Source of the DNA: Gammaproteobacteria bacterium
GTDB lineage: Bacteria; Pseudomonadota; Gammaproteobacteria; SZUA-152
Direction of reading: 5' to 3'
NCBI GenBank assembly: GCA_029882975.1
Contig: JAOUJW010000006.1
Location: forward strand, 62,001 to 126,000
DNA length: 64,000 bases
The position numbers were made by a program, and so were the translations under genes. The notes below the pieces were generated by a model that made no database searches, had not been told where the DNA came from, and was given only the letters and a program-made list of their open reading frames with translations. This document shows positions 1 through 64,000 of this stretch, in pieces (position 1 is the first letter of the stretch; every line of letters starts with the position of its first letter).

Positions 1-1361
1 GAGGTGTGCAAGACAATCCGTTTTCCTACTTCACCGGGTTTCGGGTTCAGTGAATAACCCGTTTGTCCGTCAATAAAAACCAAGCTGGATATGTGCATAA
101 TCGCACCTTGTTTTTCCCAATCTTTACCCTGGTTGCTGGTTTTGTATACCCGATTCATTTTTCCATCGGTTTCGTAAGCGACAATGGTGCCGTCGTCCAG
201 AATGTTCACTTGTTGGGCGATATCTTTTGCCTCAAAGGGCATATCGCGACTATTCCATCCGCCGCTGCCAAAGTCGTAGGTGTAGACATCATCATCCGCT
301 ACCACGATGAGATGTTCAGTGGTCAGTTTCATTTTGGGTAATGACTCATGCAGGCGTTTGCTGTTCACCGAGAAAGATTTCAGCTTATTCCAGTTGGGTG
401 AGTCCAAGGATTCAGTTTTATAAACCGTTGCAACGCCTTCGTTTACTGATGCAACAAATATTTCCTTTTTGTTGTTCTGGGCGCTGTAGAATACCCAGCT
501 GTTGTTATCCGGCGCCGGAACGGGTTTCCAGGTTCTACCTTTGTCGTTGCTCATAATAAGCAAACCGTCTTCACCGCCGGCTACCAACGTACCGTCCTGT
601 AAGGGCAGTACCGTGCTGATTTCCTGGTTATAACCCGTATCCAAACTTTCCCAATCAAATTCTTTTCGCAGGACCTGGCCAAAGCGTGCACCGGAATAAA
701 AATGTCCTTTGGCAGTGAATACAGGGTTGTTGAGCACAGCGCTGTTGGCTTTTGCGTGTCGTGCTACATCGCGTAAGCGCCGATCGCGGTTTTCCGAACT
801 CGCAATATGGACCAAAGGTTGGGCTAGAACTTGCTTGGCTATTTCCGGGAAATGTTTTTCCACCAGTGCCTTAGCTCCATCATCATCGGTGTCCAGTCCC
901 ATGGAAAAGGTTTTTCGGGTTAGCAGATTACCCTGTGGTTGATAAATAAGATTTCCCACATTGGTAAATTGTCCCGGCTTGACTTGAAAACTAAGGCCAA
1001 GCTTTTTGACTTCCAGGTTGTTGGGATTGGACTTAGAACTGGCGCTCAAGGTAGACAGTACATATTTACCCGCCGGCAGCGAACGGGCAAAAGTCAGGGT
1101 GTTGGCGTAGCCTTGCAGGTTCTCGTTGGGCTGCAGCGTAATCAGACGAGCCGGTTTAGAGTCCGCTTTCTTGATGGTCAGAGTATGCCAATAGGGAAAG
1201 TCAGGGTCATTTAAGACGCTGTTACTCATGACTTTTATTAACACCAGGCCTTCATCACTGGAAAGGCTGGAGGATTTTGAAAGGCTGCCACCGCCGCAAG
1301 CGGAAACCAGGGTGCCGAGGCTAAGAATCAGTAAAGCGTTGAAAATTTTAGTGCGTTGCAT
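1..1361 (-). CDS. Exported lipoprotein with BNR/sialidase-like repeats (C-terminus beyond window)
   Basis: Reading the minus strand from an ATG at 1361 gives an open frame of over 450 codons that runs off the left edge. The start is supported by an AGGA-type ribosome site 5 bases upstream. The protein begins with a lipoprotein signal ending in the lipobox LVSAC-GGG, so it should be lipidated and lie in the cell envelope. After a Ser-rich linker there is a beta-rich region. Further on are two motifs typical of BNR/sialidase-type beta-propeller repeats, SNDKGRTWKP and TSNQGKDWEK. Such propellers often bind ligands or partners, and no catalytic residues can be named here. The substrate is unknown. 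The right-hand neighbour on the opposite strand is a small membrane protein, so the two transcripts diverge. Confidence 0.75.
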   Translation of the reverse strand, partial: MQRTKIFNALLILSLGTLVSACGGGSLSKSSSLSSDEGLVLIKVMSNSVLNDPDFPYWHTLTIKKADSKPARLITLQPNENLQGYANTLTFARSLPAGKYVLSTLSASSKSNPNNLEVKKLGLSFQVKPGQFTNVGNLIYQPQGNLLTRKTFSMGLDTDDDGAKALVEKHFPEIAKQVLAQPLVHIASSENRDRRLRDVARHAKANSAVLNNPVFTAKGHFYSGARFGQVLRKEFDWESLDTGYNQEISTVLPLQDGTLVAGGEDGLLIMSNDKGRTWKPVPAPDNNSWVFYSAQNNKKEIFVASVNEGVATVYKTESLDSPNWNKLKSFSVNSKRLHESLPKMKLTTEHLIVVADDDVYTYDFGSGGWNSRDMPFEAKDIAQQVNILDDGTIVAYETDGKMNRVYKTSNQGKDWEKQGAIMHISSLVFIDGQTGYSLNPKPGEVGKRIVLHT

Positions 1362-1589
1362 AGTTCCTGTCCGGTTTTTCTTAAAAATGGATTCGAACTA
1401 TTAGCGGACATTGGCACCAACATATTTAATGTTGTAGCCCACTCCTTTGGAGAAAAATCCCCAAAATGTGATCTTGATTCAACAAGGCATTTAAATTCAA
1501 TCTCTTGGGGCAAATCATACTTTGCTGTGTGTCAGGGAAAGGACCAAATCCTGCATAGCAAGGACGATCTGTTTGATCGGAGAGCTCTG

Positions 1590-1862
1590 TTGAAAAAATT
1601 TCAATTACACCTGGATGCGGTTATTTTTTTAGCACTGATAGTGCTCGCGGCTATCGGCGGTAATGTTATCCAATATTTGCGATATTCCAGCTTGCTACAG
1701 ACTTATATCGACAAAGAGTGGGAGTTGGCTTCTACCCGAGACGGTTTGAAAATGGCCAACAACAAACTAAAGCAATTGGGTGTAGAACCCATTGAACTGG
1801 AGTCCTGGGTTGAGGCCATGGCAGCCGGCACGTCCCCGCCTGGTGTTCAATCCAAGGAATAG
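1590..1862 (+). CDS. Small single-span membrane protein with coiled coil
   Basis: The frame is open from 1356, but the sequence before codon 79 looks non-coding and the minus-strand lipoprotein starts within it. The best start is TTG at 1590, preceded by GGAGAG about 5 bases upstream. This gives 90 residues: a basic N-terminus (LKKFQLHLD), one hydrophobic helix at about residues 10-29, a heptad-like helix (YIDKEWELASTRDGLKMANNKLKQ split over about 40-62) and an acidic tail. The layout recalls small bitopic membrane partners of the FtsB/FtsL kind, but no family is recognised. It lies about 60 bases before an exported protein on the same strand, so the two may be co-transcribed. Confidence 0.55.
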   Translation: MKKFQLHLDAVIFLALIVLAAIGGNVIQYLRYSSLLQTYIDKEWELASTRDGLKMANNKLKQLGVEPIELESWVEAMAAGTSPPGVQSKE

Positions 1863-1925
1863 GTACCATGTTGCCATCGATGGGCGGTTTATGCCTTGGT
1901 TTTACCCGCAGTATTGGAGACAGGA

Positions 1926-2957
1926 TTGAAAACACGGCTTTGGTGCTTACTGGTTCTGTTGCCGCTAATTTGTGGTGTGGTACTGGCGCAGGACAAGGAG
2001 GAATCAATCGATCGTGCCGTTCGCAATGAGCCCCTGCCCGGTGAAGCCGCTGTCGACGATAGCGGCGACAGTGATACGGAAGTCAGTGTATCCATAGGGC
2101 AAATTTTGGATGTTCCTCATGAACTCATTTCCAACAATGTTGAATGGATCAGTCGTAAGTTGGACATGTTTTTCAGCAACGAAACCATCTATGAAGAATC
2201 CAGTGGCAGTTATATTCGGTTTCGGGAGGACGTGTTTCTTAAAAAGGGCGGCGATGTGGTCTTTGATACGAGTGTGCGCACCAAGGTGGAGTTACCGAAA
2301 ACCCGGAAAAAGCTGCAATTATTGATACGCAATGAGGCTGATGTTGAAGAGGAAGAATTGGGCAGCAGTTCCTTTACTGAGGCGGCCAGTGATGACTATT
2401 CCACCTCATTGCGACGCTTGCTGAAAATGACCGATCGCATCAATACGCACATTGATGCTGGGGTAAAATTACGTTCCAGTTTGGATTCTTTTGTGCGTAT
2501 GCGGGCACGGGTGAAATGGGAGTTGGATCGGGCTGAGCTGAATTTTGTGGAGCTGGTTTCCTGGTTTGATTCTGAAGGGTGGCGTGCTTCCACGCTATTG
2601 GAATATCGCAACCAGTTGTTTGAAAAAAGTCTCCTACGCGTGTCCACTCATTTTCTGTCGGGCAATCGCCTGGACGAAACCCGCCTTACCCAAACGCTTG
2701 GAATCTATAACGCAGAACATCGCAATATGTTGTATTTCCAAATCAGCGCCGTGTTAACGGATAAGCCCAATGTGCAGGACAGCCAATACGTGACCCAGCT
2801 GGTCTACAAGAACAATATCTATAAAAACTGGCTGTATATGACGGTGGGGCCGCAATTAAGTTTTCGTCGCGAAGACCGGTTTCGCACCGAGCCGGGTTTG
2901 CTGTTTCAATTGGAAGCGAACTTCGGAAACGCCTACCGGAGTAGACTGGGACGCTGA
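1926..2957 (+). CDS. Exported protein, probable outer-membrane beta-strand protein
   Basis: The protein is about 343 residues. The frame is open from a TTG at 1896, but the TTG at 1926 is the better start: GGAGACAGG lies just upstream, and translation then begins with a classical signal peptide (LKTRLWCLLVLLPLICGVVLA followed by QD). The mature protein has an acidic N-terminal stretch and then alternating-polarity segments rich in Arg, Glu and aromatic residues (for example TRLTQTLGIYNAEHRNMLYFQIS and VTQLVYKNNIYKNWLYMTVGPQLSF, each split by turns). It ends near LLFQLEANFG, which looks like the last strand of a small outer-membrane barrel. No specific family is recognised. It follows the small membrane protein at 1590 and converges with the lytic transglycosylase, whose stop is 6 bases away. 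Confidence 0.6.
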   Translation: MKTRLWCLLVLLPLICGVVLAQDKEESIDRAVRNEPLPGEAAVDDSGDSDTEVSVSIGQILDVPHELISNNVEWISRKLDMFFSNETIYEESSGSYIRFREDVFLKKGGDVVFDTSVRTKVELPKTRKKLQLLIRNEADVEEEELGSSSFTEAASDDYSTSLRRLLKMTDRINTHIDAGVKLRSSLDSFVRMRARVKWELDRAELNFVELVSWFDSEGWRASTLLEYRNQLFEKSLLRVSTHFLSGNRLDETRLTQTLGIYNAEHRNMLYFQISAVLTDKPNVQDSQYVTQLVYKNNIYKNWLYMTVGPQLSFRREDRFRTEPGLLFQLEANFGNAYRSRLGR

Positions 2958-2963
2958 TTAGAA

Positions 2964-3548
2964 TCAGGGGCGAAACCAGCGGGTACGCAGTTTCTTAAAG
3001 ACTTTGTTAGGATATTTGGCTTTGCCGATACTACCGTTGTAACGGGCCAGGGCACGTCTCAGATCGCCCTTTTCTTTGTCCAAATAGTGTTTCAGAATGG
3101 TGCAGCCAAAGCGTAAATTGGTTTTGACGGAAAACAAGTTGTCTCCCTCGCGGCCGATTTCCTTAAGCCAAAAGGGCATGACCTGCATTAAGCCTTGCGC
3201 TCCCACCACTGAAATGGCCCAGCGGTTGAACGCGCTTTCCGTGTCAATGACAGCCAAGACCAACTCCGGTGGCAAATCGGCTCGGGTGGCTTCCTGGTGT
3301 ATATTGCGCAGTAAATTGATACGTTCTCGGTCGTCTTCTATAAAGCGTTGCAAGCGGGTGGACATATCCAGCAGCCAGACTTCCGCATGAAAGCGGTCAT
3401 TAAAGCTACTGGAATCATTCACGGCGCGCATGAGCGCTTGGCGCAACTCGGGATCGACTCCACCGGTGGTGGTCGCTATTGGTGCATTCAATGGCATCCA
3501 AGACAGTGCCAAGATCATCAATATTCGCCAAACTTTGGTTCTTAACAT
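2964..3548 (-). CDS. Lytic transglycosylase, SLT/MltC-type domain
   Basis: This 194-residue protein is predicted to cleave the glycan strand of peptidoglycan non-hydrolytically, forming 1,6-anhydromuramic ends. It starts with a short signal sequence (MLRTKVWRILMILALSW). The lysozyme-like SLT domain covers about residues 80-190. It holds the motif AVIDTESAFNRWA, with E104 as probable catalytic acid, then GAQGLMQVMP and later ALARYNGS, all standard for the family. It is short, one catalytic domain with a small helical N-terminal part. The stop nearly abuts the convergent exported-protein gene. The upstream gene on the same strand is proS, after a 103-base gap. Confidence 0.88.
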   Translation of the reverse strand: MLRTKVWRILMILALSWMPLNAPIATTTGGVDPELRQALMRAVNDSSSFNDRFHAEVWLLDMSTRLQRFIEDDRERINLLRNIHQEATRADLPPELVLAVIDTESAFNRWAISVVGAQGLMQVMPFWLKEIGREGDNLFSVKTNLRFGCTILKHYLDKEKGDLRRALARYNGSIGKAKYPNKVFKKLRTRWFRP

Positions 3549-3651
3549 ATTGAAATACGAATTTTTTCAAAAGTTAATGGGTAAAACCGGTTGCCCCGGC
3601 CGGACTTAAAAGCATACCTCAAATTCCCAGTGCAAATAAAGGGTAAAATGG

Positions 3652-5373
3652 TTAAATATTGAACATTTTTTCTTTCAGGCTTGTAACAATGCCATCCAGT
3701 AGCAGTTCCTGATTTTCCGAATCAGTGCGGGCGCGGTACTCAATGGTTCCTGCATCCAGGCCTCGATCACTCATCACCAGGCGGTGGGGAATACCGATAA
3801 GCTCCATATCGGCAAACATGACACCGGGGCGTTCCTTTCGATCGTCCAATAACACTTCAATACCGGCGGCGCAAAGTTGCTGGTACAGTTGTTCTGCCGC
3901 TTCCTTGAGCCGGTGGGATTTGTGCATATTCATGGGCAACAGAACCACTTGGAAAGGGGCTATGGCCATTGGCCATATAATGCCTTTATCATCATGGTTT
4001 TGTTCTATAGCTGCCGCGACCACGCGAGTGACACCAATACCGTAACAACCCATGGTGGTGACTATGGATTTACCCTGTTCATCCTGAATGCTGCAATTCA
4101 TGGCTTCGCTGTATTTCTTGCCCAGTTGGAAAATATGGCCTACTTCAATTCCGCGTTTGATCACCAGCCGGCCTTTACCGTCAGGGCTGGGGTCTCCCGC
4201 TTGCACATTGCGGATGTCCATTAGTGTTGGCAGTTTCACATCCCGGTTCCAATTGACACCGCGTAAATGCTTACCGTTCTCGTTAGCGCCACAAACAAAG
4301 TCGGACATGGCGGCTGTGCTCAAATCGGCAATGATGGGAATGTCCAGACAGATAGGGCCTATAGAGCCGGCATCGCAGTTGACGACGGCACGGATCTGTA
4401 CATCTGTGGCAAACGTGAGTGGAGAGGCCACGCCAGGGCATTTGGCGGCTTTGATCGCATTGAGTTCATGGTCCCCTCGTAACAATAGGGCCACCAGTTC
4501 TGCGTCAATCGTGTCGTCCGCTTGTACCAGCAGAGTTTTCAATATTTGTTGCGGCGGCAATTTTAAGAAGTTACTGACTTCCTCAATACTGTGTTGTTTG
4601 GGTGTGTCCACCGCTTCCATGGATTCAGTCGCAGCAGCAACTGCAGCTTCTGTGGACACAGCCTGAGCCAGCTCCACATTGGCAGCGTAATCACCGCTGT
4701 CACTGAACGCAATTTGATCTTCGCCGGAGTCCGCCAGCACATGGAACTCGTGGGAGGCATTGCCGCCGATACTGCCTGTATCCGCTAATACGGCGCGAAA
4801 ATCCAGGCCAATACGGCTGAAAATATTACTGTAAGCCTGATACATGAGATCGTAGGTTTGTTGCAAAGACTCCTGGTCTACATGAAAAGAATAGGCATCC
4901 TTCATAATAAACTCACGGGCACGCATCACCCCAAAGCGCGGACGGACCTCGTCACGGAATTTGGTTTGGATCTGGTAGAAATTCGCCGGCAGTTGTTTGT
5001 AGCTACGGATTTCTTTGCGGATCAGGTCGGTGATAATTTCCTCATGCGTGGGACCGAAACAAAAGTCCCGTTCGTGGCGATCGCTCAAGCGCAACAATTC
5101 GGGGCCGTATTGTTCCCACCGGCTTGACTCCTGCCACAGTTCCGCCGGTTGCACGCAGGGCATGAGGACTTCCTGTGCGCCGGCATTGTCCATTTCTTCG
5201 CGGACGATGGTTTCCACCTTGCGCAGGATGCGCAGTCCCATGGGGAGCCAGGTATACAGGCCGGAGGCCAGCTTGCGAATCAGGCCGGCTCTGAGCATGA
5301 GCTGATGGCTGATGACCTCAGCGTCCGAAGGAGTCTCTTTTACGGTGGCAATAAGTAGTTTGGATGTGCGCAT
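3652..5373 (-). CDS. proS: Prolyl-tRNA synthetase (bacterial type with editing insertion)
   Basis: ProS charges tRNA-Pro with proline in the cytoplasm. The 573-residue length matches the bacterial ProS class. The N-terminal part carries class II motifs ([39 protein letters not shown]). Residues of about 230-385 form the YbaK-like insertion that removes mischarged alanine ([20 protein letters not shown]). Motif 3 and the catalytic core resume at [15 protein letters not shown] and [17 protein letters not shown]. The C-terminal anticodon-binding domain ends near residue 570. A TATAAT element lies about 55 bases upstream of the ATG. The gene has its own intergenic spaces on both sides. Confidence 0.97.
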
Positions 5374-5428
5374 GGGTTTCCGCTATTGGTGACGGTTAAA
5401 AACAGGTAACAGTTAAAAACAGGGCGCC

Positions 5429-5434
5429 ATTATA
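5429..5434 (-). promoter_or_regulatory. Candidate -10 box of the proS promoter
   Basis: On the minus strand these six bases read TATAAT, 55 bases before the proS ATG. The matching -35 position (about 5452-5458) reads TGTTTT/CTGTTT, which is weak. A 12-base direct repeat (GTTAAAAACAGG on the plus strand, at 5395-5406 and 5412-5423) follows within the expected leader. Confidence 0.4.
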
Positions 5435-5462
5435 CGGGCCGATGCCGCCGGAAAACAGGCTT

Positions 5463-5846
5463 TTATTTATCGACCGTGGCGGATGCCACAAACAATATTT
5501 CGTCAAAGGTTTTTCTCAGCGTCGGGCTGTTAAAGTTTCTTTGTAGCGATGGATCCTGCCAGCTGACATAGTCGTTGCGGCGCACATTCATCATTTTGGC
5601 GGCGACCCAAAACAGTTTGCCTTCATTTTCCACCTGCATATAGGTGTAGCCACTGGCATGCATGGCTTTCACCACTTTGCCGTTAGTGGGAAGGGTCGGG
5701 CTGGCGGAAATCAAGGCCTGAGTGGCAGGAGTCTGAGCGGTGGTTTGTGCACTACTTTGTTCCGCTGCATCTTTGCCATCTGAACAGGCATTGAGAAATG
5801 GAATGAGTACAACACACGCTGCCAGGTAGCACAATCTTACATTCAT
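5463..5846 (-). CDS. Small periplasmic lipoprotein with OB-like (NrfJ-type) domain
   Basis: The frame opens at 5879, but the ATG at 5846 is the right start because GGAGGAACT precedes it. The 127-residue product begins with the lipoprotein signal MNVRLCYLAACVVLIPFLNAC, so Cys21 is the probable lipidation site. A low-complexity Ser/Thr/Gln/Ala linker follows. The globular part begins at GKVVKAMHASGYTYMQV and continues FWVAAKMMNV. This pattern (GKV..x..xAxGYTYxxV then WVA) is one I recall from small exported OB-fold proteins related to NrfJ. The ligand is unknown. It stands alone between proS and nadC. Confidence 0.65.
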   Translation of the reverse strand: MNVRLCYLAACVVLIPFLNACSDGKDAAEQSSAQTTAQTPATQALISASPTLPTNGKVVKAMHASGYTYMQVENEGKLFWVAAKMMNVRRNDYVSWQDPSLQRNFNSPTLRKTFDEILFVASATVDK

Positions 5847-5908
5847 CGAGTTCCTCCAAGTTGTGAATTCTGAAATCAATCAGAATTCCTTCTGCATATA
5901 ATCTTTTC

Positions 5909-6766
5909 TTAGGAAAAGTCAAATCGCATGGACAAGTCCACTGCATGGATATGTTTGGTTATGGCGCCGACGGAAATGTAGTCTACACCTGTTAGCGCCA
6001 AGTCCCTGAGTTGTTGCAACTGTACACCGCCACTGGCTTCTAACTCAACCTTATGTTCCGTCATATTGGTCAAACGGTGGGTGATGGCAACGGCCTGGCG
6101 CAGTTGCTCAGGATCCATATTGTCCAATAACAGGCGTTGTGCACCGGCGGCAATCGCCTCGGGGATCTGTTCCAATTGTTCGATTTCCACTTCCAACAGC
6201 AAATTTGCGGAAGTTTGTCGGGCTTTTTGCATTGCGGCTGTGATAGAGCCGGCTGCGACAATGTGGTTTTCTTTGATGAGGATGGCGTCATACAGTCCCA
6301 TACGGTGATTGCATCCGCCGCCGCAAAGCACGGCATATTTTTGCGCACTGCGTAGACCGGGGATAGTTTTGCGTGTATCCAGGATTTTACACGCAGTACC
6401 CGCTATTGCCTGGACATACTTGTGGGTGACAGTGGCTGTGGCTGACAGAGTTTGCAAGAAATTCAAAGCGGTGCGTTCCGCACTCAACAGAGCCCTGGCG
6501 TTTCCTTGGATATGGCACAAGGTTTGTCCGGCGCTGACGAGATCGCCATCATTAACGTGCCATTGAATCTGCGTTTCCTTGTCGATTAGGAAAAAGCTTT
6601 GCTCAAACCAGGCGGTGCCGCAGATCACGGCAGTTTCGCGGCACATAACCTGTGCTGAAGCGGGGTTTTGTTGCGATACCAAGGCGGCGGACACATCGCC
6701 TGTGCCAATATCCTCGTTTAACGCAGCACTGACCACCGTTGCAATATTGTCAGGTAACTTATTCAT
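5909..6766 (-). CDS. nadC: Nicotinate-nucleotide pyrophosphorylase (quinolinate phosphoribosyltransferase)
   Basis: NadC converts quinolinate and PRPP to nicotinate mononucleotide, CO2 and pyrophosphate in de novo NAD synthesis. The ATG at 6766 gives 285 residues, the usual family length. An in-frame extension to 6844 exists but is not family-like. Visible signatures are ALNEDIGTGDVSA near the N-terminus, LLSAERTALNFLQTLS, KILDTRKTIPGLR, the GGGCNHRMGLYDAILIKENH active-site stretch, LLLEVEIEQLEQ and LEASGGVQLQQLRD with GVDYISVGAITKH at the end. No other nad genes lie nearby. Confidence 0.96.
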   Translation of the reverse strand: MNKLPDNIATVVSAALNEDIGTGDVSAALVSQQNPASAQVMCRETAVICGTAWFEQSFFLIDKETQIQWHVNDGDLVSAGQTLCHIQGNARALLSAERTALNFLQTLSATATVTHKYVQAIAGTACKILDTRKTIPGLRSAQKYAVLCGGGCNHRMGLYDAILIKENHIVAAGSITAAMQKARQTSANLLLEVEIEQLEQIPEAIAAGAQRLLLDNMDPEQLRQAVAITHRLTNMTEHKVELEASGGVQLQQLRDLALTGVDYISVGAITKHIHAVDLSMRFDFS

Positions 6767-6946
6767 TTTTCGATACGAATTCTCAGGGTGGCGGTGTCCC
6801 AAAGAGGCTCCGCCGTTGGAAAAAACCAAGTTTAACAAAAACACCGGCTTCCCGCCCCATAGCTTGGTTCAGATTTCAGGGTTTTGGACCGATATGGTGG
6901 CTGAGGGAATTTTTATCTTAAATTCAACAAGTCACAGAGAATTCAG

Positions 6947-7516
6947 ATGTTGGGACGGATTATGGTTGTGAGGCTTAAAGGACTAACCGGTATACGCCGA
7001 ACTGTGGGGCTGTTCTGCATTGGGCTACTGTACTGCATGGCCACACAGGCGGCACCAGGGGCGCCGGATGCCAATCAGCAGAGTCGAGAGGTCCTGATCG
7101 CTGCTCGTCAGGGCAAACTGGAGCAATTGCGCGAATTGCTGGACCAGGGTGCGGATGTGAATGCCAAAACCGCGTCAGGTCGGACCGGTTTGATGGCTGC
7201 AGCCGCCGTAGGTAATCAACGTACGGTGGATTTGTTGCTGGCAGCGGGAGCCGATGTGAACGCTAAGGACAATAACGAGTTTACCGCCTTAATGGAGGCT
7301 GCCTACAAGGGCAATGTCGATATCGTCAAGGCGCTGTTGGCCCGCGGTGCTGATCCAAAGCTTGCCGCAAAAACCGGCGCCACTGCTTTGTCGGTGGCCA
7401 AAGGGCGAGGGAACGAGGCTATTGCTGCATTGCTCGAGGCCTTGGAAACCAGCGAAGATGACAAAAGTAAGGGCAGCAAAGGTAAGAAAGGAAAATCCAA
7501 AAAACAAAAAAAATAG
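6947..7516 (+). CDS. Exported ankyrin-repeat protein
   Basis: The product is 189 residues from ATG 6947; a second in-frame ATG lies at 6962. An N-terminal hydrophobic stretch (VGLFCIGLLYCMATQAAPG) is a probable signal peptide, so the repeats should act in the periplasm. Residues of about 45-160 hold three to four ankyrin repeats (LLDQGADVNAKTASGRTGLM; LLLAAGADVNAKDNNEFTALM; LLARGADPKLAAKTGATALS). The C-terminus is a Lys/Ser/Gly tail (DDKSKGSKGKKGKSKKQKK) that could bind anionic polymers. Ankyrin repeats bind proteins; the partner cannot be told from context. Confidence 0.8.
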   Translation: MLGRIMVVRLKGLTGIRRTVGLFCIGLLYCMATQAAPGAPDANQQSREVLIAARQGKLEQLRELLDQGADVNAKTASGRTGLMAAAAVGNQRTVDLLLAAGADVNAKDNNEFTALMEAAYKGNVDIVKALLARGADPKLAAKTGATALSVAKGRGNEAIAALLEALETSEDDKSKGSKGKKGKSKKQKK

Positions 7517-7560
7517 GCCGGTTTATGGTATAAACTATCCACTTTTGACTACGGTAATTT

Positions 7561-8280
7561 ATGATAACGTCGGTGTCACTGTGGTTGGCTTTGAGTTTGG
7601 TCGCCGGAATATTAGGTGCGGTTGGAACTCGGCACTTATTACGAATCCTGGATGCGAATAAAAGTGCGGATTGGAATCTGCCCTGGTTGAATTGTGTAAT
7701 TGGCTTAATCTGTTTGTTTTGCAGGTATTATCACCGTTTTCAGGGGCCAAACTTACCTTTGCCGGAAACAGGCGGCGCCATTGTCGCGGCAAACCATGTA
7801 TCGGGCCTGGATGCCCTCATATTAATTTCCGCCAGTCCCCGTCCCTTGCGCTTTTTAATCGCCAGGGAGCAATACGAACGGTTTGGCTTGACTTGGTTGC
7901 TGCGCGCCGCCGGGTGTATTCCGGTGGAACGTTCCGGTCGACCTGAACTGGCATTTCGCCAGGCACTGCGGGTGTTGCAACAAGGCGAAGTGGTAGCACT
8001 GTTTCCCCATGGAACCATTCAGTTGGATCACCACCCGCGCAAAAGGCTCAAGGGCGGGGTGGCAAAGCTGGCTCTGTTGAGTAAGTCTCCCGTGTTTCCC
8101 GTGCGTTTGGATGGCATCAGGGGGCAGGGGCATACCGTGTTGGCGATCCCGGTGCGGAGCCGGGTAAAAATAAAAACCGGAGCGCCACTGGATTTGGATG
8201 ACAACAGTCATCAGCAGGTGTTTTTGGAACAACTGGCCCAATTTATTGAAAATAGGGACAATAGTGTTGTCGCTACTTGA
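7561..8280 (+). CDS. 1-acyl-glycerol-3-phosphate acyltransferase family protein (PlsC-like)
   Basis: The 239-residue membrane-associated protein starts with a hydrophobic helix. It carries the acyltransferase signature NHVSGLD at about residue 78 (the HX4D motif that acylates glycerol or lysophospholipid hydroxyls). Next come GCIPVERSG and then FPHGTIQ, which corresponds to the FPEGT substrate-binding block with His in place of Glu. PVFPVRLDGIRG matches the fourth block. It probably uses an acyl donor to modify a lysophospholipid or related lipid; the exact substrate cannot be assigned. It lies 44 bases after the ankyrin gene, and a TATAA-like element is visible in that gap. Confidence 0.85.
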   Translation: MITSVSLWLALSLVAGILGAVGTRHLLRILDANKSADWNLPWLNCVIGLICLFCRYYHRFQGPNLPLPETGGAIVAANHVSGLDALILISASPRPLRFLIAREQYERFGLTWLLRAAGCIPVERSGRPELAFRQALRVLQQGEVVALFPHGTIQLDHHPRKRLKGGVAKLALLSKSPVFPVRLDGIRGQGHTVLAIPVRSRVKIKTGAPLDLDDNSHQQVFLEQLAQFIENRDNSVVAT

Positions 8281-8285
8281 TGTGG

Positions 8286-8314
8286 CTTGAAACCCTGCGT
8301 CAGTATCCCCATTT
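8286..8314 (+). promoter_or_regulatory. Sigma-32 heat-shock promoter of clpB
   Basis: CTTGAAA (8286-8292) is followed after 14 bases by CCCCATTT (8307-8314). This matches the sigma-32 consensus CTTGAAA-N(11-16)-CCCCATNT at every defined position. It begins just after the stop of the acyltransferase gene and lies about 130 bases before the clpB ATG, leaving a leader of about 125 bases. Confidence 0.85.
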
Positions 8315-8446
8315 TTCGCTTAGCAGCTGATTGGAATCAATCCGACTGACAACCGTCAGTGGTAGTGTGGAACTCGGATGTCTCCGATTGTGCTGATGTT
8401 GGTCTTGGCCGCAACCCTGCGGCGGAAATGAAAGAAGGTTAGCACT

Positions 8447-11023
8447 ATGCGAATGGATAAACTCACCAGTAAATTTCAAGGCGTATTGGCGGACGCTCAA
8501 AGTCTCGCTGTGGGACGCGATCACCAATACATCGAACCGGTACATGTTCTGATTGCCATGTTGGACCAGGCAGGCAGTACCGTGAGACATTTGCTTAATA
8601 ATGCCGGTGTCAATATTAACGGCTTACGTTCCCATTTAGACCAAAGTATGGAACAGCTTCCCACGGTGCATGGTGTGGCCGGTGACGTGCACATCTCCAA
8701 TGATTTAATCAAAATGTTGAACATTACGGATAAACTGGCCCAGCAACGCAAGGATCAGTATATTTCCAGCGAATTGTTTGTGTTGGCGGCCTTGGAAGAC
8801 AATGGTCGTATCGGTGAATTTTTAAAACAGGCCGGTGCGACCAAAGAAAATATTGAGGCTGCCATTGAAGCTGTACGCGGCGGGCAAAAAGTGGATGATC
8901 CCAATGCAGAGGATCAACGTCAGGCCTTGGAAAAATTCACCATCGATCTTACCGAACGTGCCGAGCAGGGTAAACTGGACCCGGTCATCGGCAGGGATGA
9001 TGAAATACGTCGCACGGTGCAAGTGTTGCAACGACGTACGAAAAACAATCCGGTGCTTATCGGCGAACCGGGTGTGGGCAAGACCGCGATTGCAGAAGGA
9101 TTGGCTCAGCGTATCGTCAATGGCGAAGTACCGGAAGGTCTGAAAAACAAGCGCTTGTTGTCCTTGGATTTGGGTGCATTGATTGCCGGCGCCAAGTTTC
9201 GAGGCGAGTTCGAAGAACGCTTAAAAGCCGTATTGAATGACTTGGCCAAACAGGAAGGGCAGATCATTCTGTTTATTGATGAATTGCACACTATGGTGGG
9301 TGCGGGTAAGGCCGAAGGTGCCATGGATGCGGGCAATATGCTTAAACCGGCTCTGGCTCGCGGTGAATTGCATTGTGTGGGTGCAACCACTTTGGATGAG
9401 TACCGAGAATACGTCGAAAAGGACGCCGCCCTGGAACGGCGTTTTCAAAAAATACAGGTTGATGAGCCCTCGGTAGAGGATACCATCGCCATCTTGCGTG
9501 GTTTGAAAGAAAAGTACGAAGTTCATCACGGTGTTGAAATAACCGACCCGGCCATTGTTGCTGCGGCCACTCTTTCTTATCGGTATATTACCGAACGACA
9601 GCTGCCGGATAAAGCGATTGATCTGGTAGATGAAGCAGCCAGTTTGATTCGCATGGAAATCGATTCCAAACCCCAAGAGATGGATAAACTGGATCGGCGC
9701 ATGATTCAGCTGAAAATTGAACGTGAAGCTTTAAAACAGGAAGAAGATAAAGCTTCACGTAAACGTCTGGCGGATCTGGAAGAGCAGATTCAGAACCTGG
9801 AGCGGGAATATGCCGATTTGGATGAAATCTGGCGGGCTGAAAAAGCGGCGCTGCAGGGGACGCAACAGTTAAAAGAGGCTCTGGATGAGGCGCGTATGCA
9901 AATGGAAACGGCTCGACGGGCAGGCGACTTGGCGCGCATGTCGGAATTGCAGTACGGGCGTATTCCAGAGTTGCAAAAACAATTGGATATGGCCACGCAG
10001 GCTGAAATGCACGAAACCAAATTATTACGCAACAAAGTCAGCGAAGAGGAAATCGCGGACATTGTTTCCAAATGGACAGGTATCCCCGTTTCTAAAATGC
10101 TGGAAGGTGAGCGGGAAAAATTATTGCAAATGGAAAGTGTTATCGGTAATCGTGTGATTGGCCAAAGCGAAGCGCTAAAGGTTGTGAGTAATGCTATTCG
10201 CCGATCCCGTGCCGGCCTATCCGATCCCAATCGGCCGACCGGATCGTTTCTGTTTTTGGGGCCTACCGGTGTTGGTAAAACCGAATTAACCAAAGCCGTA
10301 GCGGAGTTTTTGTTTGATACCGAAGACGCCATAGTACGAGTAGATATGTCCGAGTTTATGGAAAAGCATTCGGTGGCACGTCTAATCGGGGCTCCTCCCG
10401 GGTATGTGGGGTATGAAGAAGGCGGTTACTTAACCGAAGCGGTACGGCGTAAACCCTATTCGGTTATATTGCTGGATGAGGTGGAAAAAGCCCATTCGGA
10501 TGTGTTCAATATTTTGTTGCAGGTGCTCGATGATGGACGCCTGACGGACGGCCATGGTCGAACGGTGAATTTTCGTAATACCGTTATTGTTATGACCTCC
10601 AACTTGGGTTCACAGGTGATCCAGGAAATGAGCGGTGAACAAAATTACGAGGCGATGAAAGCGGCGGTGATGGAAATTGTAGGGACACATTTTCGTCCCG
10701 AGTTTATTAACCGAATCGACGAAACCGTGGTGTTTCATCCTTTGGATCAGGGTGAAATCCGTGCTATTACTGCCATCCAGGTAGCTAATCTCAGCAAACG
10801 CCTCTTGAGTCGAGATATGAAACTGCGACTCAGTGATGCCGCTATGGACTTGATTGGATCGGGCGGTTTTGATCCGGTCTATGGTGCTCGTCCACTGAAA
10901 CGGGCGATACAAACCCAAGTGGAGAATCCCTTGGCGCAAAAAATCCTCCAGGGCGAGTTTATGCCAGGGGATACGGTTGTGGTGGACGCGCGCAACGACG
11001 AGCTCACTTTTACGAAATCCTGA
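8447..11023 (+). CDS. clpB: ClpB disaggregase (AAA+ chaperone)
   Basis: ClpB is a hexameric ATPase that works with DnaK to pull proteins out of aggregates after heat stress. The 858-residue length is typical. Domains in order: the double Clp N repeat (about 1-145), AAA-1 with Walker A GEPGVGKT near residue 205 and Walker B LFIDELH, the coiled-coil middle domain (about 400-525) that contacts DnaK, AAA-2 with Walker A GPTGVGKT near 605 and Walker [11 protein letters not shown], and the D2-small domain ending in FTKS. A GAAGG ribosome site precedes ATG 8447; a second ATG two codons on is also possible. A sigma-32 promoter lies upstream. Confidence 0.98.
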
Positions 11024-11251
11024 TCATGGGGTTCAAGGGCAGGGGTAATTCCTGCTCTTCCCCTATGTTAATAGCTTGCGTATGACTGCGCTATTTTCTC
11101 AGTAGTGCGTAGGAAATATCCCCAGGCAATCTGTACGTTTCCAAATTCAGCGGTATTAGCGCTCGTTCTTTCCAGGTATAATAGCCTCTGGGAGTTTCTG
11201 CTTCATAGCAAGCGGAAAGCACCTATCTATTTGTAAAGTAGGCATATTTTC

Positions 11252-13615
11252 ATGAAAGCCAATGATATCAGGCAACGCTTAATACTGGGTTTTGGCTCCA
11301 CCTTACTACTCATATTGGTTTTACAATTGCTCGGTCTAACCGGGATGGATTCCATCCAAGAGAATCTTCGCCAGGGCAATGCATCCCATAATGAGCGTAT
11401 GGCTTTGATCAGTGCTTTGCGACTCGCGGAAAATGAAAGTGCGGGTCAGTTGTATCGTTTGCTATCCGTAGAAGAATCCTCACACGAGCAGGAGCTGTCT
11501 CAGTACAAGCGCCATCGACACCAATTTCAACAATATCGCCATTCACTGGAAAATTCGGGTCTACCGCCGCGACACAATGCACTGGTGGAACAAATCATCA
11601 AGCATTCGGAAGAAGTCAGTCGCCTTGAAGAGCAGGTGCTGGAGAAAGTTCTGGCAGGAGATCTGGAGAATGCAAAAAAACAATTGTTTGGCGCCACAGT
11701 CAATAGTAGACAGGAAGTGATTTTAGCGTTGGAGCGCTTGGAGAAGGCACAAACCGACCTGAACCAGCTTAACTTGCAACACGTGAACAACACCTATCAG
11801 AAAATGCGCGAATTGCTTTTCTGGATTAGTGTGGCGGTTGTTTTGTTGGCCGGGGCCATCGCCGTGTTTGTGGTTAAACGTACAGTAAAATTTGAAGCCA
11901 GTTTGTTTCGCGAAAAAGAGCAAGCACATGTGACGTTGGACTCCATTGGCGAGGGGGTTATTAGTACAGACGATAATGGCCTGATTCGGTTTATGAATAA
12001 AGCGGCGGAACATATGACCGGTTGGACCTTGGAGCAAGCCTGGGGCAATGCTTTGTTGCAAGTGTTTTGCATCAAACCGGAATCGGATTCGGAATTACCG
12101 GCGGAAAACCCGGTTGTCAAAGCCATGGTTGAAGCGCATATCGTTAACAGCAACCAACGTATTCGACTACTAAAAGAGAACGGAGATGAGTACGCCATAG
12201 AATACACCGCGGCACCAATGATGGATCCTGACCGCAGTATTACGGGCGCCGTATTAGTATTCCGGGATTTGACAGCGGTTCGCGGTATGGCGGATCGCCT
12301 GGCGTTTCAGGCTACGCACGATTCCTTAACACAGTTGATCAACCGACGTGAATTTGAGGCTCGATTGGAACAGGCGCTCAAACTGTGTCGCCAATCGGAG
12401 CAACATCATGTGTTGGCGTATATGGATTTGGATTTGTTTAAGGTGGTCAATGATACCTGTGGTCACATGGCTGGTGACGAGTTATTGAAACAAATATCCG
12501 GCTTGCTCCACGAAAAGATCCGCAAAACGGATACGCTGGCACGCCTTGGCGGTGATGAATTTGGTATTCTGTTTTTGCGTTGTCCCCTGAAAAAGGCGTT
12601 GGAAATTATCGAAGTATTGCGCAAGGCGGTCAAACAATATCGTTTTGTGTGGGGTGACAAATCCTTTGAAATCGGTGCCAGTATCGGTTTGGTTGAAGTG
12701 AGTTCCGCCAGTGGTGGGATAGCGGAGATTCTAAGTGCGGCTGATACTGCCTGTTTTGTTGCCAAGGACCTGGGACGCAATCGTTATCACATTTACCAGC
12801 CGGGTGATGTAGAGCTGGCCGCGCGCCGTACGGAAATGTTGTGGATGCCCAGAATCCAACAGGCCTTAAAAAGTGGTGATTTTGAGTTGTTTTACCAGAG
12901 GATTCAGAAGACATCTCATTCCAACGACGATCCGGATTGTAGAGAAATCCTTTTGCGTATGATTGATGAAAACGGCCATTTTATTCCGCCCCGGACTTTT
13001 TTACACGCAGCGGAGCGTTACGATCTCATGCCGGATATCGATCGCTGGGTGGTGGCAAGCGCTTTTTCCAAGATTAGTGCTTTGAAACAAGACCATCAAT
13101 GTTTGTGGATGATTAATCTATCCGGTCAGACTCTATGTGATGGGCGCTTTTACGATTACGTCATTCAGAAAAAGCTTGAATTTGAGGTAGAACCGACAAG
13201 CATTTGTTTTGAGATCACGGAAACTGCCGCGGTAGCCAATCTGAGCAGCGCAAAAGAAATGATGTCCAAATTGAAACAGCAGGGGTTCCGTTTTGCATTA
13301 GATGATTTTGGAAGCGGTTTAAGTTCCTTTAACTACCTTAAGAATCTTCCTGTAGAGTTTCTTAAAATTGATGGTAGCTTTGTGCAGGATATGTTGGCCG
13401 ATCCCATTAGTACCGCTATGGTTGAGTCCATCAATCAAATAGGTCATGTTATGGGTTTAAAAACCATAGCTGAGTTTGTGGAAGATAATGTCACTATGTA
13501 CAAGCTTAAACGCATGCAAATTGATTATCTGCAAGGCTATGGTTTACATAAACCGGAGCCTTTGAATCAATACACCGTTGCCGTTGTACCATCCAAATCA
13601 TTGGAGTTGGTATAA
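11252..13615 (+). CDS. Membrane GGDEF/EAL protein with PAS domain
   Basis: This 787-residue protein is predicted to make and/or break cyclic di-GMP. It has a transmembrane helix at about 9-30, a helical periplasmic sensor (about 35-180, four-helix-bundle type), a second helix (about 188-208), a PAS domain (about 222-345), a GGDEF domain and an EAL domain (about 540-780). The cyclase motif GGDEF is intact (about residue 433) and is preceded by the inhibitory-site motif RKTD. In the EAL domain the signature reads EIL rather than EAL and the loop AEGVE reads AEFVE, while DDFGSG, FEITET and KIDGSF are kept. Phosphodiesterase activity is therefore uncertain. A TATAAT at 11177 may be the -10 box. 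Confidence 0.9.
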   Translation: MKANDIRQRLILGFGSTLLLILVLQLLGLTGMDSIQENLRQGNASHNERMALISALRLAENESAGQLYRLLSVEESSHEQELSQYKRHRHQFQQYRHSLENSGLPPRHNALVEQIIKHSEEVSRLEEQVLEKVLAGDLENAKKQLFGATVNSRQEVILALERLEKAQTDLNQLNLQHVNNTYQKMRELLFWISVAVVLLAGAIAVFVVKRTVKFEASLFREKEQAHVTLDSIGEGVISTDDNGLIRFMNKAAEHMTGWTLEQAWGNALLQVFCIKPESDSELPAENPVVKAMVEAHIVNSNQRIRLLKENGDEYAIEYTAAPMMDPDRSITGAVLVFRDLTAVRGMADRLAFQATHDSLTQLINRREFEARLEQALKLCRQSEQHHVLAYMDLDLFKVVNDTCGHMAGDELLKQISGLLHEKIRKTDTLARLGGDEFGILFLRCPLKKALEIIEVLRKAVKQYRFVWGDKSFEIGASIGLVEVSSASGGIAEILSAADTACFVAKDLGRNRYHIYQPGDVELAARRTEMLWMPRIQQALKSGDFELFYQRIQKTSHSNDDPDCREILLRMIDENGHFIPPRTFLHAAERYDLMPDIDRWVVASAFSKISALKQDHQCLWMINLSGQTLCDGRFYDYVIQKKLEFEVEPTSICFEITETAAVANLSSAKEMMSKLKQQGFRFALDDFGSGLSSFNYLKNLPVEFLKIDGSFVQDMLADPISTAMVESINQIGHVMGLKTIAEFVEDNVTMYKLKRMQIDYLQGYGLHKPEPLNQYTVAVVPSKSLELV

Positions 13616-13985
13616 TTAAATCGTTTTTGGTACTAATTCTGCTCATTCTTTTAGCAAATATGCCTGTTTCATAATGTGATTCTTGCCAGACTAAAAAAGT
13701 TTAATTAGCGATCGCTATGTGCTTCATATATCTGAAAAAACCTCGCCTGATAACCAAATCTTGAGTCACACCAGATTGAATTAATCAGCATTGCTAAACA
13801 TTTCAATCCAAACAAAAAACCAACTATTTTACTAAGGAATAATTCATTGGCTTTATGCATGAATACAAAAATTCATTAGACCCATTCCAATATAATGAAG
13901 TCTTTGCTGCTAGGCTTTTAGAAACCGTTGAATGACTCTGGAATAGGTGGAGTTGTTTTCTTGTTTAACTAGCGGAGGACGCACT
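13616..13985. other. AT-rich intergenic region with a 12-base palindrome
   Basis: No gene is visible in these 370 bases. They hold a perfect palindrome TAGCGATCGCTA at 13706-13717 and several ATTCATT repeats at about 13846-13880. A TATAAT at 13891-13896 could be the -10 box of the downstream DUF2892 gene, though its -35 is poor. Confidence 0.5.
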
Positions 13986-14321
13986 ATGGCAAATCTTGAA
14001 GTTGTACAAAACCTGGGGTGGTTGGATCGTATCATCCGCGTGGTTATCGGTGTCGCATTTGTGAGCGTACCCTGTGTATACCTGTTTTCCGGACAAAGCT
14101 CACCCTGGTATGCCTATTTAATGTTAATAGCGGTGTATCCGTTGATGACGGGTATTGTCGGCAGGGATTTGCTATATGATGTTTTCAGGATCAAAAGCTG
14201 TGGTACTTCCGAGCGCAATCAATGTGGAACTTTTCCATACGAAATAGACGCGGCATTGGGGCGGCATCCTATCCCCGATAGTGAGATCGAGCACAGTTTG
14301 GAACGATCTCATCACGCATGA
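13986..14321 (+). CDS. DUF2892-type small inner-membrane protein
   Basis: The start is the ATG at 13986, preceded by GGAGG; an in-frame extension to 13947 has no ribosome site. The product is 111 residues. It opens with MANLEVVQNLGWLDRIIRVVIG, the hallmark of the DUF2892 family (N..LDR.IR...G), followed by two hydrophobic helices (GVAFVSVPCVYLF and WYAYLMLIAVYPLMTGIVG) and a hydrophilic tail with two Cys. DUF2892 domains occur alone or fused to rhodaneses, as in YgaP, and are often seen in sulfur-active organisms. The exact role is unknown. A strong hairpin follows the gene. Confidence 0.75.
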   Translation: MANLEVVQNLGWLDRIIRVVIGVAFVSVPCVYLFSGQSSPWYAYLMLIAVYPLMTGIVGRDLLYDVFRIKSCGTSERNQCGTFPYEIDAALGRHPIPDSEIEHSLERSHHA

Positions 14322-14369
14322 GCGAGTGAGGCCAGGGGTACGGTAATTGAGTTCCCTTGGTGATTGGCC

Positions 14370-14401
14370 GCGGCCCATGCTGCTGTAGGAGCATGGGCCG
14401 C
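14370..14401 (+). terminator. Hairpin after the DUF2892 gene, probable terminator
   Basis: GCGGCCCATGCT (14370-14381) and AGCATGGGCCGC (14390-14401) form a perfect 12-bp stem with an 8-base loop. A short T run (CATTTTG) follows a few bases later, so termination may be intrinsic but not of textbook form. Confidence 0.65.
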
Positions 14402-14461
14402 AGGCATTTTGAGTATAAAGTCTTTAATGTTGTTTTTTAAGGTGTGGCTATTTCAAAAGAA

Positions 14462-14481
14462 ACCGGCACCTGAGTGCCGGT
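14462..14481 (-). terminator. Terminator hairpin of the spondin-domain gene
   Basis: ACCGGCAC and GTGCCGGT form an 8-bp stem with a 4-base loop. Read on the minus strand it is followed by TTCTTTTG, which fits an intrinsic terminator 50 bases after the minus-strand spondin gene. A second weaker inverted repeat (AGCGTT/AACGCT, 14490-14507) lies between the gene and this hairpin. Confidence 0.6.
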
Positions 14482-14531
14482 GTTTAAGGAGCGTTTAAAT
14501 GAACGCTTAAAGAACTTATCTTTATTGTTAT

Positions 14532-15185
14532 TTACTTCATTCGCTTAATAGTGACCATGATGGCTGGATTCCGCCAATCATATTTGGAGGCCATTAAATC
14601 CCCGTGTCCGTGTATACCGCTGTGTATATGTACAAAACCTTCACCATCTTCCGCTGACAAGGCACTACCACCACAATGTGGGCCGGGTATATTCGCGCAA
14701 AGCTCGTCATTCATTTCCGAACCGGCATCGTACGCGGGTAAAGTCATGCGTTTGAACTTGGAAGCTTTCACTCCATTTACCGCTATAAACCCGTCATTGG
14801 TAGGTAACAGCATACCTGCCAGGCTGATATGGGAAAATTCATCCATGGCTTTGACATTGACGGTGACACTTTCACCCGGACCCAGAAGCCCTCCGGTGGA
14901 AACGGCATCGTAGGACATGCCGGTGGATTCCAGTTTCATCTGTAGGGGTGCGGTATTGCCGCTTTCTGCAATAGCCACCAGTTCCGCTGTGGCCGGTTGT
15001 CCGAGTGTGAAAAGTTGACCGGCTTTTTTGTGAGTGGTTACCAGGATTGGCGTGATAGTTTGCCCTGAAGTAATGTTGGTGATAGTGACAGCATACATGG
15101 ACTCAGAATCTGCCAGAGCGGTAAAGCTGCTAAGTCCGGTTGCCAAACATAAACCAATCATGCTGGTTTTTATGGTTTTTTTCAT
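14532..15185 (-). CDS. Exported spondin-domain protein
   Basis: The 217-residue product has a clear signal peptide (MKKTIKTSMIGLCLATGLSSFTALA followed by DSES). The rest matches the spondin N-terminal fold as it occurs in bacteria: YAVTITNITSGQTITPILV, then GQPATAELVAIAESGNTAPL, a GLLGPGESVTV segment and a C-terminal SMLLPTNDGF-like strand (here AGMLLPTNDGFIAVNG). His- and Cys-containing loops (CANIPGPHCGG; HIHSGIHGHGDL) could bind metal. Its role is unknown; such proteins are secreted or periplasmic and possibly adhesive. An AGGAGAG ribosome site precedes the ATG. Confidence 0.8.
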   Translation of the reverse strand: MKKTIKTSMIGLCLATGLSSFTALADSESMYAVTITNITSGQTITPILVTTHKKAGQLFTLGQPATAELVAIAESGNTAPLQMKLESTGMSYDAVSTGGLLGPGESVTVNVKAMDEFSHISLAGMLLPTNDGFIAVNGVKASKFKRMTLPAYDAGSEMNDELCANIPGPHCGGSALSAEDGEGFVHIHSGIHGHGDLMASKYDWRNPAIMVTIKRMK

Positions 15186-15445
15186 TTGTGCTCTCCTTGA
15201 ATGCTTGTTTAGAGATTGGGTTGGTGCAACTACATCAGTCAGGGATATTGAAGATAAAGGCTCACCGCGACGTCACGGAAGTTTCACAATTTAGTCACAG
15301 GGCCGTTGTTGTGCTGAAGATTTAAATCGTCACAAGGAGAGGCTGGATAACTGTTTGATTGCTATGTGATCACATACCTGATCTGTTAAAGAATCTGCCA
15401 CATTTGCCGATACCTTTGGTATGCCTGATTAATGGAACCTTCCCA

Positions 15446-15838
15446 ATGTCTGAACACACTTACAGGATGATTGTAGGAACTTCCATGTTGGTGCTGCTGT
15501 ACACCGAGTTTCATTTTTTAGCGTATGTTCTGATTGTAATGGCTTTGTTTGAGGGGCTAAGCAATCTGCGTGTGAACATTCTGGTGACGAATGTGCGAAA
15601 AAAGCTTGGGCAGGATATGTCCAGCTTCGACAAACCGCCGCGACAGGATTACAGAATTGGATTTGATGCCGAGCGGGCCCAACGCCTGTTTATTGCCGTC
15701 GCTTTCACCACGACATTTTTTCTGCTGCCACCGGAATTTTGGATTCTCAATTGGTTTTTTGCTTTTGGCATGCTGATTTCCGGGATTGTGCTTTTTTGCC
15801 CCGTAATTGCGTTTTTCCGTGCTGTGGGATTAAGATGA
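15446..15838 (+). CDS. Small DUF2892-like inner-membrane protein
   Basis: The frame is open from 15359, but the ATG at 15446 starts a family-like sequence MSEHTYRMIVGTSMLVLLYTE, giving 130 residues. There are two hydrophobic helices near the N-terminus, a basic cytoplasmic loop (VTNVRKKLGQDMSSFDKPPRQDYRIG) and two more helices (LFIAVAFTTTFFLL; FAFGMLISGIVLFCPVIAFF). The first part resembles DUF2892. The stop overlaps the start of the next gene as ATGA, so the two are translationally coupled and this protein may work with that histidine kinase. The ribosome site is weak. Confidence 0.6.
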   Translation: MSEHTYRMIVGTSMLVLLYTEFHFLAYVLIVMALFEGLSNLRVNILVTNVRKKLGQDMSSFDKPPRQDYRIGFDAERAQRLFIAVAFTTTFFLLPPEFWILNWFFAFGMLISGIVLFCPVIAFFRAVGLR

Positions 15839-17304
15839 GTCCTTTTGCTCAATCTAAGTATGAGTTTGGTCAAACCGGTTGGCATCAAAGTATTGCTGTA
15901 AACATTACAGCGCAGATTATTTGGATTATTGTTCCAATTGTATTCATATGCAGTATTATTCTTTTCTTTACTTTGGACAACTATCACTCGGAAATATTTT
16001 CTTATAAGCTTGATGCTTTAAACCATCGGGTCGCCAATGTTTTGTACAATAAAACCAACCTGAGTGAAATTGACAAAGGCGACATTATCAATAAGGTTGC
16101 CGAAGATTTGGGGTTTGTTGCCATAGAGGTCGAAGCTCCAAATTATCATCTACAGTCCCGCATTCCCACTGACACGTTTGTGTCTCTTACTCGGACGCTG
16201 GATTTCGGTAATCGAACGGATCAATTTGAAAACTCACTGGTGAGCATTACCTCATACCATCAACCGCAGCATAAAGAGTTATTACGGCAAAAAAAGGATA
16301 TTCTGTTTTTTGTATTATCAGTATTGGTTGTTTTTTCCATTTTTTTAGTGGTGTCCATTCGCAAATGGTTGTACAAACCACTGAAGTCTTTAGTGGAAGC
16401 CACTGAATCCATTGCATCAGGAAAAACCGATGTGTGTTTGGATACTGATCGGAAGGATGAATTTGGTCATCTGGCAGAGTTTTTTAATTTGATGGTTATT
16501 AATATGAACCAGCAACACCAGCGGTTATGGGAAGCGGCACAGGAAGCAAAAACGGCAAACCGTGCTAAAAGCGACTTTCTGGCTACCATGTCCCATGAAC
16601 TGCGGACACCTTTAAATGCCATCATCGGTTATAGCGAAATTATGTTGGAGCAGGCTGTCGATCGTGGTGACCAGGGTTACACAGAGGATTTACAAAAAAT
16701 TGCCGGATCCGGTAGAAATTTACTGAGTTTGATTAATGAACTGCTGGATCTGTCCAAAATTGAAGCAGGGAAAATGGTAGTCCATTTAGAGCATTTTGAT
16801 CTGGAGGGATTGCTCGAAGAATTGGAATTCACCTTTATTCCCCTGGCCCGGCAGAACAATAATAGGCTGCTTATTGAAAATAGTGCCGGGGCAGTAGAAA
16901 TGAATTCCGATCTGACCAAGGTGCGGCAAATACTCATCAATCTATTAGGCAATGCCTGTAAATTTACGAAGAATGGGACGATTACCGTTCAATTACTAAA
17001 ACAGACAAAAAATGGCATCAACTGTGTTGTCGTGTGTATCAGCGACACCGGAATTGGAATGGACTCAAGCAATATACAGCGCATGTTCGATCCCTTTGTC
17101 CAGGAAGACAATACCCTGACTAGAAAATACAACGGGACGGGATTGGGATTATCCATATGCCGGCGGTTGACAGAATTGTTGGGCGGAGAAATATCCGTAG
17201 AGAGTGTTAAGGGGCAGGGGACCCGTTTTACGGTGATTTTGCCGAGCAGCTTGGGAGAGTTTTGTCCCGTGGTCGCTCCGATCAGGGTCGGGCTGAGCGA
17301 GTAG
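15835..17304 (+). CDS. Membrane sensor histidine kinase (HAMP-HisKA-HATPase)
   Basis: The ATG at 15835 overlaps the previous stop (ATGA) and gives 489 residues. It has a transmembrane helix (about 23-45), a periplasmic sensing loop of about 115 residues, a second helix (about 160-182), a HAMP linker, a HisKA domain with phospho-acceptor His at about 253 in SHELRTPLNAIIGY, and an ATPase domain with N box LINLLGNACKF, G1 ISDTGIGM and G2 GTGLGLSICRRL. It should autophosphorylate and pass phosphate to a response regulator, but no regulator gene adjoins it, so it is an orphan. Confidence 0.92.
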   Translation: MSPFAQSKYEFGQTGWHQSIAVNITAQIIWIIVPIVFICSIILFFTLDNYHSEIFSYKLDALNHRVANVLYNKTNLSEIDKGDIINKVAEDLGFVAIEVEAPNYHLQSRIPTDTFVSLTRTLDFGNRTDQFENSLVSITSYHQPQHKELLRQKKDILFFVLSVLVVFSIFLVVSIRKWLYKPLKSLVEATESIASGKTDVCLDTDRKDEFGHLAEFFNLMVINMNQQHQRLWEAAQEAKTANRAKSDFLATMSHELRTPLNAIIGYSEIMLEQAVDRGDQGYTEDLQKIAGSGRNLLSLINELLDLSKIEAGKMVVHLEHFDLEGLLEELEFTFIPLARQNNNRLLIENSAGAVEMNSDLTKVRQILINLLGNACKFTKNGTITVQLLKQTKNGINCVVVCISDTGIGMDSSNIQRMFDPFVQEDNTLTRKYNGTGLGLSICRRLTELLGGEISVESVKGQGTRFTVILPSSLGEFCPVVAPIRVGLSE

Positions 17305-17489
17305 TAGATAGAGTCGACTGCAGGGAAATTTTGTACCAATGTAGCGTCGGTTGATTCCGAGGTATGTCTTTTTTACAGTCGAGCTTGTTCCATAGAAGTA
17401 AATATGGTTTTATAGGAATAAACTTTTAAATTCAACTAACATCAAAAGCGTATGTGGTTTGCGGTAGACGCCTGGAATAGGATTCGTTC

Positions 17490-18929
17490 ATGCCAGAAAT
17501 TTCCTGTAAATATCATCCCAGTCTATCGGCTCGGTGGGAATGTCACAGCTGTCAGGTTGCCTTTTGTGGAGGTTGCGCAAAAACAGATCTGCGCTTGAAT
17601 GAGGCTCAATGTCCCATTTGTAAGGAGCGTTTGGACCAAGTCCACGCCGGTAATTTTATTCCTCCGTTTTGGAAATGTATTCCTCAGTTTTTTTTGTACC
17701 CCGCAAATGCCAAAACGTTAATCTTTATCGTCATTGCCTCCGTAGGTATTTCCATCTTGTCCCAATTTATATTTGGGTTGTTATTTTTGCTGCTGTTTTC
17801 ACTAGGCTTTTTACGTTATTCCATGCTGGTATTGGAGACTACGGCACAAGGGAAATTTGATCCTCCGGACGCGGGTTTGTCGACTTTTACCGAAGGTTTG
17901 GTTTTGCCCATTAAGCAATTTCTGGTTTTCGTTGTAATGGGTTTTGCTGTAACTTTTGCCGGGGTTCTGATGGGGCGCCCGGGCGGTTTTCTCATGTTGG
18001 CCTTTGTGCTTTTCACTTTACCGGCGAGCGTGATGGTATTGGCAGTGGAAGAGAGTTTTTTCAGCGCCGTCAACCCGGCGATGTTGCTAGGCATGATTAA
18101 AAGAATCGGGTTTCCTTACATAATACTGTATGTCTTTCTGCTGCTGGTAAATGCTTCTTATGCCACCTTGGATGCTATTATTGCTTCCAGTAATCTGCCT
18201 TTCCTTACCTTTATCCAGTTTGCGACATATATGTATTTTACGTTGATTATGTATCATATGATGGGGTATGTGATTTTTCAATATCATGAGGAATTGGATT
18301 ACCAGGTAAATTTAGATGTGGATCGACAATTTGGGGAACAAAAGAAAACAACCGCTACGACAAACCAAAGCGGCATAATGAATGAAATTGGTATTCTCAT
18401 AAAGGAGGGGCGGCAGGCCGATGCCCTGAACCGTGTTCGAGGTGAACTGAACCAGATTAACAGCGATCCCAAGTTACACGATATTTACCACAATTTGCTG
18501 GTACACAGCGGCGACCAACAGGAACTGATTCGCCATGGACGAGAGTATATAAATATGCTTTTGGCGGCAAACAATTATTCCCGGGCGTCTGAAGTTTTTA
18601 AACGTTGTGCAGTTTTGGATAAAAGTTTTTTTCCCAGCGATCCGGATAAATATTTTGCACTGGCTTCGGTGCTCAGAGAAAAGCGTGATTTTGTGGCCGC
18701 GGTGACACTCATCAACGGTTTTCACAACCGCTTTACCAATCATATACAGATTCCCCAGTTGTATTTGCTTGCCGCTGCAATTTTGTGTGAAGACTTGGAA
18801 AAAGAGCAACAGGCGATGAAAATACTGAGTTTCCTCAATAGTCACTATCAAAACCACCCTCAATCCGGAGACATCTCCAAGTACAGTAAAGTGGTAAATA
18901 CAGTGATGCAAATGAAGCAAACAAAATAG
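17490..18929 (+). CDS. B-box-like zinc finger / multispan membrane / TPR-like protein
   Basis: The 479-residue protein has three parts. Residues 1-50 hold a Cys/His cluster (CKYHPSLSARWECHSCQ, then CGGCAK and CPICKERL), a B-box-like zinc ribbon. Residues of about 60-260 have five or more hydrophobic helices (for example FIVIASVGISILSQFIFGLL; FLVFVVMGFAVTFAGVL; ILYVFLLLVNASYATL). Residues of about 290-479 are helical and repeat-like (IGILIKEGRQADALNRVRGEL; NNYSRASEVFKRCAVLD), probably TPR units facing the cytoplasm. No enzyme is recognised. It converges tail to tail with the rhomboid protease, which also ends in TPR-like repeats; the 13-base gap holds no obvious terminator. Confidence 0.7.
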   Translation: MPEISCKYHPSLSARWECHSCQVAFCGGCAKTDLRLNEAQCPICKERLDQVHAGNFIPPFWKCIPQFFLYPANAKTLIFIVIASVGISILSQFIFGLLFLLLFSLGFLRYSMLVLETTAQGKFDPPDAGLSTFTEGLVLPIKQFLVFVVMGFAVTFAGVLMGRPGGFLMLAFVLFTLPASVMVLAVEESFFSAVNPAMLLGMIKRIGFPYIILYVFLLLVNASYATLDAIIASSNLPFLTFIQFATYMYFTLIMYHMMGYVIFQYHEELDYQVNLDVDRQFGEQKKTTATTNQSGIMNEIGILIKEGRQADALNRVRGELNQINSDPKLHDIYHNLLVHSGDQQELIRHGREYINMLLAANNYSRASEVFKRCAVLDKSFFPSDPDKYFALASVLREKRDFVAAVTLINGFHNRFTNHIQIPQLYLLAAAILCEDLEKEQQAMKILSFLNSHYQNHPQSGDISKYSKVVNTVMQMKQTK

Positions 18930-18942
18930 AAGGTTGTTGTTA

Positions 18943-20436
18943 TTAGTTAATGCGCTCTAACAGGACTTTGGCTTCCGTGGCTTCCGGTTGGCCGGAAAAG
19001 TGGGTAATTAAAGCGGTAAGGTAGCGACGACATTTCTGCGACTGACCTTTTTTGTGCAGGGCATAAGTTAGATTTAGTACCGTCTGTGCCAAACCGGTTA
19101 AAGATTTTTTCTGTTGTATTGCCTGCTGTAACAGGGATGCAACGATCATTTCCGCTTCCGCCAATTGGTCGGATTTTACAAACAGTTTGGCTAATTTCAA
19201 CAAAGTATCCGGCGGGATGCGCACATTCTTCCGGCTGCGTTTTACGTAGTCCCGAAATGTGTCCAGTACCAAGTTGGCGTGCGATGGGTCACATTTTAAA
19301 AATATTTGCTGAGCATATTGTTGGTACTCCATATTTTCCGGTGGGTTGTGTTTGCTGATATTGTACAGTTGTTGCAGGACTTGGATGTTGTTCGGTTCTT
19401 CCGAGTGGAGTGTTAGAAATATCTGCCGTGCTTTGGCGTACTTCATACTGCCTAGCTGATCCATGCCCTCTTCAAAACGTTGTGAGAAAGAAGCTGTTTT
19501 TTCCGATTCGTCCATGTAGGCCTCGTTGGTAAGGTCCGTGTATCGTTTTACGATGAATGCAAGGACCGTCCCGCTGACCAAACCACCGATATGCGCCAGA
19601 TAATTCACATTAGTGTCACTGAAGGCGTAGTTGTAAATTTCAAACCCCAACCACAAGGGCAGCAGAATAATTGCCGGTGCTTTTACATAGTCAAAATAGA
19701 CGAATGCAAAATAGAAAAAGTTAATTTTTCGCAACCCAAAGAGCACTGTATACATTCCCATGATTCCGGCGATGGCACCTGAGGCGCCGATGGACACTGT
19801 CAAACTGTTGGGGTTGACCAGCACATCCAGCGTACCTGACGCCAGCCCGGCCAGCATATACAATCCCAAGAATGTGCCCTTACCCAAAATGGACTCCACC
19901 ACAAAACCCAAAACAAACAGAAACAGCATATTACCGAGCAGATGTCCAAAATCGCCGTGTAAAAACATATGGCTGAACAGCGTGGTGGCTGTGGGTTGTG
20001 AAGGTACTAAACCATAGTTTTTCCATACCACCTTTTGCAGCCGGATGTTGAGCTGGTGTCTTAAGGACACCCATTGAGCGTAGTTGGGGTGGTCCTCTGT
20101 AAATAACGTGTTTTTGAATATTTTTTGTGCAAATTCAGGATCTTGATCCATGGAAATGTAGATATAGGGATAGGCGCGCTTGTTTTCCTGGCTAACGGCT
20201 GGTCGAAATTTATTCAATAGTTTTAGTTGCAGGGTATTTTCCAAGTGTTGCAAGTACAACGGGAACTCCAATTGTGGCAGTTCGGAGTCCACATAATATT
20301 GTACAGCGGATTCGTAGTGATCGTCGTCGTTATTCTGTATGAACAAAAAAACCAGGCAGTTTGTTATCACCAAAAAAAGCGTGATCAACGGTGGGTTTTT
20401 CCAGTCTATTTTTTTATAAAACGGAACGATTAACAA
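18943..20436 (-). CDS. Rhomboid-family intramembrane serine protease with TPR-like tail
   Basis: The 497-residue protein is predicted to cleave transmembrane substrates inside the membrane. The catalytic Ser219 lies in GASGAIAGI and the catalytic His282 in AHIGGLVSG, a canonical dyad. The helix-2 motif HMFLHGDFGHLLGNMLFLFVLG (split around residues 156-177) with the HxxxN element is present. A long extracytoplasmic insertion (about 35-140) separates helix 1 from the core, larger than in GlpG-type enzymes. From about 310 to the end the sequence is helical with TPR character (AKARQIFLTLHSEEPNNIQVLQQL; LAKLFVKSDQLAEAEMIVASLL). The substrate is unknown. Confidence 0.9.
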   Translation of the reverse strand: MLIVPFYKKIDWKNPPLITLFLVITNCLVFLFIQNNDDDHYESAVQYYVDSELPQLEFPLYLQHLENTLQLKLLNKFRPAVSQENKRAYPYIYISMDQDPEFAQKIFKNTLFTEDHPNYAQWVSLRHQLNIRLQKVVWKNYGLVPSQPTATTLFSHMFLHGDFGHLLGNMLFLFVLGFVVESILGKGTFLGLYMLAGLASGTLDVLVNPNSLTVSIGASGAIAGIMGMYTVLFGLRKINFFYFAFVYFDYVKAPAIILLPLWLGFEIYNYAFSDTNVNYLAHIGGLVSGTVLAFIVKRYTDLTNEAYMDESEKTASFSQRFEEGMDQLGSMKYAKARQIFLTLHSEEPNNIQVLQQLYNISKHNPPENMEYQQYAQQIFLKCDPSHANLVLDTFRDYVKRSRKNVRIPPDTLLKLAKLFVKSDQLAEAEMIVASLLQQAIQQKKSLTGLAQTVLNLTYALHKKGQSQKCRRYLTALITHFSGQPEATEAKVLLERIN

Positions 20437-20618
20437 TTCGCTTCCCCTTCTAAAAGCGGTGAGTGTACTACAAATGGCGGCAGCTGAGCGAATCGCTTTA
20501 GCGGTACTATTTTGTTGATTTTTCAGTCAATTCAATTTTTATGTGAACTGCGTCAATTTTTTTAAAGCGACTCAGCGCCAGTCCGATAAATATTGCAGTG
20601 AGACTGAGGAGAATTGTT

Positions 20619-20774
20619 ATGAATGATATGAAAGAGAGATCTGCAATCCTGGCGGTGGTGCTGTTACTTTTGGCTTTGGGTTTTATGGTAATGTCCGTTG
20701 CATTACCGGGGTCAGGCAACATGAGCGCTGAATCCGAATTGGTCGTCTATGATGGGGATTTGGACGCGCCTTGA
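20619..20774 (+). CDS. 51-residue single-span membrane protein
   Basis: An ATG at 20619 follows GAGGAG by 7 bases. The frame gives 51 residues: MNDMKERS, then one strongly hydrophobic helix (ILAVVLLLLALGFMVMSVAL), then an acidic tail (ESELVVYDGDLDAP) ending in TGA at 20772. The strong ribosome site and clean membrane topology favour a real small protein. It lies between the divergently transcribed rhomboid gene and the 3' end of the two-component kinase. Function unknown. Confidence 0.55.
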   Translation: MNDMKERSAILAVVLLLLALGFMVMSVALPGSGNMSAESELVVYDGDLDAP

Positions 20775-20805
20775 TTTTAGCGGTGATCTTATCGGTTTGT
20801 TCGGT

Positions 20806-22338
20806 CTAGTTTGCCGAGCAAGCCGCCAGTTTAAAACTAAATGAAGTACCTTTTTCCAATGTGCTGGCGGCTTTGATTTGGCTGTTATGTAAGGCCAAAA
20901 TACGCTTGGTGATGGCGAGACCCAAGCCGGAATTGTAATTATTGCCGGTATTGCTGCTGTTGTTTTTGGTGGCTTGGGCATCGTTTTCGCGGTTTTTTTG
21001 AATTCGGTAAAAACGATCAAAAATATGCGGCAATTCCTCTGCGGGTATTCCGCAGCCGGTATCGGATATGGTAACGGAAATGTTTTCCTGAGCCGGGGTG
21101 AGAGCCACCGTAATTTTTCCATGTTTCGGGGTGTAGCGCATTGCGTTATCAATCAGGTTTTCCAATACCCTTTGTATCAACGCAATATCGCCATAGACAA
21201 AAGGTAGTTCACCACCAAACAAAGTACGAAGTTCGATGCCTCGTTCATCCGCTGCAAGTTTGTATTTATACACCACATCCTGAATCAGTTCCGCCAATGA
21301 GAAAGGTTCTACGTTTAGAAGGGTTTCCACGGAGTCCAGTTTGGCCAGTTCAAATAGTTCAGCAATAAGTTGATTCAGTCTTTCACTGTGCGCGGTGGCA
21401 ATGCGTAAATATTCCATGCGTTGCTGTTCCGGCAGTTGGTCCTGTTTAAGCAATAGGGTTTCCAAGTAACCGTGCAGCGAGGTTAAGGGAGTGCGTAAGT
21501 CGTGGGAAACATTGGCGATGAGTTCACGGCGTTTGGCGTCATTTTGTTTTAGTTGTGACATTTGTGCTTCTATTCGCTCTGCCATAGCGTTAAAGCTTTT
21601 GCCTAGAGTCTCAATTTCGTCTTGTTTTCCAGTGGTAAGATAGCGATTGGGTGGGTTGTTGCCACGTGAATGTGTATTGTCAGAGAATGCCGTCATGATT
21701 CGCGAGAGGCGGGTTAGGCGTCGGGTAATAGGTGTTAATAGCACCAGGCCGGATATAAGTGCCAGAACCAAACTAAATAGCAGCGCTCCAAAGCTATAGC
21801 GTAAAATATAACTGTCCTTAATCATGTGGGCAACGCTCTCGTAGGCTTCGCTGGCCAGGATAACGTAGACATAACCTTCCGGTTCTCCGCTGGGGGGGAT
21901 TTGAGCTGCGGAGAAAATTTTATTCTGCTCTGGATTACGCGGATCTTGGCCAAAAAAGGGATAGCGAAACTGAGATTTTATAAAAGCTTTTATTGGTTTT
22001 AAGTCCACTTGTTTCAGTTTGACTTTACCTTGCGGGGCGGAGAAAGCCAATAATTGACCTGTCGCATCCAGTACATAGACTTCTATGCTGGGGTTTATAA
22101 CCATGAGCATGTGAATAATCTGTTTCATGGCTTCCTGATTAATATCGCCTTCTTTATTTAACAGGTCTTCACTTACAATGTGTTGGGCCAGGGTGGCATT
22201 GAGTTTCTGGCTGAGTTCCTGTTGGTACATGTCTGTGGCGTACAGCACCAGATAAAACACCAGCGAGCCTACTATGGTGAGTACTGCAAATAAGATGAGT
22301 GATAGCTTTTTTTGAAGCGTGGAGAATATAGAGAACAT
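20806..22338 (-). CDS. Sensor histidine kinase of an OmpR-type pair
   Basis: The ATG at 22338 gives 510 residues; an in-frame extension overlaps the regulator gene and is unlikely. The N-terminal helix (LSLILFAVLTIVGSLVFYLVL) is followed by a periplasmic domain of about 150 residues resembling a PDC/dCache-like sensor (INPSIEVYVLDATGQLLAFSA). Then come a second helix, HAMP, HisKA with ANVSHDLRTPLTSLHGYLE, and an ATPase domain (LENLIDNAMRYT; ISDTGCGIP; SGLGLAITKRI). It lies 25 bases downstream of its cognate response regulator. The low-complexity segment NNSSNTGNNYNSG in the ATP-lid region is unusual. Confidence 0.93.
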   Translation of the reverse strand: MFSIFSTLQKKLSLILFAVLTIVGSLVFYLVLYATDMYQQELSQKLNATLAQHIVSEDLLNKEGDINQEAMKQIIHMLMVINPSIEVYVLDATGQLLAFSAPQGKVKLKQVDLKPIKAFIKSQFRYPFFGQDPRNPEQNKIFSAAQIPPSGEPEGYVYVILASEAYESVAHMIKDSYILRYSFGALLFSLVLALISGLVLLTPITRRLTRLSRIMTAFSDNTHSRGNNPPNRYLTTGKQDEIETLGKSFNAMAERIEAQMSQLKQNDAKRRELIANVSHDLRTPLTSLHGYLETLLLKQDQLPEQQRMEYLRIATAHSERLNQLIAELFELAKLDSVETLLNVEPFSLAELIQDVVYKYKLAADERGIELRTLFGGELPFVYGDIALIQRVLENLIDNAMRYTPKHGKITVALTPAQENISVTISDTGCGIPAEELPHIFDRFYRIQKNRENDAQATKNNSSNTGNNYNSGLGLAITKRILALHNSQIKAASTLEKGTSFSFKLAACSAN

Positions 22339-22363
22339 GGTGGATGTGTGCTCTGTCCCGGAG

Positions 22364-23083
22364 TTAGGCGCTGCGTTCCGCAAATTTGTATCCTACGCCC
22401 CACACCGTGAGAATAAAGCCGGGTTCAGACGGTTTACTCTCGATTTTGGCGCGCAAACGGTTGATATGGGAGTTAACCGTATGTTCGTATCCGTCATGCC
22501 CATAGCCCCATACACTGTCCAGGAGTTGGTTACGATTGAACACTTGTCCCGGATGTTTGGCGAAATGCCAGAGTAAATCGAATTCTTTGGCTGTTAACTC
22601 CACAATTCGGTCGCTTAATTGAACCAGACGTCTGTCCGCATCGATGTGTAATTCACCAAAACTCACGGTTTGCGTGTCCATATGATTGGGTTTTTCAATG
22701 TGCAGGGCGTCAACTCGTCGAAAAATGGCCTTAACCCGGGCCAGCAATTCTCTGACACTAAAGGGTTTGGTGAGGTAATCGTCTGCGCCCATTTCCAGGC
22801 CCAACACCCGGTCCAACTCTGTGCTTTTTGCAGTGAGCATAAGAATTGGAGTGTAATTCTCCTGGTTTCTCAGTCGCTTACAGATCTCTATACCGTCCAG
22901 GCCAGGCAACATCAAGTCCAGAATGATCAGGTCGTAGGGTTTGGCGATAGCCCGCTTAAGCCCTTCGGTTCCATTGAACGAGGTGTCAACGCTGTTGCCC
23001 ATATCCTGTAAATGTAGAGCGACCAGATTCGAGATGTCCGGGTTATCTTCGATTAAGAGGATTTGTCTCATTTGCTGTGTCAT
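22364..23083 (-). CDS. OmpR/PhoB-family response regulator
   Basis: The 239-residue regulator has a REC domain (acidic pair in LLIEDNPD, phospho-acceptor Asp in LIILDLMLPGLDG, Thr in LMLTAKS, Lys in YLTKPF) and a C-terminal winged-helix DNA-binding domain (VELTAKEFDLLWHFAKHPGQVFNRNQLLDSVWG; HINRLRAKIE). It is the first gene of the pair with the kinase at 20806 and has a good sigma-70-type promoter just upstream. Target genes are unknown. Confidence 0.94.
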   Translation of the reverse strand: MTQQMRQILLIEDNPDISNLVALHLQDMGNSVDTSFNGTEGLKRAIAKPYDLIILDLMLPGLDGIEICKRLRNQENYTPILMLTAKSTELDRVLGLEMGADDYLTKPFSVRELLARVKAIFRRVDALHIEKPNHMDTQTVSFGELHIDADRRLVQLSDRIVELTAKEFDLLWHFAKHPGQVFNRNQLLDSVWGYGHDGYEHTVNSHINRLRAKIESKPSEPGFILTVWGVGYKFAERSA

Positions 23084-23118
23084 CGGTAAAGCTTTTAAAA
23101 CAAGAATTTATGCTCAGG

Positions 23119-23147
23119 GTTATAGGATACAATGGAAAAAATCACAA
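23119..23147 (-). promoter_or_regulatory. Sigma-70-type promoter of the two-component pair
   Basis: On the minus strand TTGTGA (23147-23142) is followed after 17 bases by TATAAC (23124-23119). The -10 lies 36 bases before the response-regulator ATG, leaving a short leader. Confidence 0.6.
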
Positions 23148-23381
23148 AATCCTCACAACCCCTGCCAGGTAGACTCATTAGTGGGTGAAATGTTACGGAT
23201 TACCTTTAGTGAACCTCAGATCCAAGCCGTGAATGGCTTAATTGAGAATAAAATCGTCACTGGGGCATCGTTGCAAACCGTGGAAATATTCCCAATATTT
23301 CCAGTTTTCTCCCTGTCACTGTATGGGAAGGCGCGTGAGGTTGGAAGCCCGGGTGTCAAGCATTGATTTTCGGGTTCTATC
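23148..23381. other. Intergenic region with a perfect 10-bp inverted repeat
   Basis: TGGAAATATT (23281-23290) and AATATTTCCA (23294-23303) form a perfect stem with a CCC loop. A T-rich run (GTTTTCT) follows on the plus strand, but the flanking genes are both on the minus strand, so its role as a terminator is unclear. A short open frame from ATG 23190 (59 codons, no ribosome site) runs through it and is not called as a gene. Confidence 0.45.
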
Positions 23382-23852
23382 TTATGGCTTCATTTGTTCC
23401 GGTTTGAGCCGGGTGGCAAAATATTCATCTGCATAATCAATGTCTACATCAGTGCCTTCAGCGTTGATCAGGGGTTGTTCGTAATCATTCCAGCCGCGCA
23501 GACCGGTTTTCAGTGAGCGAACGTTTTGAAAACCCATCAGTTGCATGGTGTGACAAGCCAGTACACTGCGGTTGCCGGAGCGACAAACCACCACAATGTT
23601 TTGGTCTCTACCGACGGCCAATTCCGGTACGGTGTCTTCATAATCGTATTCGCAGGCCGCCTCCAATATGCCTCTGGGTACGTTAATGGAGTTTTGTATT
23701 CGCATGGCTTCATACTCATAGGGTTCGCGTATGTCGATGATTAAAATGTCGTTGCGGGCACTGAGTTCCTCCTCTAAATCCCATGGGAACAGTTCTTTAA
23801 CGCCCAACCCAAGGCAGTCTTCTATAAGTTGATTAAATGTTTTCATTTCCAT
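23382..23852 (-). CDS. Single-domain rhodanese sulfurtransferase
   Basis: The 156-residue protein has a rhodanese domain from about residue 17 to 130: LIIDIREPYEYEAMRI, NVPRG, and the active-site loop CRSGNRS with Cys90, which would carry a persulfide. It then has GFQNVRSLKTGLRGWNDY. The six-residue loop fits the sulfurtransferase class rather than the phosphatase class. It may move sulfane sulfur in the cytoplasm, which suits a sulfur oxidiser, but it lies about 10 kb from the dsr genes and next to the NarL/NarX-type pair, 6 bases after its regulator. An extra C-terminal acidic stretch (GTDVDIDYADEYF) is present. Confidence 0.9.
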   Translation of the reverse strand: MEMKTFNQLIEDCLGLGVKELFPWDLEEELSARNDILIIDIREPYEYEAMRIQNSINVPRGILEAACEYDYEDTVPELAVGRDQNIVVVCRSGNRSVLACHTMQLMGFQNVRSLKTGLRGWNDYEQPLINAEGTDVDIDYADEYFATRLKPEQMKP

Positions 23853-23858
23853 ATCCCG

Positions 23859-24503
23859 TCATTTCTTGCGGCCCAACCCCTGTTCCACTGCGATGACAGC
23901 GGCTTCCACCCGGGAGCGGACATCTAGTTTTCGCAAAATGGCTTTTACATGCAGCTTTACGGTTCCGTCTGAAATGCCTAAATCCCGGGCGATGGCTTTG
24001 TTGCTTTGGCCTTCCGCCAAATGACTGATAATCTCCCGCTCTCTGGGCGTTAGTTCGGACAAAGGCGTATCTGCGGGTTGTGGAGTTGGCTTGTCTTGCA
24101 GGGCTCGGGCTAAAGTGCCGGCCAGTTGCGGGGCAATGACAGATTCGCCTTCCACAATTTTATGTAAAGCGGCGACCAAATCTTCCGGGTCCATGTCTTT
24201 GAGTAAGTAGCCTTGGGCACCGCTGCGCAAACAGGAAACCAGGTCGGTTTCATCGTCACTGGTAGTGAGTATGGCGATGGGGACGCTTATTCCTCGGTTA
24301 CGCAGTTCGGTCAATACTGACAAACCATCCATATCCGGTAGGCGCATATCCAACAGGATGACGTCGGCTTGCAATTCCGTTGAACGGCTCAAGCCTTCCT
24401 GGCCATTGCTGGCGGTCCCAATCACCTCAATACCACTGTTTTCCAGCAGCCCTTTCAGCCCCATGCGAAACAATGTGTGGTCATCAATCAAGAATACTCT
24501 CAT
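23859..24503 (-). CDS. NarL/FixJ-family response regulator
   Basis: The 214-residue regulator has a REC domain (FLIDDHTLFRMGLKGLL; Asp in VILLDMRLPDMDG; Lys in GYLLKDMDPEDL) and a LuxR-type helix-turn-helix (LTPREREIISHLAEGQSNKAIARDLGISDGTVKLHVKAILRKL). It overlaps the kinase stop upstream by four bases (ATGA), so the two are translated together. It resembles NarL, but which signal it answers depends on the kinase. Confidence 0.93.
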   Translation of the reverse strand: MRVFLIDDHTLFRMGLKGLLENSGIEVIGTASNGQEGLSRSTELQADVILLDMRLPDMDGLSVLTELRNRGISVPIAILTTSDDETDLVSCLRSGAQGYLLKDMDPEDLVAALHKIVEGESVIAPQLAGTLARALQDKPTPQPADTPLSELTPREREIISHLAEGQSNKAIARDLGISDGTVKLHVKAILRKLDVRSRVEAAVIAVEQGLGRKK

Positions 24504-26176
24504 GATTTGGGTTGCTCTTGGCTCGAATCTTTAGGCAGGGAATCAGCGTAGGGATCCGGTGGAGCACTGGGAAACGAGGGTGTCGTCACAGTGGATTTAC
24601 TAAGGCGCGGTTTTAATATATTGAAATCCAGTTCGATGCGAGTGCCTTCACCCGGCTCACTTTCTATTGACAAACTACCGCCTATGCGTTGAGCTCGTTC
24701 TTCCATAATAGTTAGCCCCACATGTTCGCCGGGTTGGGCGCTTTGTTTGCGTAGTTGTATACCTTGACCATCGTCTTCAATTAAGACATGGAACTGTCCA
24801 TCTTCGTCGCAGCGAACCAGAATTCTGACATTTTTTGCCTGACTGTGTTTACGAATGTTGGTGAGGCATTCCTGGATAATGTGTAATACGTGTACCTCGA
24901 CCATGGGGGGAAGTTTAACAATTTGACATTCATTTTGGAAAAACACGGCGATGTCACATTCTTTTTTAAAGCGTTCAACGAGATTCTCGGTGGCGGGAAT
25001 GAGCCCGCGTTCATCCATTCGTACCCGGAAATGTGATACCAGTTCACGCAGTTCGCTATTGGCCTCGTCCAGGCCATTTTTAAGCTGATCAATTTCCTGC
25101 ATGGCATTATCAAGGGTATTTGTACGCAGACTTTTACTCAAAAGGCTGACACGAAAGCGTAAGCTGGCCAGCGTCTGTGCGAGAGAGTCGTGTAATTCGT
25201 GAGCCAGCATGGTACGTTCTTGCATAATGGTAAGGCGGCGGGTATCGTCGTCCAAGCGGGCTTTTTCTATCGCCAAGCTCAAGTGCTGACCAATGTTGGT
25301 AAGAATATTAATAATGTCCTCGTTTTTACTGGCATCTTCGTCTTCAACAAAGAGATTATACAAGCCCAGTGTGCGATTACCGTATTGCAGCGGAATTGCA
25401 ATCGCGATGGTCAGGGCGCCGTAGGGTAAGGATTTGTACAGTAGATTACCGCATAATTGCCGTTTGTTTTTACAGATAATAACGCCATCCGAATAGTTTT
25501 GCGCGCAAAGACAGCGTTCGATAGGTACGGATACTTCTTTATCGTCGACAGGGTCTAAAGAGGTGCTGCCTATCATCATTAGGTGATTGTCCTGGCTGAT
25601 CAGGCGTACGGTGGCGGCATGGGCGTCCAGTATGTTTGCCATGGTTTCCAGGTATCGTACTAACAATTCATTTACATCCCGTGCGGTGTTACTGCTGGCC
25701 GCGACATCGTACAGAATTTCCAAAGAATAGGACTTTTGTTGCAAGCGACGGGTCTGATAGTGGACTTTTTCGTCCATCTCACGCGTCAAGGAACGCAAAG
25801 ACTCACCAAGATCATTGATGTCGCGGGCTAAGCCGGCGAATTCGCCATTTTCCGGCATACTGATTTGGGCGGACAAATTTCCGTCACGCATATTTAAGGC
25901 CCATTGTTTCAAGTTTGCCAGTGGCTTTAACAAACTCTGATTGATCCAGGTTTGAGTGCGGTACAAAAGTAAAAACCCCATAAAAATACAGAGAATTAGC
26001 AGCGGTGCGAGCCATGCTTGTAAATCCGGGAACAGCCATATGGCCAGACTCAAACAAAAGCACACCAGCAGTAGTAGCCCTACGCCAAAAAGCGGAGCAA
26101 ATAACTGATTTTCTGTTAACTTTCGTTTTAGCTGCCAGTGAGACACGAGTGTTGTATTAGCGCCAAATTGGATCAA
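24500..26176 (-). CDS. NarX-type sensor histidine kinase with a Cys-rich GAF domain
   Basis: The 558-residue kinase has two hydrophobic helices close together (about 26-50 and 56-72), so almost no periplasmic domain. It then has a HAMP-like linker, a GAF domain (about 165-310), a HisKA_3 domain with MLAHELHDSLAQTLASLRF, and an ATPase domain (ECLTNIRKHSQAKNV; IEDDGQGI). The GAF domain holds four Cys (C222, C224, C235, C242), which could form a redox or metal site. It therefore senses in the cytoplasm rather than nitrate in the periplasm as NarX does. The start is a TTG at 26176 without a clear ribosome site; a GTG at 26146 is the alternative. Confidence 0.9.
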   Translation of the reverse strand: MIQFGANTTLVSHWQLKRKLTENQLFAPLFGVGLLLLVCFCLSLAIWLFPDLQAWLAPLLILCIFMGFLLLYRTQTWINQSLLKPLANLKQWALNMRDGNLSAQISMPENGEFAGLARDINDLGESLRSLTREMDEKVHYQTRRLQQKSYSLEILYDVAASSNTARDVNELLVRYLETMANILDAHAATVRLISQDNHLMMIGSTSLDPVDDKEVSVPIERCLCAQNYSDGVIICKNKRQLCGNLLYKSLPYGALTIAIAIPLQYGNRTLGLYNLFVEDEDASKNEDIINILTNIGQHLSLAIEKARLDDDTRRLTIMQERTMLAHELHDSLAQTLASLRFRVSLLSKSLRTNTLDNAMQEIDQLKNGLDEANSELRELVSHFRVRMDERGLIPATENLVERFKKECDIAVFFQNECQIVKLPPMVEVHVLHIIQECLTNIRKHSQAKNVRILVRCDEDGQFHVLIEDDGQGIQLRKQSAQPGEHVGLTIMEERAQRIGGSLSIESEPGEGTRIELDFNILKPRLSKSTVTTPSFPSAPPDPYADSLPKDSSQEQPKS

Positions 26177-26279
26177 TTAAGGAAGTCGTTTTCTTCTAAT
26201 GCAGGCGCATCATATCAAAATTAGCTTGAAAAGTAGACGCTTAAGCTGAGCTTTAAGCATAGGGGACGGGCGTGACTCC

Positions 26280-28595
26280 TCACGCATTGCGTGATATGGG
26301 CAGCTGTTCCGGTTTGGGCTGTTCAACGGGTATTTCGAAGCGAAACCAAGCACCCCCATCAGGATGGTTTTCGGCCCAGATACGTCCATGGTGAGCATTG
26401 ACAATTTCCCGGGAAATGGGCAACCCCAAGCCTGTGCCGTGCACCCCGGAAACAGTGTTCATGCTTTGGTTGAACTTTCCAAAAATATGTTCCAACTCAT
26501 CCTCAGGGATCCCGGCTCCCTCATCTTTAATGCTGAAACAAAAGTAAGAGGCATTGTGCGACATTACTTTGGTGAGCGTGATGGTGATGAGTCCTCCGTT
26601 ATCGTTGAACTTGACGGCATTGGAAAGCAGGTTAGCAACAACCTGGGTTATGCGCTGTGTATCAATTTCTGCACTGCTGTCCACCAGTACATTGTCTAAG
26701 TGAATCCGCATATTCTTCTCGTTTACTAAGCTCTCTTGTTCCTTGACTGCGGTTTCAATTATGGAAGTCAAGGATTGCTTAGTAAAACGCAGTTCCATTT
26801 TCCCGGCCTCAAGTTTCGCTAAGTCCAATATGTCGTTCAACAAATACAATAAGCGATTGCCACTGGAATGAATCTGTTCAAAGTAAGACGTGCTTTTCTC
26901 GGCTGTCATATTACCGGACTTTTTCATTCCAAATTTTGCAAAGCTTAATATGCCGTGTAATGGGGTGCGTAACTCATGGGACATGTTGGCCAGGAACGCA
27001 GATTTCGCATGATTTGCGCGTACAGCATCATTTTTCGATTGAATCAGCTGATCTCTAGCCTGAATTCGCTCAGTAATATCGGTTATGAATGCGGTAATAA
27101 TCCATTTGTTAGCAACTTTAATTTTCGAAATAGATGCTTCTATAGGGAAGCTGTAGCCATTTTTCTTCAGTCCCATGACTTTCACATCGCGCAGATCGGA
27201 TTTGAGAACGCGCTCTTCCTGTTGTAAAAAACGATCTACCCGCAATTTGTGGCCGGCTTTAAACATGTGCGGTACTAAAACATTCAGGTCTTTACCCATT
27301 ACTTCTTCGGCGGTATACCCAAATAACTTCTCACATTCGCTGTTAAATAGAATGATTTTGTGGTTTTCGTCTATGGTAATGATGCCTTGGGAAGCATAAG
27401 AGATTATCATATCCAATTTTTTCTGAGCAGCTTCGATGTCACTATTTACTCTGTCCCTGTTATCGCAGAACTCATTAAAGCTAACGCAAAGTTCGGTAAT
27501 TTCACTGGAATCATGCGGATGTGCACAAGCACGAATCAGAGAATTTCCTGATGACATTTGTCGAGTAGTATCGATTAATCTTTGTATTGGGCTTACTAAC
27601 GTATTGGATGCATACCTTAGGGAAAGAAACATTAGAACAATACTGATTACTGCTAATAACAGGTACCACAGGGTCAAGGTGCGCACAGGAGCCATGGCTT
27701 CGTCTTCATCTATTTTCACGACGATACCCCAACCTGTTTCCGGTATATATTTCCAATGGGCGATGACGGTGTTGCCGCGGTAATCTTCATGAATACCGGA
27801 CCCGGACTCACCGCTGGCAGCCAGCTGAATAGGAAGTCCGGAATGAGAGCCAAAGGAGATTTTTTGGAATTTGGCTTCCAAGTCCTGTTTAAGTTTGCTC
27901 AGAAAAACCGCATGGTGTTTGTCCTGAGCAGTGAAAATAACTTCGCCGCTTTGGCCAAGCCCAAGTTGTAGGGTGGCTTCGTAAATTGAGTTGGCGTTGA
28001 TTTGTATGCCAACTGATCCAATATGTTGTCCTGTTGGATTGAACACCGGTGCTACTACAAATGCAGACACTTTATTGGATGGGGGGTATAGCGCAAATGA
28101 AGAAACATACGGTTTTTCGTTGTCCGTGGAAAGTCGATAGGCTTTTGCGAGTTCGGAATCTCTATATTTTCCAGTCAAAAGATTTGTCGAGGTATTGCCG
28201 TCCTGTAAATTTGAATGAATAATGTTTCCACGGGAATCGATAAGAAACAGGCCGTTAAAACTACCGTATTTGGTATGTGCGGTTAAATAGTTTTTAAGAG
28301 ATGAGGGGAGTATTTCATCGGTTTTACTTTTCGTTCTATGTAGAGTTTCAAAAAAGGTAACAAGAGATGGGGTTTTGCTTAACAGGAACGCATGTTCTTT
28401 TCGTTCACTGATCTGGTTTTTTACAGAACGGAGATTACTTTGAGCAATTGTTTTCAAGCTGTCAATGATTTCTTTTTTCAGTGCGCTTGTGGCGTAATGA
28501 TAACTGATGGTCGCGCCGAAAGTTCCCGGTAGTATGACCAGCACAAAAAACAGAGCCATTAAACGGAATTTTATACTCTTGGTTTTGATTAGCAT
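26280..28595 (-). CDS. Cache-HAMP-PAS histidine kinase
   Basis: The 771-residue membrane kinase has an N-terminal helix (LMALFFVLVILPGTFGATI), a large periplasmic double-Cache sensor (about 35-300; YGSFNGLFLIDSRGNIIHSN; IPETGWGIVVKIDEDEA), a second helix (about 305-325), HAMP, a PAS domain (about 395-500; SQGIITIDENHKIILFNSECEKLFGY), HisKA with SHELRTPLHGILSFAKFG and an ATPase domain (VVANLLSNAVKF; IKDEGAGIP; GTGLGLPISREI). Its HisKA region closely resembles that of the kinase at 31301, which suggests duplication. It is divergent from the response regulator at 28786, its likely partner. Confidence 0.93.
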   Translation of the reverse strand: MLIKTKSIKFRLMALFFVLVILPGTFGATISYHYATSALKKEIIDSLKTIAQSNLRSVKNQISERKEHAFLLSKTPSLVTFFETLHRTKSKTDEILPSSLKNYLTAHTKYGSFNGLFLIDSRGNIIHSNLQDGNTSTNLLTGKYRDSELAKAYRLSTDNEKPYVSSFALYPPSNKVSAFVVAPVFNPTGQHIGSVGIQINANSIYEATLQLGLGQSGEVIFTAQDKHHAVFLSKLKQDLEAKFQKISFGSHSGLPIQLAASGESGSGIHEDYRGNTVIAHWKYIPETGWGIVVKIDEDEAMAPVRTLTLWYLLLAVISIVLMFLSLRYASNTLVSPIQRLIDTTRQMSSGNSLIRACAHPHDSSEITELCVSFNEFCDNRDRVNSDIEAAQKKLDMIISYASQGIITIDENHKIILFNSECEKLFGYTAEEVMGKDLNVLVPHMFKAGHKLRVDRFLQQEERVLKSDLRDVKVMGLKKNGYSFPIEASISKIKVANKWIITAFITDITERIQARDQLIQSKNDAVRANHAKSAFLANMSHELRTPLHGILSFAKFGMKKSGNMTAEKSTSYFEQIHSSGNRLLYLLNDILDLAKLEAGKMELRFTKQSLTSIIETAVKEQESLVNEKNMRIHLDNVLVDSSAEIDTQRITQVVANLLSNAVKFNDNGGLITITLTKVMSHNASYFCFSIKDEGAGIPEDELEHIFGKFNQSMNTVSGVHGTGLGLPISREIVNAHHGRIWAENHPDGGAWFRFEIPVEQPKPEQLPISRNA

Positions 28596-28785
28596 TTTTT
28601 AACAAATCCGTAACAAAATTCGCTTGTTTTTACCCCAATCGCAACAAAAATCAGTGCCTCCCATTTGTGTCTCTTTATTCTACAAATTGGGTAATGGTGT
28701 TTCTTAAAAACGACTCAAAAACTCTGCGCTGAATCCGTTATTAATATCGGTTAACCTGATGGAATCTTGATTAAGGAACAACATT

Positions 28786-29901
28786 ATGAATCCCGGTACG
28801 TATATCCTTGGAGTTGACGATGAACCTACAAATAGGATGATACTGGAAGAAATCTTCGAGGAAGATGACGTGGAATTCAAATGTGTAACCAACGGGTCAG
28901 AATGTCTCGAGTTGGTTAAAAATCGGGAACCCAATCTGATTTTACTTGATGTCAACATGCCGGAACTCAACGGTCTTGAAACCTGTAAGATATTGCGGGA
29001 GACGCATCGGGATATACCTATTCTGTTTGTATCTGCTCTGGCGACTCCTGAGGAACGACTAGCCGGGTATGAGGCCGGCGGAGATGATTACATTACTAAA
29101 CCCTTTAATGAAGAAGAACTAAAAGCCAAGGTTAATCTGGCGCTGGCGCAATACTCGGATAAGTCTCGCCTGCGAGACGAAAAGAGCGTTGCAATGCAAA
29201 CCACAATGATTGCCATCAGTAGCGCGTCGGAATTGGGATTGATTGTGCATTTTCTGCAGGAAAGTTTTTCCTGTCCGGATGCCAAGTCGCTTGCGTTAAA
29301 GGCGCTGGAACACATTGATCAGTATGGTGTGTCTGTCAGTCTTATTATCAAAGATGGAAATGAAAAAATAGTGGTGTTCAATGACGGGATAGAACGCCCT
29401 CTGGAACTTGAAGTGTTGGAACAATTGGAGTCCAAAGGTAGGATATATCATGCGGGAAAGGTGACCGTGTTTAACGGTAAGGTGGCAACCATGCTGCTGA
29501 GAAATGTCCCGGATGATGAGGAGAAAGCAGGTAGGCTGCGTGATCATCTTATAGTGTTGCTGGACGGGATAGATGCCCGATTGTCAGCTATTAGCACCGA
29601 ACAGGAATTGGACCGAAAGCAATTGGCGTTAGCCAATGCGTTGAAAGTTGCTCAAAACGAAATTCAGAAAATAGAAAGTATACACAGGAGCCAACAAAAT
29701 GGTGTAGTTAATGGCTTCTCTACAATTGGTCAGCACATTGAGAAGGCGTTGTTGACGCTGGAATTGACAGAAGAGCAGGAACATTCTCTCAAGAGCATTG
29801 TTGATGTGACTGAAACAAATACTCGGAAAATGTATCAGCAAGGAAACGAACTGGAATTGCGGTATAGAAACTTGGTTTCGCAGTTGTCTTCAGTGTTATA
29901 A
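28786..29901 (+). CDS. Response regulator with GAF-like and coiled-coil output
   Basis: The 371-residue protein has an intact REC domain (GVDDEPTNRM, Asp in LILLDVNMPELNG, FVSALA, Lys in YITKPF). A region of about 135-280 resembles a degenerate GAF/DUF domain (ASELGLIVHFLQESFSCPDAKSLA; VSLIIKDGNEKIVVF). A C-terminal coiled coil (about 280-371) follows. There is no DNA-binding or enzyme domain, so it probably acts by protein contact. It starts a plus-strand row with the HD-GYP regulator 26 bases downstream. AAGGA precedes the ATG. Confidence 0.85.
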   Translation: MNPGTYILGVDDEPTNRMILEEIFEEDDVEFKCVTNGSECLELVKNREPNLILLDVNMPELNGLETCKILRETHRDIPILFVSALATPEERLAGYEAGGDDYITKPFNEEELKAKVNLALAQYSDKSRLRDEKSVAMQTTMIAISSASELGLIVHFLQESFSCPDAKSLALKALEHIDQYGVSVSLIIKDGNEKIVVFNDGIERPLELEVLEQLESKGRIYHAGKVTVFNGKVATMLLRNVPDDEEKAGRLRDHLIVLLDGIDARLSAISTEQELDRKQLALANALKVAQNEIQKIESIHRSQQNGVVNGFSTIGQHIEKALLTLELTEEQEHSLKSIVDVTETNTRKMYQQGNELELRYRNLVSQLSSVL

Positions 29902-29927
29902 GATGAGCCGGTAGGGATTGAAAGGGT

Positions 29928-30980
29928 ATGCGTGAACAAATAAGAAATTCCAATATTCTCGTCATTGATGACGAACCTGTAAATGTCGCAATCCTGGAAG
30001 AAGTTTTCAGTATGAGTGATATGAACAATGTAACCGGTACAATAAACTCGGTCGAAGGAGTGGAGTTGTACAGAAGCAATAACTACGACATTGTGCTGTT
30101 GGACATAAATATGCCCAACTACGACGGTTTTGACGTAATGGAAAAGTTTCGGGAGATTGGTAAAGACCAAACACCACCGGTGTTGATTTTAACAGCGGCA
30201 AATGATGAGCAAATTAAGATTCGAGCTTTGCAGGGTGGTGCCGCGGATTTTTTGCTTAAGCCGTTTAATAACGAAGAAATACTCTGCCGGGTAAATAATT
30301 TGCTGGAATTGTACCTGTCCAAAAAAGAATTGGCATGGATGAACCGAAGTTTGGAAGACAAGATTATCGCGAGAACACAGGAGTTGGCGCAAAGCCAACA
30401 AGAGGCACTGCTAAGTCTGGGGTTTGCGGCGGAGTATCGGGATATGGACACGGCCTCACACACTGTGAGAGTTGGCTGGTATTCCAAACTGTTAGGTAGA
30501 GGGATTGGGTTTGGTGAAAGAGAGCAAGATATACTACAGCAAGCAGCGCCTATGCATGATGTCGGAAAGTTGGGTATCCCGGACAATATACTATTGAAAC
30601 CGGGTAAACTGACAGCAGAAGAATGGGAAATCATGAAAACGCATTGTGAAATCGGCGCAAAAATACTTGGGGTTCATAGCAGTCCCTTGATGTGTACTGC
30701 AAAAGAAATAGCTTTGGGCCATCACGAAAAGTACGACGGTAGCGGCTACCCCAGTGGATTAGTGGGTGAAAATATTCCGATAAACGCCAGAATAGTAATA
30801 CTTGCAGATGTATTTGATGCGCTGACAATAGAACGACCGTATAAAAATGCCTGGCCGCTGCAAAAGGCTATAGATTATATCAACAGTGAGTCGGGTTCGT
30901 TTTTTGATCCGGAGTTGGTTAAAGTGTTTAATGATAGTTTGGATGACGTTCTGAAAGTAATGAATCAATTCAAGGATTGA
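29928..30980 (+). CDS. REC-HD-GYP response regulator (cyclic di-GMP phosphodiesterase)
   Basis: The 350-residue protein has a REC domain (VIDDEPVNVAILEEVF; Asp in IVLLDINMPNYDG; Lys in FLLKPF) and an HD-GYP domain (about 155-345). The metal-binding residues are present: HD in MHDVGKLG, the HH pair in ALGHHEKYDG and the GYP motif in GSGYPSGL. It should hydrolyse cyclic di-GMP when activated by phosphorylation. The GGDEF proteins elsewhere in the window could supply the substrate. GAAAGGG precedes the ATG. Confidence 0.94.
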   Translation: MREQIRNSNILVIDDEPVNVAILEEVFSMSDMNNVTGTINSVEGVELYRSNNYDIVLLDINMPNYDGFDVMEKFREIGKDQTPPVLILTAANDEQIKIRALQGGAADFLLKPFNNEEILCRVNNLLELYLSKKELAWMNRSLEDKIIARTQELAQSQQEALLSLGFAAEYRDMDTASHTVRVGWYSKLLGRGIGFGEREQDILQQAAPMHDVGKLGIPDNILLKPGKLTAEEWEIMKTHCEIGAKILGVHSSPLMCTAKEIALGHHEKYDGSGYPSGLVGENIPINARIVILADVFDALTIERPYKNAWPLQKAIDYINSESGSFFDPELVKVFNDSLDDVLKVMNQFKD

Positions 30981-31001
30981 TTGGGAGAGTGAATCTCCGA
31001 A

Positions 31002-31304
31002 ATGGAAAGTGGTGAAGTATCAAGGAGAAAAAGTTTGAGCGTGCAGTACGATGGGATAAGGTGCCTGCATGCCGGAATGTTTGATCGGGAGCGCGGTAAC
31101 CTTTCCCTGCTTGCCAAGGTAGAGTTGGCGTTTGATCAAAGTACAACCCGCGCTGCGGAAACAGGTGCCGGCCTGGGGTTACCCATATCCAGGGAGATCA
31201 TGGCTGCACACCAGGGAAAAATCCAGCCGGAAAATCAACGTGAGGGCTACGGTCGATTGCGTTTCAAAGTTTTGTTGAAACATCCAACCGTGGGAAAGAC
31301 ATGA
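31002..31304 (+). pseudogene. Remnant of a histidine kinase ATPase domain
   Basis: This 100-codon frame ends in a recognisable kinase tail: AFDQSTTRAAETGAGLGLPISREIMAAHQGKI (G2 box and following helix, split), then a poor match to the last strands (YGRLRFKVLL). The N box, G1 box and HisKA domain are missing, and the first 40 residues are unlike any kinase. It overlaps the next gene by four bases (ATGA). It is best read as the eroded 3' end of a kinase related to the one at 26280. A re-used small ATP-binding fragment translationally coupled to the next kinase cannot be excluded. Confidence 0.65.
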
Positions 31305-34300
31305 GTTCCGGTCCGGATTCACTGTTGCGTGATCCAGATGTTCTTCAAAGAAATATTCTATTTTCTATTTTGAGTGAGTCTCCCAGGGACAGGCTTTTGG
31401 GTTGGCTGGCCGGTTTGCTGCTGTGTGTGTTTTTGAACTATTTTTATGGTCTACCGTTTCCGTTTCTGTGGTTGTATGGCTTCACTGCTATTTATGGTTT
31501 TGTTTATCTTTTAGAAACTAATGCCAGGAATATCCTCCCTGTTCGACTGAAGCATTCCGAGGCACTTTACTTGGTTTCACAAATGATGTTGGGGTTTGTC
31601 TGGGGTAGCAGCCTGTTTATTAGTGAAACCGATTCGATTGTTTCTGAGCTATTTTTAGTGTGTCTTGTGCAAATTGGCATTAGCATGCTCGTAGTAATGT
31701 CCAATATGGCGTATTGGCGTGGGTTTGTGGCATATATAGGCCCGGTGTTCGTTGTATGGTTAGTTTGGGTCGGCAAAACGGAAAATGTGCATTTGTTTAC
31801 CATCGCCGCCGTGGTAATCATGTATGGCCTGGTATTGGTCAGTTTTTCCCGTAAGACCGCTAAGCGGATAGTCGAAATTAATCGTTTGGGTATAGAGAAC
31901 GATTATATACAGGCGACACTGGACGAAGCCATTGGTTCTTTAAAAGAAGCAGTATCGACTAAGGAGAAAATACTCGAGGCTGTGCCCGATTCTATATTTA
32001 TAGTCGATAATTATGGTTTTATTATTCAAAACAACCTCACCGCAGAAAATACTTTTACCTTTTCGACAGGGGAGCTTCTTGGGAAACCGCTGCAAGTGCT
32101 ATTTCCGGGCGAGGCTGCATATCCAGCAGACCTTATGGGTTTTCTATTGAATAGTCAGGAAAATCACACTTATATTACCTCCGATATGATTTTTGCTGTC
32201 AAAGCAAATGGTGATCGTATTCCGGTTGAAATCAGCCTGTGTCGCATTGAAGTAGACGGAGAGAAGTGTGGTGTAGTGTTAATGCGTGACTTGAGTGAAA
32301 GGGAATATTTGAAACAATTACAGCTTGAGTCTGCGGAACGAGCTCGAGCGGAACAACAACGACAAGCGACGCAGAAGAATTACGAAAACTTGATTTATGC
32401 ATTGGGTGAACTGACTTACGAACACGATGTACCGGCACAAAAAATCCGTTGGTCGGGTGCATATACGCAGATATTGGGTTATACCTCGGAGGAAATGGGA
32501 GATGATGACCCCAGTTGGCTAAATCGGGTCCATCCTGACGATCTTACCGCAGTGAAGAGGGAGTTCGAAAGGGCTCAAAAAGGCGATTTGTTGTTTGACA
32601 TTGAGTATCGCTTTCGGGCCAGGAGTGGAGAATATTTGTGGTTTCACGACCGGGGGATTATGAGCTTGTCGGACAGTGGGGTTTTGCTGACGAATGTTGG
32701 GGTGATGAAAAATATAACCCGGAACAAGGATTCCATGCGAGAGTTGGCTGAGTCGAGGCGATTCTTGGAGCTGGTGTTAAACACTATCCCTGACAGAATA
32801 TACTGGAAAGATTTGCAGGGGACCTATTTAGGCTGTAATGAAGTGTTTGCACGTGATATGGGGTTGCAGTCCTCTAATGAACTTGCCGGTTTAAACGAAG
32901 CTGATGTGAATTGGCCTAGTTTAGACGAACAACTGGTTTTGCAGTGCAGAGAACCCAGATTGCATCTGGAACAGTTATTTCCGGCAGCGGATGGTGGTTC
33001 AAGATGGCTTGATATGAGCCAAATTCCGTTGACCGACAATGCAGGAGAATTGGTCGGAATTATTGGTATTTATAGTGATATCACCACACGTAAAACAGCA
33101 GAGATTGAGTTACGAAAGGAAATGCGCTATCGCAATGGTTTGACTGATGTATTGAAAGTTTCCCAGGAAAGAAATACGCAAGAGGATTTGGCCCAAAATA
33201 TAGCTGCATTGCTGGTATCACAAACATTTTTAACAATAATGGCCAGGTGTTGCATTTTTTTGTTTGATGAACATCGTAAGGAGATCAAGATCGCTGCGGT
33301 GGAGGGTATGAGTTCGAAGGAAACCAGGTACTTGAGCGACCTGTTGGAGCAGAATCTGGATTTGTTGGAGGAATCTTTTGATGATGTTTGTTTGCTCCAC
33401 GCCGATGCGGGGGTGAGATTTTTGCGCATAGCCTACGGCCAAGAGTCCCTGGGATACATTGCAGTTTATCGTCGTTCCTATTCTGAATTGGCTCCCGAAG
33501 AGACAGAGTATTTGTACTCTGTGTGTAGCGTGTTCGCCAATTCGTTACAACGGATACATTCGGAATTGAAATTATTACGTCATAACGATCTGCTGGAACA
33601 ACAAGTGGGAGAGCGTACCTCCCAGCTATTAGCCGCAAAGGAAGAGGCAGAACGGGCGAATAAGGCCAAATCCGCTTTTCTTGCCAGTATGTCCCATGAG
33701 TTACGCACTCCTATGCATGGCATACTGAGTTTTGCTAATTTTGGCCTGGCCAAGGCGGGTAAAGCCCCTGCTGAAAAAATTCACCAATATTTCTCCCAAA
33801 TTAAAAACAGTGGGGAACGTTTGTTGTCCTTGTTGAACAATTTACTGGATCTGGCAAAGCTGGAATCCGGTAAAATGCAAATGGAGTTCAATATGGTTGA
33901 TATCAAGTCGGTGTTGGATTCCTGCGTCAAGGAACAGTGGGTGCGACTGGAGGAGTGGGGCTTAAAAATAGATATTGATTGTACTCCCATGAGTGATACT
34001 GTGGTACTGTGTGATGCGTCCCATATTGCTCAAGTGGTAACAAATTTGTTATCCAATGCAATCAAATTCAGCCCTCGTGGTGGAACCATAGAAATCGGTT
34101 GTGATGATAAGTTGTCTACTGCGGCCATGCTGATGGTCTATGTTAAAGACCAGGGACAGGGTATACCTCCGGAGGCACTTCGATCCATATTTGATGAATT
34201 TTCCCAGAGTAATAATGAAAGTGATAAACAAAAAGGCACTGGATTGGGATTGAGTATCAGCAAACGCATCATTGAAGCCCATCAAGGTAGAATTTGGGCG

Positions 34301-34381
34301 GTGAACAATGCTGATGGCGGTGCCACTGTCAGCTTTGTCATACCCCGCCAGAGCAAAACGGCCTTAGTGATGGGGGTATGA
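31301..34381 (+). CDS. Large membrane histidine kinase with PAS and GAF domains
   Basis: The 1026-residue kinase begins with a block of about six hydrophobic helices (30-190; MASE-like membrane sensor). It then has a PAS domain (about 215-330; AVPDSIFIVDNYGFIIQNN), a PAS/PAC of the PAS_3 type (about 360-470; YTQILGYTSEEM), a third PAS (about 475-600; TIPDRIYWKDLQGTYLGCN), a GAF domain (about 610-760), HisKA with SHELRTPMHGILSFANFG and an ATPase domain (VVTNLLSNAIKF; VKDQGQGIP; GTGLGLSISKRI). There is no receiver domain. It may signal to the regulators at 28786 and 29928. It converges with dsrR. Confidence 0.93.
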   Translation: MSSGPDSLLRDPDVLQRNILFSILSESPRDRLLGWLAGLLLCVFLNYFYGLPFPFLWLYGFTAIYGFVYLLETNARNILPVRLKHSEALYLVSQMMLGFVWGSSLFISETDSIVSELFLVCLVQIGISMLVVMSNMAYWRGFVAYIGPVFVVWLVWVGKTENVHLFTIAAVVIMYGLVLVSFSRKTAKRIVEINRLGIENDYIQATLDEAIGSLKEAVSTKEKILEAVPDSIFIVDNYGFIIQNNLTAENTFTFSTGELLGKPLQVLFPGEAAYPADLMGFLLNSQENHTYITSDMIFAVKANGDRIPVEISLCRIEVDGEKCGVVLMRDLSEREYLKQLQLESAERARAEQQRQATQKNYENLIYALGELTYEHDVPAQKIRWSGAYTQILGYTSEEMGDDDPSWLNRVHPDDLTAVKREFERAQKGDLLFDIEYRFRARSGEYLWFHDRGIMSLSDSGVLLTNVGVMKNITRNKDSMRELAESRRFLELVLNTIPDRIYWKDLQGTYLGCNEVFARDMGLQSSNELAGLNEADVNWPSLDEQLVLQCREPRLHLEQLFPAADGGSRWLDMSQIPLTDNAGELVGIIGIYSDITTRKTAEIELRKEMRYRNGLTDVLKVSQERNTQEDLAQNIAALLVSQTFLTIMARCCIFLFDEHRKEIKIAAVEGMSSKETRYLSDLLEQNLDLLEESFDDVCLLHADAGVRFLRIAYGQESLGYIAVYRRSYSELAPEETEYLYSVCSVFANSLQRIHSELKLLRHNDLLEQQVGERTSQLLAAKEEAERANKAKSAFLASMSHELRTPMHGILSFANFGLAKAGKAPAEKIHQYFSQIKNSGERLLSLLNNLLDLAKLESGKMQMEFNMVDIKSVLDSCVKEQWVRLEEWGLKIDIDCTPMSDTVVLCDASHIAQVVTNLLSNAIKFSPRGGTIEIGCDDKLSTAAMLMVYVKDQGQGIPPEALRSIFDEFSQSNNESDKQKGTGLGLSISKRIIEAHQGRIWAVNNADGGATVSFVIPRQSKTALVMGV

Positions 34382-34410
34382 GGTACTGATCACGGAATCA
34401 GTCCTCTTTT
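34380..34410 (+). terminator. Terminator of the PAS/GAF kinase gene
   Basis: GAGG-T-ACTGAT (34380-34390) pairs with ATCAGT-CCTC (34397-34406), a 10-bp stem with one bulge, followed by TTTT. It lies directly at the kinase stop codon and overlaps the dsrR stop on the other strand, so it may also end the dsr transcript, though the T run is missing in that direction. Confidence 0.6.
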
Positions 34411-34712
34411 GGCGGTTTGTAGTTGGGGTCATTTGGGTTTTGAAAAATAAAATTTTGCGTGCCATCTTCCAGATCCACAAAATGCAGATGGGCACCGTGA
34501 AGCAGCTCAGCACTGGATTTGGCAATGATGATATTAATACCTTCCACAGTGAAACTCAGGTCATCGTCGTTTTTTTCGTCAAAACCCAAACCGTATTCAA
34601 TACTTTCATCTACCGCCACTTTGGCAGCGATGCGCATGGGTAAGGACTCGCTGGCGGTGCGTTCTGCGGATAGACGAATTTGTGCGGCGGCTTCTGGGCT
34701 GATTGTGATCAT
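34398..34712 (-). CDS. dsrR: DsrR, cysteine-free A-type (IscA-like) protein
   Basis: The 104-residue protein has the HesB/IscA fold pattern (MITISPEAAAQIRLSAE; MRIAAKV; EYGLGFDEKNDDD; VEGINIIIAKSSAELLHGAHLHFVD; FIFQNPND) but none of the three Cys that bind iron-sulfur clusters in IscA. This is the known feature of DsrR, the last-but-one gene of the A. vinosum operon, where it is needed for full sulfur oxidation. The ATG lies 3 bases after the dsrN stop, so the pair is tightly coupled. No dsrS follows. Confidence 0.9.
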   Translation of the reverse strand: MITISPEAAAQIRLSAERTASESLPMRIAAKVAVDESIEYGLGFDEKNDDDLSFTVEGINIIIAKSSAELLHGAHLHFVDLEDGTQNFIFQNPNDPNYKPPKED

Positions 34713-34715
34713 GAT

Positions 34716-36110
34716 TTATTTCCTGGATTGTGGTGCTGTTTGTGCGGTTACAAATTGTAAAAAACGTTCCACCCACGGGTGTTTATTGCTATTGCGTTGA
34801 TGGGTGTAACATGCCAGTACATTTTTATAAATAATACCATCATTGCTGCCGTTGATGCCCGTACCTCGTTGCATTTCATAAGCGAATTCCAGATTGGGGT
34901 CCAGATTGATCAGTTTGGAATAGTGAAATTCGTGTGCAGCAATCTCATTTTCGGCCCGCGGTAGTTTTGGCCAGGGGTGTTTGTGGGTCTCCTTGAGGCG
35001 CACATAGCCGCGGCCTTGCGGTTTTTGTTCCAGCACCGTGTCAGCGCAGAGGGCTCCCACCATGGAGCAGGTTTTATTTTCCCAATGAAGTTGACGGCAT
35101 AAATACATCAGACCACCACATTCGGCATAGACCGGTAGTCCTGCCTCAATGGCTTCTTTGATGCTTGTTCGCATGGCATCATTGTGTTGGAGCATATCCA
35201 TATGCGTCTCTGGGAACCCCCCTCCCAGAAATAACCCGTCCACCGGAGGTAGTTTTGAGTCTTTTAATGGGCTGAAGGGCAGTAATCGGGCGCCCAAGGC
35301 TTCGAACGCCCGCAGGTCATCCGGATAGTAAAACCCGAAGGCCGCATCCTTGGCGATACCGATTCGAACAGGGTATGTTTTTTGGGGTGAACTCTGTTGA
35401 GTTTCGTTGGTATTGACTGTTATAGACGGGGCTGTTTGAGCCAGTTCCAAAACTGTGTCCAAGTTCACCTGTTCGGCGATAATACGCCCTGTGGTGTCAA
35501 TGTGTTGTTCAGCTGCAGCCAACTCGTTGCTGGGTATCAGGCCTAAATGACGCTCCAATAGGGTTAGTTCGGTGTTTCTATGGACCGCACCAAGGACCGG
35601 TACCGAAGTGTAGTGTTCCAAGACATTTCGCAACTTGGATTCGTGGCGGCTGCCGCCGACTTTGTTGAGAATGACTCCGGCAATGTTCACCAGAGGGTCA
35701 AAATTCTGGTATCCCAGCACCAGGGGCGCGACTCCCCGGGTCATGCCCTGAGTGTCAATTACAATGATGACGGGCGAGCGGAGTAATTTAGCCAATGCGG
35801 CATTGCTGTTGCTGCCATAAAGATCTACACCGTCATACAAGCCTTTGTTCCCTTCGATAAGGCATATATCCGCATCCCGACCGCTTTGGGCGAACAAGGT
35901 CCTTTGTTCGGCGCTGCTCATGGTGTTGAAATCCAGGTTATAGCAAGGGCGTCCGGTTGCCATGCCCAGCCACATGGGATCGATGTAATCCGGGCCTTTT
36001 TTAAATGCTTGAACTTTTAGCTTGCGATTGCTTAAGGCGCGACACAAACCGATACTAAGAGTGGTTTTGCCGGAAGATTTATGTGCTGCAGAGATGAGCA
36101 GATGATTCAT
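34716..36110 (-). CDS. dsrN: DsrN, siroheme amidating enzyme (CbiA-like)
   Basis: DsrN uses glutamine and ATP to amidate siroheme, giving the siro(heme)amide cofactor of DsrAB. The 464-residue protein has the CbiA layout: an N-terminal ATP-binding domain with P-loop-like HKSSGKTTLSIGLCRAL (residues 10-26), LIEGNKGLYDG and GVILNKVGGSRHE, and a C-terminal class I glutamine amidotransferase domain with GLFLGGGFPE and the nucleophile Cys in YAECGGLMYL. Its place after dsrP and before dsrR separates it from cobalamin genes, none of which are in the window. Confidence 0.95.
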   Translation of the reverse strand: MNHLLISAAHKSSGKTTLSIGLCRALSNRKLKVQAFKKGPDYIDPMWLGMATGRPCYNLDFNTMSSAEQRTLFAQSGRDADICLIEGNKGLYDGVDLYGSNSNAALAKLLRSPVIIVIDTQGMTRGVAPLVLGYQNFDPLVNIAGVILNKVGGSRHESKLRNVLEHYTSVPVLGAVHRNTELTLLERHLGLIPSNELAAAEQHIDTTGRIIAEQVNLDTVLELAQTAPSITVNTNETQQSSPQKTYPVRIGIAKDAAFGFYYPDDLRAFEALGARLLPFSPLKDSKLPPVDGLFLGGGFPETHMDMLQHNDAMRTSIKEAIEAGLPVYAECGGLMYLCRQLHWENKTCSMVGALCADTVLEQKPQGRGYVRLKETHKHPWPKLPRAENEIAAHEFHYSKLINLDPNLEFAYEMQRGTGINGSNDGIIYKNVLACYTHQRNSNKHPWVERFLQFVTAQTAPQSRK

Positions 36111-36194
36111 GCGGCCAGGGTCTTCATGTGCTGAGGGCTTTTTACTCGCTAAAGACTCTAGAAATTGCGGCCGCCAAGCGACCGCAAACCGGCT

Positions 36195-37430
36195 TTAGGC
36201 TGCCGCTTCGGATTCAGGAGCGGGCTTATGGTGAGTGTCCACATCGGCGTCGGCCAGGCTCTGTGGTAAAAAGCCTAACGCCTTTACGGCAAATCCTACC
36301 ATGGCCAGCGCCAGGGCCGCGCCTCCCACTCCCAGAGCAATTTCCGGCAGGCTGGGGCTGTATTGATTAACAACACCGTCATAAAAACTACTGGAAACGT
36401 CTTTGCCGGGAAATAATTGTAAGGGAAATGCCTGGCCACCAATGATGATTACATACATTTGGCTTAAGCCACCGGCAATCACCAGCACGGAGGCTGAGAC
36501 CAAAGCGGTGAGGGAGCGGGCAAAACCCCTGGCATAACACAGGGCCAGTGGCAGCACAGTGCCCACCAGACCGTAACCCAGCCAGAACAGAGCCGTGTAA
36601 ACATTGTCACCGTTCAATATGAATTTTTCAACGCTGTGGTGTTCGGTGGCGTATAAATTGGTTAAATGAAAAATGGCCACAAAAAACAGTACCGACAGCA
36701 CGAATAATCCCAGTAGTTTACGCAGGCGCTCTATCAAGGTACCGCCTAAGGGACGTTGAGTGCCCGTATAGGCTGTGGCCAACACGATATTAAATATCGC
36801 CAGGCCGAAAGCGAAAGACATAAGAATAAACAGGGGGGCCATGATGGCAGCATCGTAAAACTGTCGAGATACCAGAAATCCAAAAATGGAGCCGGTACCG
36901 GTGGTGAGAATGAGACGCCAGACAAAGGCTACCACACCCACGGAGGAGCTGTATTTGTTGAAGCGTTTTTCCAACATCATCCACAAATACACGCCTACAA
37001 TCAACAGAAAGCCGTTGTAGAGGAAAATGTTCCAGGCGAAGATGGACTTAAAGTTGTAGTAGGTCATGGCCACGATCAAGCGATCAGGGCGCCCTAAGTC
37101 CAGTACCAGAACAATCAATCCGCCAATGAGCAAGCTCATGGCTAACAGGCCGGACAAGGGCGCCAGCGGTTTGTAAAGGCTTTTGCCGAATACTGAAGCG
37201 ATGGAGGCAACGTTCAAAGCACCGGATGCCGCTACGATCAGGAATACGGCAAACACATGAGGCATACCCCAGACAATTTGGTTAGTCATACCGGTGACAT
37301 GATGACCTTGGTGTTCCATGTAATAGGCGGATCCCAGTCCCAGGGCGATGAGTGCGCCGAGCACGCCCATGAGTAAATAATAACCCGCACTGTTTCCGTC
37401 AATGGCCCGTAATGTTATTTTCTTCCCCAT
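36195..37430 (-). CDS. dsrP: DsrP, NrfD-type membrane subunit of DsrMKJOP
   Basis: The ATG at 37430 gives 411 residues. An in-frame TTG at 37502 would add 24 residues but lies in a hairpin and is unlikely. The protein has about ten hydrophobic helices of the NrfD/PsrC type (YYLLMGVLGALIALGLGSAYYM; HVFAVFLIVAASGALNVASIASVF; LIGGLIVLVLDLGRPDRLIVAM with the family motif LDLGRP). It should exchange electrons with the quinone pool and pass them via DsrO and DsrJ. The C-terminal tail is hydrophilic (DVDTHHKPAPESEAAA). Confidence 0.93.
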   Translation of the reverse strand: MGKKITLRAIDGNSAGYYLLMGVLGALIALGLGSAYYMEHQGHHVTGMTNQIVWGMPHVFAVFLIVAASGALNVASIASVFGKSLYKPLAPLSGLLAMSLLIGGLIVLVLDLGRPDRLIVAMTYYNFKSIFAWNIFLYNGFLLIVGVYLWMMLEKRFNKYSSSVGVVAFVWRLILTTGTGSIFGFLVSRQFYDAAIMAPLFILMSFAFGLAIFNIVLATAYTGTQRPLGGTLIERLRKLLGLFVLSVLFFVAIFHLTNLYATEHHSVEKFILNGDNVYTALFWLGYGLVGTVLPLALCYARGFARSLTALVSASVLVIAGGLSQMYVIIIGGQAFPLQLFPGKDVSSSFYDGVVNQYSPSLPEIALGVGGAALALAMVGFAVKALGFLPQSLADADVDTHHKPAPESEAAA

Positions 37431-37493
37431 ATTTGGTCTCGCTGTATCTTTGAGCTGTGCTCGCTGCTGAACGGTTTCTGAGTATCTGTTTAT

Positions 37494-37511
37494 CCCCGGC
37501 AACAGCCGGGG
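37494..37511 (-). promoter_or_regulatory. Intercistronic hairpin between dsrO and dsrP
   Basis: CCCCGGC and GCCGGGG form a perfect 7-bp stem with a 4-base loop in the gap between the dsrO stop and the dsrP ATG. There is no T run on the minus strand (ATAAACAG follows), so it is more likely an RNA-stability or processing element than a terminator. Confidence 0.5.
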
Positions 37512-37517
37512 TTCGTT

Positions 37518-38267
37518 CTATAAGCCCTGGTAACGCACACCCGGGTCCAAACCCAGATCGCCGCGTACTTGGGTGCTGGCTTCTTTGGCAACCCGCTGGG
37601 CGATTTCACTGTTCGGGTCATTGAGATTGCCGAACAAAATAGCGCCTTTTTCCTCACCGGTGCAGGCTTCGGCGCAGGCAGGTATATCTCCACGATCGAC
37701 ACGATGGACGCACAGGGTGCAACTTTCTACCGTGCCTTTGCCTCGCGGAACGCCCGGTACCTGATCGGTCAGGGTCTCGTGAACAAAAGACCGAGCCTTG
37801 TAGGGACAGGCCATCATACAATAACGGCAGCCGATGCATATGTGTTTGTCTACCAGACAAATTCCGTCTGCGCGCTGGAATGACGCACCCGTAGGACATA
37901 CATCCACGCAGGGTGGATTGGCGCAGTGTTGGCACATCATGGGTAAATGGGTGGTGTGACCGGTGCTGCGGTCTTTAACGGTGACTTTACGAATCCACTG
38001 GGCATCGGTCTCCGGTCGGTTAAAACCGGTCAAGCCGTTTTCCTCACTGCAGGCCGTGACACAGGCGTTGCAATTGGCGGCGCATTTATTGGCGTCGATT
38101 AAAAAGCCCCAACGGACTTTGTTGTCTACAGCTTGGTCTTTGGGTTTGGCGTTGGCAATGTTGTGCAACAGCACGCCGGGTGCCAGGGTTATCGTACCCG
38201 CCAGGGCGGCGCCCTGACCCAGAAATTTTCGTCGATAGGTGTCTATTTTGTTGCGATCATCGTTCAT
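37518..38267 (-). CDS. dsrO: DsrO, periplasmic ferredoxin-like subunit
   Basis: The 249-residue protein begins with a twin-arginine signal (YRRKFLGQGAALAG, then a hydrophobic run), so it is exported folded. Four Cys clusters for [4Fe-4S] centres follow: CAANCNACVTAC, CQHCANPPCVDVC with CPTGAS, CIGCRYCMMACPYKAR, and CTLCVHRVDRGDIPACAEAC. It passes electrons between DsrJ and DsrP at the outer face of the membrane. The start overlaps the dsrJ stop by four bases. Confidence 0.95.
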   Translation of the reverse strand: MNDDRNKIDTYRRKFLGQGAALAGTITLAPGVLLHNIANAKPKDQAVDNKVRWGFLIDANKCAANCNACVTACSEENGLTGFNRPETDAQWIRKVTVKDRSTGHTTHLPMMCQHCANPPCVDVCPTGASFQRADGICLVDKHICIGCRYCMMACPYKARSFVHETLTDQVPGVPRGKGTVESCTLCVHRVDRGDIPACAEACTGEEKGAILFGNLNDPNSEIAQRVAKEASTQVRGDLGLDPGVRYQGL

Positions 38268-38770
38268 AGACTGCCACCTGTTGCGCTGGTGTTATTGGAT
38301 GTTTCATCAGATCTCGTCGGAGCTGCCGGCATGGCCGGTACGGACAAAGCGGCGGCTTGCGGTCGCGGCTTGGACGCATGGCATTCGAAACAATCAATTT
38401 TTACGGAGGCGTAATCATGGCACACCCGGCAAAAGTGTTTTGGGCTGGCGGCACTGACCGGTTTTTGGTCTTGTCCTACAACCACATGGCAGGAAATACA
38501 CTGTTTCAAACTGAATTGTTCAGTGCGAATGCCCTGGTACATGGTACGGTCGCGTTTGTGCAACAACTTGTCCATATGGCTTTTGCGCATGACATCGGTG
38601 TCATCCATACATTTATCACCCTTGCCTTTGGGTATCTCAGGCATGGGGGTATCCGCCACGGCAGCGAGTGAAAACAGGGTAGCCAAAAACAAACAAACCA
38701 CGGCCATGCGTTTGCCTGACCGTACCGTATTTGCTTGGTTGTCGTTTTCTTTTTTGTTGTGTCTTTTCAT
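38264..38770 (-). CDS. dsrJ: DsrJ, periplasmic triheme cytochrome c
   Basis: The ATG at 38770 gives 168 residues; the frame opens at 38854 but that part overlaps the end of dsrL. After a basic N-terminus and a signal helix (MAVVCLFLATLFSLAAVA) there are three heme-binding motifs, CISCH, CRVCH and CFECH, the number known for DsrJ. The C-terminal Ala/Pro/Ser stretch is low complexity. It is the periplasmic electron-transfer subunit of DsrMKJOP. One of the hemes in A. vinosum DsrJ has unusual ligation; the ligand cannot be verified here. Confidence 0.93.
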   Translation of the reverse strand: MKRHNKKENDNQANTVRSGKRMAVVCLFLATLFSLAAVADTPMPEIPKGKGDKCMDDTDVMRKSHMDKLLHKRDRTMYQGIRTEQFSLKQCISCHVVVGQDQKPVSAASPKHFCRVCHDYASVKIDCFECHASKPRPQAAALSVPAMPAAPTRSDETSNNTSATGGSL

Positions 38771-38804
38771 ACTCACCACATGTGTTCCTGTAATGGTTTG
38801 TAAC

Positions 38805-40781
38805 TTACTCACCCAGTCCCATTTTGATATAACCGGTAGGACATACATCAGCACAAATGTGGCAACCGATGCAACGGTCGTAATAGGTGTCTACATAGCG
38901 ACCGGTGGTGGATTTGTCTTTCTTAACGCGGTATACCGCATCCTGCGGACAGAAAATGACACAGTTGTCACACTCGAAACACATGCCACAGCTCATGCAG
39001 CGTTTGGCTTCGGCTACCGTTTGTTCTTCAGAAAGACCGGCCACACGCTCTTCGAAATGGCCAAGAACTTCTTTAGCGTCGGGAACGGTTTCCACACGTC
39101 GGTTGCGCAGTTCTTTGTCGAAGTGTCCCAGGAACAGTTCCGTGGAAGGAATGATCTGGTGTTTGGAACGGTCTTCGAAGTTGTGAATCGCGTAGTCGTC
39201 GTCGCTGGTGCCGCGCAGGCCTCGGTCGATACCACGGATTTTGGCGTCGCCGGCCGCTTTATAGTCTACAGGTTGCAGGCCGGTTTCGCGCAGCTTGTCC
39301 AGTAGATTGAAATGGTGTACGTCAACCTTAGGACGGTTACCCAGTTCCTGGTTTTTGAAGTAATGATCAATAGTATCCGCCACAATGGCGCCTTGACCGA
39401 TAACAGTGGTCAGCAAGTGGGGACGAATAATGTCACCGGCAGCAAAAAAACCGGGTTTGCTGGGGATTTGATAGTGTTTGTCCGCGTCAATAAGACCTCG
39501 GTCGTTGCCAAAGCCGTCCAGGCCGGTAAAGTCACCGGTTTGGCCGATGGCGGATACAACCAGGTTCGCTTCAATATCGTATTCGGAGCCGGGAACCACT
39601 TCCGCTTTACCATTTTCGTAAGTCAGTTTGGCAACGCGCAGGGCTTTGGCTCGGCCGTTTTCATCCAGAATAACTTCCACCGGGTTCAATGCACCGAAAA
39701 TCTTCACCCCTTCGCGGGTGGCGTCGTCGATCTCATGCTGTGCCGCTGTCATATTGTCTATGGGTTGACGTGAGATCAAAGTAACGTCAGCGCCTTCTTT
39801 TGAGGCGATGTCCACAACGTCATGTGCCGTGTGGCCCAGGACGATGTTTTCCGGACGGTCTTTTTCGGCGATGTTGCTGATGTTGCCCAGACGGCGAGCG
39901 ACGGAGACCACGTCGATGGAGGTATCACCACCCCCGATAACCACTACGTTGCCGCTCACAGCTTGCAGGCGACCTTGGTTGAACGCGGACAGGAACGCCA
40001 CACCGGTAACGCAGTTGGGAGCATCGCCGCCGGGTACGGGCAGAGCACGGCCGGATTGTGCGCCAATGGCAAACAGTACGGCGTCATGTTTTTTCTCCAG
40101 TTCTTCCAGGCTGATATCGGTGCCTACACGGGTCTTCAATACCACTTCCACGCCCATGTCGGTAATGCGCTTGATTTCGCCACCCAACACATTTCGGGGA
40201 GTACGATAACCGGGAATGCCGTACATCATCATGCCGCCCAGTTCTTCGTGGTCGTCATAAACAGTACAGGCATGACCCATGCGGCGTAATTGGTACGCCG
40301 CCGCTAAACCGCAAGGACCGCCACCGATGATGCCTACGCTTTTTCCGGTTTCGGCACCGGCCTTAAATTCGAAGCCCTGTTCCAGAGCATGGTCACCAAT
40401 GAACTGTTCTACGGCGTTGATACCCACATGGTCTTCCACTTCATTGCGGTTACAGCCGTCTTCACACGGAGCGGGGCACACTCGGCCCATGATGGCGGGA
40501 AACGGGTTGGCATGGGTGGAACGGCGAAATGCATATTCCTGCCAGCTCATATCACCGGAAGGTTTTTCCATGCCGCGAACCACGTTCAACCAGCCGCGAA
40601 TGTCCTCACCGGCTGGACAGCTACCCTGACAGGGAGGTGTCTGGTGTACATACGTGGGGCATTTATAGCTGTGGTCGGCTTCAAAGATTTGCTCTTTAAA
40701 AGCTGCGGGTGACTCGTCGTGATCTTTAAAACGACGAAAGGTATGACCTTTTCTATCTACTTTATCTGCCGGGGTTGCCAT
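38805..40781 (-). CDS. dsrL: DsrL, iron-sulfur flavoprotein NAD(P)H oxidoreductase
   Basis: DsrL is essential for sulfur oxidation in A. vinosum and links DsrAB to NAD(P)H. The 658-residue protein has the glutamate-synthase-small-subunit layout. It has an N-terminal Cys cluster (CQGSCPAGEDIRGW; GRVCPAPCEDGC), a FAD site GIIGGGPCGLAAAYQL near 150, a nucleotide site NVVVIGGGDTSIDVVSVARRLG near 275, and the second FAD motif GFFAAGDIIRP. The C-terminus holds a two-cluster ferredoxin (CMSCGMCFECDNCVIFC; CIGCHICADVCPTGY), which is the DsrL-specific addition. It lies between dsrK and dsrJ as in A. vinosum. Confidence 0.96.
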   Translation of the reverse strand: MATPADKVDRKGHTFRRFKDHDESPAAFKEQIFEADHSYKCPTYVHQTPPCQGSCPAGEDIRGWLNVVRGMEKPSGDMSWQEYAFRRSTHANPFPAIMGRVCPAPCEDGCNRNEVEDHVGINAVEQFIGDHALEQGFEFKAGAETGKSVGIIGGGPCGLAAAYQLRRMGHACTVYDDHEELGGMMMYGIPGYRTPRNVLGGEIKRITDMGVEVVLKTRVGTDISLEELEKKHDAVLFAIGAQSGRALPVPGGDAPNCVTGVAFLSAFNQGRLQAVSGNVVVIGGGDTSIDVVSVARRLGNISNIAEKDRPENIVLGHTAHDVVDIASKEGADVTLISRQPIDNMTAAQHEIDDATREGVKIFGALNPVEVILDENGRAKALRVAKLTYENGKAEVVPGSEYDIEANLVVSAIGQTGDFTGLDGFGNDRGLIDADKHYQIPSKPGFFAAGDIIRPHLLTTVIGQGAIVADTIDHYFKNQELGNRPKVDVHHFNLLDKLRETGLQPVDYKAAGDAKIRGIDRGLRGTSDDDYAIHNFEDRSKHQIIPSTELFLGHFDKELRNRRVETVPDAKEVLGHFEERVAGLSEEQTVAEAKRCMSCGMCFECDNCVIFCPQDAVYRVKKDKSTTGRYVDTYYDRCIGCHICADVCPTGYIKMGLGE

Positions 40782-40892
40782 GATTCACTCTCCTAAAATT
40801 CGCTACGCATCCCAAAATGTTTTAAAAAACCCAATTCTTGTTACCGGTCCACTCTTGTGAACTAAAACTGTATTACCTAGTTTGTATTTCGC

Positions 40893-40934
40893 TCAGTCGT
40901 TGCCACCCAAAACTCAATCGTTGCCACCCAAAAC
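40893..40934. repeat. 21-bp tandem duplication at the dsrK stop codon
   Basis: Two adjacent 21-base copies (40893-40913 and 40914-40934) differ at one position. On the minus strand each encodes VLGGND-stop. The copy nearer to dsrK ends the gene; the second repeats the last six codons and the stop downstream. The single difference is a synonymous Asp codon (GAT versus GAC). Confidence 0.9.
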
Positions 40935-42404
40935 AATGGCATCACCCACCACATGGTGCAGGCTGGTGATCATATCCATTGGATGTTTGTAATAGGGCAG
41001 AACTTTGGCGAACTGCGTCTTACAAATAGCGCAGATGGCCACCAGCGTATTTACATCATGGTCTTGAACCACTTGGCTCAGAGCCTCCATACGGGGTAGG
41101 GCACCTTTAACTCGCAATTCCATTAAATCGTCAGTCAATAAACCACCACCGCCACCGCAACAGAAGGTGTTTTCGTGTATGGTTTCCGGTGCCATATCGA
41201 AAAAGTGATTGGCACTGGCTTTGAGCAGGGCGCGGGGAATAATAAACTGTCCGCCGGGCATATTGCCCATGCGGGAAGCTCGAGCGACGTTACAGGAATC
41301 ATGAAAAGTGATTCTGCGATGGTCGTTAGCTTCCTTATCCAGTTTGAAAGCGCCTTTTTGCAGTAAATCGTAGGTAAACTCGCAGATGTGCTGCGGTACC
41401 GGGTAGCTACGGTCCAGAAAATCAAACGGACCGATCAGGGTATTCCAGAAACTGTAGGCAACACGCCAGGCATGGCCACATTCACCCACCACAATACGCT
41501 TGACGCCTAAATCCAGTGCGGCTTCACGTATACGCATGGCGACTTTTTTCAAATTGTCGCCGCTGCCGATAAACATGGAGAAGTTGGCAGCTTCCGAGGC
41601 ATAGGAGCTTAAGGTCCAACTGATACCGGCCTGGTGAAAGACCTTGGCGTAGCCCATGAGTCCGTCAATATGCGGTTCGGCAAAGAAATCGGCTGAAGGA
41701 GTAATCAACAGTACATCGGCACCTTTTTGATCCACAGGCACGCGAATTTTATGTCCGGTATCGTCTTCCAGGTCTTCTTCCAAACCTTCCAGTGTATCCA
41801 CCAGTGCGGGTTCGGGCAGTCCCAGGTTGTTCCCAATTTTGTGCAGTTTACCGATAATTTCGTTGCTGTATTTCTGGCCGACTCCAATGGCATCGAGGAT
41901 TTCGCGGCCGGCCATGGAGATTTCCGCCGTGTCAATGCCGTAGGGGCAGAATACGGAGCAGCGACGGCATTGGGAACATTGATGGAAATAGCTGTACCAG
42001 AGGTCGCGGACTTCTTCGGTAAAATCCAGGGCACCCACTAGTTTGGGGAAATATTTGCCGGCAAAGGTGAAGTAACGTCGGTACACTTTGCGTAACAGAT
42101 CCTGCCGTGCCACCGGCATATTGTTTGGATCCTGGCTGCCCAGGAAATAATGACATTTATCCGTACAGGCACCGCATTTCACGCAGGTGTCCAGAAAAAC
42201 TTGCAGGGCACGGGAGTTTTGTACCAACTCACCCAGTTTATTGACGGCCACTTCCTGCCAGTTGTCTACCAGCTCACCGGGAAAGCCTACACTTGCCTGA
42301 TGGTCGGGTTTGGCCACAAAAGGTTTGCTGTGCGCCATCGCGCCTTCAACGATGACCGGTATTACCGGGAATTCTCTCAGTTTTGGAACTTCGATGTCCG
42401 CCAT
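40914..42404 (-). CDS. dsrK: DsrK, HdrD-like iron-sulfur subunit
   Basis: DsrK is the cytoplasm-facing catalytic subunit of DsrMKJOP and is thought to handle the DsrC disulfide/trisulfide. The 496-residue protein has two ferredoxin clusters (CVKCGACTDKCHYFLG; CSQCRRCSVFCPYGID) and CCG domains with HDSCNVARASRMG and the paired Cys motif NTFCCGGGGG, which bind the special [4Fe-4S] centre of heterodisulfide reductases. The last six codons and the stop are tandemly duplicated downstream. It lies between dsrM and dsrL. Confidence 0.95.
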   Translation of the reverse strand: MADIEVPKLREFPVIPVIVEGAMAHSKPFVAKPDHQASVGFPGELVDNWQEVAVNKLGELVQNSRALQVFLDTCVKCGACTDKCHYFLGSQDPNNMPVARQDLLRKVYRRYFTFAGKYFPKLVGALDFTEEVRDLWYSYFHQCSQCRRCSVFCPYGIDTAEISMAGREILDAIGVGQKYSNEIIGKLHKIGNNLGLPEPALVDTLEGLEEDLEDDTGHKIRVPVDQKGADVLLITPSADFFAEPHIDGLMGYAKVFHQAGISWTLSSYASEAANFSMFIGSGDNLKKVAMRIREAALDLGVKRIVVGECGHAWRVAYSFWNTLIGPFDFLDRSYPVPQHICEFTYDLLQKGAFKLDKEANDHRRITFHDSCNVARASRMGNMPGGQFIIPRALLKASANHFFDMAPETIHENTFCCGGGGGLLTDDLMELRVKGALPRMEALSQVVQDHDVNTLVAICAICKTQFAKVLPYYKHPMDMITSLHHVVGDAIVLGGND

Positions 42405-42514
42405 AGCCTATGCCTTGATTCCTGTAAATGTTGTTTCTATTGTTCTGGTTTTACTAAGTGTTCTGAGCATTTTGTCTCTATTTACCCGCATCTACGTACC
42501 CTGAAATACCGGCC

Positions 42515-43231
42515 TTATTTGGCCGTCCAGCCCTGGGTATGTCTGTGTTCGCGTGGGTTATCCACCTGATTACGAGTGGGGGAGAAAAACAAGCCGGGCG
42601 CGTGCAACAATTTGCTGATTGGAAAAATCATCATTAATACGGCAACCAGCGCTAGATGCAGTAATAGTACACCGCTGTCCGGGATAGGTTGTAAATCAAA
42701 GTACATCAAGCCCAGCGCAAACGCTTTCAGGCTGACCACGTCCACACTGGACAAGAAGGTCATGAAGGCACCGCTGATACCAATGCACAACAACAGTAGC
42801 AGCATTAGATGATCTGACGGAGCTGAAATATATCGAATTCGGTCCACCAGGAAACGTCGCGCCCATAACCCGGCTAAACCGGCGATCATGGCGAATGCTG
42901 CGTATTTCCCAAAGGGTTGCAGCCAGTCCACCCAAAACCAGACGGGCTCAGTAAAGTAACGCAAGTGGCGCAGCAGGACCAGGAACAGGCCCATATGAAA
43001 CATCCAGCCGAAAATCCAGATCCATTTATTGGCTTTGAACAGGCTTTGAAATACCGTGACTTCTTTGAATAAACGCCAAGCCACACCGCCTTTGGTCAAC
43101 GGTGCCGGAGTCGTTGGGATTTTCAGCGGTGCCGGTGTTTTTGCATAAATAAAAATCTTGCGAATAACACCCGCTACCAGCAATGCTGTTGCTATATAAA
43201 AAAGTACAGCAAAAACCACGGTTAGAGTCAT
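42515..43231 (-). CDS. dsrM: DsrM, cytochrome b membrane subunit
   Basis: The 238-residue protein belongs to the nitrate-reductase-gamma-like family. It has about five hydrophobic helices (VVFAVLFYIATALLVAGVI; WIFGWMFHMGLFLVLLRHLRYF; YAAFAMIAGLAGLWARRFL; HLMLLLLLCIGISGAFMTFL; LLHLALVAVLMMIFPISKLLHAPG) with His residues in the second and fifth placed to bind heme b. It connects DsrK to the quinone pool. A strong hairpin separates it from dsrC upstream. Confidence 0.94.
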   Translation of the reverse strand: MTLTVVFAVLFYIATALLVAGVIRKIFIYAKTPAPLKIPTTPAPLTKGGVAWRLFKEVTVFQSLFKANKWIWIFGWMFHMGLFLVLLRHLRYFTEPVWFWVDWLQPFGKYAAFAMIAGLAGLWARRFLVDRIRYISAPSDHLMLLLLLCIGISGAFMTFLSSVDVVSLKAFALGLMYFDLQPIPDSGVLLLHLALVAVLMMIFPISKLLHAPGLFFSPTRNQVDNPREHRHTQGWTAK

Positions 43232-43255
43232 AGTTGCAGCCTTATATTTATTGTG

Positions 43256-43280
43256 CCGGGCAGGCCAGTGACCTGCCCGG
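43256..43280 (-). promoter_or_regulatory. GC-rich hairpin between dsrC and dsrM
   Basis: CCGGGCAGG (43256-43264) and CCTGCCCGG (43272-43280) make a perfect 9-bp stem with a 7-base loop. Read on the minus strand it is followed by CACAATAAATA, with no T run. It may protect the dsrC mRNA 3' end or reduce read-through, giving more dsrC than dsrM. A second, bulged inverted repeat lies at 43346-43372 across the dsrC stop codon. Confidence 0.6.
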
Positions 43281-43356
43281 TGATGTTGCTATGTTGTCAC
43301 ACGTAACGTGCTGTTACATTTAGTGCTATACAAAATGTTACATGCAACCGGTGTGG

Positions 43357-43689
43357 TTATACACAACCGGTTGGTTTGGGCAGGCCGGCAATTTTACAGG
43401 CTTGCTTGGCCGGACCGTAAGGGAACAATTCGTATAAATATTTGCTGTTACCTTTGTCTTTACCCAGCTTTTTACCGATCGCTTTGGTTAATACGCGAAC
43501 AGCCGGTGCAATTTGGTACTCTTCGTAATACTCACGCAGGAAGTTTACCACTTCCCAGTGGTTTTCCGTCATGTCCAGACCTTCGCCCACGGCCAGAGCC
43601 TTGGCGACGTCATCTGTCCATTCGTCACGGTTAAGCAAGTAACCTTCTTCATCAGTTTCGATTGATTTACCACCAACATCTAGAGCCAT
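43357..43689 (-). CDS. dsrC: DsrC, sulfur-carrier protein (both conserved Cys present)
   Basis: DsrC is the substrate-carrying partner of DsrAB and DsrMKJOP. The 110-residue protein has the family motifs ENHWEVVNFLREYYEEYQIAP and YLYELFPYGPAKQACKIAGLPKP (split). The swinging C-terminal arm holds both redox Cys, C98 (in KQACKIAG) and the penultimate C109 (GCV), 11 residues apart as in true DsrC. It receives sulfur from DsrEFH, encoded just upstream. A GGAG ribosome site precedes the ATG, and the 125-base gap before it may hold its own promoter. Confidence 0.97.
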   Translation of the reverse strand: MALDVGGKSIETDEEGYLLNRDEWTDDVAKALAVGEGLDMTENHWEVVNFLREYYEEYQIAPAVRVLTKAIGKKLGKDKGNSKYLYELFPYGPAKQACKIAGLPKPTGCV

Positions 43690-43814
43690 GTCGTTTCTCC
43701 TGTATCTTAAGTATAAAGCTTATGTTTACAATCCGTGGACCGGCTCCATAGAGAAAGCGTTCTTGTTGCGCCAATATCTTATAGAAGCTCAGTTGTCCGG
43801 GTTCCGTTCTTGGA

Positions 43815-44123
43815 TTACAGCCAGGACTGGGTGGTATCGTGTTCGGTAACCAAATCCACGAAACCAGCATAATCCACGACTTTTATGCCATCCAGCAGTT
43901 TGTCTTCTGCAACACCCCGGGCCCTGATATCCGGTCCCAGAACATAAAAAGACAAATTCTGCATGGCGTTGCTGACCATGTCAGCTTTAGAGCCTCCCTT
44001 AATAGCACCATACACGCCGTCTTCGATCAGCAATACACTGCTGCCGGCCTTAGCTAGACGGATGCACGATTCCAGGGAGTTTTTATCAGTGGGTGATTTA
44101 TTCACCGTGTGTAACATTGCCAT
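43815..44123 (-). CDS. dsrH: DsrH, sulfurtransferase subunit (TusB-like)
   Basis: The 102-residue protein is the third subunit of the DsrE2F2H2 heterohexamer. Cys20 in LESCIRLAKAGSSVLLIEDGVY corresponds to the conserved DsrH Cys. The C-terminal VDYAGFVDLVTEHDTTQSWL is typical of TusB/DsrH. It lies between dsrF and dsrC, and AGGAAC precedes its ATG. Confidence 0.93.
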   Translation of the reverse strand: MAMLHTVNKSPTDKNSLESCIRLAKAGSSVLLIEDGVYGAIKGGSKADMVSNAMQNLSFYVLGPDIRARGVAEDKLLDGIKVVDYAGFVDLVTEHDTTQSWL

Positions 44124-44139
44124 TGTGTCAGTTCCTCGT

Positions 44140-44547
44140 TTAGAAGCTTAAGACTACGTCTTGCTGGTCCATAATATCCACCAGTTCCTGTGCTGTTACG
44201 ACTCGGATAGAGTCTTTTTCAGCCCAGTCGTCGTCTTCGTCTTCGTACTTCAGGGGCATTAAATCATCAATGGTTAAACCACGTGCTTCCAGGGATTCTT
44301 TTTCGACGTAAATTTTGTTGACGTCATAGTCACCCAGCGCTTTGTATGTGGGTGAAAAATTTTTCACGCCAATACCTGCAGTGTCCTGTCCTTTCATGAG
44401 CTGAAATACGCCGTCATCTACGAAAGCCAGAGCCACGTCCTGTTCAAAAGCGGCACCAATCAGTACTACTTCCAGAGATTCCAGGGCATACACGGTTCCG
44501 TAGGGTGCTTTGCGGTTTACATACAGAAATTTCTTTATATCTGACAT
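44140..44547 (-). CDS. dsrF: DsrF, sulfurtransferase subunit (TusC-like)
   Basis: The ATG at 44547, preceded by GAGGAGG, gives 135 residues; five upstream in-frame codons are not used. The protein has the DsrE/F fold (KFLYVNRKAPYGTVYALESLEVVLIGAAFEQDVALAFVDDGVFQLMKGQD, in parts) and a TusC-type C-terminus. DsrF is structural in the DsrEFH complex, with no catalytic Cys required. It starts 11 bases after the dsrE stop. Confidence 0.94.
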   Translation of the reverse strand: MSDIKKFLYVNRKAPYGTVYALESLEVVLIGAAFEQDVALAFVDDGVFQLMKGQDTAGIGVKNFSPTYKALGDYDVNKIYVEKESLEARGLTIDDLMPLKYEDEDDDWAEKDSIRVVTAQELVDIMDQQDVVLSF

Positions 44548-44558
44548 TGTCGGCCTCC

Positions 44559-44951
44559 TCAATCCCCAAACACAACCAGGCGGTCGCTCTGGATGCCGGC
44601 TTCAATCAGCTGACCCAAACCGGAGATTCGAAAACCTTCGGCAATGTTGTCAGCATCCTTACCATTACGTTTTGCCTCATCGGCATCGGCAATACCACGG
44701 CGTTGAGCCGCGGCAACACAAACCACCAGATCCAGTTCGTGCGCTGCAGCCAGCTCGCTCCACAGTTTGACGATATTGCGATCGTCTTGAGGTGGAGTGG
44801 TGAGCCGGGTGCCGTTGTTGACGCCGTCGTGGTAAAAGAACACGCGAAAAATCTCGTGCCCTTTTTCCAACGCGGTTTTGGTGAACTGGTAAGCGGTGTC
44901 AGAGGCCTCATGTGTATACGGCCCTTCATTTACCATTACGCTTAATTTCAC
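44559..44951 (-). CDS. dsrE: DsrE, catalytic sulfurtransferase subunit (TusD-like)
   Basis: The 130-residue protein carries the active Cys78 (LDLVVCVAAAQRRGI), the position shown in A. vinosum to accept sulfane sulfur and pass it to DsrC. The N-terminus MKLSVMVNEGPY and RVFFYHDGVNNG are family motifs. It follows dsrB by 24 bases and heads dsrEFH, whose presence marks the oxidative form of the pathway. Confidence 0.95.
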   Translation of the reverse strand: MKLSVMVNEGPYTHEASDTAYQFTKTALEKGHEIFRVFFYHDGVNNGTRLTTPPQDDRNIVKLWSELAAAHELDLVVCVAAAQRRGIADADEAKRNGKDADNIAEGFRISGLGQLIEAGIQSDRLVVFGD

Positions 44952-44975
44952 GATACTCTCCTTAAACCTTAACCC

Positions 44976-46055
44976 TTAGAAACGAATGTGAGTAGACGCG
45001 TTCAGAGAGTTACGCGCACCGCGCCAGTTATCAACGTGGAACTTGGTGAACGGCAGTTCAGTCAGTTCGAAGAAACGCGGCCAACCGATACGTTCGACCC
45101 AGTCACCCACACGTTCCCAATCCTTGGCGTCTTCTTTGTAAACGCGCAGGATGGTTTTAACGATTTCAGCCGCTTCGGGCCAGCGCGGTGGATTGTTGGG
45201 GATGCCGGCGGCAACCAATTTGTGGAACATAGGTTTGGAACGGGCATTGGAGTGCTTGCCGCCAACCCAGATGGCCAATTTGGTGTGGTCCGGATCGTTG
45301 ATCTGCATGGGTGGGCAGGGAGGAAAACAAGCGCCGCAACAGATACATTTTTTCTCATCCACTTCCAGGCTGGGTTTGCCGTTAACCATGGCGGGGCGAA
45401 TAGCCGCGACCGGGCAACGGGCCACAACGGAGGGACGTTCACACACGTTAGCCACCAGGTCATGATTGATTTTCGGTGGTTTGGTGTGTTGTACATTGAT
45501 GGCGATATCACCTTGACCACCGCAGTTGATTTGGCAGCAGGAAGTGGTGATGTGGACGCGATTGGGCATGCGCTCATTAACGAATTCGTCGTACAGTTCA
45601 TCCATCAAAGATTTCACCACGCCGGAAGCATCGGTACCCGGAATATCGCAGTGTAACCAGCCTTGAGTGTGGGAGATCATAGTCACTGAGTTTCCGGTGC
45701 CCCCAATGGGATAGCCGGCATCGGTCAGGGCTTGGATCAAAGGCTCCACTTTGGCTTCTTCAGTAACCATGATTTCCATGTTACTGCGAATGGTGAAGCG
45801 AACATAACCATCGGCGTATTGATCAATAATGTCACACAGCAGATTGATTTCGTAGGGGCCTAATTGTCGTTGTGTACCCACACGAATGGACCATACTTGG
45901 TCGCCGCTTTTCGCCACGTGGCGCAGTACGCCGGGACGGGGGCGGTCATGGTAGGCCCAATTGCCGTAGTTCTTGATAAAAATGGGATGCATGTATTGGA
46001 ACGCATCTGGAACCCCGCTTTCAATGGGGTGACGTGGTTGCGCCTTTTCGCTCAT
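44976..46055 (-). CDS. dsrB: DsrB, sulfite reductase beta subunit
   Basis: The 359-residue subunit pairs with DsrA in the alpha2-beta2 siroheme enzyme that here would oxidise sulfur to sulfite. It has the siroheme/[4Fe-4S] motifs TTSCCQINCGGQGDIA and ERPSVVARCPVAAIRP and a ferredoxin domain (CICCGACFPPCPPM). The substrate-channel region YVRFTIRSNMEIMV is present. A hairpin lies in the gap between dsrA and dsrB. Confidence 0.97.
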   Translation of the reverse strand: MSEKAQPRHPIESGVPDAFQYMHPIFIKNYGNWAYHDRPRPGVLRHVAKSGDQVWSIRVGTQRQLGPYEINLLCDIIDQYADGYVRFTIRSNMEIMVTEEAKVEPLIQALTDAGYPIGGTGNSVTMISHTQGWLHCDIPGTDASGVVKSLMDELYDEFVNERMPNRVHITTSCCQINCGGQGDIAINVQHTKPPKINHDLVANVCERPSVVARCPVAAIRPAMVNGKPSLEVDEKKCICCGACFPPCPPMQINDPDHTKLAIWVGGKHSNARSKPMFHKLVAAGIPNNPPRWPEAAEIVKTILRVYKEDAKDWERVGDWVERIGWPRFFELTELPFTKFHVDNWRGARNSLNASTHIRF

Positions 46056-46095
46056 TGTATTTAAACCTCCAAGGTTAAATGTCTTATTTGTTTGT

Positions 46096-46115
46096 CCCCG
46101 CCCGGAAGGGCGGGG
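46096..46115 (-). promoter_or_regulatory. Intercistronic hairpin between dsrA and dsrB
   Basis: CCCCGCCC and GGGCGGGG form a perfect 8-bp GC stem with a 4-base loop. The minus-strand sequence after it (ACAAACAAATAAG) has no T run. It lies in the 86-base gap between dsrA and dsrB and may be an RNA stability or processing element. Confidence 0.55.
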
Positions 46116-46141
46116 CGCAGCGTGTTATCTCGTTTGAGGTT

Positions 46142-47446
46142 TTAACCGGCTGCTTTACGTTCTTTCCATTTCTCGGCTTCTTCGTCCCACTTGTCCATAC
46201 GCACATAGTTACTGATGCGTGGGTTGTTGATCATGTTGGGATCGATATCCAGATCCAGACCTTCGAGGAAGTTCACCAGGCCGATACGGTCGATGGTTTC
46301 ACCTACTCGCTCGTGTTCCAGTGCATTTTCCGCCCAAAAATCGATCATTTCTTCAGCCAACTCAACCAGGCCTTCGTAATCCTCTTCGGTTTCCAATTTC
46401 ATGAAAGGAATCACCACGGTGCCCATGGTGTCACCGATTTTCAGAGTACGTTTACCGCCCACCAGAATGGTGACGCCTTTGTCATTACCTGGAGACAGAG
46501 CTTTGTTCATAACGTTGAGGCAGTGCATACAACGTACGCAGTTGCGGTTGTCCACATCCAGAGTGTCATCATCGTTGAGAGACAGCGCATTGGTGGGGCA
46601 GTTGTTAATCACACTGTCGATTACATATTTGCGGCCTTTTTCAGCAACAAATTTTTTCACTTCAGCTTGATCCACTTGCATGTCATCGCGCCAGGTTCCG
46701 ATCACGGAAAAGTCAGAGCGTTGGATGGAGTTCATGCAGTCATTGGGACAACCGGAAACTTTGAATTTGAATTTGTAAGGTAATGCGGGGCGGTGCATAT
46801 CGTCGAGGAAGTTATTGACCAACAGACGATGGATCTTTTGCTCATTGGCGCAAGACTGTTCGCAACGAGCGGCACCAATACAAGACATACCGGTACGAAC
46901 ACAAGGACCGGCACCGCCTAAGTCCCAGCCGTAGTCATTGATTTCATCAAAGAAGTGCTGGGTGTTGGCAGTGGTGGTTCCAATGAACATAATGTTGCCG
47001 GTTTGGCCATGGAAGGCGATCAGACCGGAACCGTATTTGTTCCAGGATTCAGACAGCTGACGCAGCATGCCGGTAGAGTAATGGTTACCTGCGGGAGGTT
47101 GAATACGCAGGGTATGGAATTCTTTGGATTCGGGGAACATGGCTTTGCCATCGTCGCCCATCAGTTCGGTGAAGCGGGGGATGATGCCACCACCGTAACC
47201 GAACACACTCACCGTGCCACCTTTCCAGTAACCCAGTCGGGTCTTGTAGGAGTGTTCCAGCTGACCCAGCAGGTCAATCATCATGTTGTTGTCATTGGCG
47301 ATACGCTTGAGGCCGGTAACAAAACTTGGCCATGGGCCTGATTCCAGCTCATCCAGCATGGGGGTGTTATGAAACGGTTTACTGGAAGTTTTTTCCTTGG
47401 GTAAGTAAGTGTGATGTTTTTCCGGGTTCTTCGGTGTTTGTGCCAT
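46142..47446 (-). CDS. dsrA: DsrA, sulfite reductase alpha subunit (oxidative type)
   Basis: The 434-residue subunit has the siroheme-binding motif CVRTGMSCIGAARCEQSCANEQ (in parts) and SGCPNDCMNSIQRSDFSVIG, and a ferredoxin insertion with CPTNALSL and NCVRCMHCLNVM. The gene context (dsrEFH, dsrL, dsrN, dsrR) indicates the reverse, sulfur-oxidising enzyme. GAGGAG precedes the ATG. It is the first gene of the long minus-strand operon. Its leader contains three small stem-loops (47488-47506, 47518-47536, 47581-47598). Confidence 0.97.
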   Translation of the reverse strand: MAQTPKNPEKHHTYLPKEKTSSKPFHNTPMLDELESGPWPSFVTGLKRIANDNNMMIDLLGQLEHSYKTRLGYWKGGTVSVFGYGGGIIPRFTELMGDDGKAMFPESKEFHTLRIQPPAGNHYSTGMLRQLSESWNKYGSGLIAFHGQTGNIMFIGTTTANTQHFFDEINDYGWDLGGAGPCVRTGMSCIGAARCEQSCANEQKIHRLLVNNFLDDMHRPALPYKFKFKVSGCPNDCMNSIQRSDFSVIGTWRDDMQVDQAEVKKFVAEKGRKYVIDSVINNCPTNALSLNDDDTLDVDNRNCVRCMHCLNVMNKALSPGNDKGVTILVGGKRTLKIGDTMGTVVIPFMKLETEEDYEGLVELAEEMIDFWAENALEHERVGETIDRIGLVNFLEGLDLDIDPNMINNPRISNYVRMDKWDEEAEKWKERKAAG

Positions 47447-48020
47447 TGCCCATTTCTCCTCGTTATGAATTCAGATTCATTTCAAGTGGTACGTCGGTTA
47501 CGTACCGGTAATCGTATTCCGGCATGCTGCGCCGGATCCAAAAATGTCTGTTGTCGGTCGCTTACAGTCGAGCCGCAAATTCTCTTGATTTTAAGAGAGA
47601 CACCTCGATGTGCAAAGAGACCATAAGGGTTAGAAGGTCTCGCACCGTTCTATCTCTAAAGTGATATTAAGGATTAAAAGCTCGCTTTTTGCGCAATATC
47701 ACTTCATGTTTAACAAGCTGTTTACAAACCGCTTGTGTAATTGTGTTGTTCATTAATTAACCTTAATTCCAGGCTCTTCTATTAGCGTCTAAAAGGGGTG
47801 GTCTATCCCTTATGCGATGTTGTGAGTCATCGGATTTGTCGCCATAGTACCACCTGTACTAAATGCGTGGTTATTAATAGCAGTTTTGCAATTACATTAC
47901 AACATATTAATATGGTAATTTGCTAAACTCAAAAGGACCATCCGATGCTGTATCGGATGGAACGTAGAACTTTAAAGACCGAGAATGTGATTTTTTCTAT
48001 AAAATAGCCTGTTTAAGTTT
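47447..48020. promoter_or_regulatory. Divergent control region between dsrA and the Cas6-like operon
   Basis: No gene lies in these 574 bases. From left to right there are three inverted repeats near dsrA (GGTACGT/ACGTACC 47488-47506; TCCGGC/GCCGGA 47518-47536; TCTCTT/AAGAGA 47581-47598). There is a widely spaced perfect 10-base inverted repeat AAGTGATATT (47659-47668) and AATATCACTT (47695-47704), and ACAAGC/GCTTGT at 47713-47736. A 12-base palindrome CATATTAATATG lies at 47903-47914. A possible plus-strand promoter is TTGCAA (47886-47891), 16 bases, TAATAT (47908-47913). The palindrome overlaps that -10, which suggests an operator. Confidence 0.6.
47938..47960 (+). promoter_or_regulatory. 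Leader hairpin of the Cas6-like operon
   Basis: CCATCCGAT (47938-47946) and ATCGGATGG (47952-47960) form a perfect 9-bp stem with the 5-base loop GCTGT. It lies about 60 bases before the first ATG and about 25 bases after the proposed -10, so it should be near the start of the mRNA. No T run follows (AACGTAGAAC). Size and shape resemble the hairpins that Cas6 proteins bind in CRISPR repeats, but no repeat array is present. Confidence 0.5.
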
Positions 48021-48965
48021 ATGAAAGCCTTGCAAAAAAAGTCTTACGGTTGCCATCGCAGTCCGTTCCACCCTGATCATCAGGCCTTGTACCGGCAATG
48101 GCGTGAGGAGAAGCTGCAGGCCTATCCCCGCAACGTTGCTGAGCTCATTGTGCCTTTGAAGGACTTTATAAGTCCCAAATCCTTGGAAAAACAAGCCTTG
48201 TTGGAGCTTTGTCGAAAAACCAATATGGCTGTATATAGTTGCGAAAAACAACAGGATATCAACAAGGACTCGGTGCGGCATTTCTGCGCCCGCTTTGGTT
48301 TACAACGCCTGGACCATAATTTATGTTCCGATAATGATGGTATCTCCGCGCTACAGGTAATGCCCGGAGGTACTCATGCTGAATATATTCCGTACAGTAA
48401 TCACGCCATCAACTGGCATACTGACGGTTACTATAATGCGCCGCAGCAGTGGATCCGGGGTATGGTGTTGCATTGTGTTCAACCGGCTCAGGAAGGTGGG
48501 ATCAATGAGTTAATGGACCCGGAGATGGCCTACTTACTGTTACGTGATATGAATCCCGATTATATTGTGGCATTAATGCAGGAGGATGCCATGAGTATCC
48601 CGGCTAATGTGCAAAATGGTGTGGAAATCCGGCCACGACAGACCGGGCCGGTTTTTTCCATTAGCGAATCCGGCGATCTGCACATGCGTTACACGGCGCG
48701 CACACGCTCTATCGAATGGAAAGAGGATGAAGCCACCCGCCAGGCAGTCCGTGCCCTTGAGCAAATACTGCGGGAGGACTCACCGTTTAAGTTTCAGGTG
48801 CGACTGCAGGCCGGGCAGGGTTTGTTGTCAAACAACATTTTGCACACACGAAGTTGTTTTACTGATGACCCGGATAATAAACGCTTGATGTTCAGGGCCA
48901 GGTTTTACGATCGAATCCAAGGAAGCGGTATTGATTCTTTGTGTTTCAGCCCAAATATGACATAG
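48021..48965 (+). CDS. TauD-type Fe(II)/2-oxoglutarate oxygenase
   Basis: The 314-residue protein belongs to the TauD/TfdA superfamily. The metal triad is visible: H133 and D135 in NWHTDGYYN and H275 in NNILHTRSCF. R288 or R292 (KRLMFRARFYDR) is likely to bind 2-oxoglutarate. The family includes taurine dioxygenase (releases sulfite) and gamma-butyrobetaine hydroxylase. The substrate here is unknown; the placement with a DsrC paralogue next to dsr suggests a sulfur compound or a protein/RNA target. It is the first of five same-strand genes. The N-terminal 100 residues are more divergent than the core. Confidence 0.85.
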   Translation: MKALQKKSYGCHRSPFHPDHQALYRQWREEKLQAYPRNVAELIVPLKDFISPKSLEKQALLELCRKTNMAVYSCEKQQDINKDSVRHFCARFGLQRLDHNLCSDNDGISALQVMPGGTHAEYIPYSNHAINWHTDGYYNAPQQWIRGMVLHCVQPAQEGGINELMDPEMAYLLLRDMNPDYIVALMQEDAMSIPANVQNGVEIRPRQTGPVFSISESGDLHMRYTARTRSIEWKEDEATRQAVRALEQILREDSPFKFQVRLQAGQGLLSNNILHTRSCFTDDPDNKRLMFRARFYDRIQGSGIDSLCFSPNMT

Positions 48966-49005
48966 GTATTGATCAGGAACAAACGCAAGGTCTTAGGAGA
49001 CCGAT

Positions 49006-49233
49006 ATGTTATATCTCAGTGAAGTTTTGATTCAGAATCCGGATTTGGAATCCTTCGAACAATTGTTAGAAATCGTGCAACAAAGAGCACAGGGCGAAGT
49101 CCACTTGAAAATTGATATCAAGCCCAATTATCCGGATACCCCCGCCAACTGGGAGGACCGAATTGAAGGTGCATTTTCCGGTGTATATTCCATGTTTGAT
49201 CCGAAGAAGATCAAAACGGAAGATGATTTTTAG
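49006..49233 (+). CDS. Uncharacterised 75-residue acidic protein
   Basis: The ATG at 49006 follows the ribosome site TAGGAGA, which lies in the loop and arm of a small hairpin (GGTCT/AGACC, 48989-49002). The protein is acidic and mixed alpha/beta (MLYLSEVLIQNPDLESFEQ; GEVHLKIDIKPNYPDTPANW; SMFDPKKIKTEDDF). No family is recognised and it has no Cys. Its place between the oxygenase and the helical protein, with gaps of 40 and 54 bases, puts it in the operon. Confidence 0.75.
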   Translation: MLYLSEVLIQNPDLESFEQLLEIVQQRAQGEVHLKIDIKPNYPDTPANWEDRIEGAFSGVYSMFDPKKIKTEDDF

Positions 49234-49287
49234 GTATCGAGCGTTCGCCATAAAGTTATTTTAAGAAGTTTACGATAAAGGGTCACT

Positions 49288-50004
49288 ATGAAGTTTTTGG
49301 ATTCCAATGACGGTTTGATTGATGCTGACAGTGCTGATGATGCGGCAGTGTCCCTGGAAAAACTCAAGGCGCGCCTGGCGGATTTGCTCCAGCAGGTAAA
49401 AAATCTGCCGCAGAGTGAAAGTCAGGAAAACCAGTTGCAACGGGCACAATTACAGCTACAGTGCGGCGGCATTCTGGTAGACCTGGAAAGAGGCGAGGAA
49501 GCTTTTGAGATTGCGCGAGAGGCTTTTGATACCTATGCTGCTTTGGCTGAGTGGGACGGTGCGGTACAGTGTTGTGATGTGATGTTCCAAGCGGATCAGC
49601 CCGATTCGCTGGCTGCATTGGGGCAGGGGGTATGGTTGGCGGTAACCTTTCCCATTAACCCGGATATTACGGTGAATATGTTAAATCATATCGTAGATGA
49701 AACGCCCGCGGACTCCGACGGTGCTGCCGTAGCTGCTGCTGTGGCCAAATACGTGGTGGATGTGCGTGCCAAGGGTAAATCTCATGAGAACCTGTCCTTT
49801 TTTACCAATAATATGCTGGGTGGTGTGGCGCGACGCCATAGCGATGTGAATACCCAGGAACAGTTTGATTACTGGATTGAAAAGTTGGAATTGAATGACC
49901 CGGCAAAATTCCTTCCCCGCTTGCGTAACGTCGTGGATGTGATGGTGCAAGAGGATTGGTGGGTAGATCGAGAAGCCATTTGGGCTTCTCTACCGGATCA
50001 GTGA
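49288..50004 (+). CDS. Uncharacterised helical (TPR-like) protein
   Basis: The 238-residue protein is acidic and mainly helical. A central stretch (GGILVDLERGEEAFEIAREAFDTY; LAEWDGAVQCCDVMFQADQPDSLAALGQGVW, in parts) resembles helix-turn-helix repeats such as TPR. The second half (VAAAVAKYVVDVRAKGKSHENLSFF; FLPRLRNVVDVMVQEDWWVDREAIW) is not recognised. No signal peptide is seen, so it is cytoplasmic. It lies directly before the Cas6-like gene (30-base gap) and may scaffold it or other proteins of the operon. Confidence 0.75.
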   Translation: MKFLDSNDGLIDADSADDAAVSLEKLKARLADLLQQVKNLPQSESQENQLQRAQLQLQCGGILVDLERGEEAFEIAREAFDTYAALAEWDGAVQCCDVMFQADQPDSLAALGQGVWLAVTFPINPDITVNMLNHIVDETPADSDGAAVAAAVAKYVVDVRAKGKSHENLSFFTNNMLGGVARRHSDVNTQEQFDYWIEKLELNDPAKFLPRLRNVVDVMVQEDWWVDREAIWASLPDQ

Positions 50005-50034
50005 AGTGAAAGCAGCTGAATAGGAATAATTCGA

Positions 50035-50715
50035 ATGTTTTGGGAAGAGGAAAAACCTGAAGTCGAAGTGAGTGTGCCGGACGATGTGGTGGATTTGGTT
50101 TTTTCCATCGCCTGCCGCAGTCTGCCGGTTGATCATGCCTATGAGCTGTCCCAAGCTATCCAGCAGTACTTGCCCTGGTTTAAAGAAGAAGCGCAGGCAG
50201 CGCTGCACACTATTCACGTAGCTGCCAGCAGCAACGGTTGGATACGCCCGGAAAATCCCGATGACGTACTTTACCCTTCACGACGCACCAAGATGATTGT
50301 GCGCATACCCAAACATCGAATAGAAGCGACCAAAGCATTGTGTGGCAAAACACTTGATATCGCCCACAACTCCTTGCAAGTCAAATCGGCCAGTTTGAAA
50401 CCGCTTAGCGATCTCACCACTTTGTTTTCCCGCTATATCGTTTGTGACGCTCAAGACAGTGAAATGGACTTTTTAATGCGGGTTAAAACGCAGCTAAATG
50501 AGATGAACATCAAGCCAAAGAAAATGCTGTGTGGTACGCAGAATTCTTTGCGCACACCCGGTGCGCTTCTAAATGCCCGCAGTCTGATGTTGGCAGAACT
50601 GGAGCTCAAAGAGTCCATCATACTGCAGCAAAACGGCCTCGGGCCGTATTTGGCCATGGGGTGCGGTATATTTATACCCCATAAAGATATTCGTAATTTG
50701 GGAGACGACGATTGA
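50035..50715 (+). CDS. Cas6/Cmx6-like RNA endonuclease homologue
   Basis: The 226-residue protein matches, from memory, the pattern of the Cas6 variant of type I-MYXAN systems (Cmx6). It has DVVDLVFSIACRSLPVDHAYEL with H34, then MIVRIPKHRIEATKALCGKTLDIAHNSLQV, LKPLSDLTTLFSRYIV, and the C-terminal glycine-rich signature NGLGPYLAMGCGIFIPHK (G201-G211). Cas6 proteins have a ferredoxin-like RAMP fold and cut CRISPR precursor RNA at hairpins. No CRISPR array or other cas gene is in the window. Here it is fourth in an operon beside dsr and is followed by a DsrC paralogue. Either it processes another RNA, or it only binds RNA. Confidence 0.72.
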   Translation: MFWEEEKPEVEVSVPDDVVDLVFSIACRSLPVDHAYELSQAIQQYLPWFKEEAQAALHTIHVAASSNGWIRPENPDDVLYPSRRTKMIVRIPKHRIEATKALCGKTLDIAHNSLQVKSASLKPLSDLTTLFSRYIVCDAQDSEMDFLMRVKTQLNEMNIKPKKMLCGTQNSLRTPGALLNARSLMLAELELKESIILQQNGLGPYLAMGCGIFIPHKDIRNLGDDD

Positions 50716-50746
50716 GTGTCTCCATAACCCTTTGGGTAAAAGCAAA

Positions 50747-50769
50747 GGATCTGTCCTTAAGACAGTTCC
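50747..50769 (+). promoter_or_regulatory. Hairpin between the Cas6-like gene and the DsrC-like gene
   Basis: GGATCTGTC (50747-50755) and GACAGTTCC (50761-50769) form a 9-position stem with one T:T mismatch and a 5-base loop. A smaller repeat (ACCC TTT GGGT) lies just before it. There is no T run, so it would not terminate. It lies 33 bases before the DsrC-like ATG. Confidence 0.45.
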
Positions 50770-50802
50770 GATAATCTTTAAGTTAAATTGAAGGAGGTAA
50801 AT

Positions 50803-51141
50803 ATGTCACTGGAGTTCAATGGTAAAACCATCGCCACCAATGCCGGGGGATATCTGGAGGAAGCGGAAGATTGGTCCGAAGATCTGGCCACGTTTATGGC
50901 AGAGCAGGAAGGTCTGGAACTGACGCAAAAACATTGGGATCTCATCAATTATTTGCGCGATGAGTTTTTCAGCAACAATGGAAACCAGCCCAATACTCGA
51001 AACATTGTTAAAGCCATGTCTGCCAAGTGGGACGAAAAAATCGCCCAGAAAGACGTGTATGATCTGTTCCCTAAGGATCCCAGCAAGCAGGGTGGACGCA
51101 TTGCCGGTCTGCCGGAATCTCGTCGCAAAGGCGGTTATTGA
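50803..51141 (+). CDS. DsrC-family protein lacking both redox cysteines (RspA-like)
   Basis: The ATG at 50803, preceded by AAGGAGG, gives 112 residues. The DsrC/TusE fold is clear (LEFNGKTIATNAGGYLEEAEDWSEDLA; LTQKHWDLINYLRDEFF; DLFPKDPSKQGGRIAGLPESRRKGGY). The Cys equivalent to C98 is Gly (KQGGRIAG) and the terminal Cys is lost (ends KGGY), so it cannot carry sulfur as DsrC does. DsrC-like proteins without these Cys have been described as a regulatory class. It could compete with DsrC for partners such as DsrAB, DsrK or DsrEFH. Confidence 0.88.
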   Translation: MSLEFNGKTIATNAGGYLEEAEDWSEDLATFMAEQEGLELTQKHWDLINYLRDEFFSNNGNQPNTRNIVKAMSAKWDEKIAQKDVYDLFPKDPSKQGGRIAGLPESRRKGGY

Positions 51142-51147
51142 GTTCTT

Positions 51148-51191
51148 CCGGCTGCCGGGCTCCTGCTCTAACCGCAAAGCCCGGTTGCCGG
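51148..51191. terminator. Bidirectional hairpin between convergent genes
   Basis: CCGGCTGCCGGGCT (51148-51161) pairs with AGCCCGGTTGCCGG (51178-51191), 12 pairs with a 2-base internal mismatch and a 16-base loop. It sits between the end of the DsrC-like gene and the end of the hybrid kinase gene. There is no strong T run on either side. Confidence 0.5.
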
Positions 51192-51198
51192 TTCTGAC

Positions 51199-51226
51199 TA
51201 TCTAAGCCTAAGTATCTAAGCCTAAG
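51199..51226. repeat. 14-bp tandem duplication at the stop codon of the hybrid kinase
   Basis: TATCTAAGCCTAAG occurs twice in direct succession (51199-51212 and 51213-51226). The right-hand copy contains the stop codon (minus-strand TAG, 51222-51224) of the hybrid kinase. Confidence 0.85.
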
Positions 51227-54200
51227 CGGCGTTGCTATCGCCCAAATCCAGCGGAATCTTTGCCGCTGTCGAGATTTTTCTTAGAATCTCTACTGCCTTT
51301 TCGGTATTAAACAGGCTGATTTGATCGGATAATTGTCTGAGGAGTACTTGCTGCTCGGTTAGGGAGTTGCATAAGCTCAATACCGATTGCGGATCTATAT
51401 AGTCTCCGTTTTGTAGGTCTGCGAGTAACTGTTGCAAGTGTCGAGTCAGCGATGGGGTATCCATGGCCGGTTGTTTCTCGGTTGGCTCCGCTGTGATTTG
51501 AGATTGTTGCCATTGCTGTAAACAGTCCAATAAATTTTGCGCCTCCGCCTCAAATTGAGGCCATAAATGTTTCATTTCCTCAAGGTCTTTGTGTTTGGCA
51601 GCTGCGTCCATATGGGTGGCAACCCAGTGAAGTTTTTGTCCACCAATCGTACCGCTGGAACCTTTTATCGTATGGACTATTGCGCCGGCCTCTTGCAATT
51701 GTTCTGTGCGTATGGTTTGTCCCAACAACTCGAATTGCATCGGCGCATCCTGTAAAAAAACTTTAACCAATAGACCCAGGCTGGCTTCTTTACCACCCAT
51801 GCGATTTAGGATTTCCTTTCGGTTCCAAACCTCTCGTTTGTTGGAGCTTTGGTCGGAGGCAAGGGTTCCTGGTTCGATTGCGTTCGGTGCGGTGGTTGTC
51901 GTTGTAGTGTGAGCGGAGCTGGTTTCGAACGATGGTTGCCACTTGTCCAACATGAGCGCCAATTGCTGTATTTCCACGGGTTTGCTCAAATAATCATTCA
52001 TCCCGGCGGCGATACATTTTTCTTTGTCGCCTTTCATGGCATTGGCTGTCATGGCAATAATCGGAATCTGCTCATAGCGTTTACCTGCTTTTGACAGACG
52101 GATTCGACGGGTGGTTTCATAACCGTCCATTTCAGGCATCTGGCAGTCCATGAAAATCAGAGTATAGGGCGTGTACTCCGGAGAATTTTCCAATGTGGTC
52201 AGTGCTTCCAGGCCATTGGCAGCAATATCGCAATCCAGTCCAAGCTCATGCAACATGCCTTGGGCGACCAATTGATTGACCTGGTTATCTTCAACCAGGA
52301 GAATGCGAATATCTTTCCAGCGTGAATTGTTCATTTGATGTTGGTTCAACTGACGGGTATCCTCCCTGTCATTAAAGAACCATTCCTCACTTGGTTGTTT
52401 CTCTTGATTGAGAAATATAAATAGGTTTTCCAACTCGTCTGCACCCACAGGTTTTTTGATGCACCCATTGAATCCCAGAGATTTTAAGTAGCCCAGCTCC
52501 GGTGCTACAAAAGGAGTCAAAAGTACCAGTTTGCTGAGGATCTGCGGGTCGTGTTTGTGGATTGCTTTTGCGAGTTTAAACGCCCCGGTATTAGTCAACG
52601 CTGAGTCAATCAGGATCAGATCAAAACGGTTACTGTGTAACTGTTGCAGCGCGTTTTCAGGGTTGTCACTGCTGCTGACTCTCGCTTTCCACAGGCCTAT
52701 TTGTTTTTGCAGTAATGTGAGTAGACTGGTGGTGGGTGATACCAGTAACACGGATGTGGTAGGGAAATCAGGTATGGCGGCCACGCTCCGGGCATTGCGC
52801 AGGCGGACGAAAAACTCAAAACAACTACCGCTACCCAATTCGCTGGTTACGCTCACATCTCCGCCCATTAATTGACACAGCTGTTTGACGATGGCCAGCC
52901 CCAGACCGGTGCCGCCGAAAGTTCTTGTGGTGGATGCATCAACCTGAGTGAAAGAGTCAAACAGCAGCGATACTTTTTCCTTGGGGATACCTATTCCGGT
53001 GTCGCGTATTTGGCAGTGTAGACTACACTCGTTGTTTTCATCTACATAGGTTGAGGCGCAGATCACAATTTCGCCGCGGTGGGTGAATTTGATTGCGTTA
53101 CTGACCAGGTTATTCAGAACTTGGCGGATTCGGCTGGGATCTCCTGTTGCTTTTCGGTGCTGGACATCGGTGACATCCAACATGATTTCCAGCTTTTTGT
53201 CTTGAGCTTGTTGTGCCAAGGCTTTTACGGTGTCGTTAACCATGTCAATTAAGTCAAATTCCAGCAATTCTAGATCCAGCTTACCCGCTTCCACTTTGGA
53301 AAAATCCAATATGTCATTTATCAGGGTTAACAATGAATTGGCACTGGAGCCGGCCAAGGCGGCTTGTTGGCGTTGTTCTTTATTCAGCTCACTATTGAGC
53401 AACAAACTCAGCATCCCCAAAATCCCATTCATGGGAGTGCGAATTTCATGGCTCATGCTGGCCAGAAATTCAGATTTCAGTTTTGTGGCGTCCTGAGCGG
53501 CATCGCGGGCATCGGTTAGTTCCTGTTCTGTGCGTACTCTGTCGGTTATGTCGGTTCGTATCGCAATATAACTGCGAGGTTTTCCGTCCCCTTTGAGGAA
53601 CGGAACGATCGTTGTATCCACCCAGTACAAAGCGCCGTTCTTATTCCGGTTACAAATTTCTCCGTGCCAAACGTTACCTTTAGCTATGGTGCGGTACATA
53701 TCACGGAAAAATTCCGTAGAATGGTGGCCGGAGTTAAGTATGCGGTGATTTTTTCCGATCAACTCATCGCGTGAATAGCCGCTAATGGCCGTAAATTTAT
53801 CGTTAACAAAGCTGATAATCCCTTTCACATCGGTGACGGCAACAATGGCATGTTGGTCAATGGCAAAGCGTTGTTCCGCCAGGTCGTGCAGCATCTGTTC
53901 TATAGTATTTACGTTGTCTTCCAGCATGGCTTCATGCCGTTGTCTGGCATCCAACAGTTCGTTGAATCCCTGTGCCAGCAGGCCGATTTCGTCCTTACGC
54001 TTTACACTAATAGAATGGTTAAAGTTTCCTTCGGCAGCTGCTGCAGTGGCCTTAATTACATCCAGTAGCGGTCGGGTTTTGCGGCCGGCAATATATACGG
54101 CTAGCGGAATGACCGATGCAATTAAAAGCAAAAACATGGACATGATGAACTGAATGGACTGGTGGGCCGGTTTCAGGACATGTTCCTGGCTTTCCTCTAC

Positions 54201-55184
54201 AATAAGAAACCATCTGATGTTTCCCAAATGAATAGCTCGGTGTACGCCAATTACCAATTGACCGAAGGGATCAATGTAACTTAGGGCACCTTCAATGGCG
54301 CTTAGATCCTGGTCCATTTTAGCCGCAGGGCTTTCGTCCCAATATATGGTTTTACGAGTGTTGATGATTGTTTCCAACGCCTGGTTGTTTGCTTGGTTGT
54401 CTATGGTGCTGCGCAACAGTAAATCGCTACCAACGAGGTAGTTTCGGATTCCGGAATTGACATTGAGGATATCGTGTATGTCGGTAATAGTTATTTCCAC
54501 TGACAAAATACCTATGAGATAGCCTTTGGAATTAAAAACCGGACTGCTTATATAACTGGTAATGTGGTTGTTATGGGTTTTGATTAAATCCGAGTAAGCT
54601 GTTTTCTTTGTGTTGAGTACAGATTTATAGTGCTTTATCAATTTTGCATCAAATTGATTGTCGGCAAATACATTGATTCCTGCGTCGATGTGCTGTCCGG
54701 TTTCGGCGCTGTACACAACATTACCGTCTAAGTCCAGGATAAGGCCGTTGGAATAGTAGTTGTAGGCTTTGATAAAGCTGTTTAAGTCGGATTGGTGTTG
54801 CCGGATTGTATGTTTCCAGTTTGGAGTGTTCACATAAGATGAGATTTCCTTATTGCGTGACCCACGGTTTAACTGCTCTACAAACTTGACGTTGTGAGTA
54901 TTCGTCGCTTGAAATTCCACATCGTGGAATCGTTGTTCAAACCAATTGCTGATGTGCCGAGACAGGTCTTCAGCACGCAGGGTCATCGATCGGGAGGCGT
55001 CAAGAAATAAGATTTTTTTAGTCTGCTCCAGGCCAATCCAACTGGCTAACAGTACCGGAGTCAGTGCCAGAAACAAAAACCAAAGAGTAAGGTCTCGCGT
55101 CAGCCCCGGTCTAAACAGGGCTTGTACAAAGCTGCCGGGAGTTCTGTTTTTGAGTGTATCAGCGTTTTTTTCAAGTGTATCCAT
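51222..55184 (-). CDS. Hybrid sensor histidine kinase (Cache-HAMP-PAS-HK-REC-REC-Hpt)
   Basis: The 1320-residue membrane kinase has a helix near residues 33-50, a periplasmic Cache-type domain (about 55-330), a second helix (about 335-360), HAMP, and PAS (VDKFTAISGYSRDELIGKNHRILNSGHHS, in parts). It then has HisKA with SHEIRTPMNGILGMLSLLL, ATPase (VLNNLVSNAIKF; IRDTGIGIP; GTGLGLAIVKQL), two receiver domains and a C-terminal Hpt with phospho-His in VHTIKGSSGTIG. The first receiver keeps the Asp (LILIDSAL) and Lys but lacks the acidic pair (reads VSPTT), so it is probably not phosphorylated. The second is canonical (LLVEDNQ; LIFMDCQMPEMDG). The REC-GGDEF gene 46 bases upstream on the same strand is its likely partner. 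Confidence 0.94.
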   Translation of the reverse strand: MDTLEKNADTLKNRTPGSFVQALFRPGLTRDLTLWFLFLALTPVLLASWIGLEQTKKILFLDASRSMTLRAEDLSRHISNWFEQRFHDVEFQATNTHNVKFVEQLNRGSRNKEISSYVNTPNWKHTIRQHQSDLNSFIKAYNYYSNGLILDLDGNVVYSAETGQHIDAGINVFADNQFDAKLIKHYKSVLNTKKTAYSDLIKTHNNHITSYISSPVFNSKGYLIGILSVEITITDIHDILNVNSGIRNYLVGSDLLLRSTIDNQANNQALETIINTRKTIYWDESPAAKMDQDLSAIEGALSYIDPFGQLVIGVHRAIHLGNIRWFLIVEESQEHVLKPAHQSIQFIMSMFLLLIASVIPLAVYIAGRKTRPLLDVIKATAAAAEGNFNHSISVKRKDEIGLLAQGFNELLDARQRHEAMLEDNVNTIEQMLHDLAEQRFAIDQHAIVAVTDVKGIISFVNDKFTAISGYSRDELIGKNHRILNSGHHSTEFFRDMYRTIAKGNVWHGEICNRNKNGALYWVDTTIVPFLKGDGKPRSYIAIRTDITDRVRTEQELTDARDAAQDATKLKSEFLASMSHEIRTPMNGILGMLSLLLNSELNKEQRQQAALAGSSANSLLTLINDILDFSKVEAGKLDLELLEFDLIDMVNDTVKALAQQAQDKKLEIMLDVTDVQHRKATGDPSRIRQVLNNLVSNAIKFTHRGEIVICASTYVDENNECSLHCQIRDTGIGIPKEKVSLLFDSFTQVDASTTRTFGGTGLGLAIVKQLCQLMGGDVSVTSELGSGSCFEFFVRLRNARSVAAIPDFPTTSVLLVSPTTSLLTLLQKQIGLWKARVSSSDNPENALQQLHSNRFDLILIDSALTNTGAFKLAKAIHKHDPQILSKLVLLTPFVAPELGYLKSLGFNGCIKKPVGADELENLFIFLNQEKQPSEEWFFNDREDTRQLNQHQMNNSRWKDIRILLVEDNQVNQLVAQGMLHELGLDCDIAANGLEALTTLENSPEYTPYTLIFMDCQMPEMDGYETTRRIRLSKAGKRYEQIPIIAMTANAMKGDKEKCIAAGMNDYLSKPVEIQQLALMLDKWQPSFETSSAHTTTTTTAPNAIEPGTLASDQSSNKREVWNRKEILNRMGGKEASLGLLVKVFLQDAPMQFELLGQTIRTEQLQEAGAIVHTIKGSSGTIGGQKLHWVATHMDAAAKHKDLEEMKHLWPQFEAEAQNLLDCLQQWQQSQITAEPTEKQPAMDTPSLTRHLQQLLADLQNGDYIDPQSVLSLCNSLTEQQVLLRQLSDQISLFNTEKAVEILRKISTAAKIPLDLGDSNAA

Positions 55185-55230
55185 GCGGTTTTGTCGTCAC
55201 TGTCATCTTCTGAATAACGCTGTGGTTATG

Positions 55231-56106
55231 TTAGGCAGCAATCTTGATGTTATTGCGGCCGCAGTTCTTCGCTTGATACAGGGCTTGGTCTGCGCGGTCT
55301 AGCAGTTGTTCCAACTCACTGTCATCGGCGTGTAGTTCCGTTACACCAAAGCTGGCAGTGATTTTTATATTGCGAGGTTGAAGTTGTTCGATTTGAAATC
55401 GGATTCGTTCCAATAACGACTCTGCCTCCGTGATATTGCAATGGTCCAATAGCAAAACGAATTCTTCACCACCCACTCTTGCTGCGATATCTTCCGTGCG
55501 GCAGGATCTTAATAACACCTGCGCGGTTGCGTGCAGCACTTCGTCGCCAACATTGTGTCCGTAGCTGTCATTAAGGTTTTTAAAATGGTCAATATCAATC
55601 ATTGCAACGCTCATGGGGAGTGAATGCCGTTTGGCATTGGCGATTTTTTTGACGGCATAGTCCAGGAGATAATGGCGGTTGTAGAGACCGGTTAACTGGT
55701 CATGCATTGCCAGGAATTGCAGTTGACTGTATTGTTTTTGCAAGGTGATGTGGGTTTTGACCCGAGCGCGAACTATGGCGGAGTTGATAGGCTTGGCAAT
55801 ATAGTCCACAGCGCCCAGAGCCAATCCTCTTTCTTCATCCTCCGCGTCACTGCGCGCGGTAATGAAAATAATGGGGATATGTCGTGTTTCCTCGTTTGCC
55901 TTCAAGCGCTCACAGACTTCATAGCCATCCATATCCGGCATGATAATGTCCAGCAGTATTAAGTCCGGTAAATTTTTTGCCAGATCCAGCGCCCGAGCAC
56001 CGGAATTGGCGACCTTTACTCGATAGTCTTCTTTGAGAATCTGAGCAAGGACTTGGACATTGCTTGCAGCATCATCTACCACAAGAACGGTAGGTTTGGA
56101 ATCCAT
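55231..56106 (-). CDS. REC-GGDEF response regulator (diguanylate cyclase)
   Basis: The ATG at 56106, with AAAGG upstream, gives 291 residues. REC domain: LVVDDAASNVQVLAQIL, Asp in LILLDIIMPDMDG, Lys in YIAKPI. The GGDEF domain has the active motif GGEEF (ARVGGEEFVLLLD) and the inhibitory site RTED. It should make cyclic di-GMP when phosphorylated, probably by the hybrid kinase encoded next to it. The C-terminal DQALYQAKNCGRNNI is standard. Confidence 0.95.
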   Translation of the reverse strand: MDSKPTVLVVDDAASNVQVLAQILKEDYRVKVANSGARALDLAKNLPDLILLDIIMPDMDGYEVCERLKANEETRHIPIIFITARSDAEDEERGLALGAVDYIAKPINSAIVRARVKTHITLQKQYSQLQFLAMHDQLTGLYNRHYLLDYAVKKIANAKRHSLPMSVAMIDIDHFKNLNDSYGHNVGDEVLHATAQVLLRSCRTEDIAARVGGEEFVLLLDHCNITEAESLLERIRFQIEQLQPRNIKITASFGVTELHADDSELEQLLDRADQALYQAKNCGRNNIKIAA

Positions 56107-56361
56107 AATATAACCTTTATAAATTTTGAATATTCGCAGCACTTGTGGCTTGAGATACTTTAGTCGCCAATCGTAAATATTTGTAACATTGGGGACGGAA
56201 AAACAATAACCACGATTTCAAGTTATATCGGTTGGGAAGAGAATGGTATTTACGTTGAAAAGGGTGGGTTTTAACGTTTTTACAGATTAGTAATACTTAT
56301 CATGTATTATTTTCAGTAGATATACGTAGAATTACTGCAAAGACCTTAATGATAGTGATAG
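56107..56361. other. Intergenic AT-rich region
   Basis: No gene is seen. A small inverted repeat TAATAC/GTATTA lies near 56290-56308. The region should carry the promoter of the REC-GGDEF/hybrid kinase pair, but no convincing -35/-10 pair was found. Confidence 0.35.
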
Positions 56362-56637
56362 TTAGTGTTTGTTCCTGGCGTGATCAATGATGGAGCGAAA
56401 ATAGCAAAACCAAAACCAGAGCAGTCCTGCGGCAAACAGACTGTACAAGCTGACAGTGATCCAAAACAGGAACGGTGTTTCGCCTGCAAGGATGCTTTTT
56501 GTTGGGGTGTCAAAATCGAGCATGGACACTCGCCCATGCCAAAATGCTGTGACTACATTGTTTGCGGTGACCCAAGAGCCTGGAAGCAGTATGCAGAGGC
56601 CGAGGAGATAAAGCAGGCTGATTCTAAATTTCTTCAC
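56362..56637 (-). CDS. Small two-span membrane protein
   Basis: The 91-residue frame starts with GTG at 56637. It has two hydrophobic helices (ISLLYLLGLCILLPGSWVTA and FLFWITVSLYSLFAAGLLWFWFCYF) and ends DHARNKH. The loop between them (VVTAFWHGRVSMLDFDTPTKS) is polar. Overall it resembles small inner-membrane proteins of unknown function. The ribosome site is moderate. It follows the lipoprotein gene at 56722 on the same strand. Confidence 0.5.
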   Translation of the reverse strand: MKKFRISLLYLLGLCILLPGSWVTANNVVTAFWHGRVSMLDFDTPTKSILAGETPFLFWITVSLYSLFAAGLLWFWFCYFRSIIDHARNKH

Positions 56638-56721
56638 AAGTAATCCGGTGTCTCCTTACATTTGCACAGGTGCATAGAAAAAATGTCCATAGTGATGCAC
56701 TGAGTTTGGTCTATATTTTTT

Positions 56722-57288
56722 TTAAATGTCCGGTCGGTACTCAGAGGTGCGTATGATTTTGGATTTTTTGATCTTGCTTACCATTTTTTCCAAGTCTTTA
56801 TTCTCGTACGCCTTGAATGTAATATATTTTCCAATTTCGCCTCTCACCATCTCTATGGGATAGTTATTTTTACTGACGTTTTCTTTGAAACTTTTTACAA
56901 CCTCTTCATTAAAGCTCAGTTCATACACCATCCCTTCCTGGAGTTGTACGGAATGTTCAAATTTCAAACGACTGATGCGGTTATGCAGGCTGTTTCTATT
57001 GGGGCTGCGGCCGCGGTCTCTGGCATACTCTGTGGTATACACATTGTATTGTAGTTTGTGTTCTCCAGGTAACACCTGTACTCCACATAGACCTTCATCA
57101 AAGGTACACAAATCGAATATGCGATTGTCCACATAGCGCAGTGCAACCTTAGAAACCACTATGGTCGCTACTTTTTCCATGGGAGCGGCGGCGGCTTTTT
57201 CCAATCGGAATATGGTTGTGCTGCAGGCACTCAGAATAAACGTACACAGAACGGCGGCAGCCAGCCGCAGTGGGAATGTGCTCATCAA
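56722..57288 (-). CDS. Lipoprotein of unknown function
   Basis: The 188-residue protein begins with a lipoprotein signal (LAAAVLCTFILSAC, lipobox LSAC-S). The mature part includes VSKVALRYVDNRIFDLCTFDEGLCGVQVLPGEHKLQYNVY (in parts), a pattern like the PEGA-type or DUF-type beta domains that mention VxPGxHxL, then a basic C-terminus. The two Cys in LCTFDEGLC may form a disulfide. No firm family is recognised. Confidence 0.65.
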   Translation of the reverse strand: MMSTFPLRLAAAVLCTFILSACSTTIFRLEKAAAAPMEKVATIVVSKVALRYVDNRIFDLCTFDEGLCGVQVLPGEHKLQYNVYTTEYARDRGRSPNRNSLHNRISRLKFEHSVQLQEGMVYELSFNEEVVKSFKENVSKNNYPIEMVRGEIGKYITFKAYENKDLEKMVSKIKKSKIIRTSEYRPDI

Positions 57289-57651
57289 TGTTTTTCCTCT
57301 TAAAATGCAAAAAGAAAAATCACTTACTTAGCTGTTGTTTCTTCCCTTTTGTTACGTTCCCTGTATTTAACCTGCAATCCTTTGTTATCTTCCTTGCCCC
57401 CAAGATAAGTGCTAAAAACCTACCCGCTTCATTCGTTGTCGACTTTCTCGGCCTGGTAACAGACTTGTCTCTATGGAAAATCTTAACTTTAGGATAAGTT
57501 CTACTTTTTCTATTATAGATACTGTCTAAACTTTACTATTTCACGCGGGTGGGATTCAAGTATTTGAGCGGCGGGAAGAAAAATATATTTTTGGATAGCA
57601 ATGGTGGTTATTAGGAAGTGGTTTGTATATAAATATTTAGTATATAACTGC
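57289..57651. other. AT-rich intergenic region without a recognisable gene
   Basis: These 363 bases lie between two minus-strand genes. An AT-rich stretch near 57595-57650 (ATATAAATATTTAGTATATAA) follows the oxygenase gene end. Short open frames exist on the plus strand but lack ribosome sites. No clear terminator or promoter was identified. Confidence 0.4.
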
Positions 57652-58326
57652 TCAAACTTCCGCCCACATGCGTAACAAATTAACATAGGAGCGATCCACT
57701 TGCTCGGTTTCAGGGGTCTGAGGGTGCTCGGCCAGCAACACATTACGCGCCTGATCCAACTCGAACAGCAGTTCTCGCCGAGCTGGGTCGCGCACCATGC
57801 TTTGCAGCCAGACAACCGCAACCAGACGTTGGCCTTTGGTTACTTCTGCAACCCGATGGAGGCTGGTAGAAGGATACAAAACTGCGTGACCTGCCGGGCA
57901 TTTGATTTTCTGTTCGCCAAAGGTGCTGTTGATGACAAGCTCACCACCTTCGTATTCATTCGGATCATTGAGGAAAACAGTAATGGATACGTCGGTACGA
58001 AACTTCACTGCACCACTGCCCATAATAGGGTCATCCACATGATTACCGTATTGCATACCCGGTCCATATTGAGCAAAAACCGGCTGGGCGACTCGAAACG
58101 GCAAGGCCGCACTACGGAACAAGGCATTTTCTGCCAAACTTCCCATCAGCAAGTGGTCCAGGTAGTCGGCTTGTTTAGTGCCCTGGACCATTTCTTCGTT
58201 GTTTTTTACTTTCTCCGCTGCAGAACCGGCGCTAATTTTTCCGTCTACAAAACGGCAATTCAACAAAGTCGCGCGAATATTTTCCAGCTTGGCCGGGTCC
58301 AATACATCGGCTATGGTCAACAACAT
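57652..58326 (-). CDS. PKHD-type Fe(II)/2OG hydroxylase (PiuC/YbiX family)
   Basis: The 224-residue length fits the family. The metal triad is H96 and D98 (YGNHVDDPIM) and H157 (TSLHRVAEV); R167 in GQRLVAVVW binds 2-oxoglutarate. The N-terminus (VLDPAKLENIRATLLNCRFVDGK) and the C-terminus (ARRELLFELDQARNVLL) are typical. In other bacteria these genes are linked to TonB-dependent iron uptake, but no receptor gene is adjacent. GGAGC precedes the ATG. It follows another oxygenase gene by 50 bases. Confidence 0.93.
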   Translation of the reverse strand: MLLTIADVLDPAKLENIRATLLNCRFVDGKISAGSAAEKVKNNEEMVQGTKQADYLDHLLMGSLAENALFRSAALPFRVAQPVFAQYGPGMQYGNHVDDPIMGSGAVKFRTDVSITVFLNDPNEYEGGELVINSTFGEQKIKCPAGHAVLYPSTSLHRVAEVTKGQRLVAVVWLQSMVRDPARRELLFELDQARNVLLAEHPQTPETEQVDRSYVNLLRMWAEV

Positions 58327-58376
58327 AGATTTAGCTCCATCGAAGGGTTTTAATATAAGGCAATATTAACAATGAG

Positions 58377-58973
58377 TTAGGCGAAGTTTACCCAGGTGGT
58401 GGCAATGTACTTGACCCCTTTGTTCACAGTGCAGGCGCGGTGTTCATGTGTCCAAAAGGGCGGGAATAAAACCAGTTTACCCTGTTCCGGAGAAACTTTT
58501 ATATTTTGGCTAAGAAACTCCGTTTCTCCTCCGGGTCCCGGCACATCATTAAGGTACCAGATCGCCACCAGTTGGCGTTGGGCAAATTCATGGCTGCCAC
58601 TATCGATGTGCCAGTGGTAGTACTGTCCTGCCTGGTAACGCTGAATATTGTAGCCAATGTCCTTAAACGGCCCGTTGAAGAAGGGGAACTGCTCCTTGAA
58701 TAAGGACATGGCCAAGGCTAAGGAGCGAAACAAAATGGTGTCCACGTCCTTCCAGTTTTCGTGACCGCTGCAAGCCAGGTCAGTAGTGCTTTTAACTGAT
58801 TGATCTTGTTCAGCTTGTTGACCAATACGTCCTTGATATTGCTGTTCCGTATTGGCTTCAAAACGACGGATGATTTCCTCGCAAATCTCCGGCGTCAGTG
58901 CGTTTTTAATCTCAAATATAAAACTGGAGGGTTTGATTTCTTGAAGTTGGTAGGGGGCGACCTGGGTTTTCAT
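58377..58973 (-). CDS. 2OG-Fe(II) oxygenase (prolyl 4-hydroxylase-like)
   Basis: The 198-residue protein has the double-stranded beta-helix oxygenase fold. The metal ligands H122 and D124 (YYHWHIDSG) are clear, and H176 or H178 (PPFWTHEHRA) supplies the third. K185 or a nearby basic residue would bind 2-oxoglutarate. The motif GGETEFLSQNIKVSPEQGKLVLFPP (split) is typical of P4H-like enzymes. The substrate is unknown. The neighbouring PKHD-type gene on the same strand suggests a shared function or iron control. Confidence 0.88.
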   Translation of the reverse strand: MKTQVAPYQLQEIKPSSFIFEIKNALTPEICEEIIRRFEANTEQQYQGRIGQQAEQDQSVKSTTDLACSGHENWKDVDTILFRSLALAMSLFKEQFPFFNGPFKDIGYNIQRYQAGQYYHWHIDSGSHEFAQRQLVAIWYLNDVPGPGGETEFLSQNIKVSPEQGKLVLFPPFWTHEHRACTVNKGVKYIATTWVNFA

Positions 58974-59254
58974 AGTCTTAACTCGTTGTTTTGAAAATAA
59001 ATTGTCTGTTTTTTAATCGCGTACATTGAAAAATTTTTGTAATTAAGCTTCTGTTCCGAAAGAAAAAATTAATTTATTTGCAATAATAGCGATTAAGCAT
59101 TGAAATATAAGTCCGATACGGTACTATAAGCATTGTCTAATTTTCTGATATTTGAGCCATAAAAACAAAGCTTATAGCAGGCGGCGAAAAGCGAATACGA
59201 ACTTTGAATTGTAAGTGCTTGGTTAGTTATTAAACCTATGGGAGTTTATCGGTT
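58974..59254. other. AT-rich divergent intergenic region
   Basis: This divergent space between the oxygenase pair and the small gene at 59255 is strongly AT-rich. No convincing promoter pair or operator was identified. Control sites for both transcripts must lie here. Confidence 0.35.
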
Positions 59255-59452
59255 ATGAATGAAGTTTACTACGAAACTATAGATAAAATGGAAAAAGCTA
59301 ACGTTTCGCGTGAATATGTTGTTGGTTGGGCTAGTGGTTTTTTAAAAAACCCCAAACGGGAAGAGCAACGTTTGAACGACGCCTACGAAGCAGGATACGC
59401 GGATGGCGAAGAGCAAAATACCAGTAACTTTTCTGAGTGGGCAAATAAATAA
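59255..59452 (+). CDS. Uncharacterised 65-residue protein
   Basis: This single small gene has an ATG at 59255 and a strong terminator 22 bases after its stop, which supports a real transcript. The product is hydrophilic: MNEVYYETIDKMEKANVSREYVVGW, then ASGFLKNPKREEQRLNDAYEAGYADG. The AYxAGYADG motif looks like a conserved small fold. No family is recognised. Confidence 0.7.
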   Translation: MNEVYYETIDKMEKANVSREYVVGWASGFLKNPKREEQRLNDAYEAGYADGEEQNTSNFSEWANK

Positions 59453-59473
59453 GCTCTCTCAAACACTTTATTC

Positions 59474-59503
59474 AAAAACAGGCGGTTTTTACCGCCTGTT
59501 TTT
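59474..59503 (+). terminator. Intrinsic terminator of the small gene
   Basis: AAAAACAGGCGGT (59474-59486) and ACCGCCTGTTTTT (59491-59503) form a perfect 13-bp stem with a TTTT loop; the stem ends in a T run. This is the clearest intrinsic terminator in the window. Confidence 0.92.
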
Positions 59504-59564
59504 TTATGTATACCGGGATCCGTTCCAGCGAGCCCTCTAAAGAACACCCCGGTTTCTACCGTTA

Positions 59565-60623
59565 ATGAGTCAAACCACTTTCGGTTACGCTGAAATGCTC
59601 AACAGTTTTTATAGACATTTTCACCTCCGGGCCGTGTTCAACCTAGGCGTTGCAGTTACCCTGCGTGGGTTATTATTGATTGTGATCCTCATGGTAAGTG
59701 TGCATCCTGTTTTAGCTTACGAGTCCGGTGAATCCGTATCGACACTGCTCAATATCAACACTCCACCGACTATCATCGGTCTCGATGGGGTTCAGATGCT
59801 ACAGCAGCGCTATCCGGGAGCGCGATTTCAAGTGGTCACCCGCGCGCAATACGAAGAGCTGAAACAGCGTCACAGTTTTCCCGAATATGTTGTTTCTCAG
59901 CCATTACAAGTGGCGGTCAATGATCGCGACTATGGAGAGACGGAACCCCGGCTGTCACGAGGCAGTTCGAATTGCTATGAGCCTCGACCGTCCAATGTCC
60001 ATGTTGGCGGCGGCGCTGATATCCACTTTGGACATATCAACGGCGGCAGGGGAGATGGGGCGCTGATCGTCATTGCCATCGTTGGTATTATTTTGGTGGC
60101 TGCATTGGTGGTGTATACCGTTAAATTCCTGGTCCAAGCTATTTCCGGTAGTTTTGATTGCGGTTTGTGGCTGGGTAGTGGTGCCATAGGTGCTTCGGTA
60201 TCGGGAGATGGTTTTTATGGCGGTATGGGTGGTGTTCATTTTAATACAGGTACCTTCAACGAAAAAACCCATCTAGGTTTGAGCGCGGAGTTAGGTGGGT
60301 ATGCCTTTACCAAAGAAACACCAAATACGGATTTACATTTTGGAGGGGCTTACTGGTTGGTAGGGCCGGTCATCCATTTTGGCAGTATTCGTTCCGGTTA
60401 CGGTACGGCATTTTCACTGGAGTTTTTGGGCGGCCATTCCTTTACGGTGGACTTAGGCGCTATGAGCCTACTGCGCTTTAATGTCACCACTTCCCTTGGA
60501 GATGCGCACCTGGGTTTCAGTGGGGGTTTGCTGTATGTGGATATTGCGGATGACAGCGGCGTTTTAGAGAATACCAATGAATACAACAGCTATTTCGGCG
60601 TAGAATTCGGTACCACTTTTTAG
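59565..60623 (+). CDS. Exported membrane protein of unknown function
   Basis: The 352-residue protein may start at 59565 or at the in-frame ATG 59595. A signal-like hydrophobic stretch (LRGLLLIVILMVSVHPVLA) ends near residue 51. A Gly-rich segment (VHVGGGADIHFGHINGGRGDG) is followed by one strong helix (ALIVIAIVGIILVAALVVYTVKFLV, about 165-190). The rest is beta-rich with alternating aromatic residues and ends in F (YFGVEFGTTF), which resembles an outer-membrane barrel. The helix and barrel in one chain are unusual and the topology is uncertain. No family is recognised. Confidence 0.6.
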   Translation: MSQTTFGYAEMLNSFYRHFHLRAVFNLGVAVTLRGLLLIVILMVSVHPVLAYESGESVSTLLNINTPPTIIGLDGVQMLQQRYPGARFQVVTRAQYEELKQRHSFPEYVVSQPLQVAVNDRDYGETEPRLSRGSSNCYEPRPSNVHVGGGADIHFGHINGGRGDGALIVIAIVGIILVAALVVYTVKFLVQAISGSFDCGLWLGSGAIGASVSGDGFYGGMGGVHFNTGTFNEKTHLGLSAELGGYAFTKETPNTDLHFGGAYWLVGPVIHFGSIRSGYGTAFSLEFLGGHSFTVDLGAMSLLRFNVTTSLGDAHLGFSGGLLYVDIADDSGVLENTNEYNSYFGVEFGTTF

Positions 60624-60628
60624 AGGGG

Positions 60629-61057
60629 CTATGCCTGATTCTCCTGCGCCAGTTGGTACCAGCGTTGCGCTTCTTCCGGATCTTTTTCCACGCCTTTGCC
60701 TTCTTCGTACATCATGCCTAAAGTCATTTGCGATCCGGGCAAACCCTGTTCTGCCGCTTTACGGAACCATTCTACGGCTGTGGATTCGTTTTTTTCCACG
60801 CATTCGCCGAACATATACATGATCCCCATACCGTGTTGGGCAAACAGGTGGCCTTGGTCCGCTGCGGCCTGCATCCACTTTATGGCATATTCGGGGTTTT
60901 TTACCCGACCCAGACCGTTTTGAAACATCATGCCCAAACGATACTGGGCTTCGGCATTGCCTTGTTCCGCCAGCGGTGAGAGTAGACGCAGTGCTTTGGT
61001 AAAGTCCTGATCTTCAAATGCGGCGATGCCACTGGCTAATTCCAATTCTTCACTCAT
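60629..61057 (-). CDS. Sel1-repeat (SLR) protein
   Basis: The 142-residue protein is made of Sel1-like repeats (AQYRLGMMFQNGLGRVKNPEYAIKWMQAAADQGH; AQHGMGIMYMFGECVEKNESTAVEWFRKAAEQGL; SQMTLGMMYEEGKGVEKDPEEAQRWYQLA, in parts). Such repeats bind proteins. No signal peptide is present, so it is probably cytoplasmic. Its ATG lies 11 bases after the stop of the 344-residue gene upstream on the same strand, so they are co-transcribed. Confidence 0.9.
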   Translation of the reverse strand: MSEELELASGIAAFEDQDFTKALRLLSPLAEQGNAEAQYRLGMMFQNGLGRVKNPEYAIKWMQAAADQGHLFAQHGMGIMYMFGECVEKNESTAVEWFRKAAEQGLPGSQMTLGMMYEEGKGVEKDPEEAQRWYQLAQENQA

Positions 61058-61068
61058 AAAAACTTTAC

Positions 61069-62103
61069 CTATATCGCTTGAATTAATTCATCGGTTCGCT
61101 GAGTTATGTTGCTACCATGGGTTTTAAAAGCAGCCAGTAAGCCGTGAACAGTTTGTTCCCAGTGCCGGCGGCCTTGTTGTACGCATCTGTCCAATGCTTG
61201 TGTATCACCCGATTGCAGCCAACTGCGGTAGGCTTGCAGGGCGCCGGGAAAAAGTTGCTTACGCATGCCGGTGAAATTGGCAAAATAAAAATGTAATGAC
61301 AATTCGTTGCCGGAGTTTACCAGAGAGGGCAGGGTACTGATACAGTCCGCCAGGTGATCCCTGACCGCACGAATCTGCAACTCCGCCCCGGAATGGGGGA
61401 TCTGCTGCAGCATGTCTTTCCATGCCTGTCCCACCATTTGCCCCACTTCCGTTTCGCCGACTTCGTGTAATAAGACGTTCTCTGATTCATTTTCGCAGAG
61501 GCGATCCAATACTTGTTCCATATCCGGTGCATCAATGAATGCTATGGCCTTCGCCATGGGGTGATTACTGTCTTTTTTCCATTGCCATTCTTCGATTTTC
61601 TGCCAGATAAACCGTCTCAATGATTCTTGTCGAATAAATACTTGATTATTCAATGACATAGCGGGAGGTGCTACCAGGTCACGAGCGTACTCCTCAGAAG
61701 AGATATACACCGTCAATCCGTTTTGTATCATCTTGCGTTTTAGTTTTCCCAGAAAAAAATGCGGTTTTCCAAAAACGCCATAACCACTGCTGTAGACATA
61801 ACCCTGTGGGTTTAACACCGCGTTAATTGGATCGCTGTCAAAGGGGTCATAGTGTTGTTTGCCTAAGCGTAGATTTTGATAGGGTTCTTGCTCCAGGGAG
61901 TCCCATAATTGTTCTCGTTGTTGTAGCCACTCGCTGACGGCGGGTTTGTGTAATTCCCGGGTTAAGGGTGTTTGTTGTTCCCAGCGAAAATATTCGCGCA
62001 TTTTCAGCAAAAAAATGCACAGGCTGTAATTTCCCGCATATTGTGCGTCGGAAATGTGACAATTCCTTTGGATTACTGCTGTGAGTTCACTTAAATTCAT
62101 CAT
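61069..62103 (-). CDS. Conserved protein of the Sfum_1244 type
   Basis: The 344-residue soluble protein starts NLSELTAVIQRNCHISDAQYAGNYSLCIFLLKMREYFRWEQQ (split), a pattern I associate with the Sfum_1244 family, whose function is not established. Other conserved-looking parts are NPQGYVYSSGYGVFGKPHFFLGKL and RFIWQKIEEWQWKK. A Glu/His pair near VLLHEVGETEVGQ could be functional. It is divergent from the gene at 62236 and co-transcribed with the Sel1-repeat gene. Confidence 0.7.
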   Translation of the reverse strand: MMNLSELTAVIQRNCHISDAQYAGNYSLCIFLLKMREYFRWEQQTPLTRELHKPAVSEWLQQREQLWDSLEQEPYQNLRLGKQHYDPFDSDPINAVLNPQGYVYSSGYGVFGKPHFFLGKLKRKMIQNGLTVYISSEEYARDLVAPPAMSLNNQVFIRQESLRRFIWQKIEEWQWKKDSNHPMAKAIAFIDAPDMEQVLDRLCENESENVLLHEVGETEVGQMVGQAWKDMLQQIPHSGAELQIRAVRDHLADCISTLPSLVNSGNELSLHFYFANFTGMRKQLFPGALQAYRSWLQSGDTQALDRCVQQGRRHWEQTVHGLLAAFKTHGSNITQRTDELIQAI

Positions 62104-62235
62104 TTATAGCCACGACTCATTTATTTCAGGGTGTGCCGCCCTATTTCAAAGTGTATACTTATGCCGCTTAACTGCAATGACAAAGTTTTTGGGGACATTG
62201 CGGTCAATTGTAAAAGATTTATTAAGGTAATCCTC

Positions 62236-62829
62236 ATGGTTCGTCTGAAAACCAAATGGCATCGCAGTAAACGCTCCGAACGCAATAAGGCGGGTTCCAA
62301 CAAGCCCAAGCAGCTTAAGGATCTATCCAGTGTTATTGCCATGAATATCTGGAAACTGGCCAAAGAGGCCTTCGCCCACATGGAGAAGGAAGGATTTCGG
62401 TTCCGTGATGATGAGCAGGCCATCGGCAGTATTAATGAGTTCATGGTTTATCAGCTGCATATTGTGGATCGCATGATTTACACCAAGGTCAGCGAGGATG
62501 AGCGTGGCCCGTTTATCAATGCAGTGGCCGGCAATTTAATCGAAACCATGGTGGAGAATCAGGCGGAATTACTGGGGCCGGGGGAGTACCAATCATCAAT
62601 GGTGGATTTTATGAATCAGCGTCTGTCCCAGTATGCCGAGTGTGATTTTACCGATGAGGGCCCCAGCTACGAATTCACTCGTTATTTGGCTCTGAATGTC
62701 TCTGAACATTTGGAACAAACTGACAGTAAATGGGTGGTGGAACAGGTGATTGATATTGAAGCTCCACCTATCATTGAGAAAATCATGCGTGTGGCCGAGG
62801 ATGTTTTAGGCTTGCGCTTCCGGGGTTAA
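62236..62829 (+). CDS. Uncharacterised soluble protein
   Basis: The ATG at 62236, with AAGG upstream, gives 197 residues. A basic N-terminus (MVRLKTKWHRSKRSERNKAGSNK) is followed by a helical domain (AMNIWKLAKEAFAHMEKEGFRF; INEFMVYQLHIVDRMIYTKVSEDERG; YEFTRYLALNVSEHL). It looks like a small all-alpha domain with an RNA- or membrane-binding tail. No family is recognised. It leads a plus-strand pair with the membrane protein at 62859. Confidence 0.65.
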   Translation: MVRLKTKWHRSKRSERNKAGSNKPKQLKDLSSVIAMNIWKLAKEAFAHMEKEGFRFRDDEQAIGSINEFMVYQLHIVDRMIYTKVSEDERGPFINAVAGNLIETMVENQAELLGPGEYQSSMVDFMNQRLSQYAECDFTDEGPSYEFTRYLALNVSEHLEQTDSKWVVEQVIDIEAPPIIEKIMRVAEDVLGLRFRG

Positions 62830-62858
62830 AAGCCTTTGTTCTGCGGTTTACCTCTGCA

Positions 62859-63641
62859 ATGTCAACCAAGAAGTACATACCCAATAGCGTACCTTTAAAA
62901 GTCCGAGTGTGGTTGGCTGTAGCCGCCCTGGTGTTGTTGGTTTACGCCCTACTGCAAACTGTGATCGGTGTGACCTATATGCCGGGTAAGCGGGGTGGTA
63001 TGCTGTTATCAGGCATCCCCACATTGCTCATCGTTTTTTCTTCCTTGTCCCTATCTCTGGCTTTTTTGTTGACCATCGTGGATCATTATGACACTCGGCC
63101 AAATGAACATTGGTATAAGACGGCTAAAAATCGTTGTTACATGGCCACACTCTATCTGCTCATTGCAGCGCCGCTATTGGAACTGGCTGATATACTTTTA
63201 AGGCTTTTCGGTTGGGACATGCTACCGCACTTTCACGGTCTGGCTTCCCACTACACACTGTATACGCCTGAGTTACAAAATTATTTACCCCTTCTGCATT
63301 CCTGGCAACAATACGATATTGCAGTACTGTTAATCTCGTTTGGGTTACTGTTGATTTCCTGGCTGCTGATGAAGTGGTTTCCCCGCTATGGCTTGATGGG
63401 GGCACTATTGTGTTGTGTCGGTTTGGGAGGGTTGTTTTTTGAGTTTTTTCTCCTGACCGTGGAAGATTTTCTCAGCGGCAAAGTCACTTACAATGACGCC
63501 ACCTTGGAAGCCCTCAAGGAACCGGCGAAGTTCAACGCCATCTTGTTAACCCACGCCGTTATGAGTGTGGTTATGCTGAGTGCCAGTCTGGCAGGGGTTT
63601 TCCTAGCCATCCGCAAACGCAGTCGTTTTACCAGTCTGTAA
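62859..63641 (+). CDS. Multispan inner-membrane protein of unknown function
   Basis: The 260-residue protein has about six hydrophobic helices (VRVWLAVAALVLLVYALLQTVIG; LLSGIPTLLIVFSSLSLSLAFLL; MATLYLLIAAPLLELADILL; YDIAVLLISFGLLLISWLLM; MGALLCCVGLGGLFFEFFLL; LLTHAVMSVVMLSASLAGVFLA, split). A periplasmic or cytoplasmic loop holds PHFHGLASHYTLYTPELQNY. No family is recognised. It starts 29 bases after the stop of the previous gene, so the two form a small operon. Confidence 0.7.
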   Translation: MSTKKYIPNSVPLKVRVWLAVAALVLLVYALLQTVIGVTYMPGKRGGMLLSGIPTLLIVFSSLSLSLAFLLTIVDHYDTRPNEHWYKTAKNRCYMATLYLLIAAPLLELADILLRLFGWDMLPHFHGLASHYTLYTPELQNYLPLLHSWQQYDIAVLLISFGLLLISWLLMKWFPRYGLMGALLCCVGLGGLFFEFFLLTVEDFLSGKVTYNDATLEALKEPAKFNAILLTHAVMSVVMLSASLAGVFLAIRKRSRFTSL

Positions 63642-63833
63642 AATCTAAACAAACGGTTCGTCGCTGTCCGCGTTTGTAGGGTGTAGCGCGCGTGAACTGC
63701 CTAACCACCATAAACAATTGATTTATCACGCTTACCCAATCTCGGTTATAATTTGGTCCCGATTCGGGATTGTTTTGTAACAAATCACCGCTAGGATCGA
63801 CTAAATAGGCAATACGTAATCACGAGGTGTAGC

Positions 63834-64000
63834 ATGAAACCGGTACAAATTCTCTTAATCCTGATTGGGGCTTTTTGCCTTTCATCCCAGGCCCTGGCGG
63901 CCAAGGCCGTATTTGCCGGAGGCTGTTTTTGGTGCATGGAGTCGGACTTCGAAAAACTCATGGACAAGGGTGTTATCGATGTGGTTTCCGGTTTTACCGG
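63834..64000 (+). CDS. msrA: Exported peptide methionine-S-sulfoxide reductase MsrA (5' part only)
   Basis: The ATG at 63834 (GAGG upstream) begins a signal peptide ([22 protein letters not shown]), followed by [24 protein letters not shown] is the MsrA active-site motif with the catalytic Cys. The gene runs off the right edge after about 55 codons. The signal peptide means it repairs oxidised methionine in the periplasm rather than in the cytoplasm. Confidence 0.9.

Follow-up and report, generated by a model that had tools for sequence, protein, structure and literature searches.

A Cas6-family protein conserved without CRISPR in the gammaproteobacterial rDsr module

Proteins of the Cas6 family normally cut guide RNAs for CRISPR immunity. 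Besides this role, the dev CRISPR locus of Myxococcus xanthus ties MYXAN-type Cas genes to a cellular programme other than immunity. There, however, the Cas genes stay in a CRISPR locus, whereas in the case described here a Cas6 gene stands alone with a metabolic module, that of the dsr genes for sulfur oxidation by reverse dissimilatory sulfite reductase (rDsr). In the PMC literature, which leaves subscription papers outside its coverage, we found no paper linking Cas6 with dsr. The gene lies in a 64-kb stretch of gammaproteobacterial DNA (the whole analysed stretch is called the window in the following), and its counterparts at other dsr loci, referred to as dsr-type Cas6, allow a comparison with the described systems.

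With type I-MYXAN/I-B Cas6 (Cmx6; PDB 8fcj, 8fcu), the dsr-type protein has in common i) the full-length family match, ii) the double ferredoxin-like fold and iii) the residues His34, Arg90 and Arg133 together with a glycine-rich C-terminal loop. In contrast, the identity amounts to 23-27%, there is no CRISPR context, the protein is near neutral with an acidic N-terminal tail, it sits on a separate tree branch, and it has conserved residues of its own (W3, H58, W69, R84, K163, K217). The Cas6 of Pyrococcus furiosus and Cas6e/Cse3 are also comparable in fold (Z about 11-15) and in a plausible catalytic His at the start of helix 1, but they share about 9-14% identity and process CRISPR repeats.

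Family membership and predicted fold

The 226-aa ORF (Table 1) matches the Pfam Cas6 family PF09559 at 8.5e-59 with 199.2 bits versus a cut-off of 26.7, scores 120 bits with the NCBIfam model TIGR02807 (cas6_cmx6) versus an equivalog cut-off of 98.85, and is also matched by the PADLOC Cas6 models. The coordinates and the two motifs named in the initial annotation, a Cmx6-type N-terminal one and a glycine-rich C-terminal one, proved right. Among PDB sequences, the ORF matches 8fcj, which is a Cas6 from a type I-B CAST, at 2e-10 directly and at 7e-42 by profile. An AlphaFold model built from 16 relatives (pLDDT 86, pTM 0.82) has the double ferredoxin-like (RAMP) fold, and the best 48 Foldseek matches of this model are all Cas6 proteins or CRISPR effector chains. 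VIA-align superimposes it on 8fcj chain B with a Z-score of 23.1 and an rmsd of 2.4 A over 196 residues, so that the comparison with Cas6 folds proposed in the initial annotation, once run, returned a type I-B Cas6 as the best PDB match (Z 23). By sequence and predicted fold, the gene product is thus confirmed to belong to the Cas6 family. A single PF09559 gene is present in the genome as a whole (5.18 Mb, 99.4% complete).

Table 1. Coordinates of the Cas6 gene, its operon and the neighbouring dsr features in the window
Feature	Position	Strand	Remarks
dsrC-dsrM gap with strong hairpin	43232..43356	-	second candidate RNA substrate
Hairpin CCCCGCCC-UUCC-GGGCGGGG in the dsrA-dsrB gap (46056-46141)	46096..46115	-	candidate RNA substrate
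dsrA	46142..47446	-	first gene of the dsr operon; divergent neighbour of the Cas6 operon
Window copy of the TATCCC-N4-GGGATA palindrome	47651..47666		putative operator; 10/12 positions, best site in the expected place
TauD/TfdA-like Fe(II)/2-oxoglutarate dioxygenase	48021..48965	+	first operon gene; at 86/131 Cas6 loci
p75, small acidic protein	49006..49233	+	at 111/131 Cas6 loci
p238, 238-aa protein	49288..50004	+	at 57/131 Cas6 loci, often absent
Cas6-family protein gene, 226 aa	50035..50715	+	PF09559/TIGR02807; ATG at 50035, stop ending 50715
DsrC paralogue	50803..51141	+	no C-terminal redox cysteines; KGGY tail

Association with dsrA and separation from CRISPR

The distribution of the gene was surveyed in 369 Gammaproteobacteria genomes from 272 genera, in which dsrA was called by full or clear partial matches to TIGR02064. 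PF09559 is present in 118 of these genomes and 87 of the genera, nearly always in one copy and also in genomes of 1.0-1.1 Mb (G039 and G287, about 1.1 Mb), while dsrA was found in 119 and Cas1 in 136 genomes. Cas6 and dsrA occur together in 111 genomes, Cas6 only in 7, dsrA only in 8 and neither of them in 243, resulting in an odds ratio of 482 and a Fisher p of about 7e-75, which overstates independence because the sampled genomes are related. Five of the seven Cas6-only genomes (G067, G093, G127, G186, G317) have a contig end within ~400 bases upstream of the operon, and in all five this end falls on the side where dsrA would lie; another one (G318) retains a dsr-side fragment near a contig edge. 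Among the dsrA-only genomes, G123 carries TauD and p75 genes at the edge of a contig, and in several others dsrA is located near a contig end. The only dsrA-only genome that seems well assembled and truly without Cas6 is G207, where dsrA and dsrB overlap. As a separate observation, six loci (L183, L184, L185, L186, L188, L192) belong to carriers in which dsrAB is present a second time, outside the main dsr cluster.

At each of the 91 loci that have the two on one stretch, the Cas6 operon and dsrA are arranged divergently, and the median distance from dsrA to cas6 is 1.6 kb. A phylum-wide sample yielded 3 matches in 249 genomes including the window's own, and in the other two Cas6 is divergent from dsrA as well. 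The family f109 (G109, G226, G325) has kept dsrA, p75 and Cas6 although they do not adjoin, which argues for function and not for mere linkage. The survey of dsr-positive genomes suggested in the initial annotation, here run within the Gammaproteobacteria, found the gene beside dsr and its homologues not mainly beside CRISPR arrays.

The absence of a CRISPR array, cas1/cas2 and effector genes from the window, as read in the initial annotation, was borne out: the array scan detected no CRISPR-like array in the 64 kb, and the cas searches came back empty. No Rfam family reached its gathering score within the window either. Neither Cas1 nor DevR/Cas7 was found in the whole 5.18-Mb genome, and a weak match to a Cas3-like helicase model is uninformative, since this model matched all 14 control genomes too. 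In total, 131 Cas6 loci were compared, made up of the window's own, 115 fetched with ~6-kb flanks where contigs allowed and 15 further ones, a few of which repeat already counted genomes; their genes were identified by profiles for which the window supplied the seeds. None of the 131 dsr-type loci has a CRISPR array by a scan that found arrays at 3 of 7 cyanobacterial CRISPR-type loci, and BLAST with Cas1, Cas2, Cas3, Cas5, Cas7 and Cas8 of these cyanobacterial loci gave nothing at any of the 131. Across the 369 genomes, the association of Cas6 with Cas1 has an odds ratio of 1.5 (p 0.08); Cas1 is absent from 67 of the 118 Cas6 carriers and present somewhere in the remaining 51.

These data bear on the possibility that the protein is a normal Cas6 which matures crRNAs for CRISPR arrays at some other place in the genome. 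Such a role would fit with the passing of TIGR02807, NCBI's equivalog of I-MYXAN Cas6, and with the 51 carriers that have Cas1, but it is strongly disfavoured and very improbable: the own genome is without Cas1 and DevR/Cas7, 67 carriers are without Cas1, the presence of the gene is barely tied to Cas1 and tracks dsrA, and an array or cas genes occur at 0 of 131 loci. By the features tested, the Cas6-family protein of dsr loci does not belong to a CRISPR-Cas system.

The nearest CRISPR relatives that we found are the I-MYXAN/I-B Cas6 proteins of cyanobacterial plasmids, mostly encoded beside cas3, cas8, cas7, cas5 or cas1. Plasmid relatives were cyanobacterial genes only, mostly in CRISPR loci, and the search for relatives in phages returned none. 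A tree built from 111 sequences places the eight CRISPR-type ones on one side of a branch with an SH-aLRT of 97; being a small sample, they give neither the direction nor the date of the split. On a Gloeobacter plasmid (L168), a Cas6 gene was seen without annotated cas genes nearby and with a PAPS-reductase-family gene two genes downstream.

Values of dN/dS between sister cas6 loci are mostly about 0.03-0.2, with dS saturated in some, and the Cas6 gene of dsr loci is under purifying selection. This also concerns the idea that the gene is a neutral leftover of a CRISPR system since lost and stands beside dsr by chance. Although the genome yielded neither an adaptation gene of CRISPR nor a Cas7 gene, which speaks in its favour, this idea is refuted by dN/dS and distribution and retains next to no probability, given purifying selection, an intact ORF and class-wide conservation that includes genomes of ~1.1 Mb (G039, G287). 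Our data show that this Cas6-family protein belongs to the rDsr module of Gammaproteobacteria as a conserved component without CRISPR. A new job has very probably been given to the CRISPR-free Cas6 beside the dsr genes, and we are nearly certain that this Cas6 homologue works outside CRISPR, in the rDsr module.

Operon partners, conserved residues and charge

Gene calls and Pfam agree with the initial annotation in placing Cas6 fourth in an operon divergent from dsrA, with the DsrC paralogue next; the complete order is TauD-like, p75, p238, Cas6 and DsrC paralogue, i.e., five genes. In distribution, p75 occurs in 106 genomes, 105 of them also with the Cas6 gene and G123 as the sole exception; it has the motif DVKPPYPDTPxNWEDRLEAAF. 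Neither p75 nor p238 has a credible relative in Pfam or among PDB sequences, and for p75 there is none among PDB folds either.

A DsrC-family gene lies downstream of Cas6 on the same strand and within 1.7 kb at 98 of the 131 loci. Its product is a full-length member of the DsrC/TusE family (PF04358, TIGR03342), but at 98 of 98 loci it lacks the two C-terminal redox cysteines and ends in an invariant KGGY instead. It is therefore not a sulfur carrier of the DsrC type, and we take it to resemble the regulatory, cysteine-free homologues of DsrC (RspA). Proteins of the TusE type act in tRNA thiolation. The target of Cas6 could accordingly be another cellular RNA, for example a tRNA or small RNA, with a sulfur modification tied to a DsrEFH/DsrC (TusBCD/TusE-like) relay, as the Cas6 gene adjoins a paralogue of this very family. 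Nevertheless, TusE proteins elsewhere work without Cas6 and the Cas6 gene tracks dsrA, which makes such a target improbable. According to earlier work, as cited in a Thiodictyon paper (PMC5944118), the DsrC of A. vinosum is able to bind to DNA that lies upstream of the dsr genes' cluster.

Within the Cas6-family protein, His34 just before helix 1 is found in 99% of the dsr-type proteins and in seven of the eight CRISPR-type ones, and judged from position and conservation it may be the catalytic residue. Arg90, Arg133, Gln198 and the glycine-rich C-terminal loop, whose G201, G203, G209 and G211 are each conserved to at least 96% in the dsr type, are common to dsr-type and CRISPR-type Cas6. Fixed in the dsr type only are Trp3, Trp48, Trp69 (100%), Arg84 (100%), Glu143, Lys163 and Lys217, and His58 is a dsr-type-specific residue of 93% of the members, with Gln instead in L173. 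At one locus (L126, genome G057), Asn replaces the otherwise near-invariant His34.

The charge of the two types differs. While the eight CRISPR Cas6 proteins are basic with net charges of +2 to +13, the dsr-type core carries almost no net charge (median 0, pI 7.0; pI 8.8 for the core of the window protein) and its N-terminal tail is acidic. The active-site scaffold has thus been kept and the generic RNA-binding charge lowered. This cuts against the simple notion of the same enzyme with a new RNA, and we therefore retain, as unlikely but deserving serious attention, the explanation that the RNA function was lost and that the Cas6 fold acts as a protein scaffold together with p75, p238 and the KGGY-tailed DsrC paralogue, in a regulatory or sulfur-relay complex acting on the Dsr enzymes. 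Besides the neutral core and the acidic tail, several features are in line with a scaffold: the residues fixed in the dsr type only (W3, W48, W69, R84, E143, K163, K217) point to a surface that is new, the regular partners are proteins, and the invariant KGGY tail resembles a peptide for docking. However, His34, Arg90, Arg133 and the glycine-rich loop have been kept over deep divergence, for which a pure scaffold has no obvious need. These residues speak for retained RNA work and the lost positive charge against it, and we rate the chances that the Cas6-family protein of the rDsr module acts on RNA at all as even.

Candidate RNA substrates and possible function

Upstream of dsrA, the palindrome TATCCC-N4-GGGATA was recovered at 70 of 89 loci with a best site that agrees at 10 or more of the 12 positions, versus 2 of 89 for shuffled sequences. 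Near offset -34, 63 of 88 loci have another motif, ACCCTACC-N-ATGGGGTG, and beyond it, nearer dsrA, follows CTAGG. We considered the palindrome as a Cas6-type hairpin with a 6-bp stem and a 4-nt loop and rejected it, as the pairing of its arms is not above arm-shuffled controls; as an RNA target it was likewise discarded, being without RNA-type covariation and having a second motif at fixed offset in a promoter-like order. Among genomes with dsrA and cas6 at separate places, several retain the palindrome at dsrA, and upstream of cas6 it does not rise above background. It is probably a conserved dsrA promoter or DNA operator and not a target of Cas6.

Within the dsr operon, the intercistronic dsrA-dsrB gap is unusually structured (median z -2.4 over 69 loci; -3.0 in the window), and so is the dsrC-dsrM gap (median z -3.3 over 37 loci; -2.8 in the window), while the cas6-dsrC2 and dsrH-dsrC gaps have no hairpins above chance (median z near 0). 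In extra dsrAB copies unlinked to cas6, the gaps are mostly short and unstructured, and the hairpin is mostly missing. Both hairpins differ in sequence between genomes, and the dsrA-dsrB hairpin is absent from several carriers, including L127 and L141 with genomes of about 1.1 Mb, so that they count as candidate substrates only; they also resemble ordinary mRNA-stability hairpins. The search for an RNA element common to all Cas6 carriers returned none. The dsrA-dsrB hairpins are the best candidate substrate of the Cas6-family protein.

The initial annotation had proposed a Cas6-type protein recruited to control sulfur-oxidation transcripts. Of this proposal, the fold, the dsr module and the freedom from CRISPR stand, but the control of transcripts is opposed by the lack of a universal RNA element and by the lost basic charge. 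Taken as a whole, a Cas6 that serves the rDsr module by acting on dsr transcript hairpins is the best explanation we can offer, although a tentative one with somewhat less than an even chance. According to this explanation, Cas6 with p75, and with p238 where present, would bind structured RNA through its two ferredoxin-like domains, most likely hairpins of the dsr transcript such as the intercistronic ones between dsrA and dsrB and between dsrC and dsrM. The bound RNA would be processed or capped via the conserved His34, in most members with the assistance of His58, and this step may set the relative amounts of the Dsr proteins, with the cysteine-free DsrC paralogue as a possible regulatory or sensor partner of the module. 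That dsr mRNA is the RNA acted on seems plausible to us, though at less than an even chance. The most specific version, an RNA-processing enzyme of CRISPR origin turned into a dedicated class-wide regulator of energy metabolism, in which a Cas6-p75 complex cuts or caps structured dsr mRNA for Dsr stoichiometry and is coupled to a cysteine-free DsrC-like sensor, we consider unlikely to hold in all its parts.

For genome annotation, our data have a direct implication. As the gene passes NCBI's model, such genes would be automatically annotated as CRISPR-associated Cas6; in the sampled Gammaproteobacteria, however, the Cas6 gene tracks sulfur oxidation and not CRISPR, and a lone Cas6 gene is no warrant for reading CRISPR. 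Even without any action on RNA, the locus defines a set of uncharacterised rDsr-linked proteins. The dsr pathway drives much of marine and symbiotic sulfur oxidation. Should the Cas6-family protein turn out to act on RNA, it would make a strong example of how a Cas nuclease can be domesticated to control metabolism, and post-transcriptional regulation of this pathway would come within reach.
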